A stretch of DNA of 42,875 nt from Candidatus Hydrogenedentota bacterium (GTDB lineage Bacteria; Hydrogenedentota; Hydrogenedentia; Hydrogenedentales; JAJRTN01). The DNA lies in the NCBI GenBank assembly GCA_024278275.1, contig JAJRTN010000132.1, forward strand, positions 1-42,875, in the 5' to 3' direction. The position numbers were made by a program, and so were the translations under genes. The notes below the pieces were generated by a model. The model did not search any database. It was given only the letters and a program-made list of their open reading frames with translations, and had not been told where the DNA came from. This document shows positions 1 through 42,875 of this stretch, one piece after another (position 1 is the stretch's first letter; each line of letters starts with the position of its first letter).

Positions 1-990
1 ATGGAAATACTGCATGCAGGCAACCGCGCCAAGACCCTGGTGCGTCAGCTACTGGCCTTCAGCCGCCGACAGGTACTCGACATGTCGGATATTAACCTTA
101 ACGAGGTGGTCGCCGACTTGCTGAAAATGATCCGACGCGTTATCGGCGAGCACATTGCGCTGGATTTCATCGCCGGTCATGACCTCGGAATCGTCCGCGC
201 CGACCCGGGGCAAATCGAGCAAATCCTCATGAATCTCTGCGTCAACGCCCGTGACGCCATGCCCGAGGGCGGAACAATCACCATCGAGACTGAAAACGTG
301 CGAATCGACGAAAACTATTGTCGAGACCACGCCGAGGCCAAACCGGGGCGATTCGTGCTGCTGAGCGTAACCGATTCGGGATGCGGCATGGACAAGGCCA
401 CGCTGGCCAACATCTTCGAACCTTTCTTCAGCACCAAGGACGTGGGAGAAGGCACGGGCCTAGGACTCTCCATGGTATACGGGCTGGTCAAACAGCATAA
501 CGGCATGATCCAGGTTTACAGCGAGGTGGGTAAAGGCACGACTTTCAAGATCTACCTGCCCCTGGCGGAGCGCACCGCTGTTACCGTGGGCGATAAGATT
601 GAGGGGCCGGTGCGCGGCGGCGGCGAGACCATCCTGTTGGCCGAGGACGAAGCGACCGTCCGCAGACTGTCCCGGGTCTTCCTGGAACAGGTGGGGTACA
701 CCGTACTTACCGCTTCGGACGGACAGGAAGCGCTGGAGGTTTTCAACAACCATGCCGATGAGATCGACCTGGCACTGCTGGATGTGATGATGCCCAAGCT
801 GGGCGGCCGGGCGGTGTTCGAGCGCATCCGGGCGACGCACCCCGAAATCCGCGTCCTCTTCGCCAGCGGCTACAGCATGAACGCCATTCACACCAACTTT
901 GTCCTCGACGAAGGGCTTGCACTCATCCAAAAGCCTTACCGTCGTGATGCCTTGTTGCGCAAGGTACGGGAGGTGTTGGACGCAGAGTAG
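1..990 (+). CDS. Hybrid sensor histidine kinase, C-terminal part (HATPase plus receiver)
   Basis: The visible 329 residues begin inside the dimerisation helix ([10 protein letters not shown] at 15-24), just after where the phospho-accepting histidine should be. The gene therefore almost certainly starts upstream of the window, and the ATG at base 1 is probably internal. The HATPase domain (about 35-190) has the N box [10 protein letters not shown] (78-87), the G1 box DSGCGM (125-130) and the G2 box GTGLGLS (151-157). A receiver domain follows (about 209-329), with acidic residues E215/D216, phospho-acceptor D261 (LLDVMMP) and conserved K311. Proteins with this order autophosphorylate on His and relay to their own Asp. 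The sensory input and any output partner lie outside the window. The gene ends with TAG and no DNA-binding regulator follows it. Confidence 0.93.
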
Positions 991-1364
991 GAGCGCCGCA
1001 GGGTGAACCCAAGACGAAAGACCGGCACGACATAAGGCGGGCCTTGGCTCATCCCCCCAACCCACCGCAGCCGGAACCAGGTTTTCGTCTCCACGGAGAA
1101 GCGTGGGTCCGAAGAAAAGCAGCCCGCGAACACGGAAACCCATGATACGGGGCAGCACCTTGAATCCTTCCGTGGATTCCCGCGTGCGCGGGAATGACGG
1201 AAGGGAGGGGCGAACACGTACTCGTGCTCACTTGTACAGAACTTCACGGCAGGAGACGACAACAATCCGCCGTAACCATCCACGGGATCCACCCAGGTCG
1301 CGCTCCCCGTGAACGGTCACCATTGCCGGCACTCCAGGGCCGTTACGATTTTTTCCCGCCACCC
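991..1364. other. Intergenic region, 374 bases, no gene
   Basis: This lies between the convergent kinase and isomerase genes. The open frames crossing it have no ribosome-binding site and look like read-outs of repetitive DNA. It contains a short palindrome at 1088-1099 (TCTCC-AC-GGAGA) and the perfect 20-base palindrome at 1176-1195 listed separately. I see no T-tract terminator for either flanking gene. Confidence 0.6.
1176..1195. repeat. dRS3-like palindromic repeat core
   Basis: The sequence is ATTCCCGCGTGCGCGGGAAT: a perfect 9-base inverted repeat around a 2-base centre. It fits the ATTCCC-N8-GGGAAT pattern of the Neisseria dRS3 repeat and of related short repeats dispersed in many genomes. 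Read on the minus strand through its flank, it encodes the familiar junk peptide VIPAHAGIH, another sign of this family. Only one copy is visible here, so repeat status rests on resemblance. Confidence 0.6.
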
Positions 1365-2153
1365 CTACGATTCAACGCCTTCCTGTGCCTTGAGGAAAGT
1401 AATGGCGGCGGCAATGTCGCCCACCGGGTCATTGCCGCATTCGCGCTCGATGGTGAGGTATCCATCGAATCCGGTATCGCGCAGGGCCTTCAGATAAACC
1501 GGGAAATTCACGTCGCCCTCACCCAGGGGCACCTCCTTGAAACCCGTCTTGGCGGAATCAAAGATGCCGTCCTTGGCGTGGGTGTGGACGATTCGGTCAC
1601 CCAAAGCGCCCACCGCTTCCAGCAGATCAAGGCCGTTCATGCAAAGGTTCGCGGGGTCGAAGTTCACCTTGGCGCCTTCACTGCCCACTTCATCCAGAAA
1701 GCGGGCGAGGCCGGGACCGGATTCAAGGCCGGTCTCGTTGGCAAAACAGCAGCCTCGATCAGCGGCATATTCGGCCACCTCCCGCACGGCGGCGAGAAGG
1801 TCGGCATAGGCCTTGGATGATTTATCCTCGGGCAAAGCGCCCACATGGGTGGTGAGAATGGGCGTCTTGAGATCCACGCACAGGTCAAACATGGCCTTGG
1901 TGCGCGTCACGTTCTCATCCACCGTCTTCGGATTGGCGAAACCGCCGATGTCACCGCACAGGGCCGAACATTCGAGGCCCAGCCCGTCCATGAAGGTCAG
2001 CAAATCCTGCCGCCCGCTCTGGCTGAGTCGGCTCGGGTCAAGGTCGTTGTCGGCCACCCAAAGCTGCACGCCGTGTGCGCCCATTTCCTTTGCCTTACGG
2101 AGGGCATCCTTTGTTTCCATGAGGAGCGATGCCGTGATGATGCCTACTTTCAT
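1365..2153 (-). CDS. Sugar phosphate isomerase/epimerase (xylose isomerase-like TIM barrel)
   Basis: A 262-residue single-domain protein of the AP_endonuc_2/xylose-isomerase-like barrel family. These enzymes bind a divalent metal and interconvert ketoses, or act on keto-sugars or inosose. Likely metal ligands sit at the usual strand ends: E140 (FANETG), D166 (NFDPANL), H190/H192 (VHTHAKD) and E236 (TIEREC). There is no signal peptide, so it should be cytoplasmic. Sixteen bases separate it from the upstream Gfo/Idh/MocA gene, a very common pairing in which the dehydrogenase makes a keto-sugar and the barrel enzyme isomerises or cleaves it. The substrate cannot be read from the sequence. Confidence 0.9.
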   Translation of the reverse strand: MKVGIITASLLMETKDALRKAKEMGAHGVQLWVADNDLDPSRLSQSGRQDLLTFMDGLGLECSALCGDIGGFANPKTVDENVTRTKAMFDLCVDLKTPILTTHVGALPEDKSSKAYADLLAAVREVAEYAADRGCCFANETGLESGPGLARFLDEVGSEGAKVNFDPANLCMNGLDLLEAVGALGDRIVHTHAKDGIFDSAKTGFKEVPLGEGDVNFPVYLKALRDTGFDGYLTIERECGNDPVGDIAAAITFLKAQEGVES

Positions 2154-2169
2154 GGCGTTTTACCTTTCC

Positions 2170-3207
2170 TTATCCCGTAACCTGTATCCGCTTGCCTGTC
2201 TTGCTCGACTTATAGGCGGCCAAAGCCACTTCAACGGCGTCGCGCCCGGCCCGGCCGTCGATCATCAACTTTTTCTTTCCAGTCACCACATCGAGCCAGT
2301 GTCCGATTTCCGTGTCCCAACCACCCGCCGAAGGCGTTTCGTCAAGCGTGGTCCACTCCGTCACGCTGTCCGCCCCCGCCGAAGCCCGACCGCCGCAGAG
2401 TTTCATGGTGCTCATGTAGTCGCAGATAACGGAGCCTTCCGTACCGTAAAGCTCCAGCCCGGTGAAACCCGGCTTGCTGGTCCAACCCGCCTCGATATAC
2501 CCCAGCGCGCCGGACTTGAACTCCAGCAACATCACCGCATTGTCGTCCACGGCAATCCTCTTGGCCAGGGTGGCCGTCTTCGCGCTGATGCTCACGATGG
2601 GGCCAAAGAGCCAAAGGCACAGGTCGATGGCATGGATGCCCATGTCCAGCATGGCGCCGCCCGTGGCGATTTCAGGATCATAGAAGGTCTTGGGATCCTT
2701 GGCCCAGCCGGGATGGGGCCCACCATGGGCGAAGCGCACGCGAATCATGAAGGGCTTGCCCAGGCGGCGTTTTTTCAGTAATTCCTTGCACTTTCCCGGC
2801 CCCGACATGAAGCGGTGGGTGAAGCCCACCATCAGTTTTTTCCGCGCTTCCTTCGCGGTCGCAATCATACGATCCGCCTCGCGCAGGTTCACCGCCATGG
2901 GCTTATCGCAAAGCACATGGCACCCCGCCTTCAACGCCGCAATCGCCGCCGCCGCGTGGAACCTGTTGGGCGTACACACGCTCACCACGTCCAACGACTC
3001 TTCCTTGAGCATCTTTCCATAATCTCTATAAGCGGCCAGATCACCAAAGCCGGCTTTCACCTCCTTGTGCCGTGCGACCGTTGGCTCCGCGAAGGCCACC
3101 AACTCCGCCCGGTCATCTTTTGCATACCCCGGCATATGACACCCCTGGGCAATGGCCCCGGCGCCGATAATACCCACGCGAAGTTTCTTTGTTCCCGCCA
3201 TGGTCAT
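2170..3207 (-). CDS. Gfo/Idh/MocA family NAD(P)-dependent oxidoreductase
   Basis: The N-terminal Rossmann fold starts at VGIIGAGAIA (residues 11-20 from the ATG at 3207). The CDKPMAVN motif (100-107) is the family version of EKP, whose lysine binds cofactor and substrate. A C-terminal alpha/beta domain carries the conserved GGAMLDMGIHAIDL stretch, with D188 and H192. The open frame extends upstream to 3303, but GGGAG lies just before two close ATGs (3207 and 3201), so the extension is probably untranslated. With the second ATG the protein is 343 residues. Members oxidise sugar hydroxyls, typically making 3-keto sugars or oxidising inositol. No Tat or Sec signal is visible. It is probably co-transcribed with the downstream isomerase. 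Confidence 0.92.
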   Translation of the reverse strand: MTMAGTKKLRVGIIGAGAIAQGCHMPGYAKDDRAELVAFAEPTVARHKEVKAGFGDLAAYRDYGKMLKEESLDVVSVCTPNRFHAAAAIAALKAGCHVLCDKPMAVNLREADRMIATAKEARKKLMVGFTHRFMSGPGKCKELLKKRRLGKPFMIRVRFAHGGPHPGWAKDPKTFYDPEIATGGAMLDMGIHAIDLCLWLFGPIVSISAKTATLAKRIAVDDNAVMLLEFKSGALGYIEAGWTSKPGFTGLELYGTEGSVICDYMSTMKLCGGRASAGADSVTEWTTLDETPSAGGWDTEIGHWLDVVTGKKKLMIDGRAGRDAVEVALAAYKSSKTGKRIQVTG

Positions 3208-3333
3208 ATTCTCCCTTGTCGTTGGCCTTATTACCCCGTATAGTGCTGTTTTTCGTGGAAGAATGCAACGTTTATGGTCTCCACCCATAGAGAGAACCGG
3301 CACGGGGCGAGTGGTTCCGCGCGAGGGTCGTGG

Positions 3334-4026
3334 CTACGGGTATTTGATGGCGCGCTGCGTACTGACCAGTGGGCCGTCGGCCCCAAAGGCTTCAAAGCGC
3401 ACCATGACACCCCGCAGATAGGTTCGCCCCACAGTGGCTGCAAACTCGTAGCCACACCACCCGTCGCCGTGGGCCGCGTGCTCCCTGGCGGCGCCCGCAT
3501 GGTAGCCCCCCCCCACGGCTTCGCCGATGACTTTGCCATCAATCTTCACGTCGACCCGGGTTACCGGCGTGGTGGAAAGAACAAAGCCGGACACCACGAG
3601 AAGACCGTCGCCGTCCACCTCGCAACGACTGATGCCGGCCTTGGGCGGCAGGTCCGCGGTGGCGGCGGCGGGTTCGGAGACCGGGCCGGTGTTGCGGGGC
3701 AGTAGCATGGCGAGGGACCGCACGGGGTAAGGCGGCTCCAGCCCCGCTTCCGCGAGACGCTCCGGCGAGAGGGCGCGCGGCTTGAGGGCGGGGATGTTCG
3801 AGGGCTGAAGACTCCGGTAGACCTTCCCGTGCTTCCGCTCACCGGTGGTCACCGTTTCCTCCACGGAATCGAGGAAGCGCTGGTAGGTGGTCTTCTGGCG
3901 GTTGCGGTCGAAGGTGGGATGACACCGATGGCCCGAATCCACCAGTTCATCGTATTGCGCCTTCCTCGCGTGGGCCCAGAAGTCCTCGTTGTCCCGAGTT
4001 TCGCTTTTGCCGTCGCAGCCGAGCAC
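3334..4026 (-). CDS. C-terminal fragment of the interrupted GT4/MptE-like protein
   Basis: This 230-codon frame is the direct continuation of the 4033-6237 gene: same frame, separated only by a TAA at 4033-4035 and two codons. Its first residues (IWVLGCDG from 4032) are what follows FAD in DUF115/MptE-like proteins, where the final strand of the fold carries an LLGxDG-type motif. Further on, about 90 C-terminal residues look like a beta-sandwich (Ig-like) module with alternating hydrophobic strands, ending AIKYP. The GTG at 4026 has no Shine-Dalgarno sequence, so independent translation is unlikely. I read this as the cut-off end of one protein of about 970 codons. Function as a separate product is doubtful. 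Confidence 0.75.
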   Translation of the reverse strand: MLGCDGKSETRDNEDFWAHARKAQYDELVDSGHRCHPTFDRNRQKTTYQRFLDSVEETVTTGERKHGKVYRSLQPSNIPALKPRALSPERLAEAGLEPPYPVRSLAMLLPRNTGPVSEPAAATADLPPKAGISRCEVDGDGLLVVSGFVLSTTPVTRVDVKIDGKVIGEAVGGGYHAGAAREHAAHGDGWCGYEFAATVGRTYLRGVMVRFEAFGADGPLVSTQRAIKYP

Positions 4027-4032
4027 CCAGAT

Positions 4033-6237
4033 TTAGTCGGCGAAGGTGGCCGCGAGGGGCAGCATGTGAATGTTGAGGGTGCTGTCGAGCATGGGCGCGG
4101 AAAACCGTTTCTCGAAATCGAAGTTCGGTCCCGTAAATCGCTGGTCGATGAGGATGCACCGGTCCCGGAGTTGGGGATAGTGGAAAAGCAACAGCGCCCC
4201 GAAGCTCGCCGTGGTAACGAAGTAGAGGCCGTGTTGATCGACGGCCCGCAACAGGTCTTCCCGGAACTTCGCCGCATAGGCGGACACGCCGAGGTGGCTC
4301 ACCACGTCGCCGGCGCAGAGGAAGCGCGGCTGGAGGTGTTGGAGCAGGGCCTCGTTCTGCACGATGGAATTGCACACGATGGTCAGGCACTCCGCGAAGT
4401 CAAAGTCCATCGCGGTCTCGAGGGACGGCCCCGTGCCGAACACGGCGGCCCGGGGATAGCCCTGCCCACGAACCTCGCGCGCGGCCTGCTCGAAAACGCG
4501 GCGGCTGTCGTAGAGCATTTTGCGCTGCTGGTTCATGGTGAAGCCGTGCCGCCAGATGAGCCGGGCGTATTCACCGTACTCCTTGGCCTCGGGGTCGTCC
4601 GTGGCGATATTCACCACGCGCGCGCCCAGCAGGCGATAGGCGATGCCCAGCAGTTTGTCGCCGGGACGGGGTTTCCACAGCAGGATGACGCGACACCGCA
4701 TGAGCCGCCACAGGTTGGCCCAACGGCCCCGTGCCACCACGATGTGGTCCGTGGATGAAGGGGAGGCCGCCATGTACGTGGGCCGCGCGTTCGGGCCGGG
4801 CGCGGCGCCGGAGAGGGTATGGAAAAGATGAACCCGCTCGCAGGCCTTCTCCACGCGGGGAAGGTACCAGCAGGCGCGATGGTAATGGCTCGTCAGTTCT
4901 TCCGCCGTGTCGAAGGGGGGATAGTAGCAGAAGACGCCGTGGTGCCGGCCGGGTTTGCGCGGGGGGCGTTCCAGTACCTGGTGGCGAATGAAAGACCGGG
5001 CGCGGTGGGGCAGGCGTTTCACCCACGCGACGGCCTTGCGCAGTTCGTGGGGATTCACGCGGTCCCACAGCCCGAGGGCGGTGATCAGCATCAGGCGTTT
5101 CGCGCCGCCCGCCGCGGGCGCGGCCATGGCGGCTTCCAGCACGGCGTCCATGCGTTGGGACAACGATTCCGGGGAAGCCACCCGGCGTGCGTTCTCGCGC
5201 AGACCCGGCGACGTAGTGTCCGCCTGGAGGGCTTCCTCGATCCTGGTGCGGAAATCATTCCAATCGCCATGGGTTGCATAGTACGGAAAATCACCGCTCG
5301 TCTCCCGGAGGACAGGCAGATCGAAGGCCACGCAGGGTGTGTTGCAGTACTGCGCTTCCAGCGGGGGATAGCCGTAGCCCTCGAAAAAGGAGGGAAACAG
5401 CATGAGCCGCGCCCGCTTCATTTCGGCGAACTTTTCGCGGTCGCTCAGGCGGCTCTTGATTTCGATGGTGATGCCGAACGTATCCGCCCGCTTGCGGAAA
5501 GGTTCGAGGAAACGGTCTGGCACGCCGCCCGCGCCGACAATCATGACCAGCGTGTGGCCGCCCATCGCTTCACAGAGCAGATCGTCGAGGTGGTTGCCCC
5601 CCTTGTGGGCCGCCTGCGCGAAGCGCGCGAAGAGGAGAATCCGCTTCTCCCTGGGCACGTCCGGCACGGCGTCCGCCGCCACCGTGTTGATGGCGGGCCA
5701 GGCATAATCAAAACGGGCGCCCCGGGGCGTATCCGTGTAGAAGTCCCGCGCCCACCGGTCGCCCTCCCGGCTGATGGAAAGGATGAGACTGCAATAGCGG
5801 GCCGTGTTCCGCCAGGCATCCCATTGCGCCAGGTCACGGGGGAAAGGGCACACCGCGTTGAACCAGTTGCCCGACTCGAAATTGATGAGCGCCAACCGTG
5901 CGCCCCGTGAAAACGCGAAGTGCTTGGTACGGCGGTAGAATCCGCGCATGTTCGTGCCCGGCACCAGGAAGACAACGTCAAAGTCGCCCTCGGGCAGGTT
6001 GGAGCGGAAGTCGGGCGTGTAGTCGAGTTGGACCTGGTCGTGCGCGGGCAACACCGCCAAGTCGGCCAGGAAGATAGGTTCGTGATCCGTGATGAAATGG
6101 ACCTCGTGCCCGCCCATCGCCAGGGCTTCCGCCAGCATGAGCGCGCTGTACCGGCCGCCCGAATAGGTGTTGGGCGGCGTGTTCGTGACGACGGCCATGC
6201 GCCACGAGGGATGTCCCTTTCGTGGATTCCTTCCCAT
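4033..6237 (-). CDS. GT4 glycosyltransferase fused to MptE-like (DUF115) domain, truncated by in-frame TAA
   Basis: From the ATG at 6237 the frame gives 734 residues. The N-terminal half is a GT-B, GT4-type glycosyltransferase: an NTPPNTYSGGRYS opening, the second Rossmann domain starting ILLFARFAQAAHKGG, then SFFEGYGYPPLEA, the family's nucleotide-sugar motif. The C-terminal part contains VFGTGPSLETA and later RFLCAGDVVSHLG, the pattern of DUF115/MptE-like and Maf proteins that act in surface or flagellin glycosylation. The start is chosen because its ATG overlaps the protease stop as TGATG, implying translational coupling. The frame stops at TAA 4033-4035 but stays open and family-like beyond it. 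GAA or AAA to TAA would be a single change. It may be a real nonsense mutation or a sequence error. Confidence 0.85.
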   Translation of the reverse strand: MGRNPRKGHPSWRMAVVTNTPPNTYSGGRYSALMLAEALAMGGHEVHFITDHEPIFLADLAVLPAHDQVQLDYTPDFRSNLPEGDFDVVFLVPGTNMRGFYRRTKHFAFSRGARLALINFESGNWFNAVCPFPRDLAQWDAWRNTARYCSLILSISREGDRWARDFYTDTPRGARFDYAWPAINTVAADAVPDVPREKRILLFARFAQAAHKGGNHLDDLLCEAMGGHTLVMIVGAGGVPDRFLEPFRKRADTFGITIEIKSRLSDREKFAEMKRARLMLFPSFFEGYGYPPLEAQYCNTPCVAFDLPVLRETSGDFPYYATHGDWNDFRTRIEEALQADTTSPGLRENARRVASPESLSQRMDAVLEAAMAAPAAGGAKRLMLITALGLWDRVNPHELRKAVAWVKRLPHRARSFIRHQVLERPPRKPGRHHGVFCYYPPFDTAEELTSHYHRACWYLPRVEKACERVHLFHTLSGAAPGPNARPTYMAASPSSTDHIVVARGRWANLWRLMRCRVILLWKPRPGDKLLGIAYRLLGARVVNIATDDPEAKEYGEYARLIWRHGFTMNQQRKMLYDSRRVFEQAAREVRGQGYPRAAVFGTGPSLETAMDFDFAECLTIVCNSIVQNEALLQHLQPRFLCAGDVVSHLGVSAYAAKFREDLLRAVDQHGLYFVTTASFGALLLFHYPQLRDRCILIDQRFTGPNFDFEKRFSAPMLDSTLNIHMLPLAATFAD

Positions 6238-7886
6238 CAGCGCGCGTCGGCCCTCGATGCGGTGCGACGATAAGAAGCGAAGGTGAGGGCCGCCACGGCC
6301 AGTAAGAGTACGGCCCAATCCGTGCGCGGCGCGCGCGGGTTGGCCCCGGCGTGACAATCCGGGCCGCCCGGGTCGGGAACGCCCTGCGCCTCCGACAGGG
6401 AAATACCGCCATTGCCATTCAGGTCCAGGGCCTGGAACAGGGCGTTCGTCATGGACGACAGGTTTGCCGTGCTTTCCTCGAAACTGAGTTCGCCGTCGAC
6501 GTTGGTATCCATATCATCCCAATTGCTCACAAGCACCGAAGCCATTTGCTCCGTTGTTGGACCGTCCTTCAGGAAACCGCCATACAGGGAAAAGAAATGC
6601 CGGAAAGAGGAGAAGAAATCGAAGTTCGTTTCCGGCGTGGCGCAGTGATGCACCGCGCCGCCGGAGAGCATACCCAGGATACGGTAGTTGAAATCACGGT
6701 AGAGCAGGGGCGAACCGGACGAGCCGCCCTCCGTGACACCTTCGTCCCACAGCACCCGCGTCACGTGCTCGTAGGTGCGGCTCGCCGTGTAGGACTGATC
6801 CACGTCGGTGACATGACCGGCGGCCAGTTTCATGTCGGTGCCCTGGGGATGGTGGATACCCATGACCCGGTCGTCCGCCACCGGCGTCCGCGTATCCCAT
6901 CCCAGCCACGCGCGGCCCAGCGTACCCACCGGCACGTGGCGCAACTCGATGAGCTCGCCGTCGATGGTGGAATCCTCCGCCAGGATAAGGGCACCCATGC
7001 TTCGCGGCACCTCCGTGAGGGAAGGCGTGGTGGTCATGGAGTCCGCGCTGCACGCCGAGGACCGGTAGTCCCAGAAGACTTCAATGCCCGAGGCCACCAC
7101 GTTAATGCCGTCCACGCAGTGGTTGGCGAAGATAAAGAGGGGTTCGTGTTCCGCCGTCGTGGCATTGTTGACGAGCGCGCCCGAGCAAAGAAACTGGCCG
7201 CCGCCCGCGGCGGGCAGCACGATACGGCCAATACCGGTGGACACCTCCTGTACCGTGGTGTCGGACTCGCAGGCGGCGGGGATGGGGCACAGGTCATACT
7301 TGAGCGTGGGGACCGCCGTGAAGAAATGCGATACCGTCATTACGCGCAGCGGCGGCACGGTGCCACCGGGCGACCGCAGCATGAGCACCGCCGTGTCGCC
7401 CTGGATCGTGGGCAGCCACGTGCCGTCTCCCTCGGCATCGTCGCCGGTGAAAGGGCCGAAGGCCCGGGGACCGCTCGGGTCAATGACCCACAATTCGTCC
7501 GTTGCCTCGAAACCGAGAAGATCCACCAGGAGACGAATGGCCCGTGCCTCCACCGAGCGCACCGCGCCCAACGCAACCCGGATGCCGGCCATGGAAAAAG
7601 GACTGCCCACCAGGTCATTCGCCTCAAGCTGAACGTCGAAACCCGCCGCCACCTGGAACGGTCCCTGCTTGTCGGCGTAAGCCTTAAGCCGCTCCGTTTG
7701 CCCTGCGAAACCGTCGTACACCGCCACCGGGTAGTCACGTTCCAGCAGCGCCGCCACATCGGCCCGGGGAATGGGATCCTCGGTCGCCTTTGTGGCCGAG
7801 GGCGGCACGAAGACGTAGTCGGCGAACTCGGCGGCGGCGTTGAGGGTTAGCAGCAAAACGAGAAGGACCAAGGCAAAGCGTTGCAT
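6237..7886 (-). CDS. Exported trypsin-like serine protease with EF-hand pair and C-terminal anchor
   Basis: This 549-residue protein begins with a Sec signal (hydrophobic 4-18, cleavage near AAA-E20). The peptidase domain resembles the lysyl-endopeptidase/trypsin clan: H256 (FANHCVD), probable D309 (TIDGELIEL) and S390 in GGSSGSP, with several cysteines (C234, C257, C279, C415) as in disulfide-bonded secreted proteases. An N-terminal region of about 200 residues may be a propeptide. Two calcium-binding EF-hand loops follow at 460-471 and 488-499. The end has a lone Cys (511), a hydrophobic segment (524-538) and an Arg-rich tail, like CTERM-type sorting signals. GGAG lies 8 bases before the ATG. 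It is translationally coupled to the glycosyltransferase. Confidence 0.88.
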   Translation of the reverse strand: MQRFALVLLVLLLTLNAAAEFADYVFVPPSATKATEDPIPRADVAALLERDYPVAVYDGFAGQTERLKAYADKQGPFQVAAGFDVQLEANDLVGSPFSMAGIRVALGAVRSVEARAIRLLVDLLGFEATDELWVIDPSGPRAFGPFTGDDAEGDGTWLPTIQGDTAVLMLRSPGGTVPPLRVMTVSHFFTAVPTLKYDLCPIPAACESDTTVQEVSTGIGRIVLPAAGGGQFLCSGALVNNATTAEHEPLFIFANHCVDGINVVASGIEVFWDYRSSACSADSMTTTPSLTEVPRSMGALILAEDSTIDGELIELRHVPVGTLGRAWLGWDTRTPVADDRVMGIHHPQGTDMKLAAGHVTDVDQSYTASRTYEHVTRVLWDEGVTEGGSSGSPLLYRDFNYRILGMLSGGAVHHCATPETNFDFFSSFRHFFSLYGGFLKDGPTTEQMASVLVSNWDDMDTNVDGELSFEESTANLSSMTNALFQALDLNGNGGISLSEAQGVPDPGGPDCHAGANPRAPRTDWAVLLLAVAALTFASYRRTASRADAR

Positions 7887-7929
7887 TCCGGTGTCTCCAA
7901 GTGCCCCAAGGGGGATTGCGCCTCTCGGT

Positions 7930-7938
7930 ATTATAACA
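7930..7938 (-). promoter_or_regulatory. Extended -10 promoter for the protease operon
   Basis: On the minus strand the sequence is TGTTATAAT: a perfect TATAAT (7930-7935) preceded by the TGn extended -10 element. No good -35 is visible, which is acceptable for extended -10 promoters. A start near 7923 would give a leader of about 37 bases before the ATG at 7886, with GGAG in place. Confidence 0.5.
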
Positions 7939-8070
7939 GGAACCCACGAGGCCGGGCGGCGTGGCGCTTGCTTGTGAGAAATCTAGGATCAATCAGGTTG
8001 CACAACGTTCGTGCCCTTCAACCGCCCCGGTGACCTTTTCCAATCACGGCGTTGGAACACCGCGCACACC

Positions 8071-8132
8071 GGGAGGGGGCTTGTCCTCAAGCACCGCGAA
8101 GCGGCGCGGAGGCTGAGGACAGCCTCCCTCCC
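8071..8132. repeat. Imperfect hairpin repeat (GGGAGGG ... CCTCCC arms)
   Basis: The left arm (8071-8091) and right arm (8112-8132) are inverted copies matching at about 16 of 21 positions, including GTCCTCA/TGAGGAC. The loop holds a small hairpin, CCGC-GAA-GCGG (8094-8104). There is no ribosome-binding site and no plausible coding, so it looks like a REP-type intergenic element. Confidence 0.5.
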
Positions 8133-8140
8133 GCGCCGTG

Positions 8141-8168
8141 CGTTCCCAGGGTCCCCCGTGGGAACGCC
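8141..8168. repeat. Hairpin repeat B, copy 1
   Basis: GCGTTCCCA (8140-8148) pairs with TGGGAACGC (8159-8167). Its reverse complement matches copy 2 (8526-8553) at 24 of 28 positions, so the two copies face each other across the 200-base element. Confidence 0.65.
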
Positions 8169-8222
8169 TCTTCCGACGGCCCCCGGTCGGATCAACGCAT
8201 GGGCAGGCCATGTCTCCCGCCC

Positions 8223-8422
8223 TTGTCATTTCGAACGTTGGCGGAAGGCAGGTACGTGCCCGGTCACGCGGCGACAGGGCGCGCGGCGTGGGCGTGGCGA
8301 AGCGTTCGTGAGAAATCTCGACCGGAGATCCCTCACGGACGCCCGCCGAAGCGTGACGATCCGAGCCCTTTCCTCCGCGGAAACAGAAACCGACGCACCC
8401 CCGCCAACGTTCGGGATGACAA
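8223..8422. repeat. 200-base element with 22-base terminal inverted repeats
   Basis: The ends, 8223-8244 and 8401-8422, are inverted copies with 20 of 22 matches: TTGTCAT at one end, ATGACAA at the other, with AACGTT in both. The middle has a second dyad, GTGAG...ATCTC then GAGAT...CTCAC (about 8309-8338). The edges and the GAGAT-type core resemble the dispersed, non-coding repeats read as GTCATCCCGAAC...GAGGGATCT in many bacterial genomes. The open frames crossing it lack start signals. It could fold as one long RNA hairpin or be a MITE-like relic. I see no clear target-site duplication. Confidence 0.65.
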
Positions 8423-8504
8423 AAGGGGGACGGTCCATGAGATGTGTCGCGGATGTTGCCGAAGACCGTGCGGGAATCAAGCTTATCCTCCGTACCACCC
8501 CGGA

Positions 8505-8553
8505 GCGGACGGGACGTCCGCGCAGGGCATTCCCACGGAGGGCCGTGGGAACG
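8505..8553. repeat. Hairpin repeat B, copy 2, with adjoining small hairpin
   Basis: TTCCCACGG (8530-8538), loop AGGG, then CCGTGGGAA (8543-8551) form a perfect 9-base stem. Immediately before it, GCGGAC-GGGAC-GTCCGC (8505-8521) forms another. The 28-base core (8526-8553) is an inverted copy of 8141-8168. Confidence 0.65.
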
Positions 8554-8587
8554 AGAAAAGGGTGTGGGCGTTACCGGGGCGCACGCC

Positions 8588-10195
8588 TTACTCGGAGGCA
8601 CCTTTCTTTATCCTTTCGAGCCAGGTGTTGTAGGCAGTCTCGTAGGGACCCAGCCCAACGTCCTCGGGGACCAGGTCGATGTGCTTCCGGGGCGTGTCCG
8701 TGAACACTTCACGAAGGACATCCAGGTAGGCGAAGCCGTGTTCACGGCAGGGGGCCAGGTAATGGCCCTCCCCCCATTCGTTCCAGTTGTCCACGAGGAT
8801 CACGCGGCGAGCGAGACTGTCTTTCGGCAAAGCGTCCGTCAGGCTTTTCACATCCTCGCAGACACGCCGGAATCCTTCGGGACTCATGTGATACCGAACC
8901 GAGCTTGGGCCACGCTGCGTGTATTGCGTCCACAAGGAGGGATCCCACATGGCGGACACGGTGGGGATGTCGGGCAGGAGGTTCCATTCCATCCGTTTCG
9001 TAAGGTTGGACAGGATGGTGTCGTGGGCCGTCTTGTCGGAAGCGCCGTCGGGCACGTTGTTCCAGCAGTAGGCGAAGCTGGCATCAAAACCACAGGCCGC
9101 CATGGTTTCGAGGTAATCCGGCCACCAATGCCGGGACTCGCCGGTGATCCACAGACCGTCGAATCCCTCCTTCACGCAGGCCGCGCGCATGAGGTCGAGG
9201 GCGTCTTTCACCGCTCCGGTGCTTCCCAGATCCTTGATGAGGCGCCGAATGTCATAGACCGGCAGCACGGGCTTGTTGTCGATGACCAGGTAGTTGGGCC
9301 GCTTGAAGTAGTTCTCCATCCAGAAGGGCAGGAGGTTGTTCATCAGGTCGTCCAGGGAGGATATGCCGGAATACTTCGTGTTGGTCCACATGATGCAGAA
9401 CCTGACGCGGTCGCCGTAACGGGCGTTGAACAGGCCGTCATGAATGGCGTGGCCGAGCATCTGCTCCACAGGCTTGCCCTCGTTGCCGTAGGCCCGGTAC
9501 CAGCAGTAAAGGAAGAAGTCCACCCCGTGCTCCACGTTCCACTTGATTTCCCAGTCGGTGACCTCCGGCAGGCTTTCGTCGTACCAGCCCAGGGCCGGCT
9601 TCCGCCACGGCATGCTCCGTTCCATCATGTGCCAGCCGTAATGTTCCCCCGGCTTCCACAGGGGACAATAGATCATCCCCACGAGCCGCTCGGAATCCGC
9701 CGCTTGGGGCGCGGGTACCTGGTTGGCCCGTACCACCGCCAGGGCCTGCGTGAATCTTGCGGGCAACCTATCCCGTACCGTCACGCCCCCGCCGGAAACC
9801 ATTACCTCCACCGCGCCCCGCAGTGGCTTCGCGCTTCGCAGGCGCCAGGAAATCCGCGTGGCGGGATGAGGTTCCAGAACCGGGGGCACCTTGCGGCGTC
9901 CCCCGATGTAAACGAACTGTTGTTTCCAGGCCGACGCGGGAATCTCACGTGCCGCGTTGTTCAGCAGCTCAACACCCGCGGGTACTTTAAGCACTACCGT
10001 CAGAGAGGGCCGCGCGTCGCCAAGGTCCTCCACGTACAGCCAAAGGGCCTCGTCCCGTTCGGCCCGGAGCACCGACTGGTCCCAATAGAGCTTCGCCTTG
10101 ATCAAAGGCGCTTCCGCCACGGCCGTCCCAAGGGGAATCAGCGCTGCCGCGAACGAAACAGCACGACAAAAACGCCATACCGGTACAGGGTTCAT
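8588..10195 (-). CDS. Exported WbsX/GH99-like protein
   Basis: A 535-residue protein with a Sec signal (residues 1-28, TAVAEA). A beta-rich N-terminal region (about 30-165) precedes a TIM-barrel-like domain (about 170-500) of the Glyco_tran_WbsX/GH99-like type. Recognisable elements are YCPLWKPGEHYGWHMMERS near the barrel start, the GVDFFLYCWYR strand and the end motif NWNEWGEGHYLAP (about 470-482), whose Glu residues are candidate catalytic groups. Cytoplasmic WbsX proteins are annotated as O-antigen glycosyltransferases, but a secreted copy without a sugar-nucleotide domain is more likely an endo-acting glycosidase related to GH99 mannanases. It stands alone on its strand, with the repeat-rich gap downstream. 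The substrate is unknown. Confidence 0.78.
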   Translation of the reverse strand: MNPVPVWRFCRAVSFAAALIPLGTAVAEAPLIKAKLYWDQSVLRAERDEALWLYVEDLGDARPSLTVVLKVPAGVELLNNAAREIPASAWKQQFVYIGGRRKVPPVLEPHPATRISWRLRSAKPLRGAVEVMVSGGGVTVRDRLPARFTQALAVVRANQVPAPQAADSERLVGMIYCPLWKPGEHYGWHMMERSMPWRKPALGWYDESLPEVTDWEIKWNVEHGVDFFLYCWYRAYGNEGKPVEQMLGHAIHDGLFNARYGDRVRFCIMWTNTKYSGISSLDDLMNNLLPFWMENYFKRPNYLVIDNKPVLPVYDIRRLIKDLGSTGAVKDALDLMRAACVKEGFDGLWITGESRHWWPDYLETMAACGFDASFAYCWNNVPDGASDKTAHDTILSNLTKRMEWNLLPDIPTVSAMWDPSLWTQYTQRGPSSVRYHMSPEGFRRVCEDVKSLTDALPKDSLARRVILVDNWNEWGEGHYLAPCREHGFAYLDVLREVFTDTPRKHIDLVPEDVGLGPYETAYNTWLERIKKGASE

Positions 10196-10389
10196 GCTGG
10201 TGTACTTTCCCTTCTAACGTCACAAACAACCGTCCTCACGACAGGCCACGCACCATAGCAGACTTCCCGGCCTTGCAGGAAACCGGTTTGGCGCCATCCT
10301 CCGCGACCCGTTCCCGACTTCATCTCATCCCCGGCCTGAATGCAGGAAAGGTGTAACGATACACGCGGACGAAAACCGGGAGTACGGCA

Positions 10390-11502
10390 ATGGGAATGAT
10401 TCTGCTTTTCGGGGTGGCGGTGGCCTTGGCCTACGCCAATGGGGCCAACGATAATTTCAAGGCGTGCGGCACGGTATATGCCTCGCGCACGCTGGGATAC
10501 CGGGGGGCGTTGCGGCTTGCCACGGCGGCCCAAATTACCGGGTCCATCGCCTCCGTGTTCCTGGCGGAGGCGTTGCTCAAGGCGTTCAGCGGGAAGGGGC
10601 TGGTACCGGATACCCTCGTGGCGGACCCCCATTTCCTGGTGTCGGTCGGGTTGGGAGCGGCGGCCACCGTGGGGGTGGCGACCGTCATGGGGATGCCCAT
10701 ATCCACCACGCACGCCCTTATCGGCGGCCTCGTGGGCGGCGGCCTCGCCCTGGCGCCGGGCGAGTTGATTTGGGGGAACCTGGGCCGCGCCTATTTCATG
10801 CCCTTGCTCATGAGTCCCCTGCTGGCCGCCTTTTCCACCATGGCGCTCTACCCGCTGGCAGGCCGGACGCGAAAAGTTCTGGGGATTGAAGCCGTCAGTT
10901 GCGTATGCGCCACGGCCCCTCCCGGTGCAGCCATGGAAACCGCCGGGGGCGTGTGCATGACGGACACGGCCGTGCCGGTTTTGTCCGTGTCGCCCTCCGG
11001 CGATTGCGGCCAACGCTACAGCGGCGCCGTGCTGGGTGTTTCGGCGCAACAGATCGCCGACGGGCTGCACCTCACGTCGGCCTTCGCCCTGGGATTCGCG
11101 CGGGGCCTGAACGACACGCCGAAGGTGCTTGGCCTGCTGCTCGCCGCCGGTTACCTGGCGGGACCGGCGGGTAAGGGTGTTCTGATGATAGTCGCCGCGG
11201 CCATGGCGCTGGGCGGCTTCCTGCACAGCCGCGCCCTGGCCCGCACGCTGGGCGAACGCATCACGACCATGAACCACGGCCAGGGCCTGCTGGCGAACGC
11301 CGTGTCCTCTTCCCTGGTGATTGGCGCTTCGCTCCTGGGTTCGCCCGTTTCCACGACCCACGTTTCCACGGGCGCCATCTTCGGCATCGGCCGGTGGACC
11401 GGCACGGCAAACTGGAAAATGGTCGGCGCCATTATCGCCGCATGGGTGGTGACCCTGCCCCTGGCGGCCTTCCTGGCCTATTGCATGGGCCGTATGTTTT
11501 AG
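10390..11502 (+). CDS. PiT-family inorganic phosphate transporter
   Basis: A 370-residue membrane protein with the duplicated PiT signature: ANGANDNFK (about 16-24) with MGMPISTTHA in the first half, and ARGLNDTPK with LGSPVSTTHV in the second. PiT carriers import phosphate, usually as a neutral metal-phosphate complex, with protons or sodium. The two halves are joined by a cytoplasmic stretch with four Cys (SCVC ... GVC ... DC), seen in one PiT subgroup. GGGAG sits 7 bases before the ATG. The gene converges on the zinc ABC permease and the two stop codons overlap (11499-11502). No pho-box or riboswitch is recognisable in the 190-base leader. Confidence 0.93.
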   Translation: MGMILLFGVAVALAYANGANDNFKACGTVYASRTLGYRGALRLATAAQITGSIASVFLAEALLKAFSGKGLVPDTLVADPHFLVSVGLGAAATVGVATVMGMPISTTHALIGGLVGGGLALAPGELIWGNLGRAYFMPLLMSPLLAAFSTMALYPLAGRTRKVLGIEAVSCVCATAPPGAAMETAGGVCMTDTAVPVLSVSPSGDCGQRYSGAVLGVSAQQIADGLHLTSAFALGFARGLNDTPKVLGLLLAAGYLAGPAGKGVLMIVAAAMALGGFLHSRALARTLGERITTMNHGQGLLANAVSSSLVIGASLLGSPVSTTHVSTGAIFGIGRWTGTANWKMVGAIIAAWVVTLPLAAFLAYCMGRMF

Positions 11503-12302
11503 CCACGCGCGGGACGCCGCACGGCCAGGCCCGCACCGAAGGCCGCGGCCTGGGTGAGAATGATCACCGGTCCGCAGGGCAGGTTGGCGTGGTAGGAGAC
11601 AACCAGGCCGACGGCTACGCTGCCCGTGCCGATGGCCATGGACACAAGGGTCATGGCGGCGAAATTGCGGGTCCACATGCGTGCGGCGGCGGCGGGAAGC
11701 ACGAGAAAGGCCGCCACCAGCACCATGCCCACCACCTTGATGGAAACCACGACGGACACCGCCACGGCGATGGTCAGGAGGTAATCGTGGGGCAATACGG
11801 CGAGCCGGTCGGAGCGGGCAAGACCGCGGTCGAAGGTGGCGTAGGCCCAACGGCCCCACAGGGGGAAGGTGCAGCACGTAAGCAGGGCCACCGCCCCCGT
11901 CACCCACAGGTCGGCAGGCGTCACGGCCAGGATGGATCCGAAGAGATAGGTAAAGGCGTCTTTCGTGTAACCCTGCCTCAGGGACAGGAAGATCACGCCC
12001 AGGGCCATGGACACGGCGAAGAAAACGCCGATGGTGGTGTCTTCCGCCAGGCGGCCCCGGTGCCCCACCCACACGATGGCGGCGGCCACCAGCACGGTGA
12101 AAGGCAGGGCTACCCAGAGCGGTTGCATGTCCAGGAAAAGGCCCAGGGCCACGCCGCCAAAGGCCGCATGGGCCAGGCCACTCCCCAGGAAGGAAAGACG
12201 CCGTTGCACCACGAAGGGACCGTAGTAGCTGGCGAGGAAACCCACGAGGATCCCGCCCATGAGAGCGCGTTGCATGAAAGGATACGCGAAGGGTTCAAGC
12301 AT
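11499..12302 (-). CDS. znuB: Zinc/manganese ABC transporter permease (ZnuB type)
   Basis: The start at 12302 (MLEPFAYPFMQRALMGG) gives 267 residues, standard for ABC-3 permeases. The longer open frame upstream (to 12437) is antisense-like and overlaps the ATPase. About eight hydrophobic segments are visible. Family landmarks are RRLSFLGSGLAHAAFGG near the N terminus and KVVGMVLVAAFLVLPAAAA in the second half. The ATG lies inside the end of the ATPase gene as ATGCTTGA (8-base overlap), so the two are translationally coupled. It forms the membrane channel for the znuA/znuC partners. Zn rather than Mn is inferred from the binding protein and the Fur-type control. Confidence 0.88.
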   Translation of the reverse strand: MLEPFAYPFMQRALMGGILVGFLASYYGPFVVQRRLSFLGSGLAHAAFGGVALGLFLDMQPLWVALPFTVLVAAAIVWVGHRGRLAEDTTIGVFFAVSMALGVIFLSLRQGYTKDAFTYLFGSILAVTPADLWVTGAVALLTCCTFPLWGRWAYATFDRGLARSDRLAVLPHDYLLTIAVAVSVVVSIKVVGMVLVAAFLVLPAAAARMWTRNFAAMTLVSMAIGTGSVAVGLVVSYHANLPCGPVIILTQAAAFGAGLAVRRPARG

Positions 12303-13044
12303 GGTGGACGCTCCCCGAGGAAACTTCCACGTGGCCCGCGTGGTGAAACACTTCGAGCAGCCGGTCTTCCCGCGCCGCTTCCGCCGGGGGACCGAAGGCG
12401 TGAAGGGTTCGGTTGAGAAGCAGCACGTGGGAGGCATGCACCCGCGCGCCTTCCCAGTCGTGGGTAATCATCATGACCGTGGCGCCGCTTTCACGCTGAT
12501 AATCCAACAGCAGATGGTAGAGATCCGCCTCGCCGGCGGCGTCCATGCCTGCGGCCGGTTCGTCGAGAATAAGCAGGCGGGGCCTCCGCACCAGGCAGCG
12601 CGCCAGGTAGATCCGCTGCAACTCGCCCCCCGAAAGGGCCGACACGGGCCGTGCCGCGAGGTGGTCCACGCGGGTGCGCGCCATAGCGGCCAGGCAGGCC
12701 TCCCGTTCGGCCAAACGCACCCGCCAGGGCCACGACCGGCGCAGTCCCGTGGCGACGAGTTCCAGGGCCAGCGCGGGAAAGGCACGGTCCATGGTTTTTA
12801 ATTGAGGAATATAGCCCAGCATGCCGGCCGGCAATGCCGGGGGTGGCCGGTTGAAGAGACGGGCCTCCCCGGCGGTGGGCGACTCCAGGCCCAGCAGCAC
12901 CGAGAGCAGGGTGGTCTTGCCCGCCCCGTTCGGACCGATGATCGAAACGAAGGCCCCCTCCGGCACCCCGAAGGTGATGTCGTGAAGCGCTTCCACCGCG
13001 CCGTAACGCACGTGGATATGGCGGGCTTCCACAACGGAATTCAT
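12295..13044 (-). CDS. znuC: Zinc/manganese ABC transporter ATP-binding protein (ZnuC type)
   Basis: 249 residues from the ATG at 13044, which overlaps the stop of the binding-protein gene as ATGA. All ABC motifs are present: Walker A GPNGAGKTT (37-45), Q-loop Q81, signature LSGGELQR (137-144), Walker B LLILDE (157-162) and H195 of the switch. Length and order match ZnuC/MntB-type ATPases. The ORF can be extended upstream to 13140, but that would overlap the znuA coding region deeply and has no ribosome site. It energises the permease encoded immediately downstream. Confidence 0.9.
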   Translation of the reverse strand: MNSVVEARHIHVRYGAVEALHDITFGVPEGAFVSIIGPNGAGKTTLLSVLLGLESPTAGEARLFNRPPPALPAGMLGYIPQLKTMDRAFPALALELVATGLRRSWPWRVRLAEREACLAAMARTRVDHLAARPVSALSGGELQRIYLARCLVRRPRLLILDEPAAGMDAAGEADLYHLLLDYQRESGATVMMITHDWEGARVHASHVLLLNRTLHAFGPPAEAAREDRLLEVFHHAGHVEVSSGSVHHA

Positions 13045-13934
13045 CGCAACACCTCCAGCAATACTCGTGCGTTGTACCGAAGCAGTTCGGCGTAGCTTTC
13101 CCGGCCCGGAACGCCGCCAACGGGGTCGATTTCGCGGCACGGAACGCCCGCCGCCTCCGCCACCACCTCCGCCGGGCGACGTGCCAATTGAGGCTCCGTC
13201 AGAACGGCTTTAACGCCCTCCCTCCGGGCCGATGCCGCCAATTCCACCAGGTACCTGGGGGTGGCCTCCTTCCCCGGAAAGGGCTCGACAATGCCCGCCA
13301 CCCGAATGCCGTAGCGGTCCAGGAAGTAGCGCCAGGAAGGATGAAAGACTATCACCGCCTTGCCCCGGACCGGCCGAAGGATGTCCCGCAATTCCGCGTC
13401 CAACACGTCAAGTTGCGCGGCAAACCGTTCCGCCCGCTCCCGGTAGTTTTCCGCACCCCCGGGATCCGCGTCGCCCAAAACCCCCGCCAGCGGGCCCAGC
13501 ATGGCCTGAACGGCCCGCGGATCGCCCCAGAAATGAGGGTTAATGCCGCCATGGCCATCGGCCCCGCGCAGGAATGACGCGGGCACGAGGCCGATCAGGG
13601 CAATGTTCTTCCCCGCGGGCAAGTCCGCCGCCCAACCATCCAGATCGTCCGAAACATGGAACAAGGCCGGCGCCTTTTCCGCGCGGGCCGCGTCGGAAGG
13701 CCGGGGCGCGTAGGTGTGGGGCGATTGACCCGGCGTCAGCAGGGTTACCACCGGCCAACGATCCCCCACCAATTCGCGGAGAATCATGGCCACGGGAGGG
13801 GTACTCGCCACGAAGCCCTTCTCCACGGCGGGCGCGGAACAACCCGCGCCAAGGATCGCGAGGAGGGTGCCCAACAGCGCGACATTTCCCCTATGCCCCC
13901 CTCCCGCCCAGGCTTTACACCATAGTTCAATCAT
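13041..13934 (-). CDS. znuA: Metal-binding lipoprotein of the ABC transporter (ZnuA/TroA type)
   Basis: From the ATG at 13934 the protein has 297 residues. A signal with lipobox LGAG-C32 predicts a lipid-anchored, extracytoplasmic binding protein. The four cluster A-I ligands are in place: H73 (SPHTYAP), H134 (NPHFWGD), H198 (FHPSWRYF) and D270 (REIDPVGG). His as third ligand is the ZnuA/TroA pattern; Mn-specific PsaA-like proteins have Glu there, which argues for zinc. No His-rich loop is present. The start is preferred because the alternative ATG at 13958 lies within the operator. With the -10 at 13957-13962, the message would have a very short leader without a Shine-Dalgarno sequence. Confidence 0.87.
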   Translation of the reverse strand: MIELWCKAWAGGGHRGNVALLGTLLAILGAGCSAPAVEKGFVASTPPVAMILRELVGDRWPVVTLLTPGQSPHTYAPRPSDAARAEKAPALFHVSDDLDGWAADLPAGKNIALIGLVPASFLRGADGHGGINPHFWGDPRAVQAMLGPLAGVLGDADPGGAENYRERAERFAAQLDVLDAELRDILRPVRGKAVIVFHPSWRYFLDRYGIRVAGIVEPFPGKEATPRYLVELAASARREGVKAVLTEPQLARRPAEVVAEAAGVPCREIDPVGGVPGRESYAELLRYNARVLLEVLR

Positions 13935-13942
13935 TCTATAAT
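13914..13942 (+). promoter_or_regulatory. Promoter of the Fur-family gene
   Basis: -35 TTTACA (13914-13919), a 17-base spacer and a perfect -10 TATAAT (13937-13942). Transcription would start near 13949, about 130 bases before the TTG start. The -10 overlaps the first half of the operator, so binding there should block transcription. Confidence 0.65.
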
Positions 13943-13961
13943 GATAACGGATTGTCATTAT
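13938..13961. promoter_or_regulatory. Fur/Zur-type operator between divergent znuA and fur-family genes
   Basis: ATAATGATAA, four bases, TTGTCATTAT: the halves are inverted repeats matching at 9 of 10 positions. The half-site resembles Fur/Zur boxes (GATAATGAT-like). It covers the -10 of the regulator gene (plus strand) and a GATAAT -10 (13957-13962, minus strand) for znuA. One bound dimer pair could therefore repress both directions, giving metal-responsive autoregulation. Confidence 0.75.
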
Positions 13962-14080
13962 CAGCCGCCACTTGGCGGGTAACCGTTCACGGCTCACCGG
14001 GATCATCGTTGCGGGAAGGAATACCGGGCCTGTTGGAGCGCTACGCCGTGATTGGCTACCTCGGTGGGAGGGTGGGAGCA

Positions 14081-14458
14081 TTGGAGCGGGACACGGCGCA
14101 ACGGCGCGCCATACGCGAAGTGATTAACGCGGCGAACGGGCCCCTGGGACCGCGGGAAATCCTGGACGCGGCGCGACGGACGGTGCCCTCCATGGGCATC
14201 GCCACGGTGTATCGCAATCTGAAAGCGCTCCTGCAATCGGGTTGGCTGCACGTCGTGGAGGCGCCCGGGGAAGCCCAACGGTATGAACGCGCGGGCAAGG
14301 AACACCACCACCATTTCAGTTGCCGGAGCTGCGGCCGTATGTTCGAGGTGGCGGGCTGCCCCGAGGGGCTGACGGAAATCGTGCCGGACGGTTTCACCCT
14401 GGAGCACCACGAGTTCTTCTTCTATGGCCACTGCGAAGATTGCACGGATGAGGGGTGA
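14081..14458 (+). CDS. Fur-family metal-responsive repressor, probably Zur
   Basis: A 125-residue regulator. The winged helix spans about 1-65 (ATVYRNLKALLQSGW is the recognition region). The metal/dimer domain has HHHH (75-78), C81/C84 (CRSC) and C118/C121 (CEDC); the two CxxC pairs form the structural zinc site. The start is an unusual TTG at 14081, chosen because GGGAGG lies 9 bases upstream and MERDTAQRRAIRE is the normal family N terminus. The open frame upstream has no initiation signal. Its location divergent from znuA, with a shared operator, makes Zur more likely than Fur or PerR, but specificity is inferred from context. It probably represses its own gene and the znu operon when zinc is sufficient. 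Confidence 0.85.
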   Translation: MERDTAQRRAIREVINAANGPLGPREILDAARRTVPSMGIATVYRNLKALLQSGWLHVVEAPGEAQRYERAGKEHHHHFSCRSCGRMFEVAGCPEGLTEIVPDGFTLEHHEFFFYGHCEDCTDEG

Positions 14459-14549
14459 GGATCGTCATCCGTAGCAGTCCACTCGGCCGCGTTCAGAGCC
14501 ACCGGAAGCCGGGCCCCTGGTCAAGAGGTCCTGTTCCCCGTCCAGCGGA

Positions 14550-14578
14550 TTGACAAGGGACGCGCATTCCTGTAAAAA
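14550..14578 (+). promoter_or_regulatory. Promoter of the GH2 gene
   Basis: -35 TTGACA (14550-14555), a 17-base spacer and -10 TAAAAA (14573-14578). A start near 14585 leaves room for GGAG (14593-14596) before the ATG at 14603, and disfavours the in-frame ATG at 14591. Confidence 0.5.
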
Positions 14579-14602
14579 CAGGCGACAACCATGGAGAACA
14601 TC

Positions 14603-16555
14603 ATGCAGGAATCGACCGTATTGGACTTATCCAAATTGAACTGGACCCTGGAAGGATGGCGCCCTTTCGCCTGGCGGCTGGAGCGCAGCCGGGAAACAGG
14701 CGGTGCGCTGAAAGCCGACGTGGGACCCATCCCCGCGCGGGTGCCGGGTTCGGTGCAGGAGAACCTGCGCCGCGAGGACTTACTGCCGAACTGGAATGTG
14801 GGGCTCCAAAGCCGGGCTTGTGAATGGACGGAACATCGCCATTGGCTCTTCGAGGCGGAGCTGCCTTCCCGCGCGCCGGGAAGCGGCCCGGTGGTCCTGG
14901 CGGCGGACGGGCTGGATTACAGCGGCTGGATCCTGGTGGACAACGTGGAAGTGGCGGCCTTCCAGGGAACCCTCGTGCCCCATCGCTTCAACCTGGGCGA
15001 ATCCGTGACGGACGGCCAACCCCACCGCCTGGCCATTGTCTTTGACGAACCGCCCCGGGAACAGGGACAAATCGGCTACAGTTCCCGCTCGCGTTTTTTC
15101 AAGCCGCGCTACACCTACAGTTGGGACTGGACACCGCGCATGGTCGCCATCGGGATCTGGGACCGGCTCCACCTGGAAACGGGGATGGCCGCCCGGTTCC
15201 AGGTGGACAAGGTACTGGCCTCGTTGGACGAAGACCTGGCCACGGGCCGGGTCCGGGTGACCGCGACGCTGGAAGAAACGGCCGGAGCGCACCACCTGGA
15301 GGCCGAACTCCTGGATGGCGATTCTCCCGTTGCCACAAAGCGCATTCCCGTGTCGGAGACCATGGCGCTCGACCTGGCCGCCCCGGTGTCGCCATGGTGG
15401 CCGAACGGGCTGGGGGAAGCTAAGACCTACCGCCTTGTATTGCGCATGCTGGACGAAACGGACGCGGTCCTGGTGAAAACAGAACGGAGCGTGGGCTTCA
15501 AACGGGTGGAATGGCGTCCCTGTGAAGGTGCGCCGGAAGACGCGGAGCCGTGGATTTGCGTGGTGAACGGTACGCCCTGCTTTCTTCAAGGCGTCAACTG
15601 GGTCCCGCCCAAGCTGAATTACGCCGACGCGAACGAAGCCGATTACCGGGCCTTGACCGATCTCTACCGGGACATGGGCTGCACCATTATCCGCGTCTGG
15701 GGCGGCGCCCTGCTGGAAAAAGAGTGGTTCTACCGGCAGTGCGATGAAGCCGGTATCATGGTGTGGCAGGAGTTTCCCCTGTCGTCCTCCGGAATTGAAA
15801 ACCTGCCGCCCGACGCACCGGAGGCGATTGCCACGCTGACCGACATTGCCCGCAGCTACATTCACCGCCGGGCACATCACCCGTCCCTGCTGCTGTGGTG
15901 CGGCGGCAACGAACTGACCGACACGGACACGGTGCCCGTGGACACCACCCACCCCGCCATTCGTGCCATGGCCGACGTGGTTTCCGAGGAAGACCCGGAC
16001 CGCCGCTTCCTGGCGACTTCCTCCAGCGGTCCCACCTTCTACGCCCTGCCGGAGAACATGGGCAAGGGCCTGCACCACGATGTACACGGCCCCTGGGGCC
16101 TGGGCCAGCCCGGCGTTCCGGACATGGAAGGCTGGAAAACCTACTGGGCGAACGACGACGCCCTGTTCCGCTCCGAGACCGGCATGCCGGGCGCCCAATC
16201 CCTCGAAGCCATGCAGCGCTACCGCGGCGAAGAAGCCGTCTGGCCGCCGATCACCCCCTATTGGCGGCACACGGCCTCCTGGTGGACCCAATGGGACCGG
16301 CTGAAGGACCAGTTTGGCGACATGGACGAGGCGGAAGGATTGCCCGCCTACATCGCGCACACCCAGGCGGTCCAGGCCGACGCCTATGCCACCGCGGCCG
16401 CCGCCTGCAAGGCACGGTTCCCCCGTTGCGGCGGATTCATCATATGGGAAGGACACGACTGCTTCCCCTGTCCCGCCAACAATTCCGTCATCGAGTTTCC
16501 CGCCACCCCGAAACCGGCCTACCACCTGCTGCGCCGGATCTTCCGGGGAAAATAA
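14603..16555 (+). CDS. Glycoside hydrolase family 2, beta-mannosidase-like
   Basis: About 650 residues. Order: sugar-binding jelly roll, Ig-like beta-sandwich, then a TIM barrel. Barrel landmarks are GVNWVPP, IIRVWGGALLEKEWFY, the acid/base Glu in WCGGNELTD and the likely nucleophile Glu in RSETGMPG (E437 and E525 counted from the ATG at 14603). This layout matches retaining exo-beta-mannosidases more than beta-galactosidases. The protein is shorter than typical 800-residue beta-mannosidases and lacks the C-terminal beta domains. No signal peptide is visible, so it may act on imported oligosaccharides. GGAG with a 6-base spacer supports the second ATG; the ATG at 14591 adds four residues. It converges on the UroD-GH172 operon. 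Confidence 0.85.
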   Translation: MQESTVLDLSKLNWTLEGWRPFAWRLERSRETGGALKADVGPIPARVPGSVQENLRREDLLPNWNVGLQSRACEWTEHRHWLFEAELPSRAPGSGPVVLAADGLDYSGWILVDNVEVAAFQGTLVPHRFNLGESVTDGQPHRLAIVFDEPPREQGQIGYSSRSRFFKPRYTYSWDWTPRMVAIGIWDRLHLETGMAARFQVDKVLASLDEDLATGRVRVTATLEETAGAHHLEAELLDGDSPVATKRIPVSETMALDLAAPVSPWWPNGLGEAKTYRLVLRMLDETDAVLVKTERSVGFKRVEWRPCEGAPEDAEPWICVVNGTPCFLQGVNWVPPKLNYADANEADYRALTDLYRDMGCTIIRVWGGALLEKEWFYRQCDEAGIMVWQEFPLSSSGIENLPPDAPEAIATLTDIARSYIHRRAHHPSLLLWCGGNELTDTDTVPVDTTHPAIRAMADVVSEEDPDRRFLATSSSGPTFYALPENMGKGLHHDVHGPWGLGQPGVPDMEGWKTYWANDDALFRSETGMPGAQSLEAMQRYRGEEAVWPPITPYWRHTASWWTQWDRLKDQFGDMDEAEGLPAYIAHTQAVQADAYATAAAACKARFPRCGGFIIWEGHDCFPCPANNSVIEFPATPKPAYHLLRRIFRGK

Positions 16556-16579
16556 GCACCGAGGTCGCCCTGCCCGTGT

Positions 16580-17662
16580 TCAGATCACTTCGAGCCCGTC
16601 CCGACCGGGGAACGCGGGGAACGGCGCGGTGGGAAGTTGCTGGTACCAATAGGCGACGGAAGCAATGTCGTCCTGTAGCGGCAGATAGCGACCGCCGCTC
16701 CGCCAGCCCAGGGCCTGAATGGTTACCCTCAGGTCCCGCTCGAAGCGGATGGGGTCGGTGATGTGCCAGCGGTACAGGCCGAAGCGTTGTTGAGAGTTGT
16801 AGACGCCATCGGGCCGGATCACCTGGTGCATGCCGGCGTAAGGCGTTGTATACTCCTGATACTGGCCTGTCGCTTTGTTCTCGAAGTTATAAGAGCCACC
16901 GAAATAATCCTCCGTGCCCGTGCCGCAGATGGTGGGAAACTTCTCGTCGCCGTCCAGGAAGAATTTGATCTCTCCCTCCCCCCACCATCCCGTGTTATTC
17001 ACACCCCAAGCCATGTACGTGCCCACATACTGCCCTTGCCCCTCGATACCGTCCACCAAGGTATGCACCTCCTTGTAGGGCAACGGGTTAGACCGTCGGA
17101 ACTGGGCATGAAAATAGGCGGCGTTTTCGGGAATCTCTGTCATCACGTAGTTGATCTGGTAGAAAAAGTAGAGGCTCTCCCCCTCGTTCAGGTTCTCGAT
17201 GGTGATGCGACAACGCCTGCGGAAAGGCATCTCCCAATAGCAGTTGAACGCACTGCCGGGGTTGACGCATACGGCCAGCGAAGATAACTGGGCATAGCGG
17301 CTCCACCCCATGCAGAAAAAATCACCGAGGGGGCACTCCACCGACGGCTGCTCCTGACCATCCCAGTAAATCCGCAACACCCAGTGCCGCCAATGTCCCA
17401 TGGGGGTGAACCACATCTGTTGGATGGCCCCCGGGCCCGAGATATCGGCGAGGGTGAGCGTTTCTCCGGGCTTTACAATGGCGCAGGGCCGGCATTTCCA
17501 CCCCAAGCCCAAATCCCTGCTCGCGGGATTGGTTTCCGCGGGGGCCATCCCGCCCTTTCCCTTCTCGCCGGTTGGATTCTCGGCGCAAATGGATCGCGTT
17601 TGGGCGTGCGACAATTGACTCAGGTTCCCCATGCCGCATCCCAACCCGTTGAACTCGGCCAT
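16580..17662 (-). CDS. DUF2961 / GH172 family glycoside hydrolase
   Basis: 360 residues from the ATG at 17662, chosen because GGAG lies 6 bases upstream; the GTG 21 bases further out has no such site. The sequence has the DUF2961 pattern: an N-terminal jelly roll with IVKPGETLTLADISGPGAIQQ-type opening and the diagnostic GTGTEDYFGGSYNF. Family members characterised as GH172 act on fructofuranosides (difructose dianhydride) or D-arabinofuranosides and form oligomers. No signal peptide is visible. It is encoded 33 bases after the UroD-family gene in one operon, so its product or substrate is probably handled by that partner. The exact furanoside cannot be told from sequence alone. Confidence 0.85.
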   Translation of the reverse strand: MAEFNGLGCGMGNLSQLSHAQTRSICAENPTGEKGKGGMAPAETNPASRDLGLGWKCRPCAIVKPGETLTLADISGPGAIQQMWFTPMGHWRHWVLRIYWDGQEQPSVECPLGDFFCMGWSRYAQLSSLAVCVNPGSAFNCYWEMPFRRRCRITIENLNEGESLYFFYQINYVMTEIPENAAYFHAQFRRSNPLPYKEVHTLVDGIEGQGQYVGTYMAWGVNNTGWWGEGEIKFFLDGDEKFPTICGTGTEDYFGGSYNFENKATGQYQEYTTPYAGMHQVIRPDGVYNSQQRFGLYRWHITDPIRFERDLRVTIQALGWRSGGRYLPLQDDIASVAYWYQQLPTAPFPAFPGRDGLEVI

Positions 17663-17695
17663 TCCGCTCTCCTTTCCTGTCACTCACTCAGCCGC

Positions 17696-18799
17696 TTACG
17701 CCAGGAACCGGCGGCCTTCGTCCAACATGGCGAGGTAGTTGTCGAGAGGGATGTAGTTGGCCACGCTGTTGCCCGTGCCGAGGCAATAACCGCCACCATA
17801 CTGACAGGCCTCCAGTGTTTCCCGTACCCGGCACCGGACCTCGTCCACGGTGGAGCGACAAAGAAAGTCGATATCAATACCGCCCAGAATAGCCATGCGG
17901 TCCCCATATTCCCGTTTTGCCTGTATGGGCGTCTGGATCGTGTCCTCGTAGGAATGCTTGGCGTCAATCCGCACCTCCTCAATCAAATCTTCCATGATGC
18001 TGGACAGGTCGCCGCAGGAATGCAAGAGGTAAGGGCGGCCCGCGTCGTGGGCCATACGCGCCATGATCTTGTGGCCCTCAAGCATGAACTCACGGGTATC
18101 GTCGGGTCCCAGGAGCAAACCATTCCGGAAACCCATATCGTCGCTGCCCCAAATCAGTTTCACGCGATCGAACTGCAAAACGCGCCGGAGATACATCACC
18201 GAGAAGTCGGTGATTCGCTTGGCAATCGCCTCAACCAAGTCCCGCTTCTCACAAAGGGCCATGCACAACGTTTCGTACCCCATGAGGAAGGACAGACCCT
18301 CGGCGAAATGGCCAAAGCCCCCCACGGCCATGACACACATTCCTTCGGGCAGGTGTTCCTCGTACCACTCCAGGGCCGCCGTGGAGGCTGCGGCAGGGAC
18401 GGGCCAGGGATAGGCCTCGAAGTCCTCCCAACTGGCAATGGGGCCCCGGTGCAGATCCACGAAACCGCGCCCGCCCGCGCGGGCCAGACCGGCCGTGTCT
18501 TCCGTGGTCCGGACGCCATAGGAAAAGGTCATCCCTTCCAGATTCCCGCGAACATAATCGTAGCCCAGGAAAGACTGAAGCGCGATTTCCTTGCGCAGTG
18601 GGGCAAAGGGATCCGCCGGATCGATGTCCTCCCAGACACCATGGCGTTCAGCGACGGCATCTTGTATCTCCTGGTCGAGGAACAATTCGATGTGATGGAC
18701 CCGGGTGGGTTCACCCTCCCGCAAGATGCAACGCCGCAAGCCTTCCCAATCCGGTGTAACCGCCACCTCAAACAGGCGGTGCCTTCTTGCGCGGTCCAT
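17696..18799 (-). CDS. UroD-family (MtaA-like) methyltransferase or decarboxylase homologue
   Basis: 367 residues from the ATG at 18799 (GGAGG, 5-base spacer). The fold is that of uroporphyrinogen decarboxylase, ending in the family motif GTGNSVANYIPLDNY. It is not haem-pathway HemE: it lacks the usual N-terminal Arg motif. It has H260-x-C262 (LLHSCGD) and C339 (GGYCLGTG), the zinc-thiol triad arrangement used by corrinoid:thiol methyltransferases such as MtaA and MtbA. That suggests methyl-group chemistry, but no corrinoid protein gene is nearby. Co-transcription with GH172 hints at a role on a modified, perhaps methylated, sugar; this is inference. UroD-like genes are abundant in this bacterial group and mostly uncharacterised. 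Confidence 0.8.
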   Translation of the reverse strand: MDRARRHRLFEVAVTPDWEGLRRCILREGEPTRVHHIELFLDQEIQDAVAERHGVWEDIDPADPFAPLRKEIALQSFLGYDYVRGNLEGMTFSYGVRTTEDTAGLARAGGRGFVDLHRGPIASWEDFEAYPWPVPAAASTAALEWYEEHLPEGMCVMAVGGFGHFAEGLSFLMGYETLCMALCEKRDLVEAIAKRITDFSVMYLRRVLQFDRVKLIWGSDDMGFRNGLLLGPDDTREFMLEGHKIMARMAHDAGRPYLLHSCGDLSSIMEDLIEEVRIDAKHSYEDTIQTPIQAKREYGDRMAILGGIDIDFLCRSTVDEVRCRVRETLEACQYGGGYCLGTGNSVANYIPLDNYLAMLDEGRRFLA

Positions 18800-18844
18800 A
18801 TGGTCCTCCCTTTTCCACATCTTTGCTGATGTAAAATCAGGAAC

Positions 18845-18873
18845 AAGTTACACCCATTCGTTCCTTATGTCAA
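18845..18873 (-). promoter_or_regulatory. Promoter of the UroD-GH172 operon
   Basis: On the minus strand: -35 TTGACA (18868-18873), exactly 17 bases, -10 TAACTT (18845-18850). Transcription should start near 18838, about 40 bases before the ATG at 18799. Confidence 0.65.
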
Positions 18874-18896
18874 GGGATAATGGAAATTTTTAAGGG

Positions 18897-18925
18897 TTGA
18901 CAAAAAACAGAAGTCGTGATACGGT
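18897..18925 (+). promoter_or_regulatory. Promoter of the tetR-led operon
   Basis: Perfect -35 TTGACA (18897-18902), a 17-base spacer and -10 TACGGT (18920-18925), which keeps the key T, A and final T. The expected start, near 18932, falls on the operator. Confidence 0.55.
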
Positions 18926-18931
18926 GTTTTT

Positions 18932-18948
18932 ACTGACTGAGTATCAGT
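18932..18948. promoter_or_regulatory. Probable TetR operator
   Basis: ACTGA, seven bases, TCAGT; inside it CTGA-GTA-TCAG (18937-18947) is a perfect palindrome. It sits at the predicted start site and 43 bases before the tetR GTG, typical of autorepression. Confidence 0.55.
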
Positions 18949-18990
18949 TAATAAAATTCTCCTCCACCGTGTTGACGAAAGGAGGTCGCC

Positions 18991-19644
18991 GTGCAAGTAC
19001 AGGCCACCGTCAGCAAACAGCAAAAGCGGGAACAGTCCACCGCGCATATCATGGACGCGGCACTTGAGCTCTTCATGACCAAGGGCTTCCACCAAACCAC
19101 GGTGGAAGAGATCGCCGTGAAAGCCGGCCTTGCCCCCGCCACGATCTACTACTACTTCGGCACAAAGGAAAAACTGGCCATGGCCATTGGGGCGCATTAT
19201 CTCAACGACCTGACCCGGTATGAGATGACCATTATCAACCAGGGCGAATCGATCCGCGAGCGCATTCATCATCTGGTGCGCCACTTCTTCGCGTGGATGC
19301 ATGACCATCCGCTGGCCGGGCGGTTCATCAACAGCCCTGATTTCTTCGGACTGGTTGAAAGCGTGGGCTTGCCCGAGCCATGCCACATTCCGGGCGAGGC
19401 CATCACGCGGCTCATCGAGGAAGGCCAGGCCCTGGGCGAGGTAAGGCAACTGCCGGCTCCGCTGCTGAGCTGGGCCATGCGCATCCCCGTGGACGCGGCC
19501 TTGGCGATCCAGGGCATTCCCATTGGCGCCCCCGGAGGCTCGCCGTCCACCTTTGATATCGCGGAAATGATTTGGCGCGCCATCCGTTCCGACGCGGCTG
19601 CCATCCGGGACTTGGGGTGCGGCCTGGCGCGTCCACAACCATGA
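18991..19644 (+). CDS. TetR/AcrR-family transcriptional regulator
   Basis: 217 residues, starting at a GTG with an excellent AAAGGAGG site 5 bases upstream. The N-terminal helix-turn-helix (about 17-63) has the TetR pattern: AALELFMTKGFHQTTVEEIAVKAG, then ATIYYYFGTKEKL. The C-terminal ligand-binding domain is all-helical and not assignable to a known inducer. It lies divergent from the UroD-GH172 operon and upstream of the pseudopilin, lipoprotein and symporter genes on the same strand. A sugar or sugar-derived ligand is a reasonable guess. The palindrome at its own start site suggests autorepression. Confidence 0.9.
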   Translation: MQVQATVSKQQKREQSTAHIMDAALELFMTKGFHQTTVEEIAVKAGLAPATIYYYFGTKEKLAMAIGAHYLNDLTRYEMTIINQGESIRERIHHLVRHFFAWMHDHPLAGRFINSPDFFGLVESVGLPEPCHIPGEAITRLIEEGQALGEVRQLPAPLLSWAMRIPVDAALAIQGIPIGAPGGSPSTFDIAEMIWRAIRSDAAAIRDLGCGLARPQP

Positions 19645-19731
19645 AGAAGGGAGGTGAATCCACGAATTTCAGGTCATTGGTCACCATCCAACGAGGAAGG
19701 CCCCTGGCGCCTTTCGAAGGAGGAAAAAAAC

Positions 19732-20547
19732 ATGAAAAAATCAACGGGAGTGGGTTTTACCCTGATCGAACTCTTAGTCGTCATCGCCATTATCGGCATC
19801 CTGGCGGCGATTCTTCTGCCAGCCCTGGCGCGAGCGCGCGAAGCGGCACGACGGGCCTCATGCGCCAACAATCTAAAACAGCTCGGATTGGTCTGCAAGA
19901 TGTACGCGGGAGAAAACAAGGACAACTTCCCGGACCAAGGCACCAACTGGGAGACCGCCGATATTCCCCTCATAGGCGGGGTGGCCAATAGTGGAAGCGG
20001 CGCCGGTTTTGGTGCCGCCTTTACGATTTCAGGCCCCCAGATCTACCCCGAATACCTGTCCGATATTTCGGTGATGATCTGCCCTTCGTCGAGCTACGGC
20101 GGGACGGACGGCGGGATTTTCCGCCAAATGATCGACGACGGCGACAACAACTATTCTTTCGGGAGCCTCTCGGGATTGACAGACGGCCCCTACGATGATG
20201 GCCGGGTCAACGTCAATGTCTGGCGCATCCGCGACTACGCCTACATGGGCTGGGTAATGAACAAGGACGAGCACTTTTCCCTCGCGGCGGCATACAGTTT
20301 CGGCCTTTCCCTGTTTGGCGTGGCCCCCGACCTCGCCACGCACCGCGATCTGATCGGCGGGGATTGCCGAACAATTCCGGGGATCGTTGAAGTTGGCGTG
20401 GACCTGGGACCGGCCTTTCTCGGGGTTCAGGCCGGCGCGGTGGCGCTCGTCGGGGGATTGAACGGGGGCGATACCCTGCCAAGCCTGAAGGACGGCGTGG
20501 AGCGTTTCTTCGTGACGGACATCAACAACCCGGCCGCGGGCGCGTAG
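19732..20547 (+). CDS. DUF1559-like type II/IV pseudopilin, truncated by in-frame TAG
   Basis: From the ATG at 19732 (GGAGG a few bases upstream) the protein has a perfect prepilin signal: MKKSTGVG then [20 protein letters not shown]. PilD-type peptidase would cut after G8, with E13 as the +5 Glu. The rest ([32 protein letters not shown]) is typical of the Planctomycetes/Lentisphaerae prepilin family. Translation stops at TAG 20545-20547, yet the same frame continues into the family's C-terminal DG domain (20548-20754). AAG or GAG to TAG would be one substitution. Such pseudopilins often accompany sugar-utilisation genes in these phyla; their function there is unknown. Confidence 0.85.
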
Positions 20548-20568
20548 GCCCAAAGCTCGATCCCCATC

Positions 20569-20754
20569 ATGTGGGATCAACTCTCGAATTCCGGCGCGGG
20601 CAATGCGGGCACGTCAAACTTCAACCATGTGCCCGGCGGGTGCAACGTGCTCTATATGGATGGTCATGTGAGCTTCATCAAGTACAACGGGCAGACGGGT
20701 GAATTCCCCGTTACGGCCAGCACAGCCTGGTGGATTTCCCCATGGTCCAATTAA
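20569..20754 (+). CDS. C-terminal fragment of the interrupted pseudopilin (H-X(n)-DG domain)
   Basis: Same frame as the gene upstream. In-frame codons from 20548 read AQSSIPIMWDQLSNSG, then FNHVPGGCNVLYMDGHVSFIKY, the conserved histidine to DG tail of this pseudopilin family (here ten residues separate H and DG). The ATG at 20569 lacks a ribosome-binding site, so it is probably expressed only by read-through or not at all. I treat it as the missing end of the 19732 gene. Confidence 0.7.
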   Translation: MWDQLSNSGAGNAGTSNFNHVPGGCNVLYMDGHVSFIKYNGQTGEFPVTASTAWWISPWSN

Positions 20755-20922
20755 CAGCGCTCACGCCGGGGTAGCCGTGGTCCGGACACCGGCACAGCAC
20801 CGGACCAAGGTTCCCCATCGGGCATGGCCGCCGTCCACCAAGCGTGGCAAGCGGCCATGCCCATATGCTTTCCTCTCCATGGATTGACGGCCCGCGCGCC
20901 CGTCTCGAAGAAGGTGTATTTA

Positions 20923-22428
20923 ATGCACGGAAAACAAACGCCGCTTCAGAAGATCGCGGTCTTGCTCCTTGGCCTGCTTTTCGGGGCCTGTGCCACGGGC
21001 GTCCATCCGCGGTCCGGCGAAAACAACCCTTTCGTGCCCAAGGGCCCCAGGTACTTCGGCTACTACTGCGGAGCGGGGGGCGCATCCTATCTTCCGGCCA
21101 TTGCCGCAATGGAGAACTGCAACACCGTGGTGCTCAAAGCCGCCCCGGGCCGGCCCTTGGCGGAGGACCTCACATTCTGCCGGGACCAGGGTCTTCGGGC
21201 CATCATCGAGGTACAGGACTGCTTCTTTGACTACAAGCCCATGGGCATGGCCTACTCACCCCTTGCCCCGGATTGGCGGACGAGGTGGGCGCGGTTCAAG
21301 GAAAGCATCCGGGGGACGGAGGGCGTGATTCTGGCCTTTTATTTCGACGAACCGCATTGGACGGGCGTGCCGGAGTACGATTTCCATGAGGCGTGCCTCG
21401 CAATCCGGGAAGATTTCCCAGCGATCCGGGTCATGGCCATCCTGGCCTTTGTAGCCCTCGATCCGGAACGCTTCGACGCGCCCATCTCTGAAATCAGCTC
21501 CACCTATCTGCGGCATGTGACGGATACGGGGTTTGACCACTACGAGACGTGGGAGAAAGGCAACTACCCCGACCTGCTCCGGCGCCTCAAAGCCAAAATG
21601 GCGCCCGGCCAAAGGCTGTGGTTCGTCCCTTGGGCATTCACCAGAGACAGCACCCCCCATCCCCAAGTTTACCTGGCGGAGAATCTGCTCAAACTTTATC
21701 GCCTGTGCCTGGATGAGCCCGCCTGCGCCGGGCTTATTCCATTCACCTTCGCCACCAGTCCTTACGGCGACTGGGGCCGGGGGACCGGCAATCTCTTCGA
21801 ATCGGACAGCCCCTTCTACGAACCATTTCTGAAGAACCTGCACATCACCGTTGGCCGCGCCTTGTCCCGGGGGATCAATGATGAACTCTTCGTGGCGTCA
21901 CTCGACTTCAGCGGGATTGAGCAAGGCAAAGCCGGCTGGACCTACGGGGCCTGGACAAACCCCCGAGAGCCAGCGGCAGCGCCTTTCAAGGGCACCTTGG
22001 CGGGGTGGGCCGATGGGGATGGGAATCCCCGCATCCTGGCAAGCTATATGGCGCCGGGACTTGGCGACAACGGCACGGCGCGGGTCTGGACGGCCCCCCG
22101 GCCGGGAAGCGTTTTCATATCGAGCAATGGACTCGTGAGCAAGATGTTCCCCGTGGGCGGAAACGCGAACGTGACCGTGTATAAGAATGGGGAACGGATC
22201 TGGCCTGAAGAAGCTCCGTGGCGCACGGCGGGGTACGGCGATACGGAAGGCGTCTCCATTCGAACGACCGCACGACTTCGGAAGGGTGATCAGATTGCCT
22301 TTGTCGTCCACGGCAAAAAAAACGAAACCCCTCTGTCGGGCGCCGTCTACTGGGACCCTGTAATTTCCTATGACGTCTCCGGCCTGCTTCCCCTGGCCTC
22401 CGGCCCGAAAGACCACGTGAATGAGTAA
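20923..22428 (+). CDS. Lipoprotein of unknown function, TIM-barrel glycosidase-like
   Basis: 501 residues from the ATG at 20923. It has a lipoprotein signal with lipobox FGA-C23. The middle of the protein has the alternating strand pattern of a TIM barrel: YFGYYCGAGGASYLPAI, then VILAFYFDEPHW, whose Asp-Glu at a strand end resembles a glycosidase catalytic site, and RLWFVPWAF. A C-terminal region of about 150 residues looks like a beta-sandwich (VFISSNGLVSKMFPV, VTVYKNGERIW), suggesting carbohydrate binding. I cannot assign a CAZy family. Its end overlaps the symporter start by 8 bases (ATGAGTAA), so the two are coupled; an outer-surface sugar-handling role feeding that transporter is plausible. 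Confidence 0.75.
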   Translation: MHGKQTPLQKIAVLLLGLLFGACATGVHPRSGENNPFVPKGPRYFGYYCGAGGASYLPAIAAMENCNTVVLKAAPGRPLAEDLTFCRDQGLRAIIEVQDCFFDYKPMGMAYSPLAPDWRTRWARFKESIRGTEGVILAFYFDEPHWTGVPEYDFHEACLAIREDFPAIRVMAILAFVALDPERFDAPISEISSTYLRHVTDTGFDHYETWEKGNYPDLLRRLKAKMAPGQRLWFVPWAFTRDSTPHPQVYLAENLLKLYRLCLDEPACAGLIPFTFATSPYGDWGRGTGNLFESDSPFYEPFLKNLHITVGRALSRGINDELFVASLDFSGIEQGKAGWTYGAWTNPREPAAAPFKGTLAGWADGDGNPRILASYMAPGLGDNGTARVWTAPRPGSVFISSNGLVSKMFPVGGNANVTVYKNGERIWPEEAPWRTAGYGDTEGVSIRTTARLRKGDQIAFVVHGKKNETPLSGAVYWDPVISYDVSGLLPLASGPKDHVNE

Positions 22429-23872
22429 GACCGTTCGCCTCCCCGGTCCCCGATTGCCATGGACAACGAAGCTGGGCTACAGTGCCGGCAATCTGTCCCT
22501 CGGCCTCATGATGAACAGCCTGGGTTTCTACCTGCTCCTGTTTTACACCGATGTCATCGGACTGGAGGGAAAACTCGTCGGGATCGCCTTGGCGACGGGC
22601 CGCCTGTGGGATGCCTTCACCGACCCGGCCATGGGCCTCCTGTCCGACCGGACCCGGTCACGGTTTGGACGCCGCCGGCCCTACCTGCTTTTTGGCGGTC
22701 CCCTTTTCGCCGCGGCCTTCGCGTTGCTGTGGCTCGCGCCTTCCGGCCAATCGCAACTCACGGCCTTTGTTTTCCTGGTTCTCGCCCAACTGCTCTTCAC
22801 GACCATGCAAACCGTGGTGACCGTTCCCTACGGAGCCTTGGGCGCCGAACTGACCCCAGACTATCACGAGCGCAACTCCGTGATGGCCTATCAGCAGGTC
22901 GCGCTTATGATAGGCGGCGTGGTTGGCGCGTGCATGATTAACCTCGCCTCCCTCGCCGGCGCATGGTTGAATCCGACAATCCTCTTTGCCACGCCGGTCG
23001 ATGCCCTGGGAGCCTTCCTGTCGGCCGACGCCTACGGATTCGGGAATGGAATGGGTTTCCGGGCAACCGCCCTGGCCATGACGCCCTTTCTGGCGGGAGC
23101 CTACATCATCACCGCCCTGGCGACCCGCGAGAACCCAGCGTACCAGCGCCGGTCAAGCACGCCCGCCTTCAAAGCCATGCTCACCACCTTCAAGAACCGG
23201 CCCTTCCGCCTCTTCATCGCCGCTTTCCTCATCGCGACCACCGCCGGCCAGATTGGCGTTTTCATGTTTCCCTACCTCGTGGTCCACTGGCTCCATGTGC
23301 CGCAGTTCATGCTTCCGGGCACGCTGCTCTACACCATGACCATCATTCTCAGCATCCCACTTTGGCGAATCATCGGCTGTCGTTTCGAAAAAAAAACCTG
23401 CTACAACATGGGACTTGCCTGGAATACGGCGGTGGGACTGCTCTTCCTCGTCATGGTGAGTCCGGAGCGTCCGGGGAGTATTCTCGTGTGGGCCGTCATG
23501 GTGGGAATTGGTACCGCGCCCGGATTGCTGTTCCCCCCGTCCATGCTGGCTGATATCATCGACACGGACGAGCTGGAATCGGGGCTCCGCCGAGAAGGTT
23601 CCTTCATGGGTGTTCACAGCTTCGTGATGAAATCCGCCACGGCCTTGGGCGCGCTCTGGGTGGGCCCGGGGCTGGACTTCGCCGGATACGTCCCCCAGGC
23701 GGATGTTCAATCCGATCAGACCCTGCTCATCATGCGGCTCATGTACGTCCTGCCCTGCACGACAAATCTCCTGGTGATACTGGTGATGGCCAGGTTTCCG
23801 CTCACGTCAAAAGTGATGATGGAGGTTCGGCGGGCCATCGACGGCAAAGCATCTTTGGATGCCACAGAATAA
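22421..23872 (+). CDS. GPH-family sugar:cation symporter (MFS)
   Basis: 483 residues with about 12 membrane segments. The cytoplasmic loop after helix 2 carries the glycoside-pentoside-hexuronide signature GRLWDAFTDPAMGLLSDRT and RFGRRRPY (60-88), as in MelB and related carriers. These import glycosides or uronides with sodium or protons. The last loop, MLADIIDTDELESGLRREG, is also family-typical. The ATG overlaps the lipoprotein stop codon, so it is the fourth gene of the tetR operon. The substrate is unknown, but the neighbouring GH172 and GH2 suggest oligosaccharides or furanosides. Confidence 0.9.
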   Translation: MSKTVRLPGPRLPWTTKLGYSAGNLSLGLMMNSLGFYLLLFYTDVIGLEGKLVGIALATGRLWDAFTDPAMGLLSDRTRSRFGRRRPYLLFGGPLFAAAFALLWLAPSGQSQLTAFVFLVLAQLLFTTMQTVVTVPYGALGAELTPDYHERNSVMAYQQVALMIGGVVGACMINLASLAGAWLNPTILFATPVDALGAFLSADAYGFGNGMGFRATALAMTPFLAGAYIITALATRENPAYQRRSSTPAFKAMLTTFKNRPFRLFIAAFLIATTAGQIGVFMFPYLVVHWLHVPQFMLPGTLLYTMTIILSIPLWRIIGCRFEKKTCYNMGLAWNTAVGLLFLVMVSPERPGSILVWAVMVGIGTAPGLLFPPSMLADIIDTDELESGLRREGSFMGVHSFVMKSATALGALWVGPGLDFAGYVPQADVQSDQTLLIMRLMYVLPCTTNLLVILVMARFPLTSKVMMEVRRAIDGKASLDATE

Positions 23873-24037
23873 CACCGGACTGGCGCGAAAAATGGACAAG
23901 CCATTTGGAGATGCGACACAGCCGTGAGCTTCGACACCATTCACCAGGACGCTCTCCAAAGCGGCTGACCCTCGTCAAGCGGTCCATGGGTCCCACACCC
24001 GCGATTCTCGGGGAGAAGGCGGCCTTGAGTTTTTTGG

Positions 24038-24101
24038 CCACGGATTACACCGGTAACTCCGATGGGAATTATTCATTCTTTGTTTTCCGTGTTATCCGTG
24101 G
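24038..24101. repeat. Short inverted repeat in intergenic DNA
   Basis: CCACGGATTACAC (24038-24050) is matched by GTGTTATCCGTGG (24089-24101), 12 of 13 positions. Read on the minus strand, it gives the TTDNTENK-type junk peptide seen in dispersed bacterial repeats. It lies between the symporter gene and the TPR fragment, both of which end here, so it might also serve as a transcript end structure. Confidence 0.45.
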
Positions 24102-24139
24102 TCGAATCATTTCTTCCTCTCCCCCCAATCCTCCGAGGT

Positions 24140-24559
24140 TCACCCGGCGGCCCAGATTTCGTCGGACCGCGCTTTTGCTTTTGCCGCGGCGGCTTCGTGC
24201 TCCCGTGCTTTCTCCGGCAGTCCTTCCGCGGTGTAGAGGGTGGCAAGCCGCTGGTGGTAATAGGCCAACGCGCCGAAGGCGGGCGCATAGGCGGGCGCAA
24301 GCTCCGCCGCGCGTGCCGAGGCCGCCAGCGCCTGCTCGGCAGCCTCAAGCCGCCGGTCATGTTCTATGGAACTCCGGAGCCACCACGCCTTGGCCAATTG
24401 ATCGTACAGGTCGCTGTTCATGGGGCTTCGCCGGACACATTCTTCCGACCAGTGCAGGTACCGCTCCAGGTTGGCCTTCCGTTCGTCTGCCAGGTCTTCT
24501 TCCACCATGGACTCCGCCAGGACGCGGTACCCCTGGGTGATGGCAATGGCCGACTCCAC
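24140..24559 (-). CDS. C-terminal TPR fragment of the interrupted O-antigen ligase-like protein
   Basis: The frame is identical to that of 24608-26962 and is separated from it by one TAA (24608-24610). The codons between, 24607 to 24560, read AWLRERERIDARFPRS without interruption. The 139-residue tail is helical with TPR-like repeats (NSDLYDQLAKAWWL, then ALAASARAAELAPAYAPAFGALAYY). Many Wzy/O-antigen ligase-like proteins end in TPRs, so this is best read as their missing C terminus. The GTG at 24559 has no ribosome-binding site. Confidence 0.7.
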   Translation of the reverse strand: MESAIAITQGYRVLAESMVEEDLADERKANLERYLHWSEECVRRSPMNSDLYDQLAKAWWLRSSIEHDRRLEAAEQALAASARAAELAPAYAPAFGALAYYHQRLATLYTAEGLPEKAREHEAAAAKAKARSDEIWAAG

Positions 24560-24607
24560 GCTTCGGGGGAAGCGGGCGTCAATGCGCTCCCGTTCCCGGA
24601 GCCAGGC

Positions 24608-26962
24608 TTACATGGCCCGTACCGCTTTCCGGTACGACGAATGGGGATAACGTACATTCAGAACGGCGTTGTCCGGAACGGTCTCGCCCGACCGGAGACG
24701 GCGGAGACGGCGCCCCCCATCGCCGATGGGGACATAGAGCGTGCCCAGTTTCGCCGCGTCTTCCAGCGAAATACCCAAGTCCAACACCTGGCGCAGGAGA
24801 ATCTGCGTTCGGGGGCTGCTTCCCTTGGACCGGTCGCGCTGTTGGGCAAAGAACTTCATCGTGGCCAGTTGTTGGCCCACCGCCCCGTTGATACGATCAT
24901 CCATGCGGTACAGGGTCATTCGGCTGAGGGAAAGGTCCTGCGAAAAAGCGCGGGCACTGGCGCCAAAAGCTATCACGATCAAGAACAGCAGGGACGCCAG
25001 CACGGCCAACCGCATCCTGGCGCCGCCGGCGGAGGCTCTCCGCTCATCCCCGTCCGAAGTGGCATGCCCCACGAAGAGCCCCCCCATGAGGTAGGCGAAA
25101 AGACACAGGCCGGGGTGGGAAAAGCTGATGTCGATGCCCGCGTGCAGGAAAAAGGCCAACAGGCTGGCAAAGAGCCCCGCCAGGGTCAGCCGAAGCGCGC
25201 GGTCCCCCTCCCTCAAGATGCATCGCGCACCCCAGAGAAAAAGGGCGATCCAAAAGGCGTAGAACAACAGCCCCCCCGGAAACCCCGTCTCAGTAAAGAC
25301 CTGGAGTGACGTGTGAGCCTCTCGCACCGGTGGATCGCCGGGGTTTTGGTACACCGGATAGGCCGTGCCAAAGCAACCCAGCCCAATCCCGGTCAGCGGA
25401 TGATCCAGAAACATGCGCAGGCCCACCCGCCAGTAGGCAAAGCGTAAGAACAACGTGTGAGGATTTAAGAGGTCTCGACCCGAGACATTTTCCCCCGCTT
25501 CCACCAGGGCGGCGGAATTATCCTTTACCCCGGCACTGTCCGCGACGGCGGGCAGCCCGGAAAAAGAGAGGCTCAACAGGCCTGCCCCGGCAACCAGGGC
25601 TATCAGCACGGCGGCGGTCGCCACGGCGCGGGTGGGCACGCGGCCCCGGTAGAGCAACCACGAGATACCCATCGCGACAAGCAGGGCGAGCATGGCGCCT
25701 CGGGAGTAGGTGAGGAGCAGTGCGAAAATGGCGAGTACCGCCGTGGCGGGTAAGCCATAGGCCCGAACCATGGCGCCGGTATAGGCTGCGCCGTAGCGGG
25801 CGAGAAAGTAGGCCAGCCAGAGCGCCACCACCAGCCCCAAACCAGCGGACAGGATCGAAGAAAGCGCCCCCGTGGCATACCAGGCGGGGGTGCCCATGGA
25901 CTCATGGTAGCGCAGGGGAAACTGGATAAGCCAGGAGGCCATGCCCCCCACGACGGCCCACAGGGCGAAGAAAAGGCCCACCGCCCCATAAATGCGGTTT
26001 TGCCCGGCCTTTGCCGGAGTCGTCGTTGCCCGTGCCTCGCGGAATGCCCGCCATCCCGGAATCATGGCCGCGAGGGTGCAGGGGATTCCCAGCACAAGAA
26101 ATGCCGCCAGCGCGTTGGGAAAAAGCATGGAGCCAAAGGCACGGTTCTTGTTCAACCGGTCGGCAATTTCCGGCGTCAATTGGTCAGTACCGAAGAACTC
26201 CCGCAACACGGCGGGATTGCGGGCAATGGATCGCAGAACGGGAAGCAGGTAGTAGTAAGTTACGATACTGTAGAGCGCCTGTATGGCGAGGGCCGCTACG
26301 AAAACACTGAACAGCACGCGCCGGGATACGGTGTCGCGCAGACTGTTCACCACGATGAGAAAAACCAGGAGATGACTGAACCAAACCAGCAGCGCCTTAA
26401 AGCTCGCCCCGAACTGGATGGAGGTGAAGGTCGTAAACAGACAAACGGCAAGAAAAGCGGTGAACAGTCCCGACAATCCCACGGCGCGAAGAGGCTCGCC
26501 GCGAACAATCATTCTCACGCAGCAGAGGGTGGCCAGCAGCAGGATAAGCCACACGAAAAAAATGTTCTCCGTGGGAAACGTGACGGCATCCACCCAAGGC
26601 CGAAACAGCACGACGGCCGCCAGCCCCAGGGCGGGATGGAGCAGTGACGCGGTAATTCCCGCCGCAAGACACCAGCCGATAACGGCCATGTCCCAGCTTG
26701 AGGCATCGAAGGGCAAGCGCATGGGATCGGGCATGCCCGCGAAATAGCCGACCAGGCGTTTCAGCCACAAAAGGGCGTTCGCGTCCGCAGCACGAAGCAA
26801 AACCACGCCCAGCACAAACAACACAAGGGCCGCCACCGCCAGGCGACGTGGCGAAGGGAAATCCTCCGGCCAACCATCCGCGCCCTTCACCGTGTCCACC
26901 GTGCCCGTGGTTTCCCTCAACCCTTGCGCGGATGCACGCTTCCTTTTTGCTGATTTGGCCAT
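24608..26962 (-). CDS. O-antigen ligase/polymerase-like membrane protein, ends at in-frame TAA
   Basis: 784 residues with a dozen or more hydrophobic segments. After a short basic N terminus come many membrane helices, a TYSRGAMLALLVAMG segment and a large extracytoplasmic loop with HPLTGIGLGCFGTAYPVYQNPG and REAHTSLQVFTETGFPGGLLFY. These are the Wzy_C/WaaL hallmarks of enzymes that ligate or polymerise lipid-linked glycans. A soluble region (about 690-784) follows and breaks off at a TAA at 24608-24610, beyond which the frame continues into TPR-like helices. The intact protein would have about 940 residues. It may join surface glycans built by the GT4/MptE-like enzyme, though the loci are far apart. 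Confidence 0.83.
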   Translation of the reverse strand: MAKSAKRKRASAQGLRETTGTVDTVKGADGWPEDFPSPRRLAVAALVLFVLGVVLLRAADANALLWLKRLVGYFAGMPDPMRLPFDASSWDMAVIGWCLAAGITASLLHPALGLAAVVLFRPWVDAVTFPTENIFFVWLILLLATLCCVRMIVRGEPLRAVGLSGLFTAFLAVCLFTTFTSIQFGASFKALLVWFSHLLVFLIVVNSLRDTVSRRVLFSVFVAALAIQALYSIVTYYYLLPVLRSIARNPAVLREFFGTDQLTPEIADRLNKNRAFGSMLFPNALAAFLVLGIPCTLAAMIPGWRAFREARATTTPAKAGQNRIYGAVGLFFALWAVVGGMASWLIQFPLRYHESMGTPAWYATGALSSILSAGLGLVVALWLAYFLARYGAAYTGAMVRAYGLPATAVLAIFALLLTYSRGAMLALLVAMGISWLLYRGRVPTRAVATAAVLIALVAGAGLLSLSFSGLPAVADSAGVKDNSAALVEAGENVSGRDLLNPHTLFLRFAYWRVGLRMFLDHPLTGIGLGCFGTAYPVYQNPGDPPVREAHTSLQVFTETGFPGGLLFYAFWIALFLWGARCILREGDRALRLTLAGLFASLLAFFLHAGIDISFSHPGLCLFAYLMGGLFVGHATSDGDERRASAGGARMRLAVLASLLFLIVIAFGASARAFSQDLSLSRMTLYRMDDRINGAVGQQLATMKFFAQQRDRSKGSSPRTQILLRQVLDLGISLEDAAKLGTLYVPIGDGGRRLRRLRSGETVPDNAVLNVRYPHSSYRKAVRAM

Positions 26963-27078
26963 GGCAACGCCATCTCCCCTTCTTTTCGCTATCTCAGGTT
27001 GTGCTTCGCGCTAACATCGAGGTTTGGGTCAAGCATGAATTCACTTTCGCGGCCCCGTGGTCACGTCATATTCTTCTC

Positions 27079-28443
27079 TCACCCATTCCGGTCGATCTCG
27101 TGCTTTTTCAGGCGGTATTGGAGGGTTTTGTAGGTAAGGCCGAGAAGTTCGGCGGCTTCCTTGATTCTCCCGCCGCTGCGGTCGAGGGCCTGGCGGATGA
27201 GTTCCTGCTCCAGATCTTCCAGGACGAGACCGCCGGCGGGCAGGGCGATGCCGCCGGGGTCGGGCTGGGGGCTGCGAAGCTTGGCGGGTAGATCCTCCAT
27301 GCGCACTTCACCACCGTCGCTAAGGATGAAAATCTGTTCCAGGGTGTGCTCCAGTTCACGCACGTTTCCCGGCCAGCGGTAACGGCGGAAGGCGTCGATA
27401 ATATCGGGGCCCACGGTGGGCGGCACGATGCCGAGCTTCTTACCAAGTTTATCGCGAAAGTGGCTGACGAGAAGGGGCAGATCTTCCATGCGGTCGCGAA
27501 GGGGGGGCAGTTCGATGGAGAGCACTTCGAGGCGGAAGTAAAGATCTTCGCGGAAAGCACCCTCCTCGACACGCTTCTTGAGGTCGCGGTTGGTGGCGAC
27601 AATGACGCGCACGTCCACCTTTTGCGGTTTGTTCGAGCCGACGCGCTCAACAACACCGTCTTGCAGGACACGAAGCAACTTGGCCTGGCTTCCGAGGTGC
27701 ATGTCGCCGATTTCGTCGAGGAAGACGGTGCCCCCGTCGGCGGCTTCAAACTTACCCGCACGGGTGGTGTCGGCGCCGGTAAAGGCGCCTTTTTCATGGC
27801 CGAAGAGTTCGCTCTCCACCAGGTTGTCGGGGATGGCCGCGCAGTTGACGACGAGAAAAGGTTTCTTCTTACGCGGTCCGGCGAAATGTAGGTGACGCGC
27901 GATGAGTTCCTTGCCCGTGCCCGATTCGCCAAGAATGAGTACGGTGCTGTTGACCTGCGCAGCCCGGCTGGTCCGGGTAAACACCTCGCGCATGACGGGG
28001 CTTTCCCCCACCATGTTGCCCAGGGCCGTGGCGTGCGACACCAGTTCACGCAACTGGCGGTTCTCGCGGCGCAGGGTTCCCTTTTCCAGGGCGCGCTGGA
28101 TAACCAGCAGCAGTTCGTCCTTGTCGAAGGGCTTTTCCAGGTAGTCCGTGGCGCCCTCGCGGATGGCGGTCACGGCGGTCTTGATGGTGGCGTGGGCGGT
28201 CATGACCACCACGTCCAAATCGGGCCGCAGGCTCTTGGCGCGGCGCAACAATTCCAGGCCGTCCATGCCCGGCATCTTCATATCGGTGAGGAGTAGATCG
28301 AAGGCCGTTCGGCGCAGACTTTCCAGGGCCTCTTCCCCCCCGGCGGCCCGCGCCACCGTGTAGTTGTATTGCTCGAGAATATCGCCGATGATCTCGCGCT
28401 GTACCGTGTCGTCTTCCGCTATGAGAATATGCTTGCTCATCAT
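27079..28443 (-). CDS. NtrC-family sigma-54-dependent response regulator
   Basis: 454 residues in three domains. Receiver (5-120): D11/D12, phospho-acceptor D54 (LLTDMKMPGMDG), T82 and K104. AAA+ sigma-54 activator domain (about 143-370): Walker A GESGTGKE (172-179), the GAFTGA loop (219-224) that contacts sigma-54, Walker B TVFLDE (239-244), and RFRLE/RWPGNVREL features. Fis-type helix-turn-helix (about 410-452). Phosphorylation by the kinase encoded just upstream should trigger ATP-driven opening of sigma-54 promoters. Its ATG overlaps the kinase stop as ATGATGA, so the two are coupled. The target genes are not identifiable here. Confidence 0.93.
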   Translation of the reverse strand: MMSKHILIAEDDTVQREIIGDILEQYNYTVARAAGGEEALESLRRTAFDLLLTDMKMPGMDGLELLRRAKSLRPDLDVVVMTAHATIKTAVTAIREGATDYLEKPFDKDELLLVIQRALEKGTLRRENRQLRELVSHATALGNMVGESPVMREVFTRTSRAAQVNSTVLILGESGTGKELIARHLHFAGPRKKKPFLVVNCAAIPDNLVESELFGHEKGAFTGADTTRAGKFEAADGGTVFLDEIGDMHLGSQAKLLRVLQDGVVERVGSNKPQKVDVRVIVATNRDLKKRVEEGAFREDLYFRLEVLSIELPPLRDRMEDLPLLVSHFRDKLGKKLGIVPPTVGPDIIDAFRRYRWPGNVRELEHTLEQIFILSDGGEVRMEDLPAKLRSPQPDPGGIALPAGGLVLEDLEQELIRQALDRSGGRIKEAAELLGLTYKTLQYRLKKHEIDRNG

Positions 28444-29828
28444 GCCTTCGCGGCGTCGAGGGGCAGGGATATCACGACTTGACAGCCGCTCCCCTCAGTG
28501 CTTGTCATTTCGATGGTGCCACCGTGTTCTTCGATAATCCCCCGTGTGATAGAGAGACCCAACCCGGTGCCCCCCGGTTTCGTCGTGTAGTAGGGATCAA
28601 AGACCCGCTCCACGATTTCGCGGGGCAGCCCGGGGCCGTCGTCGCGTATTTCGACCTCGCAGGCCGACGCCGTCACGCGGGAGAAAATCCGCACACGGCC
28701 GCCCGGTGGCGTTGCTTCAAGCGCGTTCAACAGGACGTTCAGGATAGCGCGGGTCCAGTGCTTGGCGTCCAGCAGAAGCACGGCATCGCCCGCACGCAAA
28801 TCACTGACCAACCGCACCCCCCGTTCCTCGGCGTCTTTCTGAAAAAGGCGCACGCATTCTTCCAGGAGCGCGTCCATCCGGTTCGGCTCGGGCGAAAGAT
28901 CGGTTTCCTTCGCCAGGGATAGAAAGTTGGAGACAATCTCCTCCAGGCGATCCACTTCGCGCCGGATGGTGCTCACCTGCTTCGCCTCGGGCCGGTCGCC
29001 CAGGCTGTCCACGGCGTGGCTCGACAACAGCTTGATGGCGTTGAGGGGATTGCGCACGTCGTGGGCTACGCCGGCCGCGAGGTTGCCCAGGGCCGAGACC
29101 CGCTGTGCCTGGCGGAGCTTGGCGGCCATGGTCTCCTTTTCTTGCAGGGAACGAACCATTTCGTTGAAGGTAACTTCAAGCGCGCGCACCTCGCCCGAAG
29201 CCCCCCGCGTGGACACCGGTTGAAGATTACCGCGGCTGATGGCCGCGCAGGTCTCCGACAACTGCACAAGGGGCCTCATGGCCCGATGGATGAAGAAAAC
29301 CATGAGCCCCAGGGTCAACAGAAAGACGACGGACAACAACACAAGGTAGCGGTTGCGGAAGGCCCGCAGGATCTCCGTCTGAGCGGCGGTGGTGGAACTG
29401 AGCACCACGACGAGCTGCTGTGTCGCGGACGCTACGGGAAGTTGGTCCCGCCGCGTCAGGGTGCCGTCAGGGCTGAGGTCGATACTATAGGTTTTCGCCT
29501 TGAGTTTTCCCACGTTGGGCGTAAGATTAATATCAATATCGGTTTGAATCTCCTCCGCCACGACCGCGCGCAACCGGTCGATGTCCATGTCGGGGTTGGC
29601 TTCAAGCTCGTCCTGCACGAGGGCCACCACATCCTCTCCCAGTGCGCGAATTTCTTCGGCACCGCTGGTGAAGAAGTGATGGGCCATGGCCGCCGCCACA
29701 CCCAGGAGGCAACACAACAGCACCACGCACAGCACAATCACGCGGACATAGAGGGATTCGCGCCAACGAACAGGCCGCGGCAGAACCGCAAAAATGGAGG
29801 AATGGGGGGAATCGTCGGACACGGGCAT
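28440..29828 (-). CDS. Membrane sensor histidine kinase, NtrB-like partner
   Basis: 462 residues from the ATG at 29828, which forms TAATG with the preceding glycosylase stop and has GGAG 5 bases upstream. TM1 (about 27-48) and TM2 (about 160-180) enclose a periplasmic sensor region of about 110 residues with no known fold. HAMP (181-233) leads to the HisKA domain with H256 (GVAHDVRNPLNAI), then an HATPase with N box NVLLNALEA, G1 DDGPGLP and G2 GGTGLGLS. It should phosphorylate the NtrC-type regulator encoded next. The stimulus is unknown. Confidence 0.92.
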   Translation of the reverse strand: MPVSDDSPHSSIFAVLPRPVRWRESLYVRVIVLCVVLLCCLLGVAAAMAHHFFTSGAEEIRALGEDVVALVQDELEANPDMDIDRLRAVVAEEIQTDIDINLTPNVGKLKAKTYSIDLSPDGTLTRRDQLPVASATQQLVVVLSSTTAAQTEILRAFRNRYLVLLSVVFLLTLGLMVFFIHRAMRPLVQLSETCAAISRGNLQPVSTRGASGEVRALEVTFNEMVRSLQEKETMAAKLRQAQRVSALGNLAAGVAHDVRNPLNAIKLLSSHAVDSLGDRPEAKQVSTIRREVDRLEEIVSNFLSLAKETDLSPEPNRMDALLEECVRLFQKDAEERGVRLVSDLRAGDAVLLLDAKHWTRAILNVLLNALEATPPGGRVRIFSRVTASACEVEIRDDGPGLPREIVERVFDPYYTTKPGGTGLGLSITRGIIEEHGGTIEMTSTEGSGCQVVISLPLDAAKA

Positions 29829-30589
29829 TATATCTCCGGGACCACTTCCCCGTTGAGAACCTTCATAATCGCCTTCACATCTTCCCAGGTTTTGCGTTTT
29901 TCCGACGGCTGCCGCAGCAAGTACGCCGGGTGATAGGTGACACGGAAAGGAATGTCGTGGTAGTTGTGCCACCGGCCTCGCAACCGGCCCGTCGATTCCC
30001 CGGTGCGGAGCAGGGTCTGCGCGGCATGCCGTCCCAGGGCGCAGATGACCTTGGGGTGCATCAGATCAAGCTGTCGCAGCAGGAAGGGTTCGCAGCAGTG
30101 TACTTCCTCCGGGTTCGGATCGCGATTGAGCGGCGGACGGCACTTGAGCACATTGCAGATGTACACGTCTTCCCGCCGCATACCCATCCCCTTCACGATA
30201 ATGTCGGTCAGGAGCTGCCCCGCCCGTCCCACAAAAGGAACGCCCTGCCGGTCCTCATCCTCTCCCGGTGCCTCGCCCACGAAAACCAGGTCGGCACTGG
30301 GGCTGCCCACGCCAAAAACCGTCCGGTTACGGGTCGCCGCGAGACCGCACCTGGTGCAGGCGCACACCAGTGATTCAAGCGCCTCCAGGGAGGGGGCACT
30401 GTCCGGCGAGGAAATCGGGGGCGTCCCGGTTTCCATCTTCGTCGGCGTTTGGGAACGGGGGCCATCCAGTGCGGAAAGGGCTTCCGCCACCTCGGGGGAA
30501 AGTGTAAGCGAACGTCTCGCGCCGCCCGCCCGCTCCACCAGGGAACGGGTTTCGGCAAGGATCGTTTTCAGCGGCTCTTGGATTGCCAT
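29828..30589 (-). CDS. Family 4 uracil-DNA glycosylase (iron-sulfur)
   Basis: About 253 residues. A low-complexity N-terminal extension (1-70) precedes the core. [4Fe-4S] ligands are C78/C81 (CTRC), C150 (NVLKCRPP) and C166, with the 16-residue spacing of Thermus family 4 enzymes. The uracil pocket motif is GEAPGEDED (105-113) and the second motif HPAYLL (220-225). It excises uracil from DNA after cytosine deamination. The start at 30589 is favoured by GGAG 9 bases upstream; the ATG at 30613 is also possible. It is the first gene of a tightly coupled run with the kinase and response regulator, an unusual setting for a repair enzyme. Confidence 0.9.
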   Translation of the reverse strand: MAIQEPLKTILAETRSLVERAGGARRSLTLSPEVAEALSALDGPRSQTPTKMETGTPPISSPDSAPSLEALESLVCACTRCGLAATRNRTVFGVGSPSADLVFVGEAPGEDEDRQGVPFVGRAGQLLTDIIVKGMGMRREDVYICNVLKCRPPLNRDPNPEEVHCCEPFLLRQLDLMHPKVICALGRHAAQTLLRTGESTGRLRGRWHNYHDIPFRVTYHPAYLLRQPSEKRKTWEDVKAIMKVLNGEVVPEI

Positions 30590-30640
30590 GGATTCGGACT
30601 CCAATACGGGCAAGAACGGGCATTGTCACCACGAGTCGCC

Positions 30641-30649
30641 ATAATAGCA
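30641..30649 (-). promoter_or_regulatory. Extended -10 element before the glycosylase gene
   Basis: Minus strand TGCTATTAT: -10 TATTAT (30641-30646) with an extended TG. No strong -35. A start near 30634 gives a leader of about 45 bases to the preferred ATG. Confidence 0.35.
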
Positions 30650-30706
30650 CCTTTGGCAAAGGGCATGCTTTCAGCGGGGCGGCCCCGTTGGCGCAAGGCA
30701 CCCCCT

Positions 30707-30736
30707 GGCCGGGTCGATCAAGAACTCGACCCGGCC
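30707..30736 (-). terminator. GC-rich hairpin after the cytochrome gene
   Basis: GGCCGGGTCGA (30707-30717), an 8-base loop, then TCGACCCGGCC (30726-30736): a perfect 11-base stem located 54 bases past the cytochrome stop. There is no T-tract on the minus strand, so it may be an RNA-stabilising or Rho-assisted end rather than a classic intrinsic terminator. Confidence 0.4.
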
Positions 30737-30789
30737 ATGCCTTTTGCCTCAAGACGGCTTGCAGGACCCTCCGTCCCTGTCCGGCCCGC

Positions 30790-32229
30790 CTACTCAATCC
30801 CCAAATCCGCCAACACGGCGGGATCCTCCTCCTCCCAGGCAAGCATGGCATGGCAAAGGTCGCAATCCTGGCGGATAACTTCGCCGGACTTCGTGGCGTG
30901 GCCATCGTCATGGCAACGGAAGCACCCGTCAAAGACCTCGTGTCCCAGGTTATTGATGTAAGAGCCCCAGGTGAGCTTCATGTCCGGGAATACGTTGCGC
31001 CGGTAGATTGCCTCAAGCGTGGCGATGGCCTGATCGACGTCCTTTGCCCGTTTTTCGAGGATCTCGGGGAAGTCTTCCTTGAAATGGGCGCGGATAATCT
31101 CGGCAATCATCCCGATGTCGCCATCCTCGGCGCCGGCCCGTTCGAGTGCTTCCCGCCCGGCCATCTTGATGCCCGGCAGCGACGGGTCGATGAGTCCCTG
31201 GTCCATGCGCTTGTCAATGGCCGGGCCGGGCATCTCGTAGATGTGGGTGGGGCGATTATGGCAATCGATACAATCCATCTGCCGAAGTTCGGCGTTCGCG
31301 ATTTCATCCTCCGTCAATTCACTGTCTTGGGACACAAAGGACAATACCCTGCCATCTGCTTCCGTAACCCGGACGTAAGGGATGACTTGGCGGTCCTCGT
31401 CGGTCGCCAGGTACTCGGTCTTCCTGCCCGGGGCGATATGCCAGCTATGGATGCCCTTGCCTTCGCCGTGGCCGCCGCCAATGTGCATGAGCAAGAGGTT
31501 GAAAACCTTCGTGTTCTCGTCGTCCTCCATGTACTTGGGGATGACACGCAAACGGTCCCCCGTGAACTTGTCGGGCTGGTGACACTGTTCGCAGGTATCG
31601 GTTGAAGGCCGCAGATTCTTTACGGGTGTGTCGATGGGCCGTGCATAGGTATCAAAGAGTACCGCGAAAACCTGTCGCACGCCGGAAAGCTTGGACTTCA
31701 CGAACCAGGAAGCGCCGGGCCCTATGTGACATTTCACGCACGCGACACGGGAATGGGGAGAATCACTGTAGGCGGCAAACTCGGGTTCCATGACCTCATG
31801 ACAGACCTGTCCGCAAAAAGGCACCGACTCCGTGTAATGCACGCCTTCGTATGCCACCACGGAGATAATAAGAATGTTCACGAAGGTCAGAACGGCAATG
31901 GCTTCCACCACCGACCGTACATGGCGTTTGTTGAAATCGAGTACCGGGTAGGGCCCCGCCAAACCATCCTTTATCGACAGCCCGCCGTGTGACCGCTGCC
32001 ACAGCACACCCAAAGGAATGATCAACAGGCCCGCGACGAAAACCACCGGGAAGACCAGGAACGTCAGGATACCGAGATAAGCGGACTTGGCAACGCCCAC
32101 CGCGCCCAAAATCAAGAGCAGAACAATGGCGCCGGCGGCGAAAGTAACCAGTGTCGCACCAAAGAGGGTCAGGCTGTTGTAGCCCACCACGATGAAAAAG
32201 CCTGCAAGCCAACGTTTAATTCCGGTCAT
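30790..32229 (-). CDS. NapC/NirT-like multihaem cytochrome c with membrane domain
   Basis: 479 residues from the ATG at 32229; upstream in-frame starts lack clear ribosome sites. Three hydrophobic segments (about 18-45, 50-76, 108-128) precede the haem region. Six c-type haem motifs are visible: CGQVCH (139-144, CX3CH), then CVKCH (164), CEQCH (213), CIDCH (320), CFRCH (436) and CDLCH (456). The stretch EVMEPEFAAYSDSPHSRVACVKCHIGPGASWFVKSKLSGV is the NapC/NirT core, a quinol-oxidising domain; this CX3CH variant recurs in homologues from environmental bacteria. It likely passes electrons from quinol to a periplasmic acceptor, but no reductase partner is adjacent. Confidence 0.87.
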   Translation of the reverse strand: MTGIKRWLAGFFIVVGYNSLTLFGATLVTFAAGAIVLLLILGAVGVAKSAYLGILTFLVFPVVFVAGLLIIPLGVLWQRSHGGLSIKDGLAGPYPVLDFNKRHVRSVVEAIAVLTFVNILIISVVAYEGVHYTESVPFCGQVCHEVMEPEFAAYSDSPHSRVACVKCHIGPGASWFVKSKLSGVRQVFAVLFDTYARPIDTPVKNLRPSTDTCEQCHQPDKFTGDRLRVIPKYMEDDENTKVFNLLLMHIGGGHGEGKGIHSWHIAPGRKTEYLATDEDRQVIPYVRVTEADGRVLSFVSQDSELTEDEIANAELRQMDCIDCHNRPTHIYEMPGPAIDKRMDQGLIDPSLPGIKMAGREALERAGAEDGDIGMIAEIIRAHFKEDFPEILEKRAKDVDQAIATLEAIYRRNVFPDMKLTWGSYINNLGHEVFDGCFRCHDDGHATKSGEVIRQDCDLCHAMLAWEEEDPAVLADLGIE

Positions 32230-32424
32230 GGCGCCTGTCGTATTCCTCATGCGGCACAACAATCCCTTCAGGACATGGCATCACACCCCAAAGGCGGGGA
32301 AACGCCGCCGATGTTTCCCCGGTTCGGGGCCTATCATACTACAAAGTCGGGGGCGTAATCCGGTTTGCGGCCTCGCACATGCCGACCGGCCGTGTTTTGA
32401 GGGGAAAAGAGGAGAAACTTCAGG

Positions 32425-33636
32425 CTAAAAGGACGGCATCTCCGGCTCGAATGCGGGGACAATGGCCAGGCCCTCTATCTCGACGAGCCAGCCCGGACGA
32501 CAGACGGGGGCTACGACGATTACGACCGGTGCGTCGCCGAAACGTTCCCCCAACTCACGCCACAACAGGGCGTGGTCGCCGGGGTCGCGAACGTAAACGA
32601 TGATCGAAGCCATGTCCTCGAGTGTGGCGCCGGCCCGGCCCAGCAGGGCTTCAACGTTGTCCAGGGCGCGGTCGAATTGCCGTAATACATCGCCGGGAAA
32701 AAGGATGTTTCCGCGGGGATCGATGCTTGCCGTGCCCGAAATGAAGACATGTTTGCGGTCCCGATAGGTCACTGCGGTGGCACGCTCGAAGGTCACCCCG
32801 TAGTCCGCGGTGGGACCGAGGTGGTCCGGCGCTTCCAGGTAGTCAATCTGATCCGGCCGCACCCCTGATATGGCATAGGCATCCATGCAGACCTTGGCGG
32901 CCACGTCCGCGGACGCGCCTTCGATCCCCGTGCTGGCAATGAAATGCGTGTCCGCCGACAGTCCCCGTTCCGCGAAAAGCTCCCGCCGGGCAACCACCAT
33001 GCCCTGGTAATTCGCGTCGATGTTCCGCACGAAGAACCAGGTTCGGATCACATTGTCCGCCAGCGTGAGATTCCGCGTTCGCAGGAAGGCTTCATACCTG
33101 GCAAATATACGCCGCGTCTGTTCATGGGAAGTTTCCGAAGCCGCCTCGGTGACGCCCGTCGTCCAATGATGGGAAAGCGTTCCCCGCTTCAGCGTCAGGG
33201 ACGCGCCCTCTTTGCTCTTCTCCAATTCCGACTGGGGGTCACGCACGTGATACGCCCAAAGAGCCACTTTCGCCGGGGGCACCGGGGGCTGGCCAACCCA
33301 CGATACGGCGCAAAGAGCGTCCCTGTCGCGGGGATCCGAAAAAGGCCGGCTCGCGAGGGCGGCCGCCTGGTTCGGCAGGTCCGTGCAGAAAAAGCGCCGA
33401 AGAAGGGCCGTCCCCATATCCAGTCCGAAAGCATCGAGGGCATCCCGGTATGCACGGAACAACCAGCCCAATTGGGTGTCCATGTCCGCATATTCGGTGG
33501 GCCGGGCGGCCAGGTGGTATTCGTCCACGCCATTTGACGCCTGGAAGCGGGCAATTTGGATCGACACGGGAAGGTTCCCGCCATCGAGGCGATGGAACGT
33601 CAATGGCGATATCCTGGAAATAACGGCGGAATCCAT
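32425..33636 (-). CDS. RidA/YjgF-domain protein, chorismatase-like
   Basis: 403 residues, start supported by GAGGAG 8 bases before the ATG. The C-terminal 130 residues have the RidA fold pattern: FISGTASIDPRGNILFPGDV, then ASIIVYVRDPGDH and CRPGWLVEIEGLAIV, with the substrate-binding Arg (about R380). The N-terminal 230 residues resemble the second half of FkbO/Hyg5-type chorismatases, which are degenerate double YjgF folds. RidA proteins hydrolyse reactive imines; chorismatases cleave chorismate. No pathway for either is nearby. It follows the DUF1501 gene by 45 bases, so it is probably in the same transcript, an odd companion for Tat-exported proteins. Confidence 0.72.
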   Translation of the reverse strand: MDSAVISRISPLTFHRLDGGNLPVSIQIARFQASNGVDEYHLAARPTEYADMDTQLGWLFRAYRDALDAFGLDMGTALLRRFFCTDLPNQAAALASRPFSDPRDRDALCAVSWVGQPPVPPAKVALWAYHVRDPQSELEKSKEGASLTLKRGTLSHHWTTGVTEAASETSHEQTRRIFARYEAFLRTRNLTLADNVIRTWFFVRNIDANYQGMVVARRELFAERGLSADTHFIASTGIEGASADVAAKVCMDAYAISGVRPDQIDYLEAPDHLGPTADYGVTFERATAVTYRDRKHVFISGTASIDPRGNILFPGDVLRQFDRALDNVEALLGRAGATLEDMASIIVYVRDPGDHALLWRELGERFGDAPVVIVVAPVCRPGWLVEIEGLAIVPAFEPEMPSF

Positions 33637-33681
33637 TATGATTACTCCTCACGATCACGTTGCTTGTCAACCACCGGCGCG

Positions 33682-34917
33682 TCATACATGGAGGGCATCC
33701 ACGGCCTCGAAGACTCCACCCAGGATCGCTTCACTGTCGAAACCAAGCCAGCGATCCAGAACCGTGGCGTAGACCCTCCGAAAATCCGTGTGGAAGGCCA
33801 AGGCTCCGCCGTCGGATTCGGTCAGGCTGGGATGAGACCCCACAAGGCCGCCTTTCACTTTTCCACCGGCCATGAACAGGGGCGCCGCTTTACCATGGCC
33901 CGTACCGCGCCGGCCGTTCTCCTGTATCGTTCGGCCAAACTCCGAAAACGTCATGACCAGCACCCTGTCCAAAAGGCCATCCTGTTTCAAATCGTCCACG
34001 AAAGCGGCTATCGATTCAGACAGCTCATGCAACATGGCGCAATGATTGCCCAGTTGGTTGGCGTGGTTATCGAAGCCGCCGATACCACCGCCGCCCAGTT
34101 CGGTAAAGAAGACTTGAATGCCGGTTTCGGCCCGGATGAGTTGCGCGACGGTGCGCAGATTGTCCGCAAGCCCAAAAGCCGGATAACCCATCCCTCCGGT
34201 GTCGGCGTCGATCACCGCCCGGACTTTCCGGCTGTTCGCGTGGGAGCGTGCCATGCTTTCCCGCACAAAGGCCAACAGCGGGTTGTGACCGCCGGAATGG
34301 AGCTGCCCCGGCGTCACCGCGGATTGCCCCGGCAGGCCGTGGAGTGTCAAATCCCTGGGAGACCGAATGGAAGGTGGTACGACACGCGCCGCGTTCATGG
34401 CAAACGGCTGCCTGATGGGACCGACAAAAGCGACCTTGGCCAGGCCCTCGCAGCGCTCCCAAACGTGGTCAGCGGTTCTGCCGATCCAACCGGTGGGGTT
34501 GTCCGACGCCTCGGATGCCGCACTGTGCCAAGTGCGCATTGCCGCATCATGGTTTCCCGAGATATTGGGGAAACCGACACCCTGAACAACACTCAGCAGC
34601 CCCTCGTCGTAGAGCCTCGCGAACGCCGCCATTCGGGGGTGAAATCCAAGTTGCCCGTTAATCTTATGCACTTGGCTGGCCGAAAGGCGCAACGTGGGAC
34701 GGCTTCGTGCGTAGGTATCGTCGGCATACGGCACCACGGTGTTAAGACCGTCGTTTCCACCGGAGAGTTGAATGACCACCAGGATCCGGCCGTCGCGGAC
34801 ATCATCCGCGGCGGCGCGCAGGGAAGTCCGCAGCAGGAAACCGGGAACGGGGGGCGCGGCCGCAAGCAAACCACCGCCCAGGGATGTCTTCAGAAATCGG
34901 CGTCGTGTGACGAGCAT
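33682..34917 (-). CDS. DUF1501 family protein, Tat-exported
   Basis: 411 residues from the ATG at 34917 (GGAG, 7-base spacer). The N terminus carries a twin-arginine signal, TRRRFLKTS (4-12), followed by a hydrophobic stretch, so it is exported folded. The body matches DUF1501, an alkaline-phosphatase-superfamily-like fold: VVIQLSGGNDGLNTVVPY, GNHDAAMRTWHSA, TFSEFGRTIQENGRRGTGHG. The last motif, with FGRT and GTGHG, is diagnostic. Sulfatase-like or phosphatase activity has been proposed for the family but not shown. It follows DUF1800 by 16 bases, the standard partner gene. Confidence 0.9.
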   Translation of the reverse strand: MLVTRRRFLKTSLGGGLLAAAPPVPGFLLRTSLRAAADDVRDGRILVVIQLSGGNDGLNTVVPYADDTYARSRPTLRLSASQVHKINGQLGFHPRMAAFARLYDEGLLSVVQGVGFPNISGNHDAAMRTWHSAASEASDNPTGWIGRTADHVWERCEGLAKVAFVGPIRQPFAMNAARVVPPSIRSPRDLTLHGLPGQSAVTPGQLHSGGHNPLLAFVRESMARSHANSRKVRAVIDADTGGMGYPAFGLADNLRTVAQLIRAETGIQVFFTELGGGGIGGFDNHANQLGNHCAMLHELSESIAAFVDDLKQDGLLDRVLVMTFSEFGRTIQENGRRGTGHGKAAPLFMAGGKVKGGLVGSHPSLTESDGGALAFHTDFRRVYATVLDRWLGFDSEAILGGVFEAVDALHV

Positions 34918-34933
34918 GGCGTCTCTCCAGGCG

Positions 34934-35305
34934 CTAGGCCAGGTTGAACTCGGGCAGCGTGGCGATCGAGTGGGTGAACCGGCGCAACACGGCGGCGGTG
35001 GAATCCTTTCCCTGTGCATTCGTCCGGCGTGCCGCTTCCAGGAGCGCGGCACTCCGGTTTGGTTCAAGATCGCCCTGCAAAAACAGGTCGGTCATGAACC
35101 CCGCGGCGGCATTGACGGCGGCGCATTGGTGCCTCCGGGCGACCGCCCAGGGATCGAGCTTCTCTCCATAGGCCCCCGAACCCCGCAGCATCGCGGTCGC
35201 CAGGTTGTGTCTTCCAATGACCGTGGCGTCGTTGATCCAATACCGCCCGCCCTCGAAGCCTTCCACGGTGGGGGGCTGGTAAAGAGGCTGCCCCAAATCC
35301 GCCAC
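34934..35305 (-). CDS. C-terminal part of the frameshifted DUF1800 protein
   Basis: This frame contains the natural DUF1800 ending (DLGQPLYQPPTVEGFEGG, WINDATVIGRHNLATAML, and a tail finishing LPEFNLA). Extending it upstream past the GTG at 35305 to about 35343 gives LETPVPTVPLARAVADLG, which continues the 35092-36321 protein after IARA. One base is missing between the two frames. No convincing ribosome-binding site precedes 35305, so it is the broken-off end of that gene, ending just before the DUF1501 start. Confidence 0.78.
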   Translation of the reverse strand: MADLGQPLYQPPTVEGFEGGRYWINDATVIGRHNLATAMLRGSGAYGEKLDPWAVARRHQCAAVNAAAGFMTDLFLQGDLEPNRSAALLEAARRTNAQGKDSTAAVLRRFTHSIATLPEFNLA

Positions 35306-36321
35306 TGCCCTGGCAAGGGGTACCGTGGGGACCGGCGTCTCCAGGCCCGGGCGATGCCCACGGCAAAATCCACCGGTGACTTGACGCGCTGGCGATACGC
35401 AACCGGGCTGAAGAACAGATTGGAGCGCAGCATCGTTTCCGTAAGTTTCGACAGGTCGTAATCAACCGCGAAAGACTCGGCCAAGGGGGCGATAAGTTCG
35501 TCGTCGGGCGCCTGGGTTTCCGAGATCAGCTCGCGGTAGAGCGCCCGAACAATGCGTTTCGAGGTGCCGGGATGATCGAGCACAAGCGCCACAACATCGT
35601 CGGCGGCAAAGTTACCCCGCCGGCCCAGTATCCGCTTGGGTCCCTCATCGTGCTCCCTGGCGATATACTTCAGCTTGCCCCGGAGCACGAACCAGCCCGT
35701 GAACGCCCGCGATGCTTCGGCCACATCCTCTTCCCGGAAAAGCCCCGGGCCAAGCGTGTAATTGTGCAGCAAGGCCCGCGCGAAGCGCTGGTCCGGCGCG
35801 CTTTTGCGGTTGGCAATGCCGCCCAGGCACAAGAGCACGGCCGGATCGTAAGGGATTGCCCTCAGCATCGTCCCGAAAGAACCAAGCGCTTCGGCACGCA
35901 GGGAACGAAGGTGGCCCAGCATGAGTCCGGCATTCTGCACGCGCCTGTTGCCAATGCCGAAGTGGCCATGCCAAAAAAGCGTCATCCTTTCAAGCAGCGG
36001 GAAGGGGCTGAGGATCATCCTGCGCAGCCACCAGGCACGCAGGCCCGCCACCGACTGTCCGCCTGCCTCCGCGGTCTCATACGCATCGTATGTCCGGTTG
36101 AACGCGACCGCGGCTTCGCCGGGACGCAAAAGCCCGTCGATGGTCTCGTGCGGTCCCGCCCGAAGTGCCCGCTGAAGCTGGTCCCAATTCGCCCCGAAAG
36201 CGGCACGGCGAAAGAGGTGTCCCGCCAGGGCAAGGGTCCATGGCCTTGCCTCTCCGGGTTCATAGCGCGCCCACGCCCACGAGGGGTCAAGATTCACATC
36301 CTTGAAACCTTTTGCGGCCAT
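35092..36321 (-). CDS. DUF1800 family protein, frameshifted near 35344
   Basis: The ATG at 36321 has GGGAGG 8 bases upstream. The first 326 or so codons are good DUF1800 sequence: HLFRRAAFGANWDQL, RMTLFWHGHFGIGNRRV, NRKSAPDQRFARALLHNYTLG and TGWFVLRGK. After SPVDFAVGIARA, the frame enters Arg/Pro/Ser-rich nonsense (WRRRSPRYPLPG onward) and ends at 35092. The proper ending lies in the frame of 34934-35305. Restoring one C in GGGCCTGG (35341-35348) rejoins them. DUF1800 and DUF1501 proteins occur as adjacent pairs in Planctomycetes, Bacteroidetes and others; their function is unknown. The intact protein would be about 462 residues. Confidence 0.82.
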   Translation of the reverse strand: MAAKGFKDVNLDPSWAWARYEPGEARPWTLALAGHLFRRAAFGANWDQLQRALRAGPHETIDGLLRPGEAAVAFNRTYDAYETAEAGGQSVAGLRAWWLRRMILSPFPLLERMTLFWHGHFGIGNRRVQNAGLMLGHLRSLRAEALGSFGTMLRAIPYDPAVLLCLGGIANRKSAPDQRFARALLHNYTLGPGLFREEDVAEASRAFTGWFVLRGKLKYIAREHDEGPKRILGRRGNFAADDVVALVLDHPGTSKRIVRALYRELISETQAPDDELIAPLAESFAVDYDLSKLTETMLRSNLFFSPVAYRQRVKSPVDFAVGIARAWRRRSPRYPLPGQWRIWGSLFTSPPPWKASRAGGIGSTTPRSLEDTTWRPRCCGVRGPMERSSIPGRSPGGTNAPPSMPPRGS

Positions 36322-36362
36322 CTCAGTGTCCTCCCGGCTTGAAGCCCGACATCCGAAACCGT

Positions 36363-38150
36363 TCAACGTGATGACAGATAGTTGCCGGGGGATGGAGGCT
36401 GCTTCCGTGCCAACTCAATTCCAAGGCGGGCCTCGGTGCGGCCATTCCGGGTGCCAACCACCAGGTCCGCCTTGTGGATCATCCCCGTCAATGCAAGATA
36501 CAGGCGGAGTTCCTCCTCGGCCTCTTCCCGCGTGCTGCCTTTTTCCACCATGTTCTGCCGCACGAGCCCCGCCTCGTTGGCCCGGAGGATGGACGCCAAC
36601 GCCTCTCCGTCCAGTTCCACCCGGCTGTGGATTCCAGCCAAGGGTTTTCGCGGATTCGCCGCTTCCGCGGTCAAGGCGTCTATAAGGTCGCGGGCCAGGC
36701 CGTCGGTCGAACTGAGGACCAGGTAATCCCCGGGCATGGCCAGCGTGGGCCGGTAGTTATGATGGGCATTGGGGTTGTCCAGCCCCGCCGTGGACAACCC
36801 CGCCACGGTGAACTTGACCCCGTGGTAGACCGGGCGTTCTATGATTAACCCGGGCATGGCCTGCTGGCCCTGGGTAAAGTTCACCAGGCCAATCGCCTTT
36901 TGCCACGCTTCCTCAACGACCATATCGAAGTTTTCGGCATCACGAAGCCGAAATACCACCGCGAAAGCGGGCATTTGCTTTTCGCCGGGGTCGCGCGCCG
37001 GCTCCGGCTCATCCTGCGCCACCACGAAGCGTATCTCGGGCTCGGTCTCTATGAGCACCTCGCTGGTAAGGTCGCGGCCTGTGAAGAAAATCCCCATCAT
37101 GTTTTCAAAGAAAATCAACTGCGAGGTTCGTTCCGGGAACAAATCATCCTTCGCCGAATAGAAACCATAGAGATCGCGGTAGAAACTGAGCGAAGCGATG
37201 CGGCGCGGCACCAGTAAATTCGGCATGGCCCCCTCTTCGGACCTGGCCGGTTGAGCAAAGGCCGCCGCCGTGTCCCGGCCGGTTACCTGCCCGTCCAGCA
37301 GCGCCCTGAGTGTCAATCCATGGTCCCCGACACCCAGTCCCATCCAAAGCCAGTTCGCCTTTCGCACCGCTTCCGTTATGCCTGAAAAAAACAGCGCCGC
37401 AAGGGGATTGGACTTATCCTGTTCGAGCAGTTTCGCCAAACCGGGGACGGCCTTGAAGGGAACAATGTTCAGGAAAGCCCGCGCGGGCGGGGCGGCGCCC
37501 GCATCCGCTTGCGCCTGCCGATAGTCCCCGCGCGCCGCGAAAGAAACACCATCGGACGCGGTCCGCAATTCCAGGGCACGCTTGAGGCCCTCCACCCTGT
37601 TCGAGAAAATGAGGCGGTTTCCAATGATGGCATGGGCGTTCCGGCCATTGGACGACCATCCCCTCACCCCCATGAATTCGGCCGTCTCCACGGAAAAGGG
37701 CCGGCCCTTGCTTTGCGCGTCGGCACGCATGGCGGCGAGCAGGACTTCATGGCTCCGTTTCAGCAGGCGCCCGTCTTCGGCGTCGATGATCCACAGCGCG
37801 ATATCGTTCGGACACAGGGCAAAGGTGATGCCGCCACCGGTCAACTTCTTCAGCGCCTCTCGCCACGGCATGTCAAGCGAGACCTCCATGAAAGTGATCC
37901 CCGCGCGAAGCTCCGTGAATCCGGCACCCGAGGACAACTCCTGGTAGAACGGCAGGGAAGCGACCGCCTCCGCCATCGCCTCACCGGTGATCAGCTCCAG
38001 CAGATCACGGGGTCTTGAAACCTCGACGCAGACGATGGCATCCGATGGAACAAGGCGGATCGCCGCCGGCGCGCTTTGCGCCCGGACCGGGGCCGGACAC
38101 AGGATCACCGCCAGCAGCAACGCAAGCAGGGCTTGGCACGTTTTGGACAT
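36363..38150 (-). CDS. Exported protein of unknown function (DUF3352-like)
   Basis: 595 residues from the ATG at 38150 (GGAGG, 5-base spacer). A clean Sec signal is present (ALLALLLAVILCPAPVRAQS, cut near AQS-A). The rest is soluble, with an opening PSDAIVCVEVSRPRDLL and an internal repeat-like architecture of alternating strands and helices resembling DUF3352 proteins found beside exporters in Planctomycetes. No catalytic motif is recognisable and no metal-binding cluster stands out. It sits between an ABC-2 exporter and the DUF1800/DUF1501 pair with short gaps, so it probably belongs to their operon. I cannot assign a role. Confidence 0.7.
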   Translation of the reverse strand: MSKTCQALLALLLAVILCPAPVRAQSAPAAIRLVPSDAIVCVEVSRPRDLLELITGEAMAEAVASLPFYQELSSGAGFTELRAGITFMEVSLDMPWREALKKLTGGGITFALCPNDIALWIIDAEDGRLLKRSHEVLLAAMRADAQSKGRPFSVETAEFMGVRGWSSNGRNAHAIIGNRLIFSNRVEGLKRALELRTASDGVSFAARGDYRQAQADAGAAPPARAFLNIVPFKAVPGLAKLLEQDKSNPLAALFFSGITEAVRKANWLWMGLGVGDHGLTLRALLDGQVTGRDTAAAFAQPARSEEGAMPNLLVPRRIASLSFYRDLYGFYSAKDDLFPERTSQLIFFENMMGIFFTGRDLTSEVLIETEPEIRFVVAQDEPEPARDPGEKQMPAFAVVFRLRDAENFDMVVEEAWQKAIGLVNFTQGQQAMPGLIIERPVYHGVKFTVAGLSTAGLDNPNAHHNYRPTLAMPGDYLVLSSTDGLARDLIDALTAEAANPRKPLAGIHSRVELDGEALASILRANEAGLVRQNMVEKGSTREEAEEELRLYLALTGMIHKADLVVGTRNGRTEARLGIELARKQPPSPGNYLSSR

Positions 38151-38215
38151 ATTGGCCTCCAATCATGAGCGAACCCACCCATTGGGACGCTGTATTCACA
38201 CCGGGCAGAACCTGG

Positions 38216-39127
38216 TCACAAATCTCGTCTGTAGAAAGCAAAGGCCGCCAAGGCGATAGCCGCCAGGGCCGGCAGGGCATATCCCAAGGTGACCCGGAAC
38301 AGTGAAAAATCCTCGAACTGGTCCGTTTCAAAGAAACCATCCTTGGATCGCGCCGGGGGCGAAGCGGCGAAAACCTTGCCGAAATTGGACAGCAGGTTGG
38401 CGACGGCTTCAATGTCCGCCCGGCTGGCCTGCGTTCCCGGGGCACCGTCCTCCGCGAAGGGGTTCTGGCGCAGTTGCGTGGGAATGGCCTGGCTCAGGCT
38501 GATGGGAGAAAACTCCTCCAGCGAGAAAACGCTCAGGACCAGGTTAACGGGGTACCAGGCGAACACCAGGACCACCACGGCCAACAGCGACCGTTGGAGG
38601 ACGGTTCCGGCAAAGAAACCGAGCGAAACAATCAGACCAAGCACCAACCCCACCACGAATAAGGAAGTAACAATTCCGTAGACGCTGACCGTGTCGCCGG
38701 GCACGGGTCGATGCGCCAGGGTGACAACCAGGATGGCCGGCACCACCACGGCCAGGTAGACGCCCAGCACCGTCACCAGGCGGGCCGCCCACGTCGCAAG
38801 CAGGTATCCGTGCCGTGTTACCGGACGGCTGAGAATCCCGTCGGCGAGCGATCCCGCCTGCGCCCCGGAAACGGGGGTGACCGCCAGAACTATCACCACG
38901 AAAAACCAGGGAAGCACCAGGTAAGGAAAGAGCAGGGAGGCGATCACCGAGGCGTCCGACATCTGCGTCCAACCGCTCATCACCAGCAGCAGCGTCAAGA
39001 GCGCCGATGCCGCCAGCCACAACCGGATCAGCCTGCTTCGCCACAAAGCACGCAGATCGTGCTGAAAAATGGCCATGGACGGACCGAAAAAGACGGCTTT
39101 CAGGGAAACATTACCGGTCGAAGCCAT
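38216..39127 (-). CDS. ABC-2 type transporter permease
   Basis: From the ATG at 39127 (MASTGNVSLKAV) the protein has 303 residues and about six membrane helices. After a cytoplasmic helix, FQHDLRALWRSRLIRLWL, comes the first membrane segment. The region SGAQAGSLADGILSRPVTRHGYLLA is typical of ABC-2 permeases of the NosY/GldF kind. A large soluble loop lies between residues of about 205 and 275. Its start lies 17 bases inside the ATPase gene, so they are coupled. With the ATPase it forms an exporter or mechanochemical complex of unknown cargo. GldFG-like roles in surface assembly are possible but unproven. Confidence 0.82.
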   Translation of the reverse strand: MASTGNVSLKAVFFGPSMAIFQHDLRALWRSRLIRLWLAASALLTLLLVMSGWTQMSDASVIASLLFPYLVLPWFFVVIVLAVTPVSGAQAGSLADGILSRPVTRHGYLLATWAARLVTVLGVYLAVVVPAILVVTLAHRPVPGDTVSVYGIVTSLFVVGLVLGLIVSLGFFAGTVLQRSLLAVVVLVFAWYPVNLVLSVFSLEEFSPISLSQAIPTQLRQNPFAEDGAPGTQASRADIEAVANLLSNFGKVFAASPPARSKDGFFETDQFEDFSLFRVTLGYALPALAAIALAAFAFYRRDL

Positions 39128-40175
39128 GGGCCTGGTCCTCCTGCAACAATTGAAGATAGGCGTCTTCCGTGGCGTTCCGCCCCGTAAAAACAGCCCCAAG
39201 CTCCACCCCTTCCTCGGCCATGCGCTTCAACACTTCGGAAAGTACGCCGGCTCGGCTTCGGCCGTTGAGGATTTGGATATGAAGAAGGCGTTCCCCTTCT
39301 AGTCCGACGTGAACCCCCGCCATCAGGCCCGCCTTCACCGCCAGGCCGCGCACACGCTCCGTGGGACCTTCCAGTTCCAGGGAAAACTCCCCCCGGTCAA
39401 GGCGGCGTTTCATGTCGGACATGGTCCCCGTGTAGATCATCCGGCCCTCGTGCATCACGCCGAGGTGATCCGCGACTTCGTCGATATCGCTCAAAATGTG
39501 CGTGGCCACCACGATGGTTTTGGTCGCTCCCAATTCCCGGATGAGGTCAAGCGTGAAACGACGGGCCGAGGGATCCAGCCCCGCCGTCGGTTCATCCCAA
39601 ATCAGCAACGGGGGATCGCCCACGAGGGATGCGGCAATTCCCAGGCGCGTACACATCCCCGTGGAGAAGGAGCGAATGTATTGCGCCGTGGCACCAAGCA
39701 GCCCCACCGACCGAAGCAACGAGGATATGCGCGGCTTTCGGACCTGGGAACCCAATCCGCACAATCGGCCCAGCAAGTCCAAATACTCGATGGGCCGAAG
39801 ATGTCCGGGAAGTTTCGGGTTGGTGGGCAAGTAGCCAATCGAAGCGCGTACGTCCACTGCGTTCGGACCACAGGGCCTGCCAAAGACCTCGGCCCTGCCG
39901 GCGGTGGGGCGCTGTAGCCCCAACAGGAGCCGGAGGGCCGTGGTTTTCCCCGCGCCGTTCGGTCCCAGCAACCCGAAGACTGATCCCCGGGGCACCTCCA
40001 GGCTCATATCGTTGACCGCGATGAGACTGTGGCCGTAGATCTTTGTAAGGTGAGCGGTTCGTATGGCCGGGGCGTTCATCGTTCCCGGCTTCTTCGGCGA
40101 ATGGGCCCGGAAAGGCGATGGAAGCTCGGGCATCCCGGCTTCCGATACTGCTGTTCGCGCTTGCTCAGTATTCAT
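39111..40175 (-). CDS. ABC transporter ATP-binding protein (ABC-2 exporter class)
   Basis: 354 residues with Walker A GPNGAGKTT (71-79), a YLPTNP segment where the Q-loop normally sits (Q replaced by T), signature SFSTGMCTR (169-177) and Walker B LLIWDE (190-195), plus switch H226. FSTGM replaces LSGGQ, as in several CcmA/NatA/NosF-type ATPases. The C-terminal 100 residues form the extra regulatory domain common in this class. The first ATG (40175) has AAGG upstream; an alternative is the ATG at 40079. The 12-base sequence carrying the purine-rich site is duplicated just upstream. Confidence 0.87.
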   Translation of the reverse strand: MNTEQARTAVSEAGMPELPSPFRAHSPKKPGTMNAPAIRTAHLTKIYGHSLIAVNDMSLEVPRGSVFGLLGPNGAGKTTALRLLLGLQRPTAGRAEVFGRPCGPNAVDVRASIGYLPTNPKLPGHLRPIEYLDLLGRLCGLGSQVRKPRISSLLRSVGLLGATAQYIRSFSTGMCTRLGIAASLVGDPPLLIWDEPTAGLDPSARRFTLDLIRELGATKTIVVATHILSDIDEVADHLGVMHEGRMIYTGTMSDMKRRLDRGEFSLELEGPTERVRGLAVKAGLMAGVHVGLEGERLLHIQILNGRSRAGVLSEVLKRMAEEGVELGAVFTGRNATEDAYLQLLQEDQAHGFDR

Positions 40176-40181
40176 GCCTGC

Positions 40182-40205
40182 CTTCTCTCGAAACTTCTCT
40201 CGAAA
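40182..40205 (-). repeat. Tandem 12-base duplication in ABC ATPase leader
   Basis: CTTCTCTCGAAA occurs twice in a row (40182-40193, 40194-40205). On the coding strand this doubles GAGAAG, the purine-rich stretch just upstream of the ATG, so it may affect ribosome binding. Confidence 0.6.
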
Positions 40206-40536
40206 AAAGCGGTGGCGCTTTCCCTTCCGAAAAAGGCGCCATGCCGCCTGAAACGATGTGATCGTTCACGGGCCTTCCAATCTGTCATTGCAGGAAACAT
40301 GGTGAGAAACGGGCCTTGTTTGCCCGGCCTGTTTCATTTTTCCAATTCTCCAAATGATTCCGTGAACGGTTATGAGACGATTTACCCTTGTTCAATCCCA
40401 AAGGTTACATGCCCTTCAAGAACGCTGTTCATCCCAAGGTTGCACAATAACGCCGGCCGCCCTTGGCACCACCCCGAACCGTCCTCCCCAAAAACGCGGG
40501 GATAGCGGTGGGTCGTGGCATGGCCCGGCGGTCGTT

Positions 40537-40574
40537 TTCTGTTCCCTCTCTTCTGTTCCCTCTCTTCTGTTCCC
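40537..40574. repeat. 14-base tandem repeat, 2.7 copies
   Basis: TTCTGTTCCCTCTC at 40537-40550 and 40551-40564, then the first ten bases again (40565-40574), all exact. It lies in the 474-base divergent gap between the exporter ATPase and the UroD-family gene, where I see no other gene. Exact short repeats can vary in copy number. Confidence 0.75.
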
Positions 40575-40649
40575 TTTTCCGAGCGTGGGAGAAACGTGTA
40601 CCCTAACCCTGTCTTTGCCAGGCGCTTTTCACCATGGGAGTGACACGGG

Positions 40650-41726
40650 ATGAGCATGACAATGGGCGAACGCATGTTGGCCCTGGCACAAGGGCGCGCG
40701 GTGGACCGGGTTCCTTTCGTGCAGTACTGGGATATGACGGGGCCCAATGAAACGGCCTGGAAACTCGTGGGCCGTGAGAAGATGGGCGTACTCAAATGGG
40801 TCAGCGCCTACCGGTATGAGACGCCGAACTGCCACCTGGATCAGGAAGAACTGGAACGGAACGGATTGCGTGGCATACGCCGGCGTCTGCACACGCCGAA
40901 GGGCACACTGGAATCGGTGAGCTATTTTGAACCCGTGTTCAACTCGCCATCGCAGGAAAGTCACTTTGTCAAGGAACCGTCGGATTACCAGGTGCTCCTG
41001 GCCTATTTCCGGGATCTCGTGGTCCATGCCAACGTGGACGGCGTGCGGGACACCTTGGCCGACGTGGGCGAAGTTGGTCTCCCCCACACGGCCGTTGATC
41101 GCACGCCCTACCAGCAACTGTGGGTACAATGGGTCAGCATGGAGGATTTGCCCCTGCACCTGATGCTGGAACCGGACATCATGGCGGAGGTCATCGAGGC
41201 GATGGTTCAGGTACAGCACCGCGTGTTTCAGGCGGCGTGCGAAGTCGTGAAGGCGCTGCCCGTTCCCTACATCGTGGTGCCCGACAACATCACGGCGCCG
41301 GTCATCGGCAAGACCTATTTCGATCAGTACTGTGTGCCCGCCTATAATGCGTTGGCGGAACAGCTCGACGCCACGGGGAAGGACATCCCCGTGTTCGTTC
41401 ACATGGATGGCGACCTGAAACCCTTGTGGGAATCCATCGACGGATGCCGCGTGCGCGGAATTGACAGCCTGTCGCCGCCGCCCGACAACGACACCCGGGT
41501 CGCGGACGCCTTGGCGCGCTGGCCGGAGATGCGGGTATGCATCAATTTCCCCTCCTCCGTCCACCTGGCACCACCGGAGAAGGTGTACCAGGCCACCCTG
41601 CGCTTCCTGGAGGAAGGCGGCCGAAGCAACCGCTTGCAGATTCAAGTGTCTGAAAATGTGCCTCCGGACATATGGCCGTCGAGCTATCCCCAGATCGTGA
41701 AAGCCATCGACGACTTTTATGGGTAA
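40650..41726 (+). CDS. UroD-family protein (second copy, no HxC site)
   Basis: 358 residues; GGAG lies 9 bases before the ATG. The overall pattern is uroporphyrinogen decarboxylase-like (PYIVVPDNITAPVIGKTYFDQYCVPAYNAL, FVHMDGDLKPLWESI, GIDSLSPPPDNDT). The Zn-type HxC of the 17696 gene is replaced by H-M-D, and no late Cys matches it, so corrinoid-methyltransferase chemistry is less likely here. It is not a haem-pathway HemE. The DapA-family gene follows with an overlap or a short gap, suggesting two successive steps in catabolism of a small acid or sugar. The substrate is unknown. Confidence 0.8.
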   Translation: MSMTMGERMLALAQGRAVDRVPFVQYWDMTGPNETAWKLVGREKMGVLKWVSAYRYETPNCHLDQEELERNGLRGIRRRLHTPKGTLESVSYFEPVFNSPSQESHFVKEPSDYQVLLAYFRDLVVHANVDGVRDTLADVGEVGLPHTAVDRTPYQQLWVQWVSMEDLPLHLMLEPDIMAEVIEAMVQVQHRVFQAACEVVKALPVPYIVVPDNITAPVIGKTYFDQYCVPAYNALAEQLDATGKDIPVFVHMDGDLKPLWESIDGCRVRGIDSLSPPPDNDTRVADALARWPEMRVCINFPSSVHLAPPEKVYQATLRFLEEGGRSNRLQIQVSENVPPDIWPSSYPQIVKAIDDFYG

Positions 41727-41748
41727 TACAACAGAAGGATTCCTTACC

Positions 41749-42738
41749 ATGGATGTACCGGATTTCGTACGCGGCTGTATCGCACCAACTTTCACGGCCT
41801 TTGACGAACAGGGCGCGCTGCACCCCGATGGACAGCGCAACCTGCTCGATTTCATGGTGCGGTCGAAATCCATCAACGCCTTCTTCATGCGTTCCGGCAT
41901 GGGGCAGATGTTCGCGTTCGATTTTGAAGACGTGAAATCCCTGACGCGCACCGCCTGCGCCCACCTTGCCGGAAAAGCGCCCGTCATCGTGGGATGCAAC
42001 GGCGTCTGGGACCGCGATTACGCACGCCGTCCCGACCCCGGAGTTTTCCAGGCACAGTGCGTCACCCTGGGCCAATACGCAGCCGATCAGGGCGCGAACG
42101 GCGTGGTCTTCACCATGCCGGAGGCGTTGGTTCCCGGGGATGGCAAAACGGTTCGGGACGTGGTACTGCGCTTTTTCGAGCGGATGAATGACGCCGTGAG
42201 CCTACCCATTTTTATCTACCAACCGCCGGGCACCGGGGAGGCCTACCGCCTGACACCGGAACTCATCGCAACCTTGGCGGAGATGGATCACATTTGCGCG
42301 GCAAAGGTCTCCTATAGCGACATGGAATACGTGCTTGGGCTCATCCGCGCCGTGAAAGACAAGCCTTTCGTCTTCATCACCGGCGTTGAGACCGTCTACT
42401 TCGCCACGCTCTACGCCGGTTCACGAGCCGCCATCGGCCAGGGAGCCTGTCTCAACCCATCGGTACTGAACGCGGTACGCACGGCCTTCCTAGATGGCGA
42501 CCGGGAGCGGGCCTTGCAGGCGCAGGAAGCGGTGAATCTACTGGTTCACGCCTGTGGAAACGCCCCCTACTTTCTCAAACGCTACGCCACGGAACACGGC
42601 TTCCCCGTCCCCCCCCATGCACGCCCCATGCCGGGGGACCTCTACAAAAGCAAAGGGACGGCCATGACAGACGAAGAATACACCACATTCAAACGTTTAC
42701 TGGAGGAAAAGATCGCCCGCTTCCCGGAGCCGGCCTAA
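41749..42738 (+). CDS. Dihydrodipicolinate synthase/N-acetylneuraminate lyase family protein
   Basis: 329 residues of the DapA/NanA class I aldolase barrel family. Key residues: Y157 (FIYQPPG) and Schiff-base K186 (CAAKVSYSD). The substrate-carboxylate motif, normally GTTGE, is SGMGQ here (49-53), so the substrate probably differs from pyruvate/aspartate-semialdehyde. The start at 41749 fits the family N terminus and has AAGGA upstream; an ATG at 41719 would overlap the UroD stop as ATGGGTAA. Members cleave or condense 2-keto acids, including sugar acids. It ends 66 bases before a strong terminator. Confidence 0.87.
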   Translation: MDVPDFVRGCIAPTFTAFDEQGALHPDGQRNLLDFMVRSKSINAFFMRSGMGQMFAFDFEDVKSLTRTACAHLAGKAPVIVGCNGVWDRDYARRPDPGVFQAQCVTLGQYAADQGANGVVFTMPEALVPGDGKTVRDVVLRFFERMNDAVSLPIFIYQPPGTGEAYRLTPELIATLAEMDHICAAKVSYSDMEYVLGLIRAVKDKPFVFITGVETVYFATLYAGSRAAIGQGACLNPSVLNAVRTAFLDGDRERALQAQEAVNLLVHACGNAPYFLKRYATEHGFPVPPHARPMPGDLYKSKGTAMTDEEYTTFKRLLEEKIARFPEPA

Positions 42739-42804
42739 GAGGGTGTTTGCAAAGTGTAGTTTAGGCTAACCCTCTGCCGCAAGAGACTGCCACCCCTTTC
42801 ATCT

Positions 42805-42830
42805 GCCCGGCTTTGCCGGGCTTTCTTCTT
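42805..42830 (+). terminator. Intrinsic terminator of the UroD-DapA operon
   Basis: GCCCGGC, loop TTT, GCCGGGC (42805-42821): a perfect 7-base GC stem followed by TTTCTTCTT. Good Rho-independent terminator. Confidence 0.85.
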
Positions 42831-42870
42831 GACTTTTAAGTATAGCGTATATAACATATGCTATACTTAA
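42829..42870 (+). promoter_or_regulatory. AT-rich palindromic promoter/operator for an unseen downstream gene
   Basis: TTAAGTATAGC (42836-42846) and GCTATACTTAA (42860-42870) form a perfect 11-base inverted repeat, with further pairing inside. TTGACT (42829-42834) could be the -35; TATAAC (42850-42855) lies 15 bases on, slightly short. This layout fits a repressor operator over a promoter, as in many toxin-antitoxin or XRE-type regulators. The regulated gene lies beyond the window. Confidence 0.5.
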
Positions 42871-42875
42871 TGCGA

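Follow-up and report, generated by a model that had tools for sequence, protein, structure and literature searches.

Within the UroD superfamily, MtaA (the methylcobalamin:coenzyme M methyltransferase, 4ay7/4ay8) is the closest described relative of the protein considered here. A His-Cys-Cys set in this superfamily marks S/Se-methyltransferases, and in place of one Cys or of both, the O-methyltransferases have carboxylates or residues that do not coordinate metal (PMC10418091); zinc is absent from some MTI members (PMC13222342). MtvB, OdmB, VdmB, MtoB and CdmB, which are O-demethylases and haloalkane enzymes of the MTI type, belong to systems of MTI, corrinoid protein and MTII (PMC13222342), and the Mlp proteins of type 1 MGC clusters, nearly always His-Cys-Cys, are clustered with a corrinoid protein (PMC10418091). 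For the GH172 family, ExoMA1 (8ic8, PMC10509167) and aFFase1 (7v1v, PMC8605356) were used for comparison.

The UroD and GH172 genes

The window (the whole analysed stretch of 42,875 nucleotides from a Candidatus Hydrogenedentota bacterium) contains a UroD-type gene adjoining a GH172 gene on the minus strand, as an earlier sequence-only reading had described, and the two products match PF01208 and DUF2961, respectively. The genes of the locus are as follows.

17696..18820, minus strand: UroD-superfamily gene, 374 aa from start 18820
16580..17662, minus strand: GH172 (DUF2961) gene, likely ATG start at 17662
18991..19644, plus strand: TetR-family regulator gene (PF00440, E 8e-18), divergent from the UroD gene
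14591..16555, plus strand: GH2-type glycosidase gene (PF22666, E 2e-18), convergent with the UroD-GH172 pair

An alternative start of the UroD gene at 18799, behind GGGAGG, gives a protein of 367 aa. For the GH172 gene, the ATG at 17662, which lies behind AGGAAAGGAG, is the better start, and the GTG at 17683 is also open; the gap between the two genes is 33 bp or 12 bp, respectively. The codon-position GC of the pair (0.64/0.42/0.73 and 0.55/0.47/0.76) is gene-like on the minus strand. The TetR-family protein is a possible regulator of the pair, and the inverted repeats and promoter-like sites sought as its operator and promoter occurred at chance level only.

The GH172 protein scored 335 bits against DUF2961 (Pfam), 423 bits against the exo-alpha-D-arabinofuranosidase 8ic8 and 149 bits against aFFase1 (7v1v). 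Like ExoMA1 and aFFase1, it keeps the catalytic Glu pair of the family, E236/E258 (numbered from the GTG) corresponding to E270/E291 of aFFase1. Unlike in those systems, its neighbour is a UroD protein, and GH183/GH116 partners were not found among the genes annotated here. No signal peptide was evident in the protein, which is of a cytosolic type. It probably acts inside the cell as an alpha-D-arabinofuranosidase or a fructofuranosidase.

Two further regions of the window were recorded. Positions 40650-42738 (plus strand) hold another UroD-family gene (358 aa), only distantly related to the first, in which HMDG replaces HSCG, with a DHDPS-like aldolase gene directly after it. The gene at 32425-33636 (minus strand) showed weak similarity to the FkbO/Hyg5 chorismatases (62 bits against a cut-off of 325), and it adjoins multihaem cytochrome-like and DUF1501/DUF1800 genes.

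Family, fold and active-site residues of the UroD-like protein

The UroD-like protein matched PF01208 with 61 bits (E 1.1e-16, cut-off 23.9), which places it in the UroD superfamily. Its NCBIfam matches were all of the MtaA/CmuA type, with 46 bits against a cut-off of 244, 27 against 400 and 25 against 600; it therefore scores about one fifth of the cut-off or less, and fails the equivalog and subfamily thresholds for the soluble coenzyme M methyltransferases (MtaA/MtbA). The sole PDB sequence match was MtaA 4ay7 (phmmer, E 4e-7), and the AF2 model (pLDDT 94) matched the fold of MtaA 4ay7/4ay8 first and HemE structures next. These comparisons support a position nearer the corrinoid methyltransferases (MtaA) than HemE by sequence, and marginally so by fold, and the kinship drawn by the sequence-only reading, with corrinoid methyltransferases and not with haem synthesis, was upheld. 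That the protein is a second uroporphyrinogen decarboxylase of the haem pathway is accordingly most improbable: it has the UroD fold, but the HemE-specific model was absent among its NCBIfam matches, its HxC / H-C-N pattern speaks against that function, and the genome (G000; 5.35 Mb, 96% complete, 41 PF01208 matches) encodes a separate HemE-like copy (296 bits).

A set of 79 relatives with 53-70% identity to the UroD-like protein was collected from more than ten phyla, and the window's own genome has two copies of this group. The protein is a member of a widespread, uncharacterised clade of the UroD superfamily, named here the H-C-N clade after the residues described below; no characterised member was found. 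Residues are numbered from start 18820, which adds 7 to the numbers of the sequence-only reading (counted from the Met at 18799). The positions concerned are as follows.

18014..18022, minus strand: H267-S268-C269 (H260-x-C262 in the earlier numbering), at the end of the barrel strand 264-267, aligned with the HxC of MtaA
17783..17785, minus strand: Cys346 (C339 in the earlier numbering), inside strand beta-8 (AF2 strand 345-347)
17768..17770, minus strand: Asn351, in the column of the third zinc-ligand Cys of MtaA (phmmer, hhalign and MAFFT)

A zinc site of the HxC...C type had been proposed for the protein. The HxC part stood, as H267 and C269 were identical in all 80 sequences (the UroD-like protein and its 79 relatives). 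The third Cys did not: Cys346 sits five residues ahead of the MtaA zinc-Cys column, and 8 of the 79 relatives, including the nearest one (69.6% identity), have Val, Leu or Phe instead, so that the proposed retention of all three residues in close homologues failed at this position. Cys346 was ruled out as third zinc ligand on this ground and because the MtaA Cys aligns to Asn351 instead. Position 351 was Asn in 80/80 sequences, and seven proteins from a sister group (~43% identity) share this residue. Since the column of the third MtaA Cys is occupied by this invariant Asn, the triad of the clade is His-Cys-Asn and not the His-Cys-Cys of MtaA/MtbA. Another cysteine, which is C339 in the numbering from 18820 and distinct from the C339 of the sequence-only reading, is invariant; it ends the helix before beta-8, which puts it at the opposite barrel face.

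Like MtaA, the protein combines the UroD fold with an HxC in the same place; unlike MtaA, it shows only 18-19% identity, an Asn for the third zinc Cys and no coenzyme M context. Because His-Cys-Cys goes with S/Se-methyl transfer (PMC10418091), the motif as originally read would argue against O-demethylation, whereas the corrected H-C-N set is compatible with it. The other UroD copies of the genome carry H-C-H (10), D-D-H (5), H-D-H (4), H-C-D (2), H-C-E (1) and a few other sets, and no H-C-C set was present among the approximately 30 of the 41 matches that were sampled.

Neighbourhoods of the pair and of the UroD orthologues

The adjacency of the two genes had been taken to suggest that the UroD-like enzyme demethylates an O-methylated furanoside directly, acting with the GH172 enzyme as one step of glycan degradation. 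The short distance between the genes on one strand and the apparently intact catalytic residues of the GH172 protein agree with this proposal, as does the replacement of zinc Cys in the O-methyltransferases of the superfamily (PMC10418091), which the H-C-N clade shares. Three neighbourhood surveys were made of the pairing. No GH172 gene lay within up to 8 kb of the UroD gene at the 80 UroD loci, where contig ends shorten some flanks, and no UroD gene stood beside 29 other GH172 loci (flanks of ~1.5 kb). Of 60 genomes of the same phylum, 31 have members of the UroD family or of its sister group and 48 have close GH172 homologues; by their reported coordinates, the two genes were nowhere close together outside the window's own genome. 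A conserved UroD-GH172 pair was thus ruled out by all three surveys, the pairing being conserved in neither direction. As GH172 shares a transcription unit with the UroD gene in this lineage only, it does not define the substrate of the UroD-like protein, and nothing ties that substrate to a furanoside.

Other carbohydrate genes were found beside some orthologues, at times tightly. One orthologue overlaps a melibiase gene (L042), another has a GH130 gene 2 bp upstream (L095), and a third is followed just downstream by a GH2 gene (L049) that is a 671-bit homologue of the GH2-type gene of the window. Further neighbours were sulfatase, Gfo/Idh, SMP-30, gluconolactonase-like, Iso_dh and amidohydrolase genes. 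It is plausible that the orthologues are loosely tied to carbohydrate loci. No alternative conserved partner gene was found: even the most frequent neighbours, among them Gfo/Idh (7 loci) and sulfatases (6), make up a small minority. The glycosidases and sulfatases lend the direct demethylation of a furanoside some unspecific support; against it, the carbohydrate-active enzymes differ from locus to locus, many orthologues stand beside unrelated genes (tRNA synthetase, SUF, GcpE), and the third Cys on which the proposal drew is lost in close homologues. Taken together with the missing pair in the other genomes examined, this makes the proposal improbable. As a separate observation, at two of the closest orthologues (L040:9513-10688 and L041:9140-10285) the next gene belongs to the 2-hydroxyglutaryl-CoA dehydratase D-component family.

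Corrinoid proteins, the activator and the proposed reaction

Corrinoid-binding and RamA-like genes, which the sequence-only reading had suggested seeking, were both found in the genome. It encodes one dedicated corrinoid protein (contig C9), MetH and one RACo (contig C197; AcsV/RamA-like), and thus possesses the corrinoid protein and reductive activator that go with an MTI enzyme. The corrinoid protein lies in a cluster at C9:33470-36550 (= L121:7475-10552), with the order UroD (H-C-H), UroD (D-D-H), corrinoid protein and a MetH-activation-like gene, beside a divergent AraC gene. In L189, from another lineage, two UroD genes are paired in a similar way, close to genes for a corrinoid protein and RACo.

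Across many phyla, RACo was present in 38/40 genomes carrying the H-C-N family, and a short corrinoid protein (a reading frame under 400 aa) in 21 of the 24 family-carrying genomes scored. Within the phylum, RACo occurred in 24/26 family-positive and 26/42 family-negative genomes (Fisher p = 0.0096, kinship ignored), a difference that comes mainly from three families with neither RACo nor the H-C-N family. The short corrinoid protein showed no significant association in the 60 genomes (20/24 carriers vs 26/36 non-carriers, p = 0.37). At one Planctomycetes locus (L052), a gene with a homocysteine S-methyltransferase domain lies a few bases downstream of the orthologue. The same domain was found directly before another UroD copy of the window's genome (L018) and in a gammaproteobacterial operon of UroD, corrinoid protein, S-methyltransferase and RACo (L186). 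These contexts support methyl transfer by the H-C-N clade but do not prove it.

The explanation preferred on these results, with chances of about even, is that the UroD-like protein is a substrate:corrinoid methyltransferase of the MTI type that uses an unlinked corrinoid protein. A small methylated compound would be bound in the UroD barrel, with the H-C-N residues at its mouth; the methyl group would be passed to a corrinoid protein that stands by itself and is encoded at another locus, the one at C9 being the only dedicated candidate, and the single RACo homologue would maintain this protein in its active state. The MtaA/CmuA-type sequence matches and the MtaA fold match favour methyl transfer, as do the C9 cluster with the single RACo, the occurrence of RACo and of the short corrinoid protein in carriers, and the S-methyltransferase neighbour at the Planctomycetes locus. 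Several observations count against it. No corrinoid protein gene was found within 8 kb of the clade's genes at the 80 loci, so the linkage typical of MTI enzymes was missing; the UroD genes that are linked to a corrinoid protein are H-C-H or D-D-H and not H-C-N; the methyltransferase models score far below their cut-offs; and there are carriers without RACo (2/40) or, within the phylum, without a recognisable short corrinoid protein (4 of 24).

The UroD-like protein shares with MtvB, OdmB, VdmB, MtoB and CdmB, compared by description only, the superfamily and the proposed role of substrate:corrinoid methyltransferase; unlike those systems, it has no linked partner (PMC13222342). With the Mlp proteins it shares the superfamily and genomes that encode a corrinoid protein and an activase, but the H-C-N clade is His-Cys-Asn and unlinked (PMC10418091).

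The same absence of linkage, and the Asn in place of a third Cys or His ligand, would also fit a clade that has abandoned methyl transfer and uses the barrel for a different reaction, as a lyase, an isomerase or a decarboxylase, with an intermediate from the general breakdown of carbohydrates or acids as substrate. HemE, another member of the superfamily, decarboxylates its substrate without a cofactor, and the Iso_dh, SMP-30, Gfo/Idh and amidohydrolase neighbours are consistent with such a role. The near-universal co-occurrence with RACo over unrelated phyla and the single case of an operon shared with a gene for a homocysteine S-methyltransferase (L052) argue otherwise, and this explanation is considered possible, though doubtful.

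The importance of the locus rests on the H-C-N clade and not on the GH172 link, given the strong conservation of the clade (53-70%) over its phyla, mostly of uncultured bacteria. If its members are methyltransferases, these bacteria may draw one-carbon units from a source that has so far gone untested; if they are not, the UroD fold has an activity that is new to it. On a wider and rather unlikely view, Hydrogenedentota and allied bacteria might run a hub of some tens of UroD-type methyltransferases, the H-C-N clade included, each with its own compounds to demethylate, O-methylated sugars released by glycosidases being among them, and all feeding one shared corrinoid protein, as an oxygen-independent counterpart of the P450 demethylation of sugars. 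Among the papers that were accessible, none on corrinoid-dependent sugar demethylation was found.

Two minor observations concern the corrinoid genes. In two gammaproteobacterial MAGs (L186:7456-12668 and L188:8214-12086), genes for a corrinoid protein, a protein of 225 aa with no Pfam match, a homocysteine S-methyltransferase-domain protein and RACo stand in a row, preceded at L186 by UroD as the first gene; this row is possibly a corrinoid system that hands methyl groups to homocysteine. Moreover, a single in-frame stop, not always of the same type, occurs in many of the RACo matches in the genomes surveyed, probably where the profile overruns the true stop.
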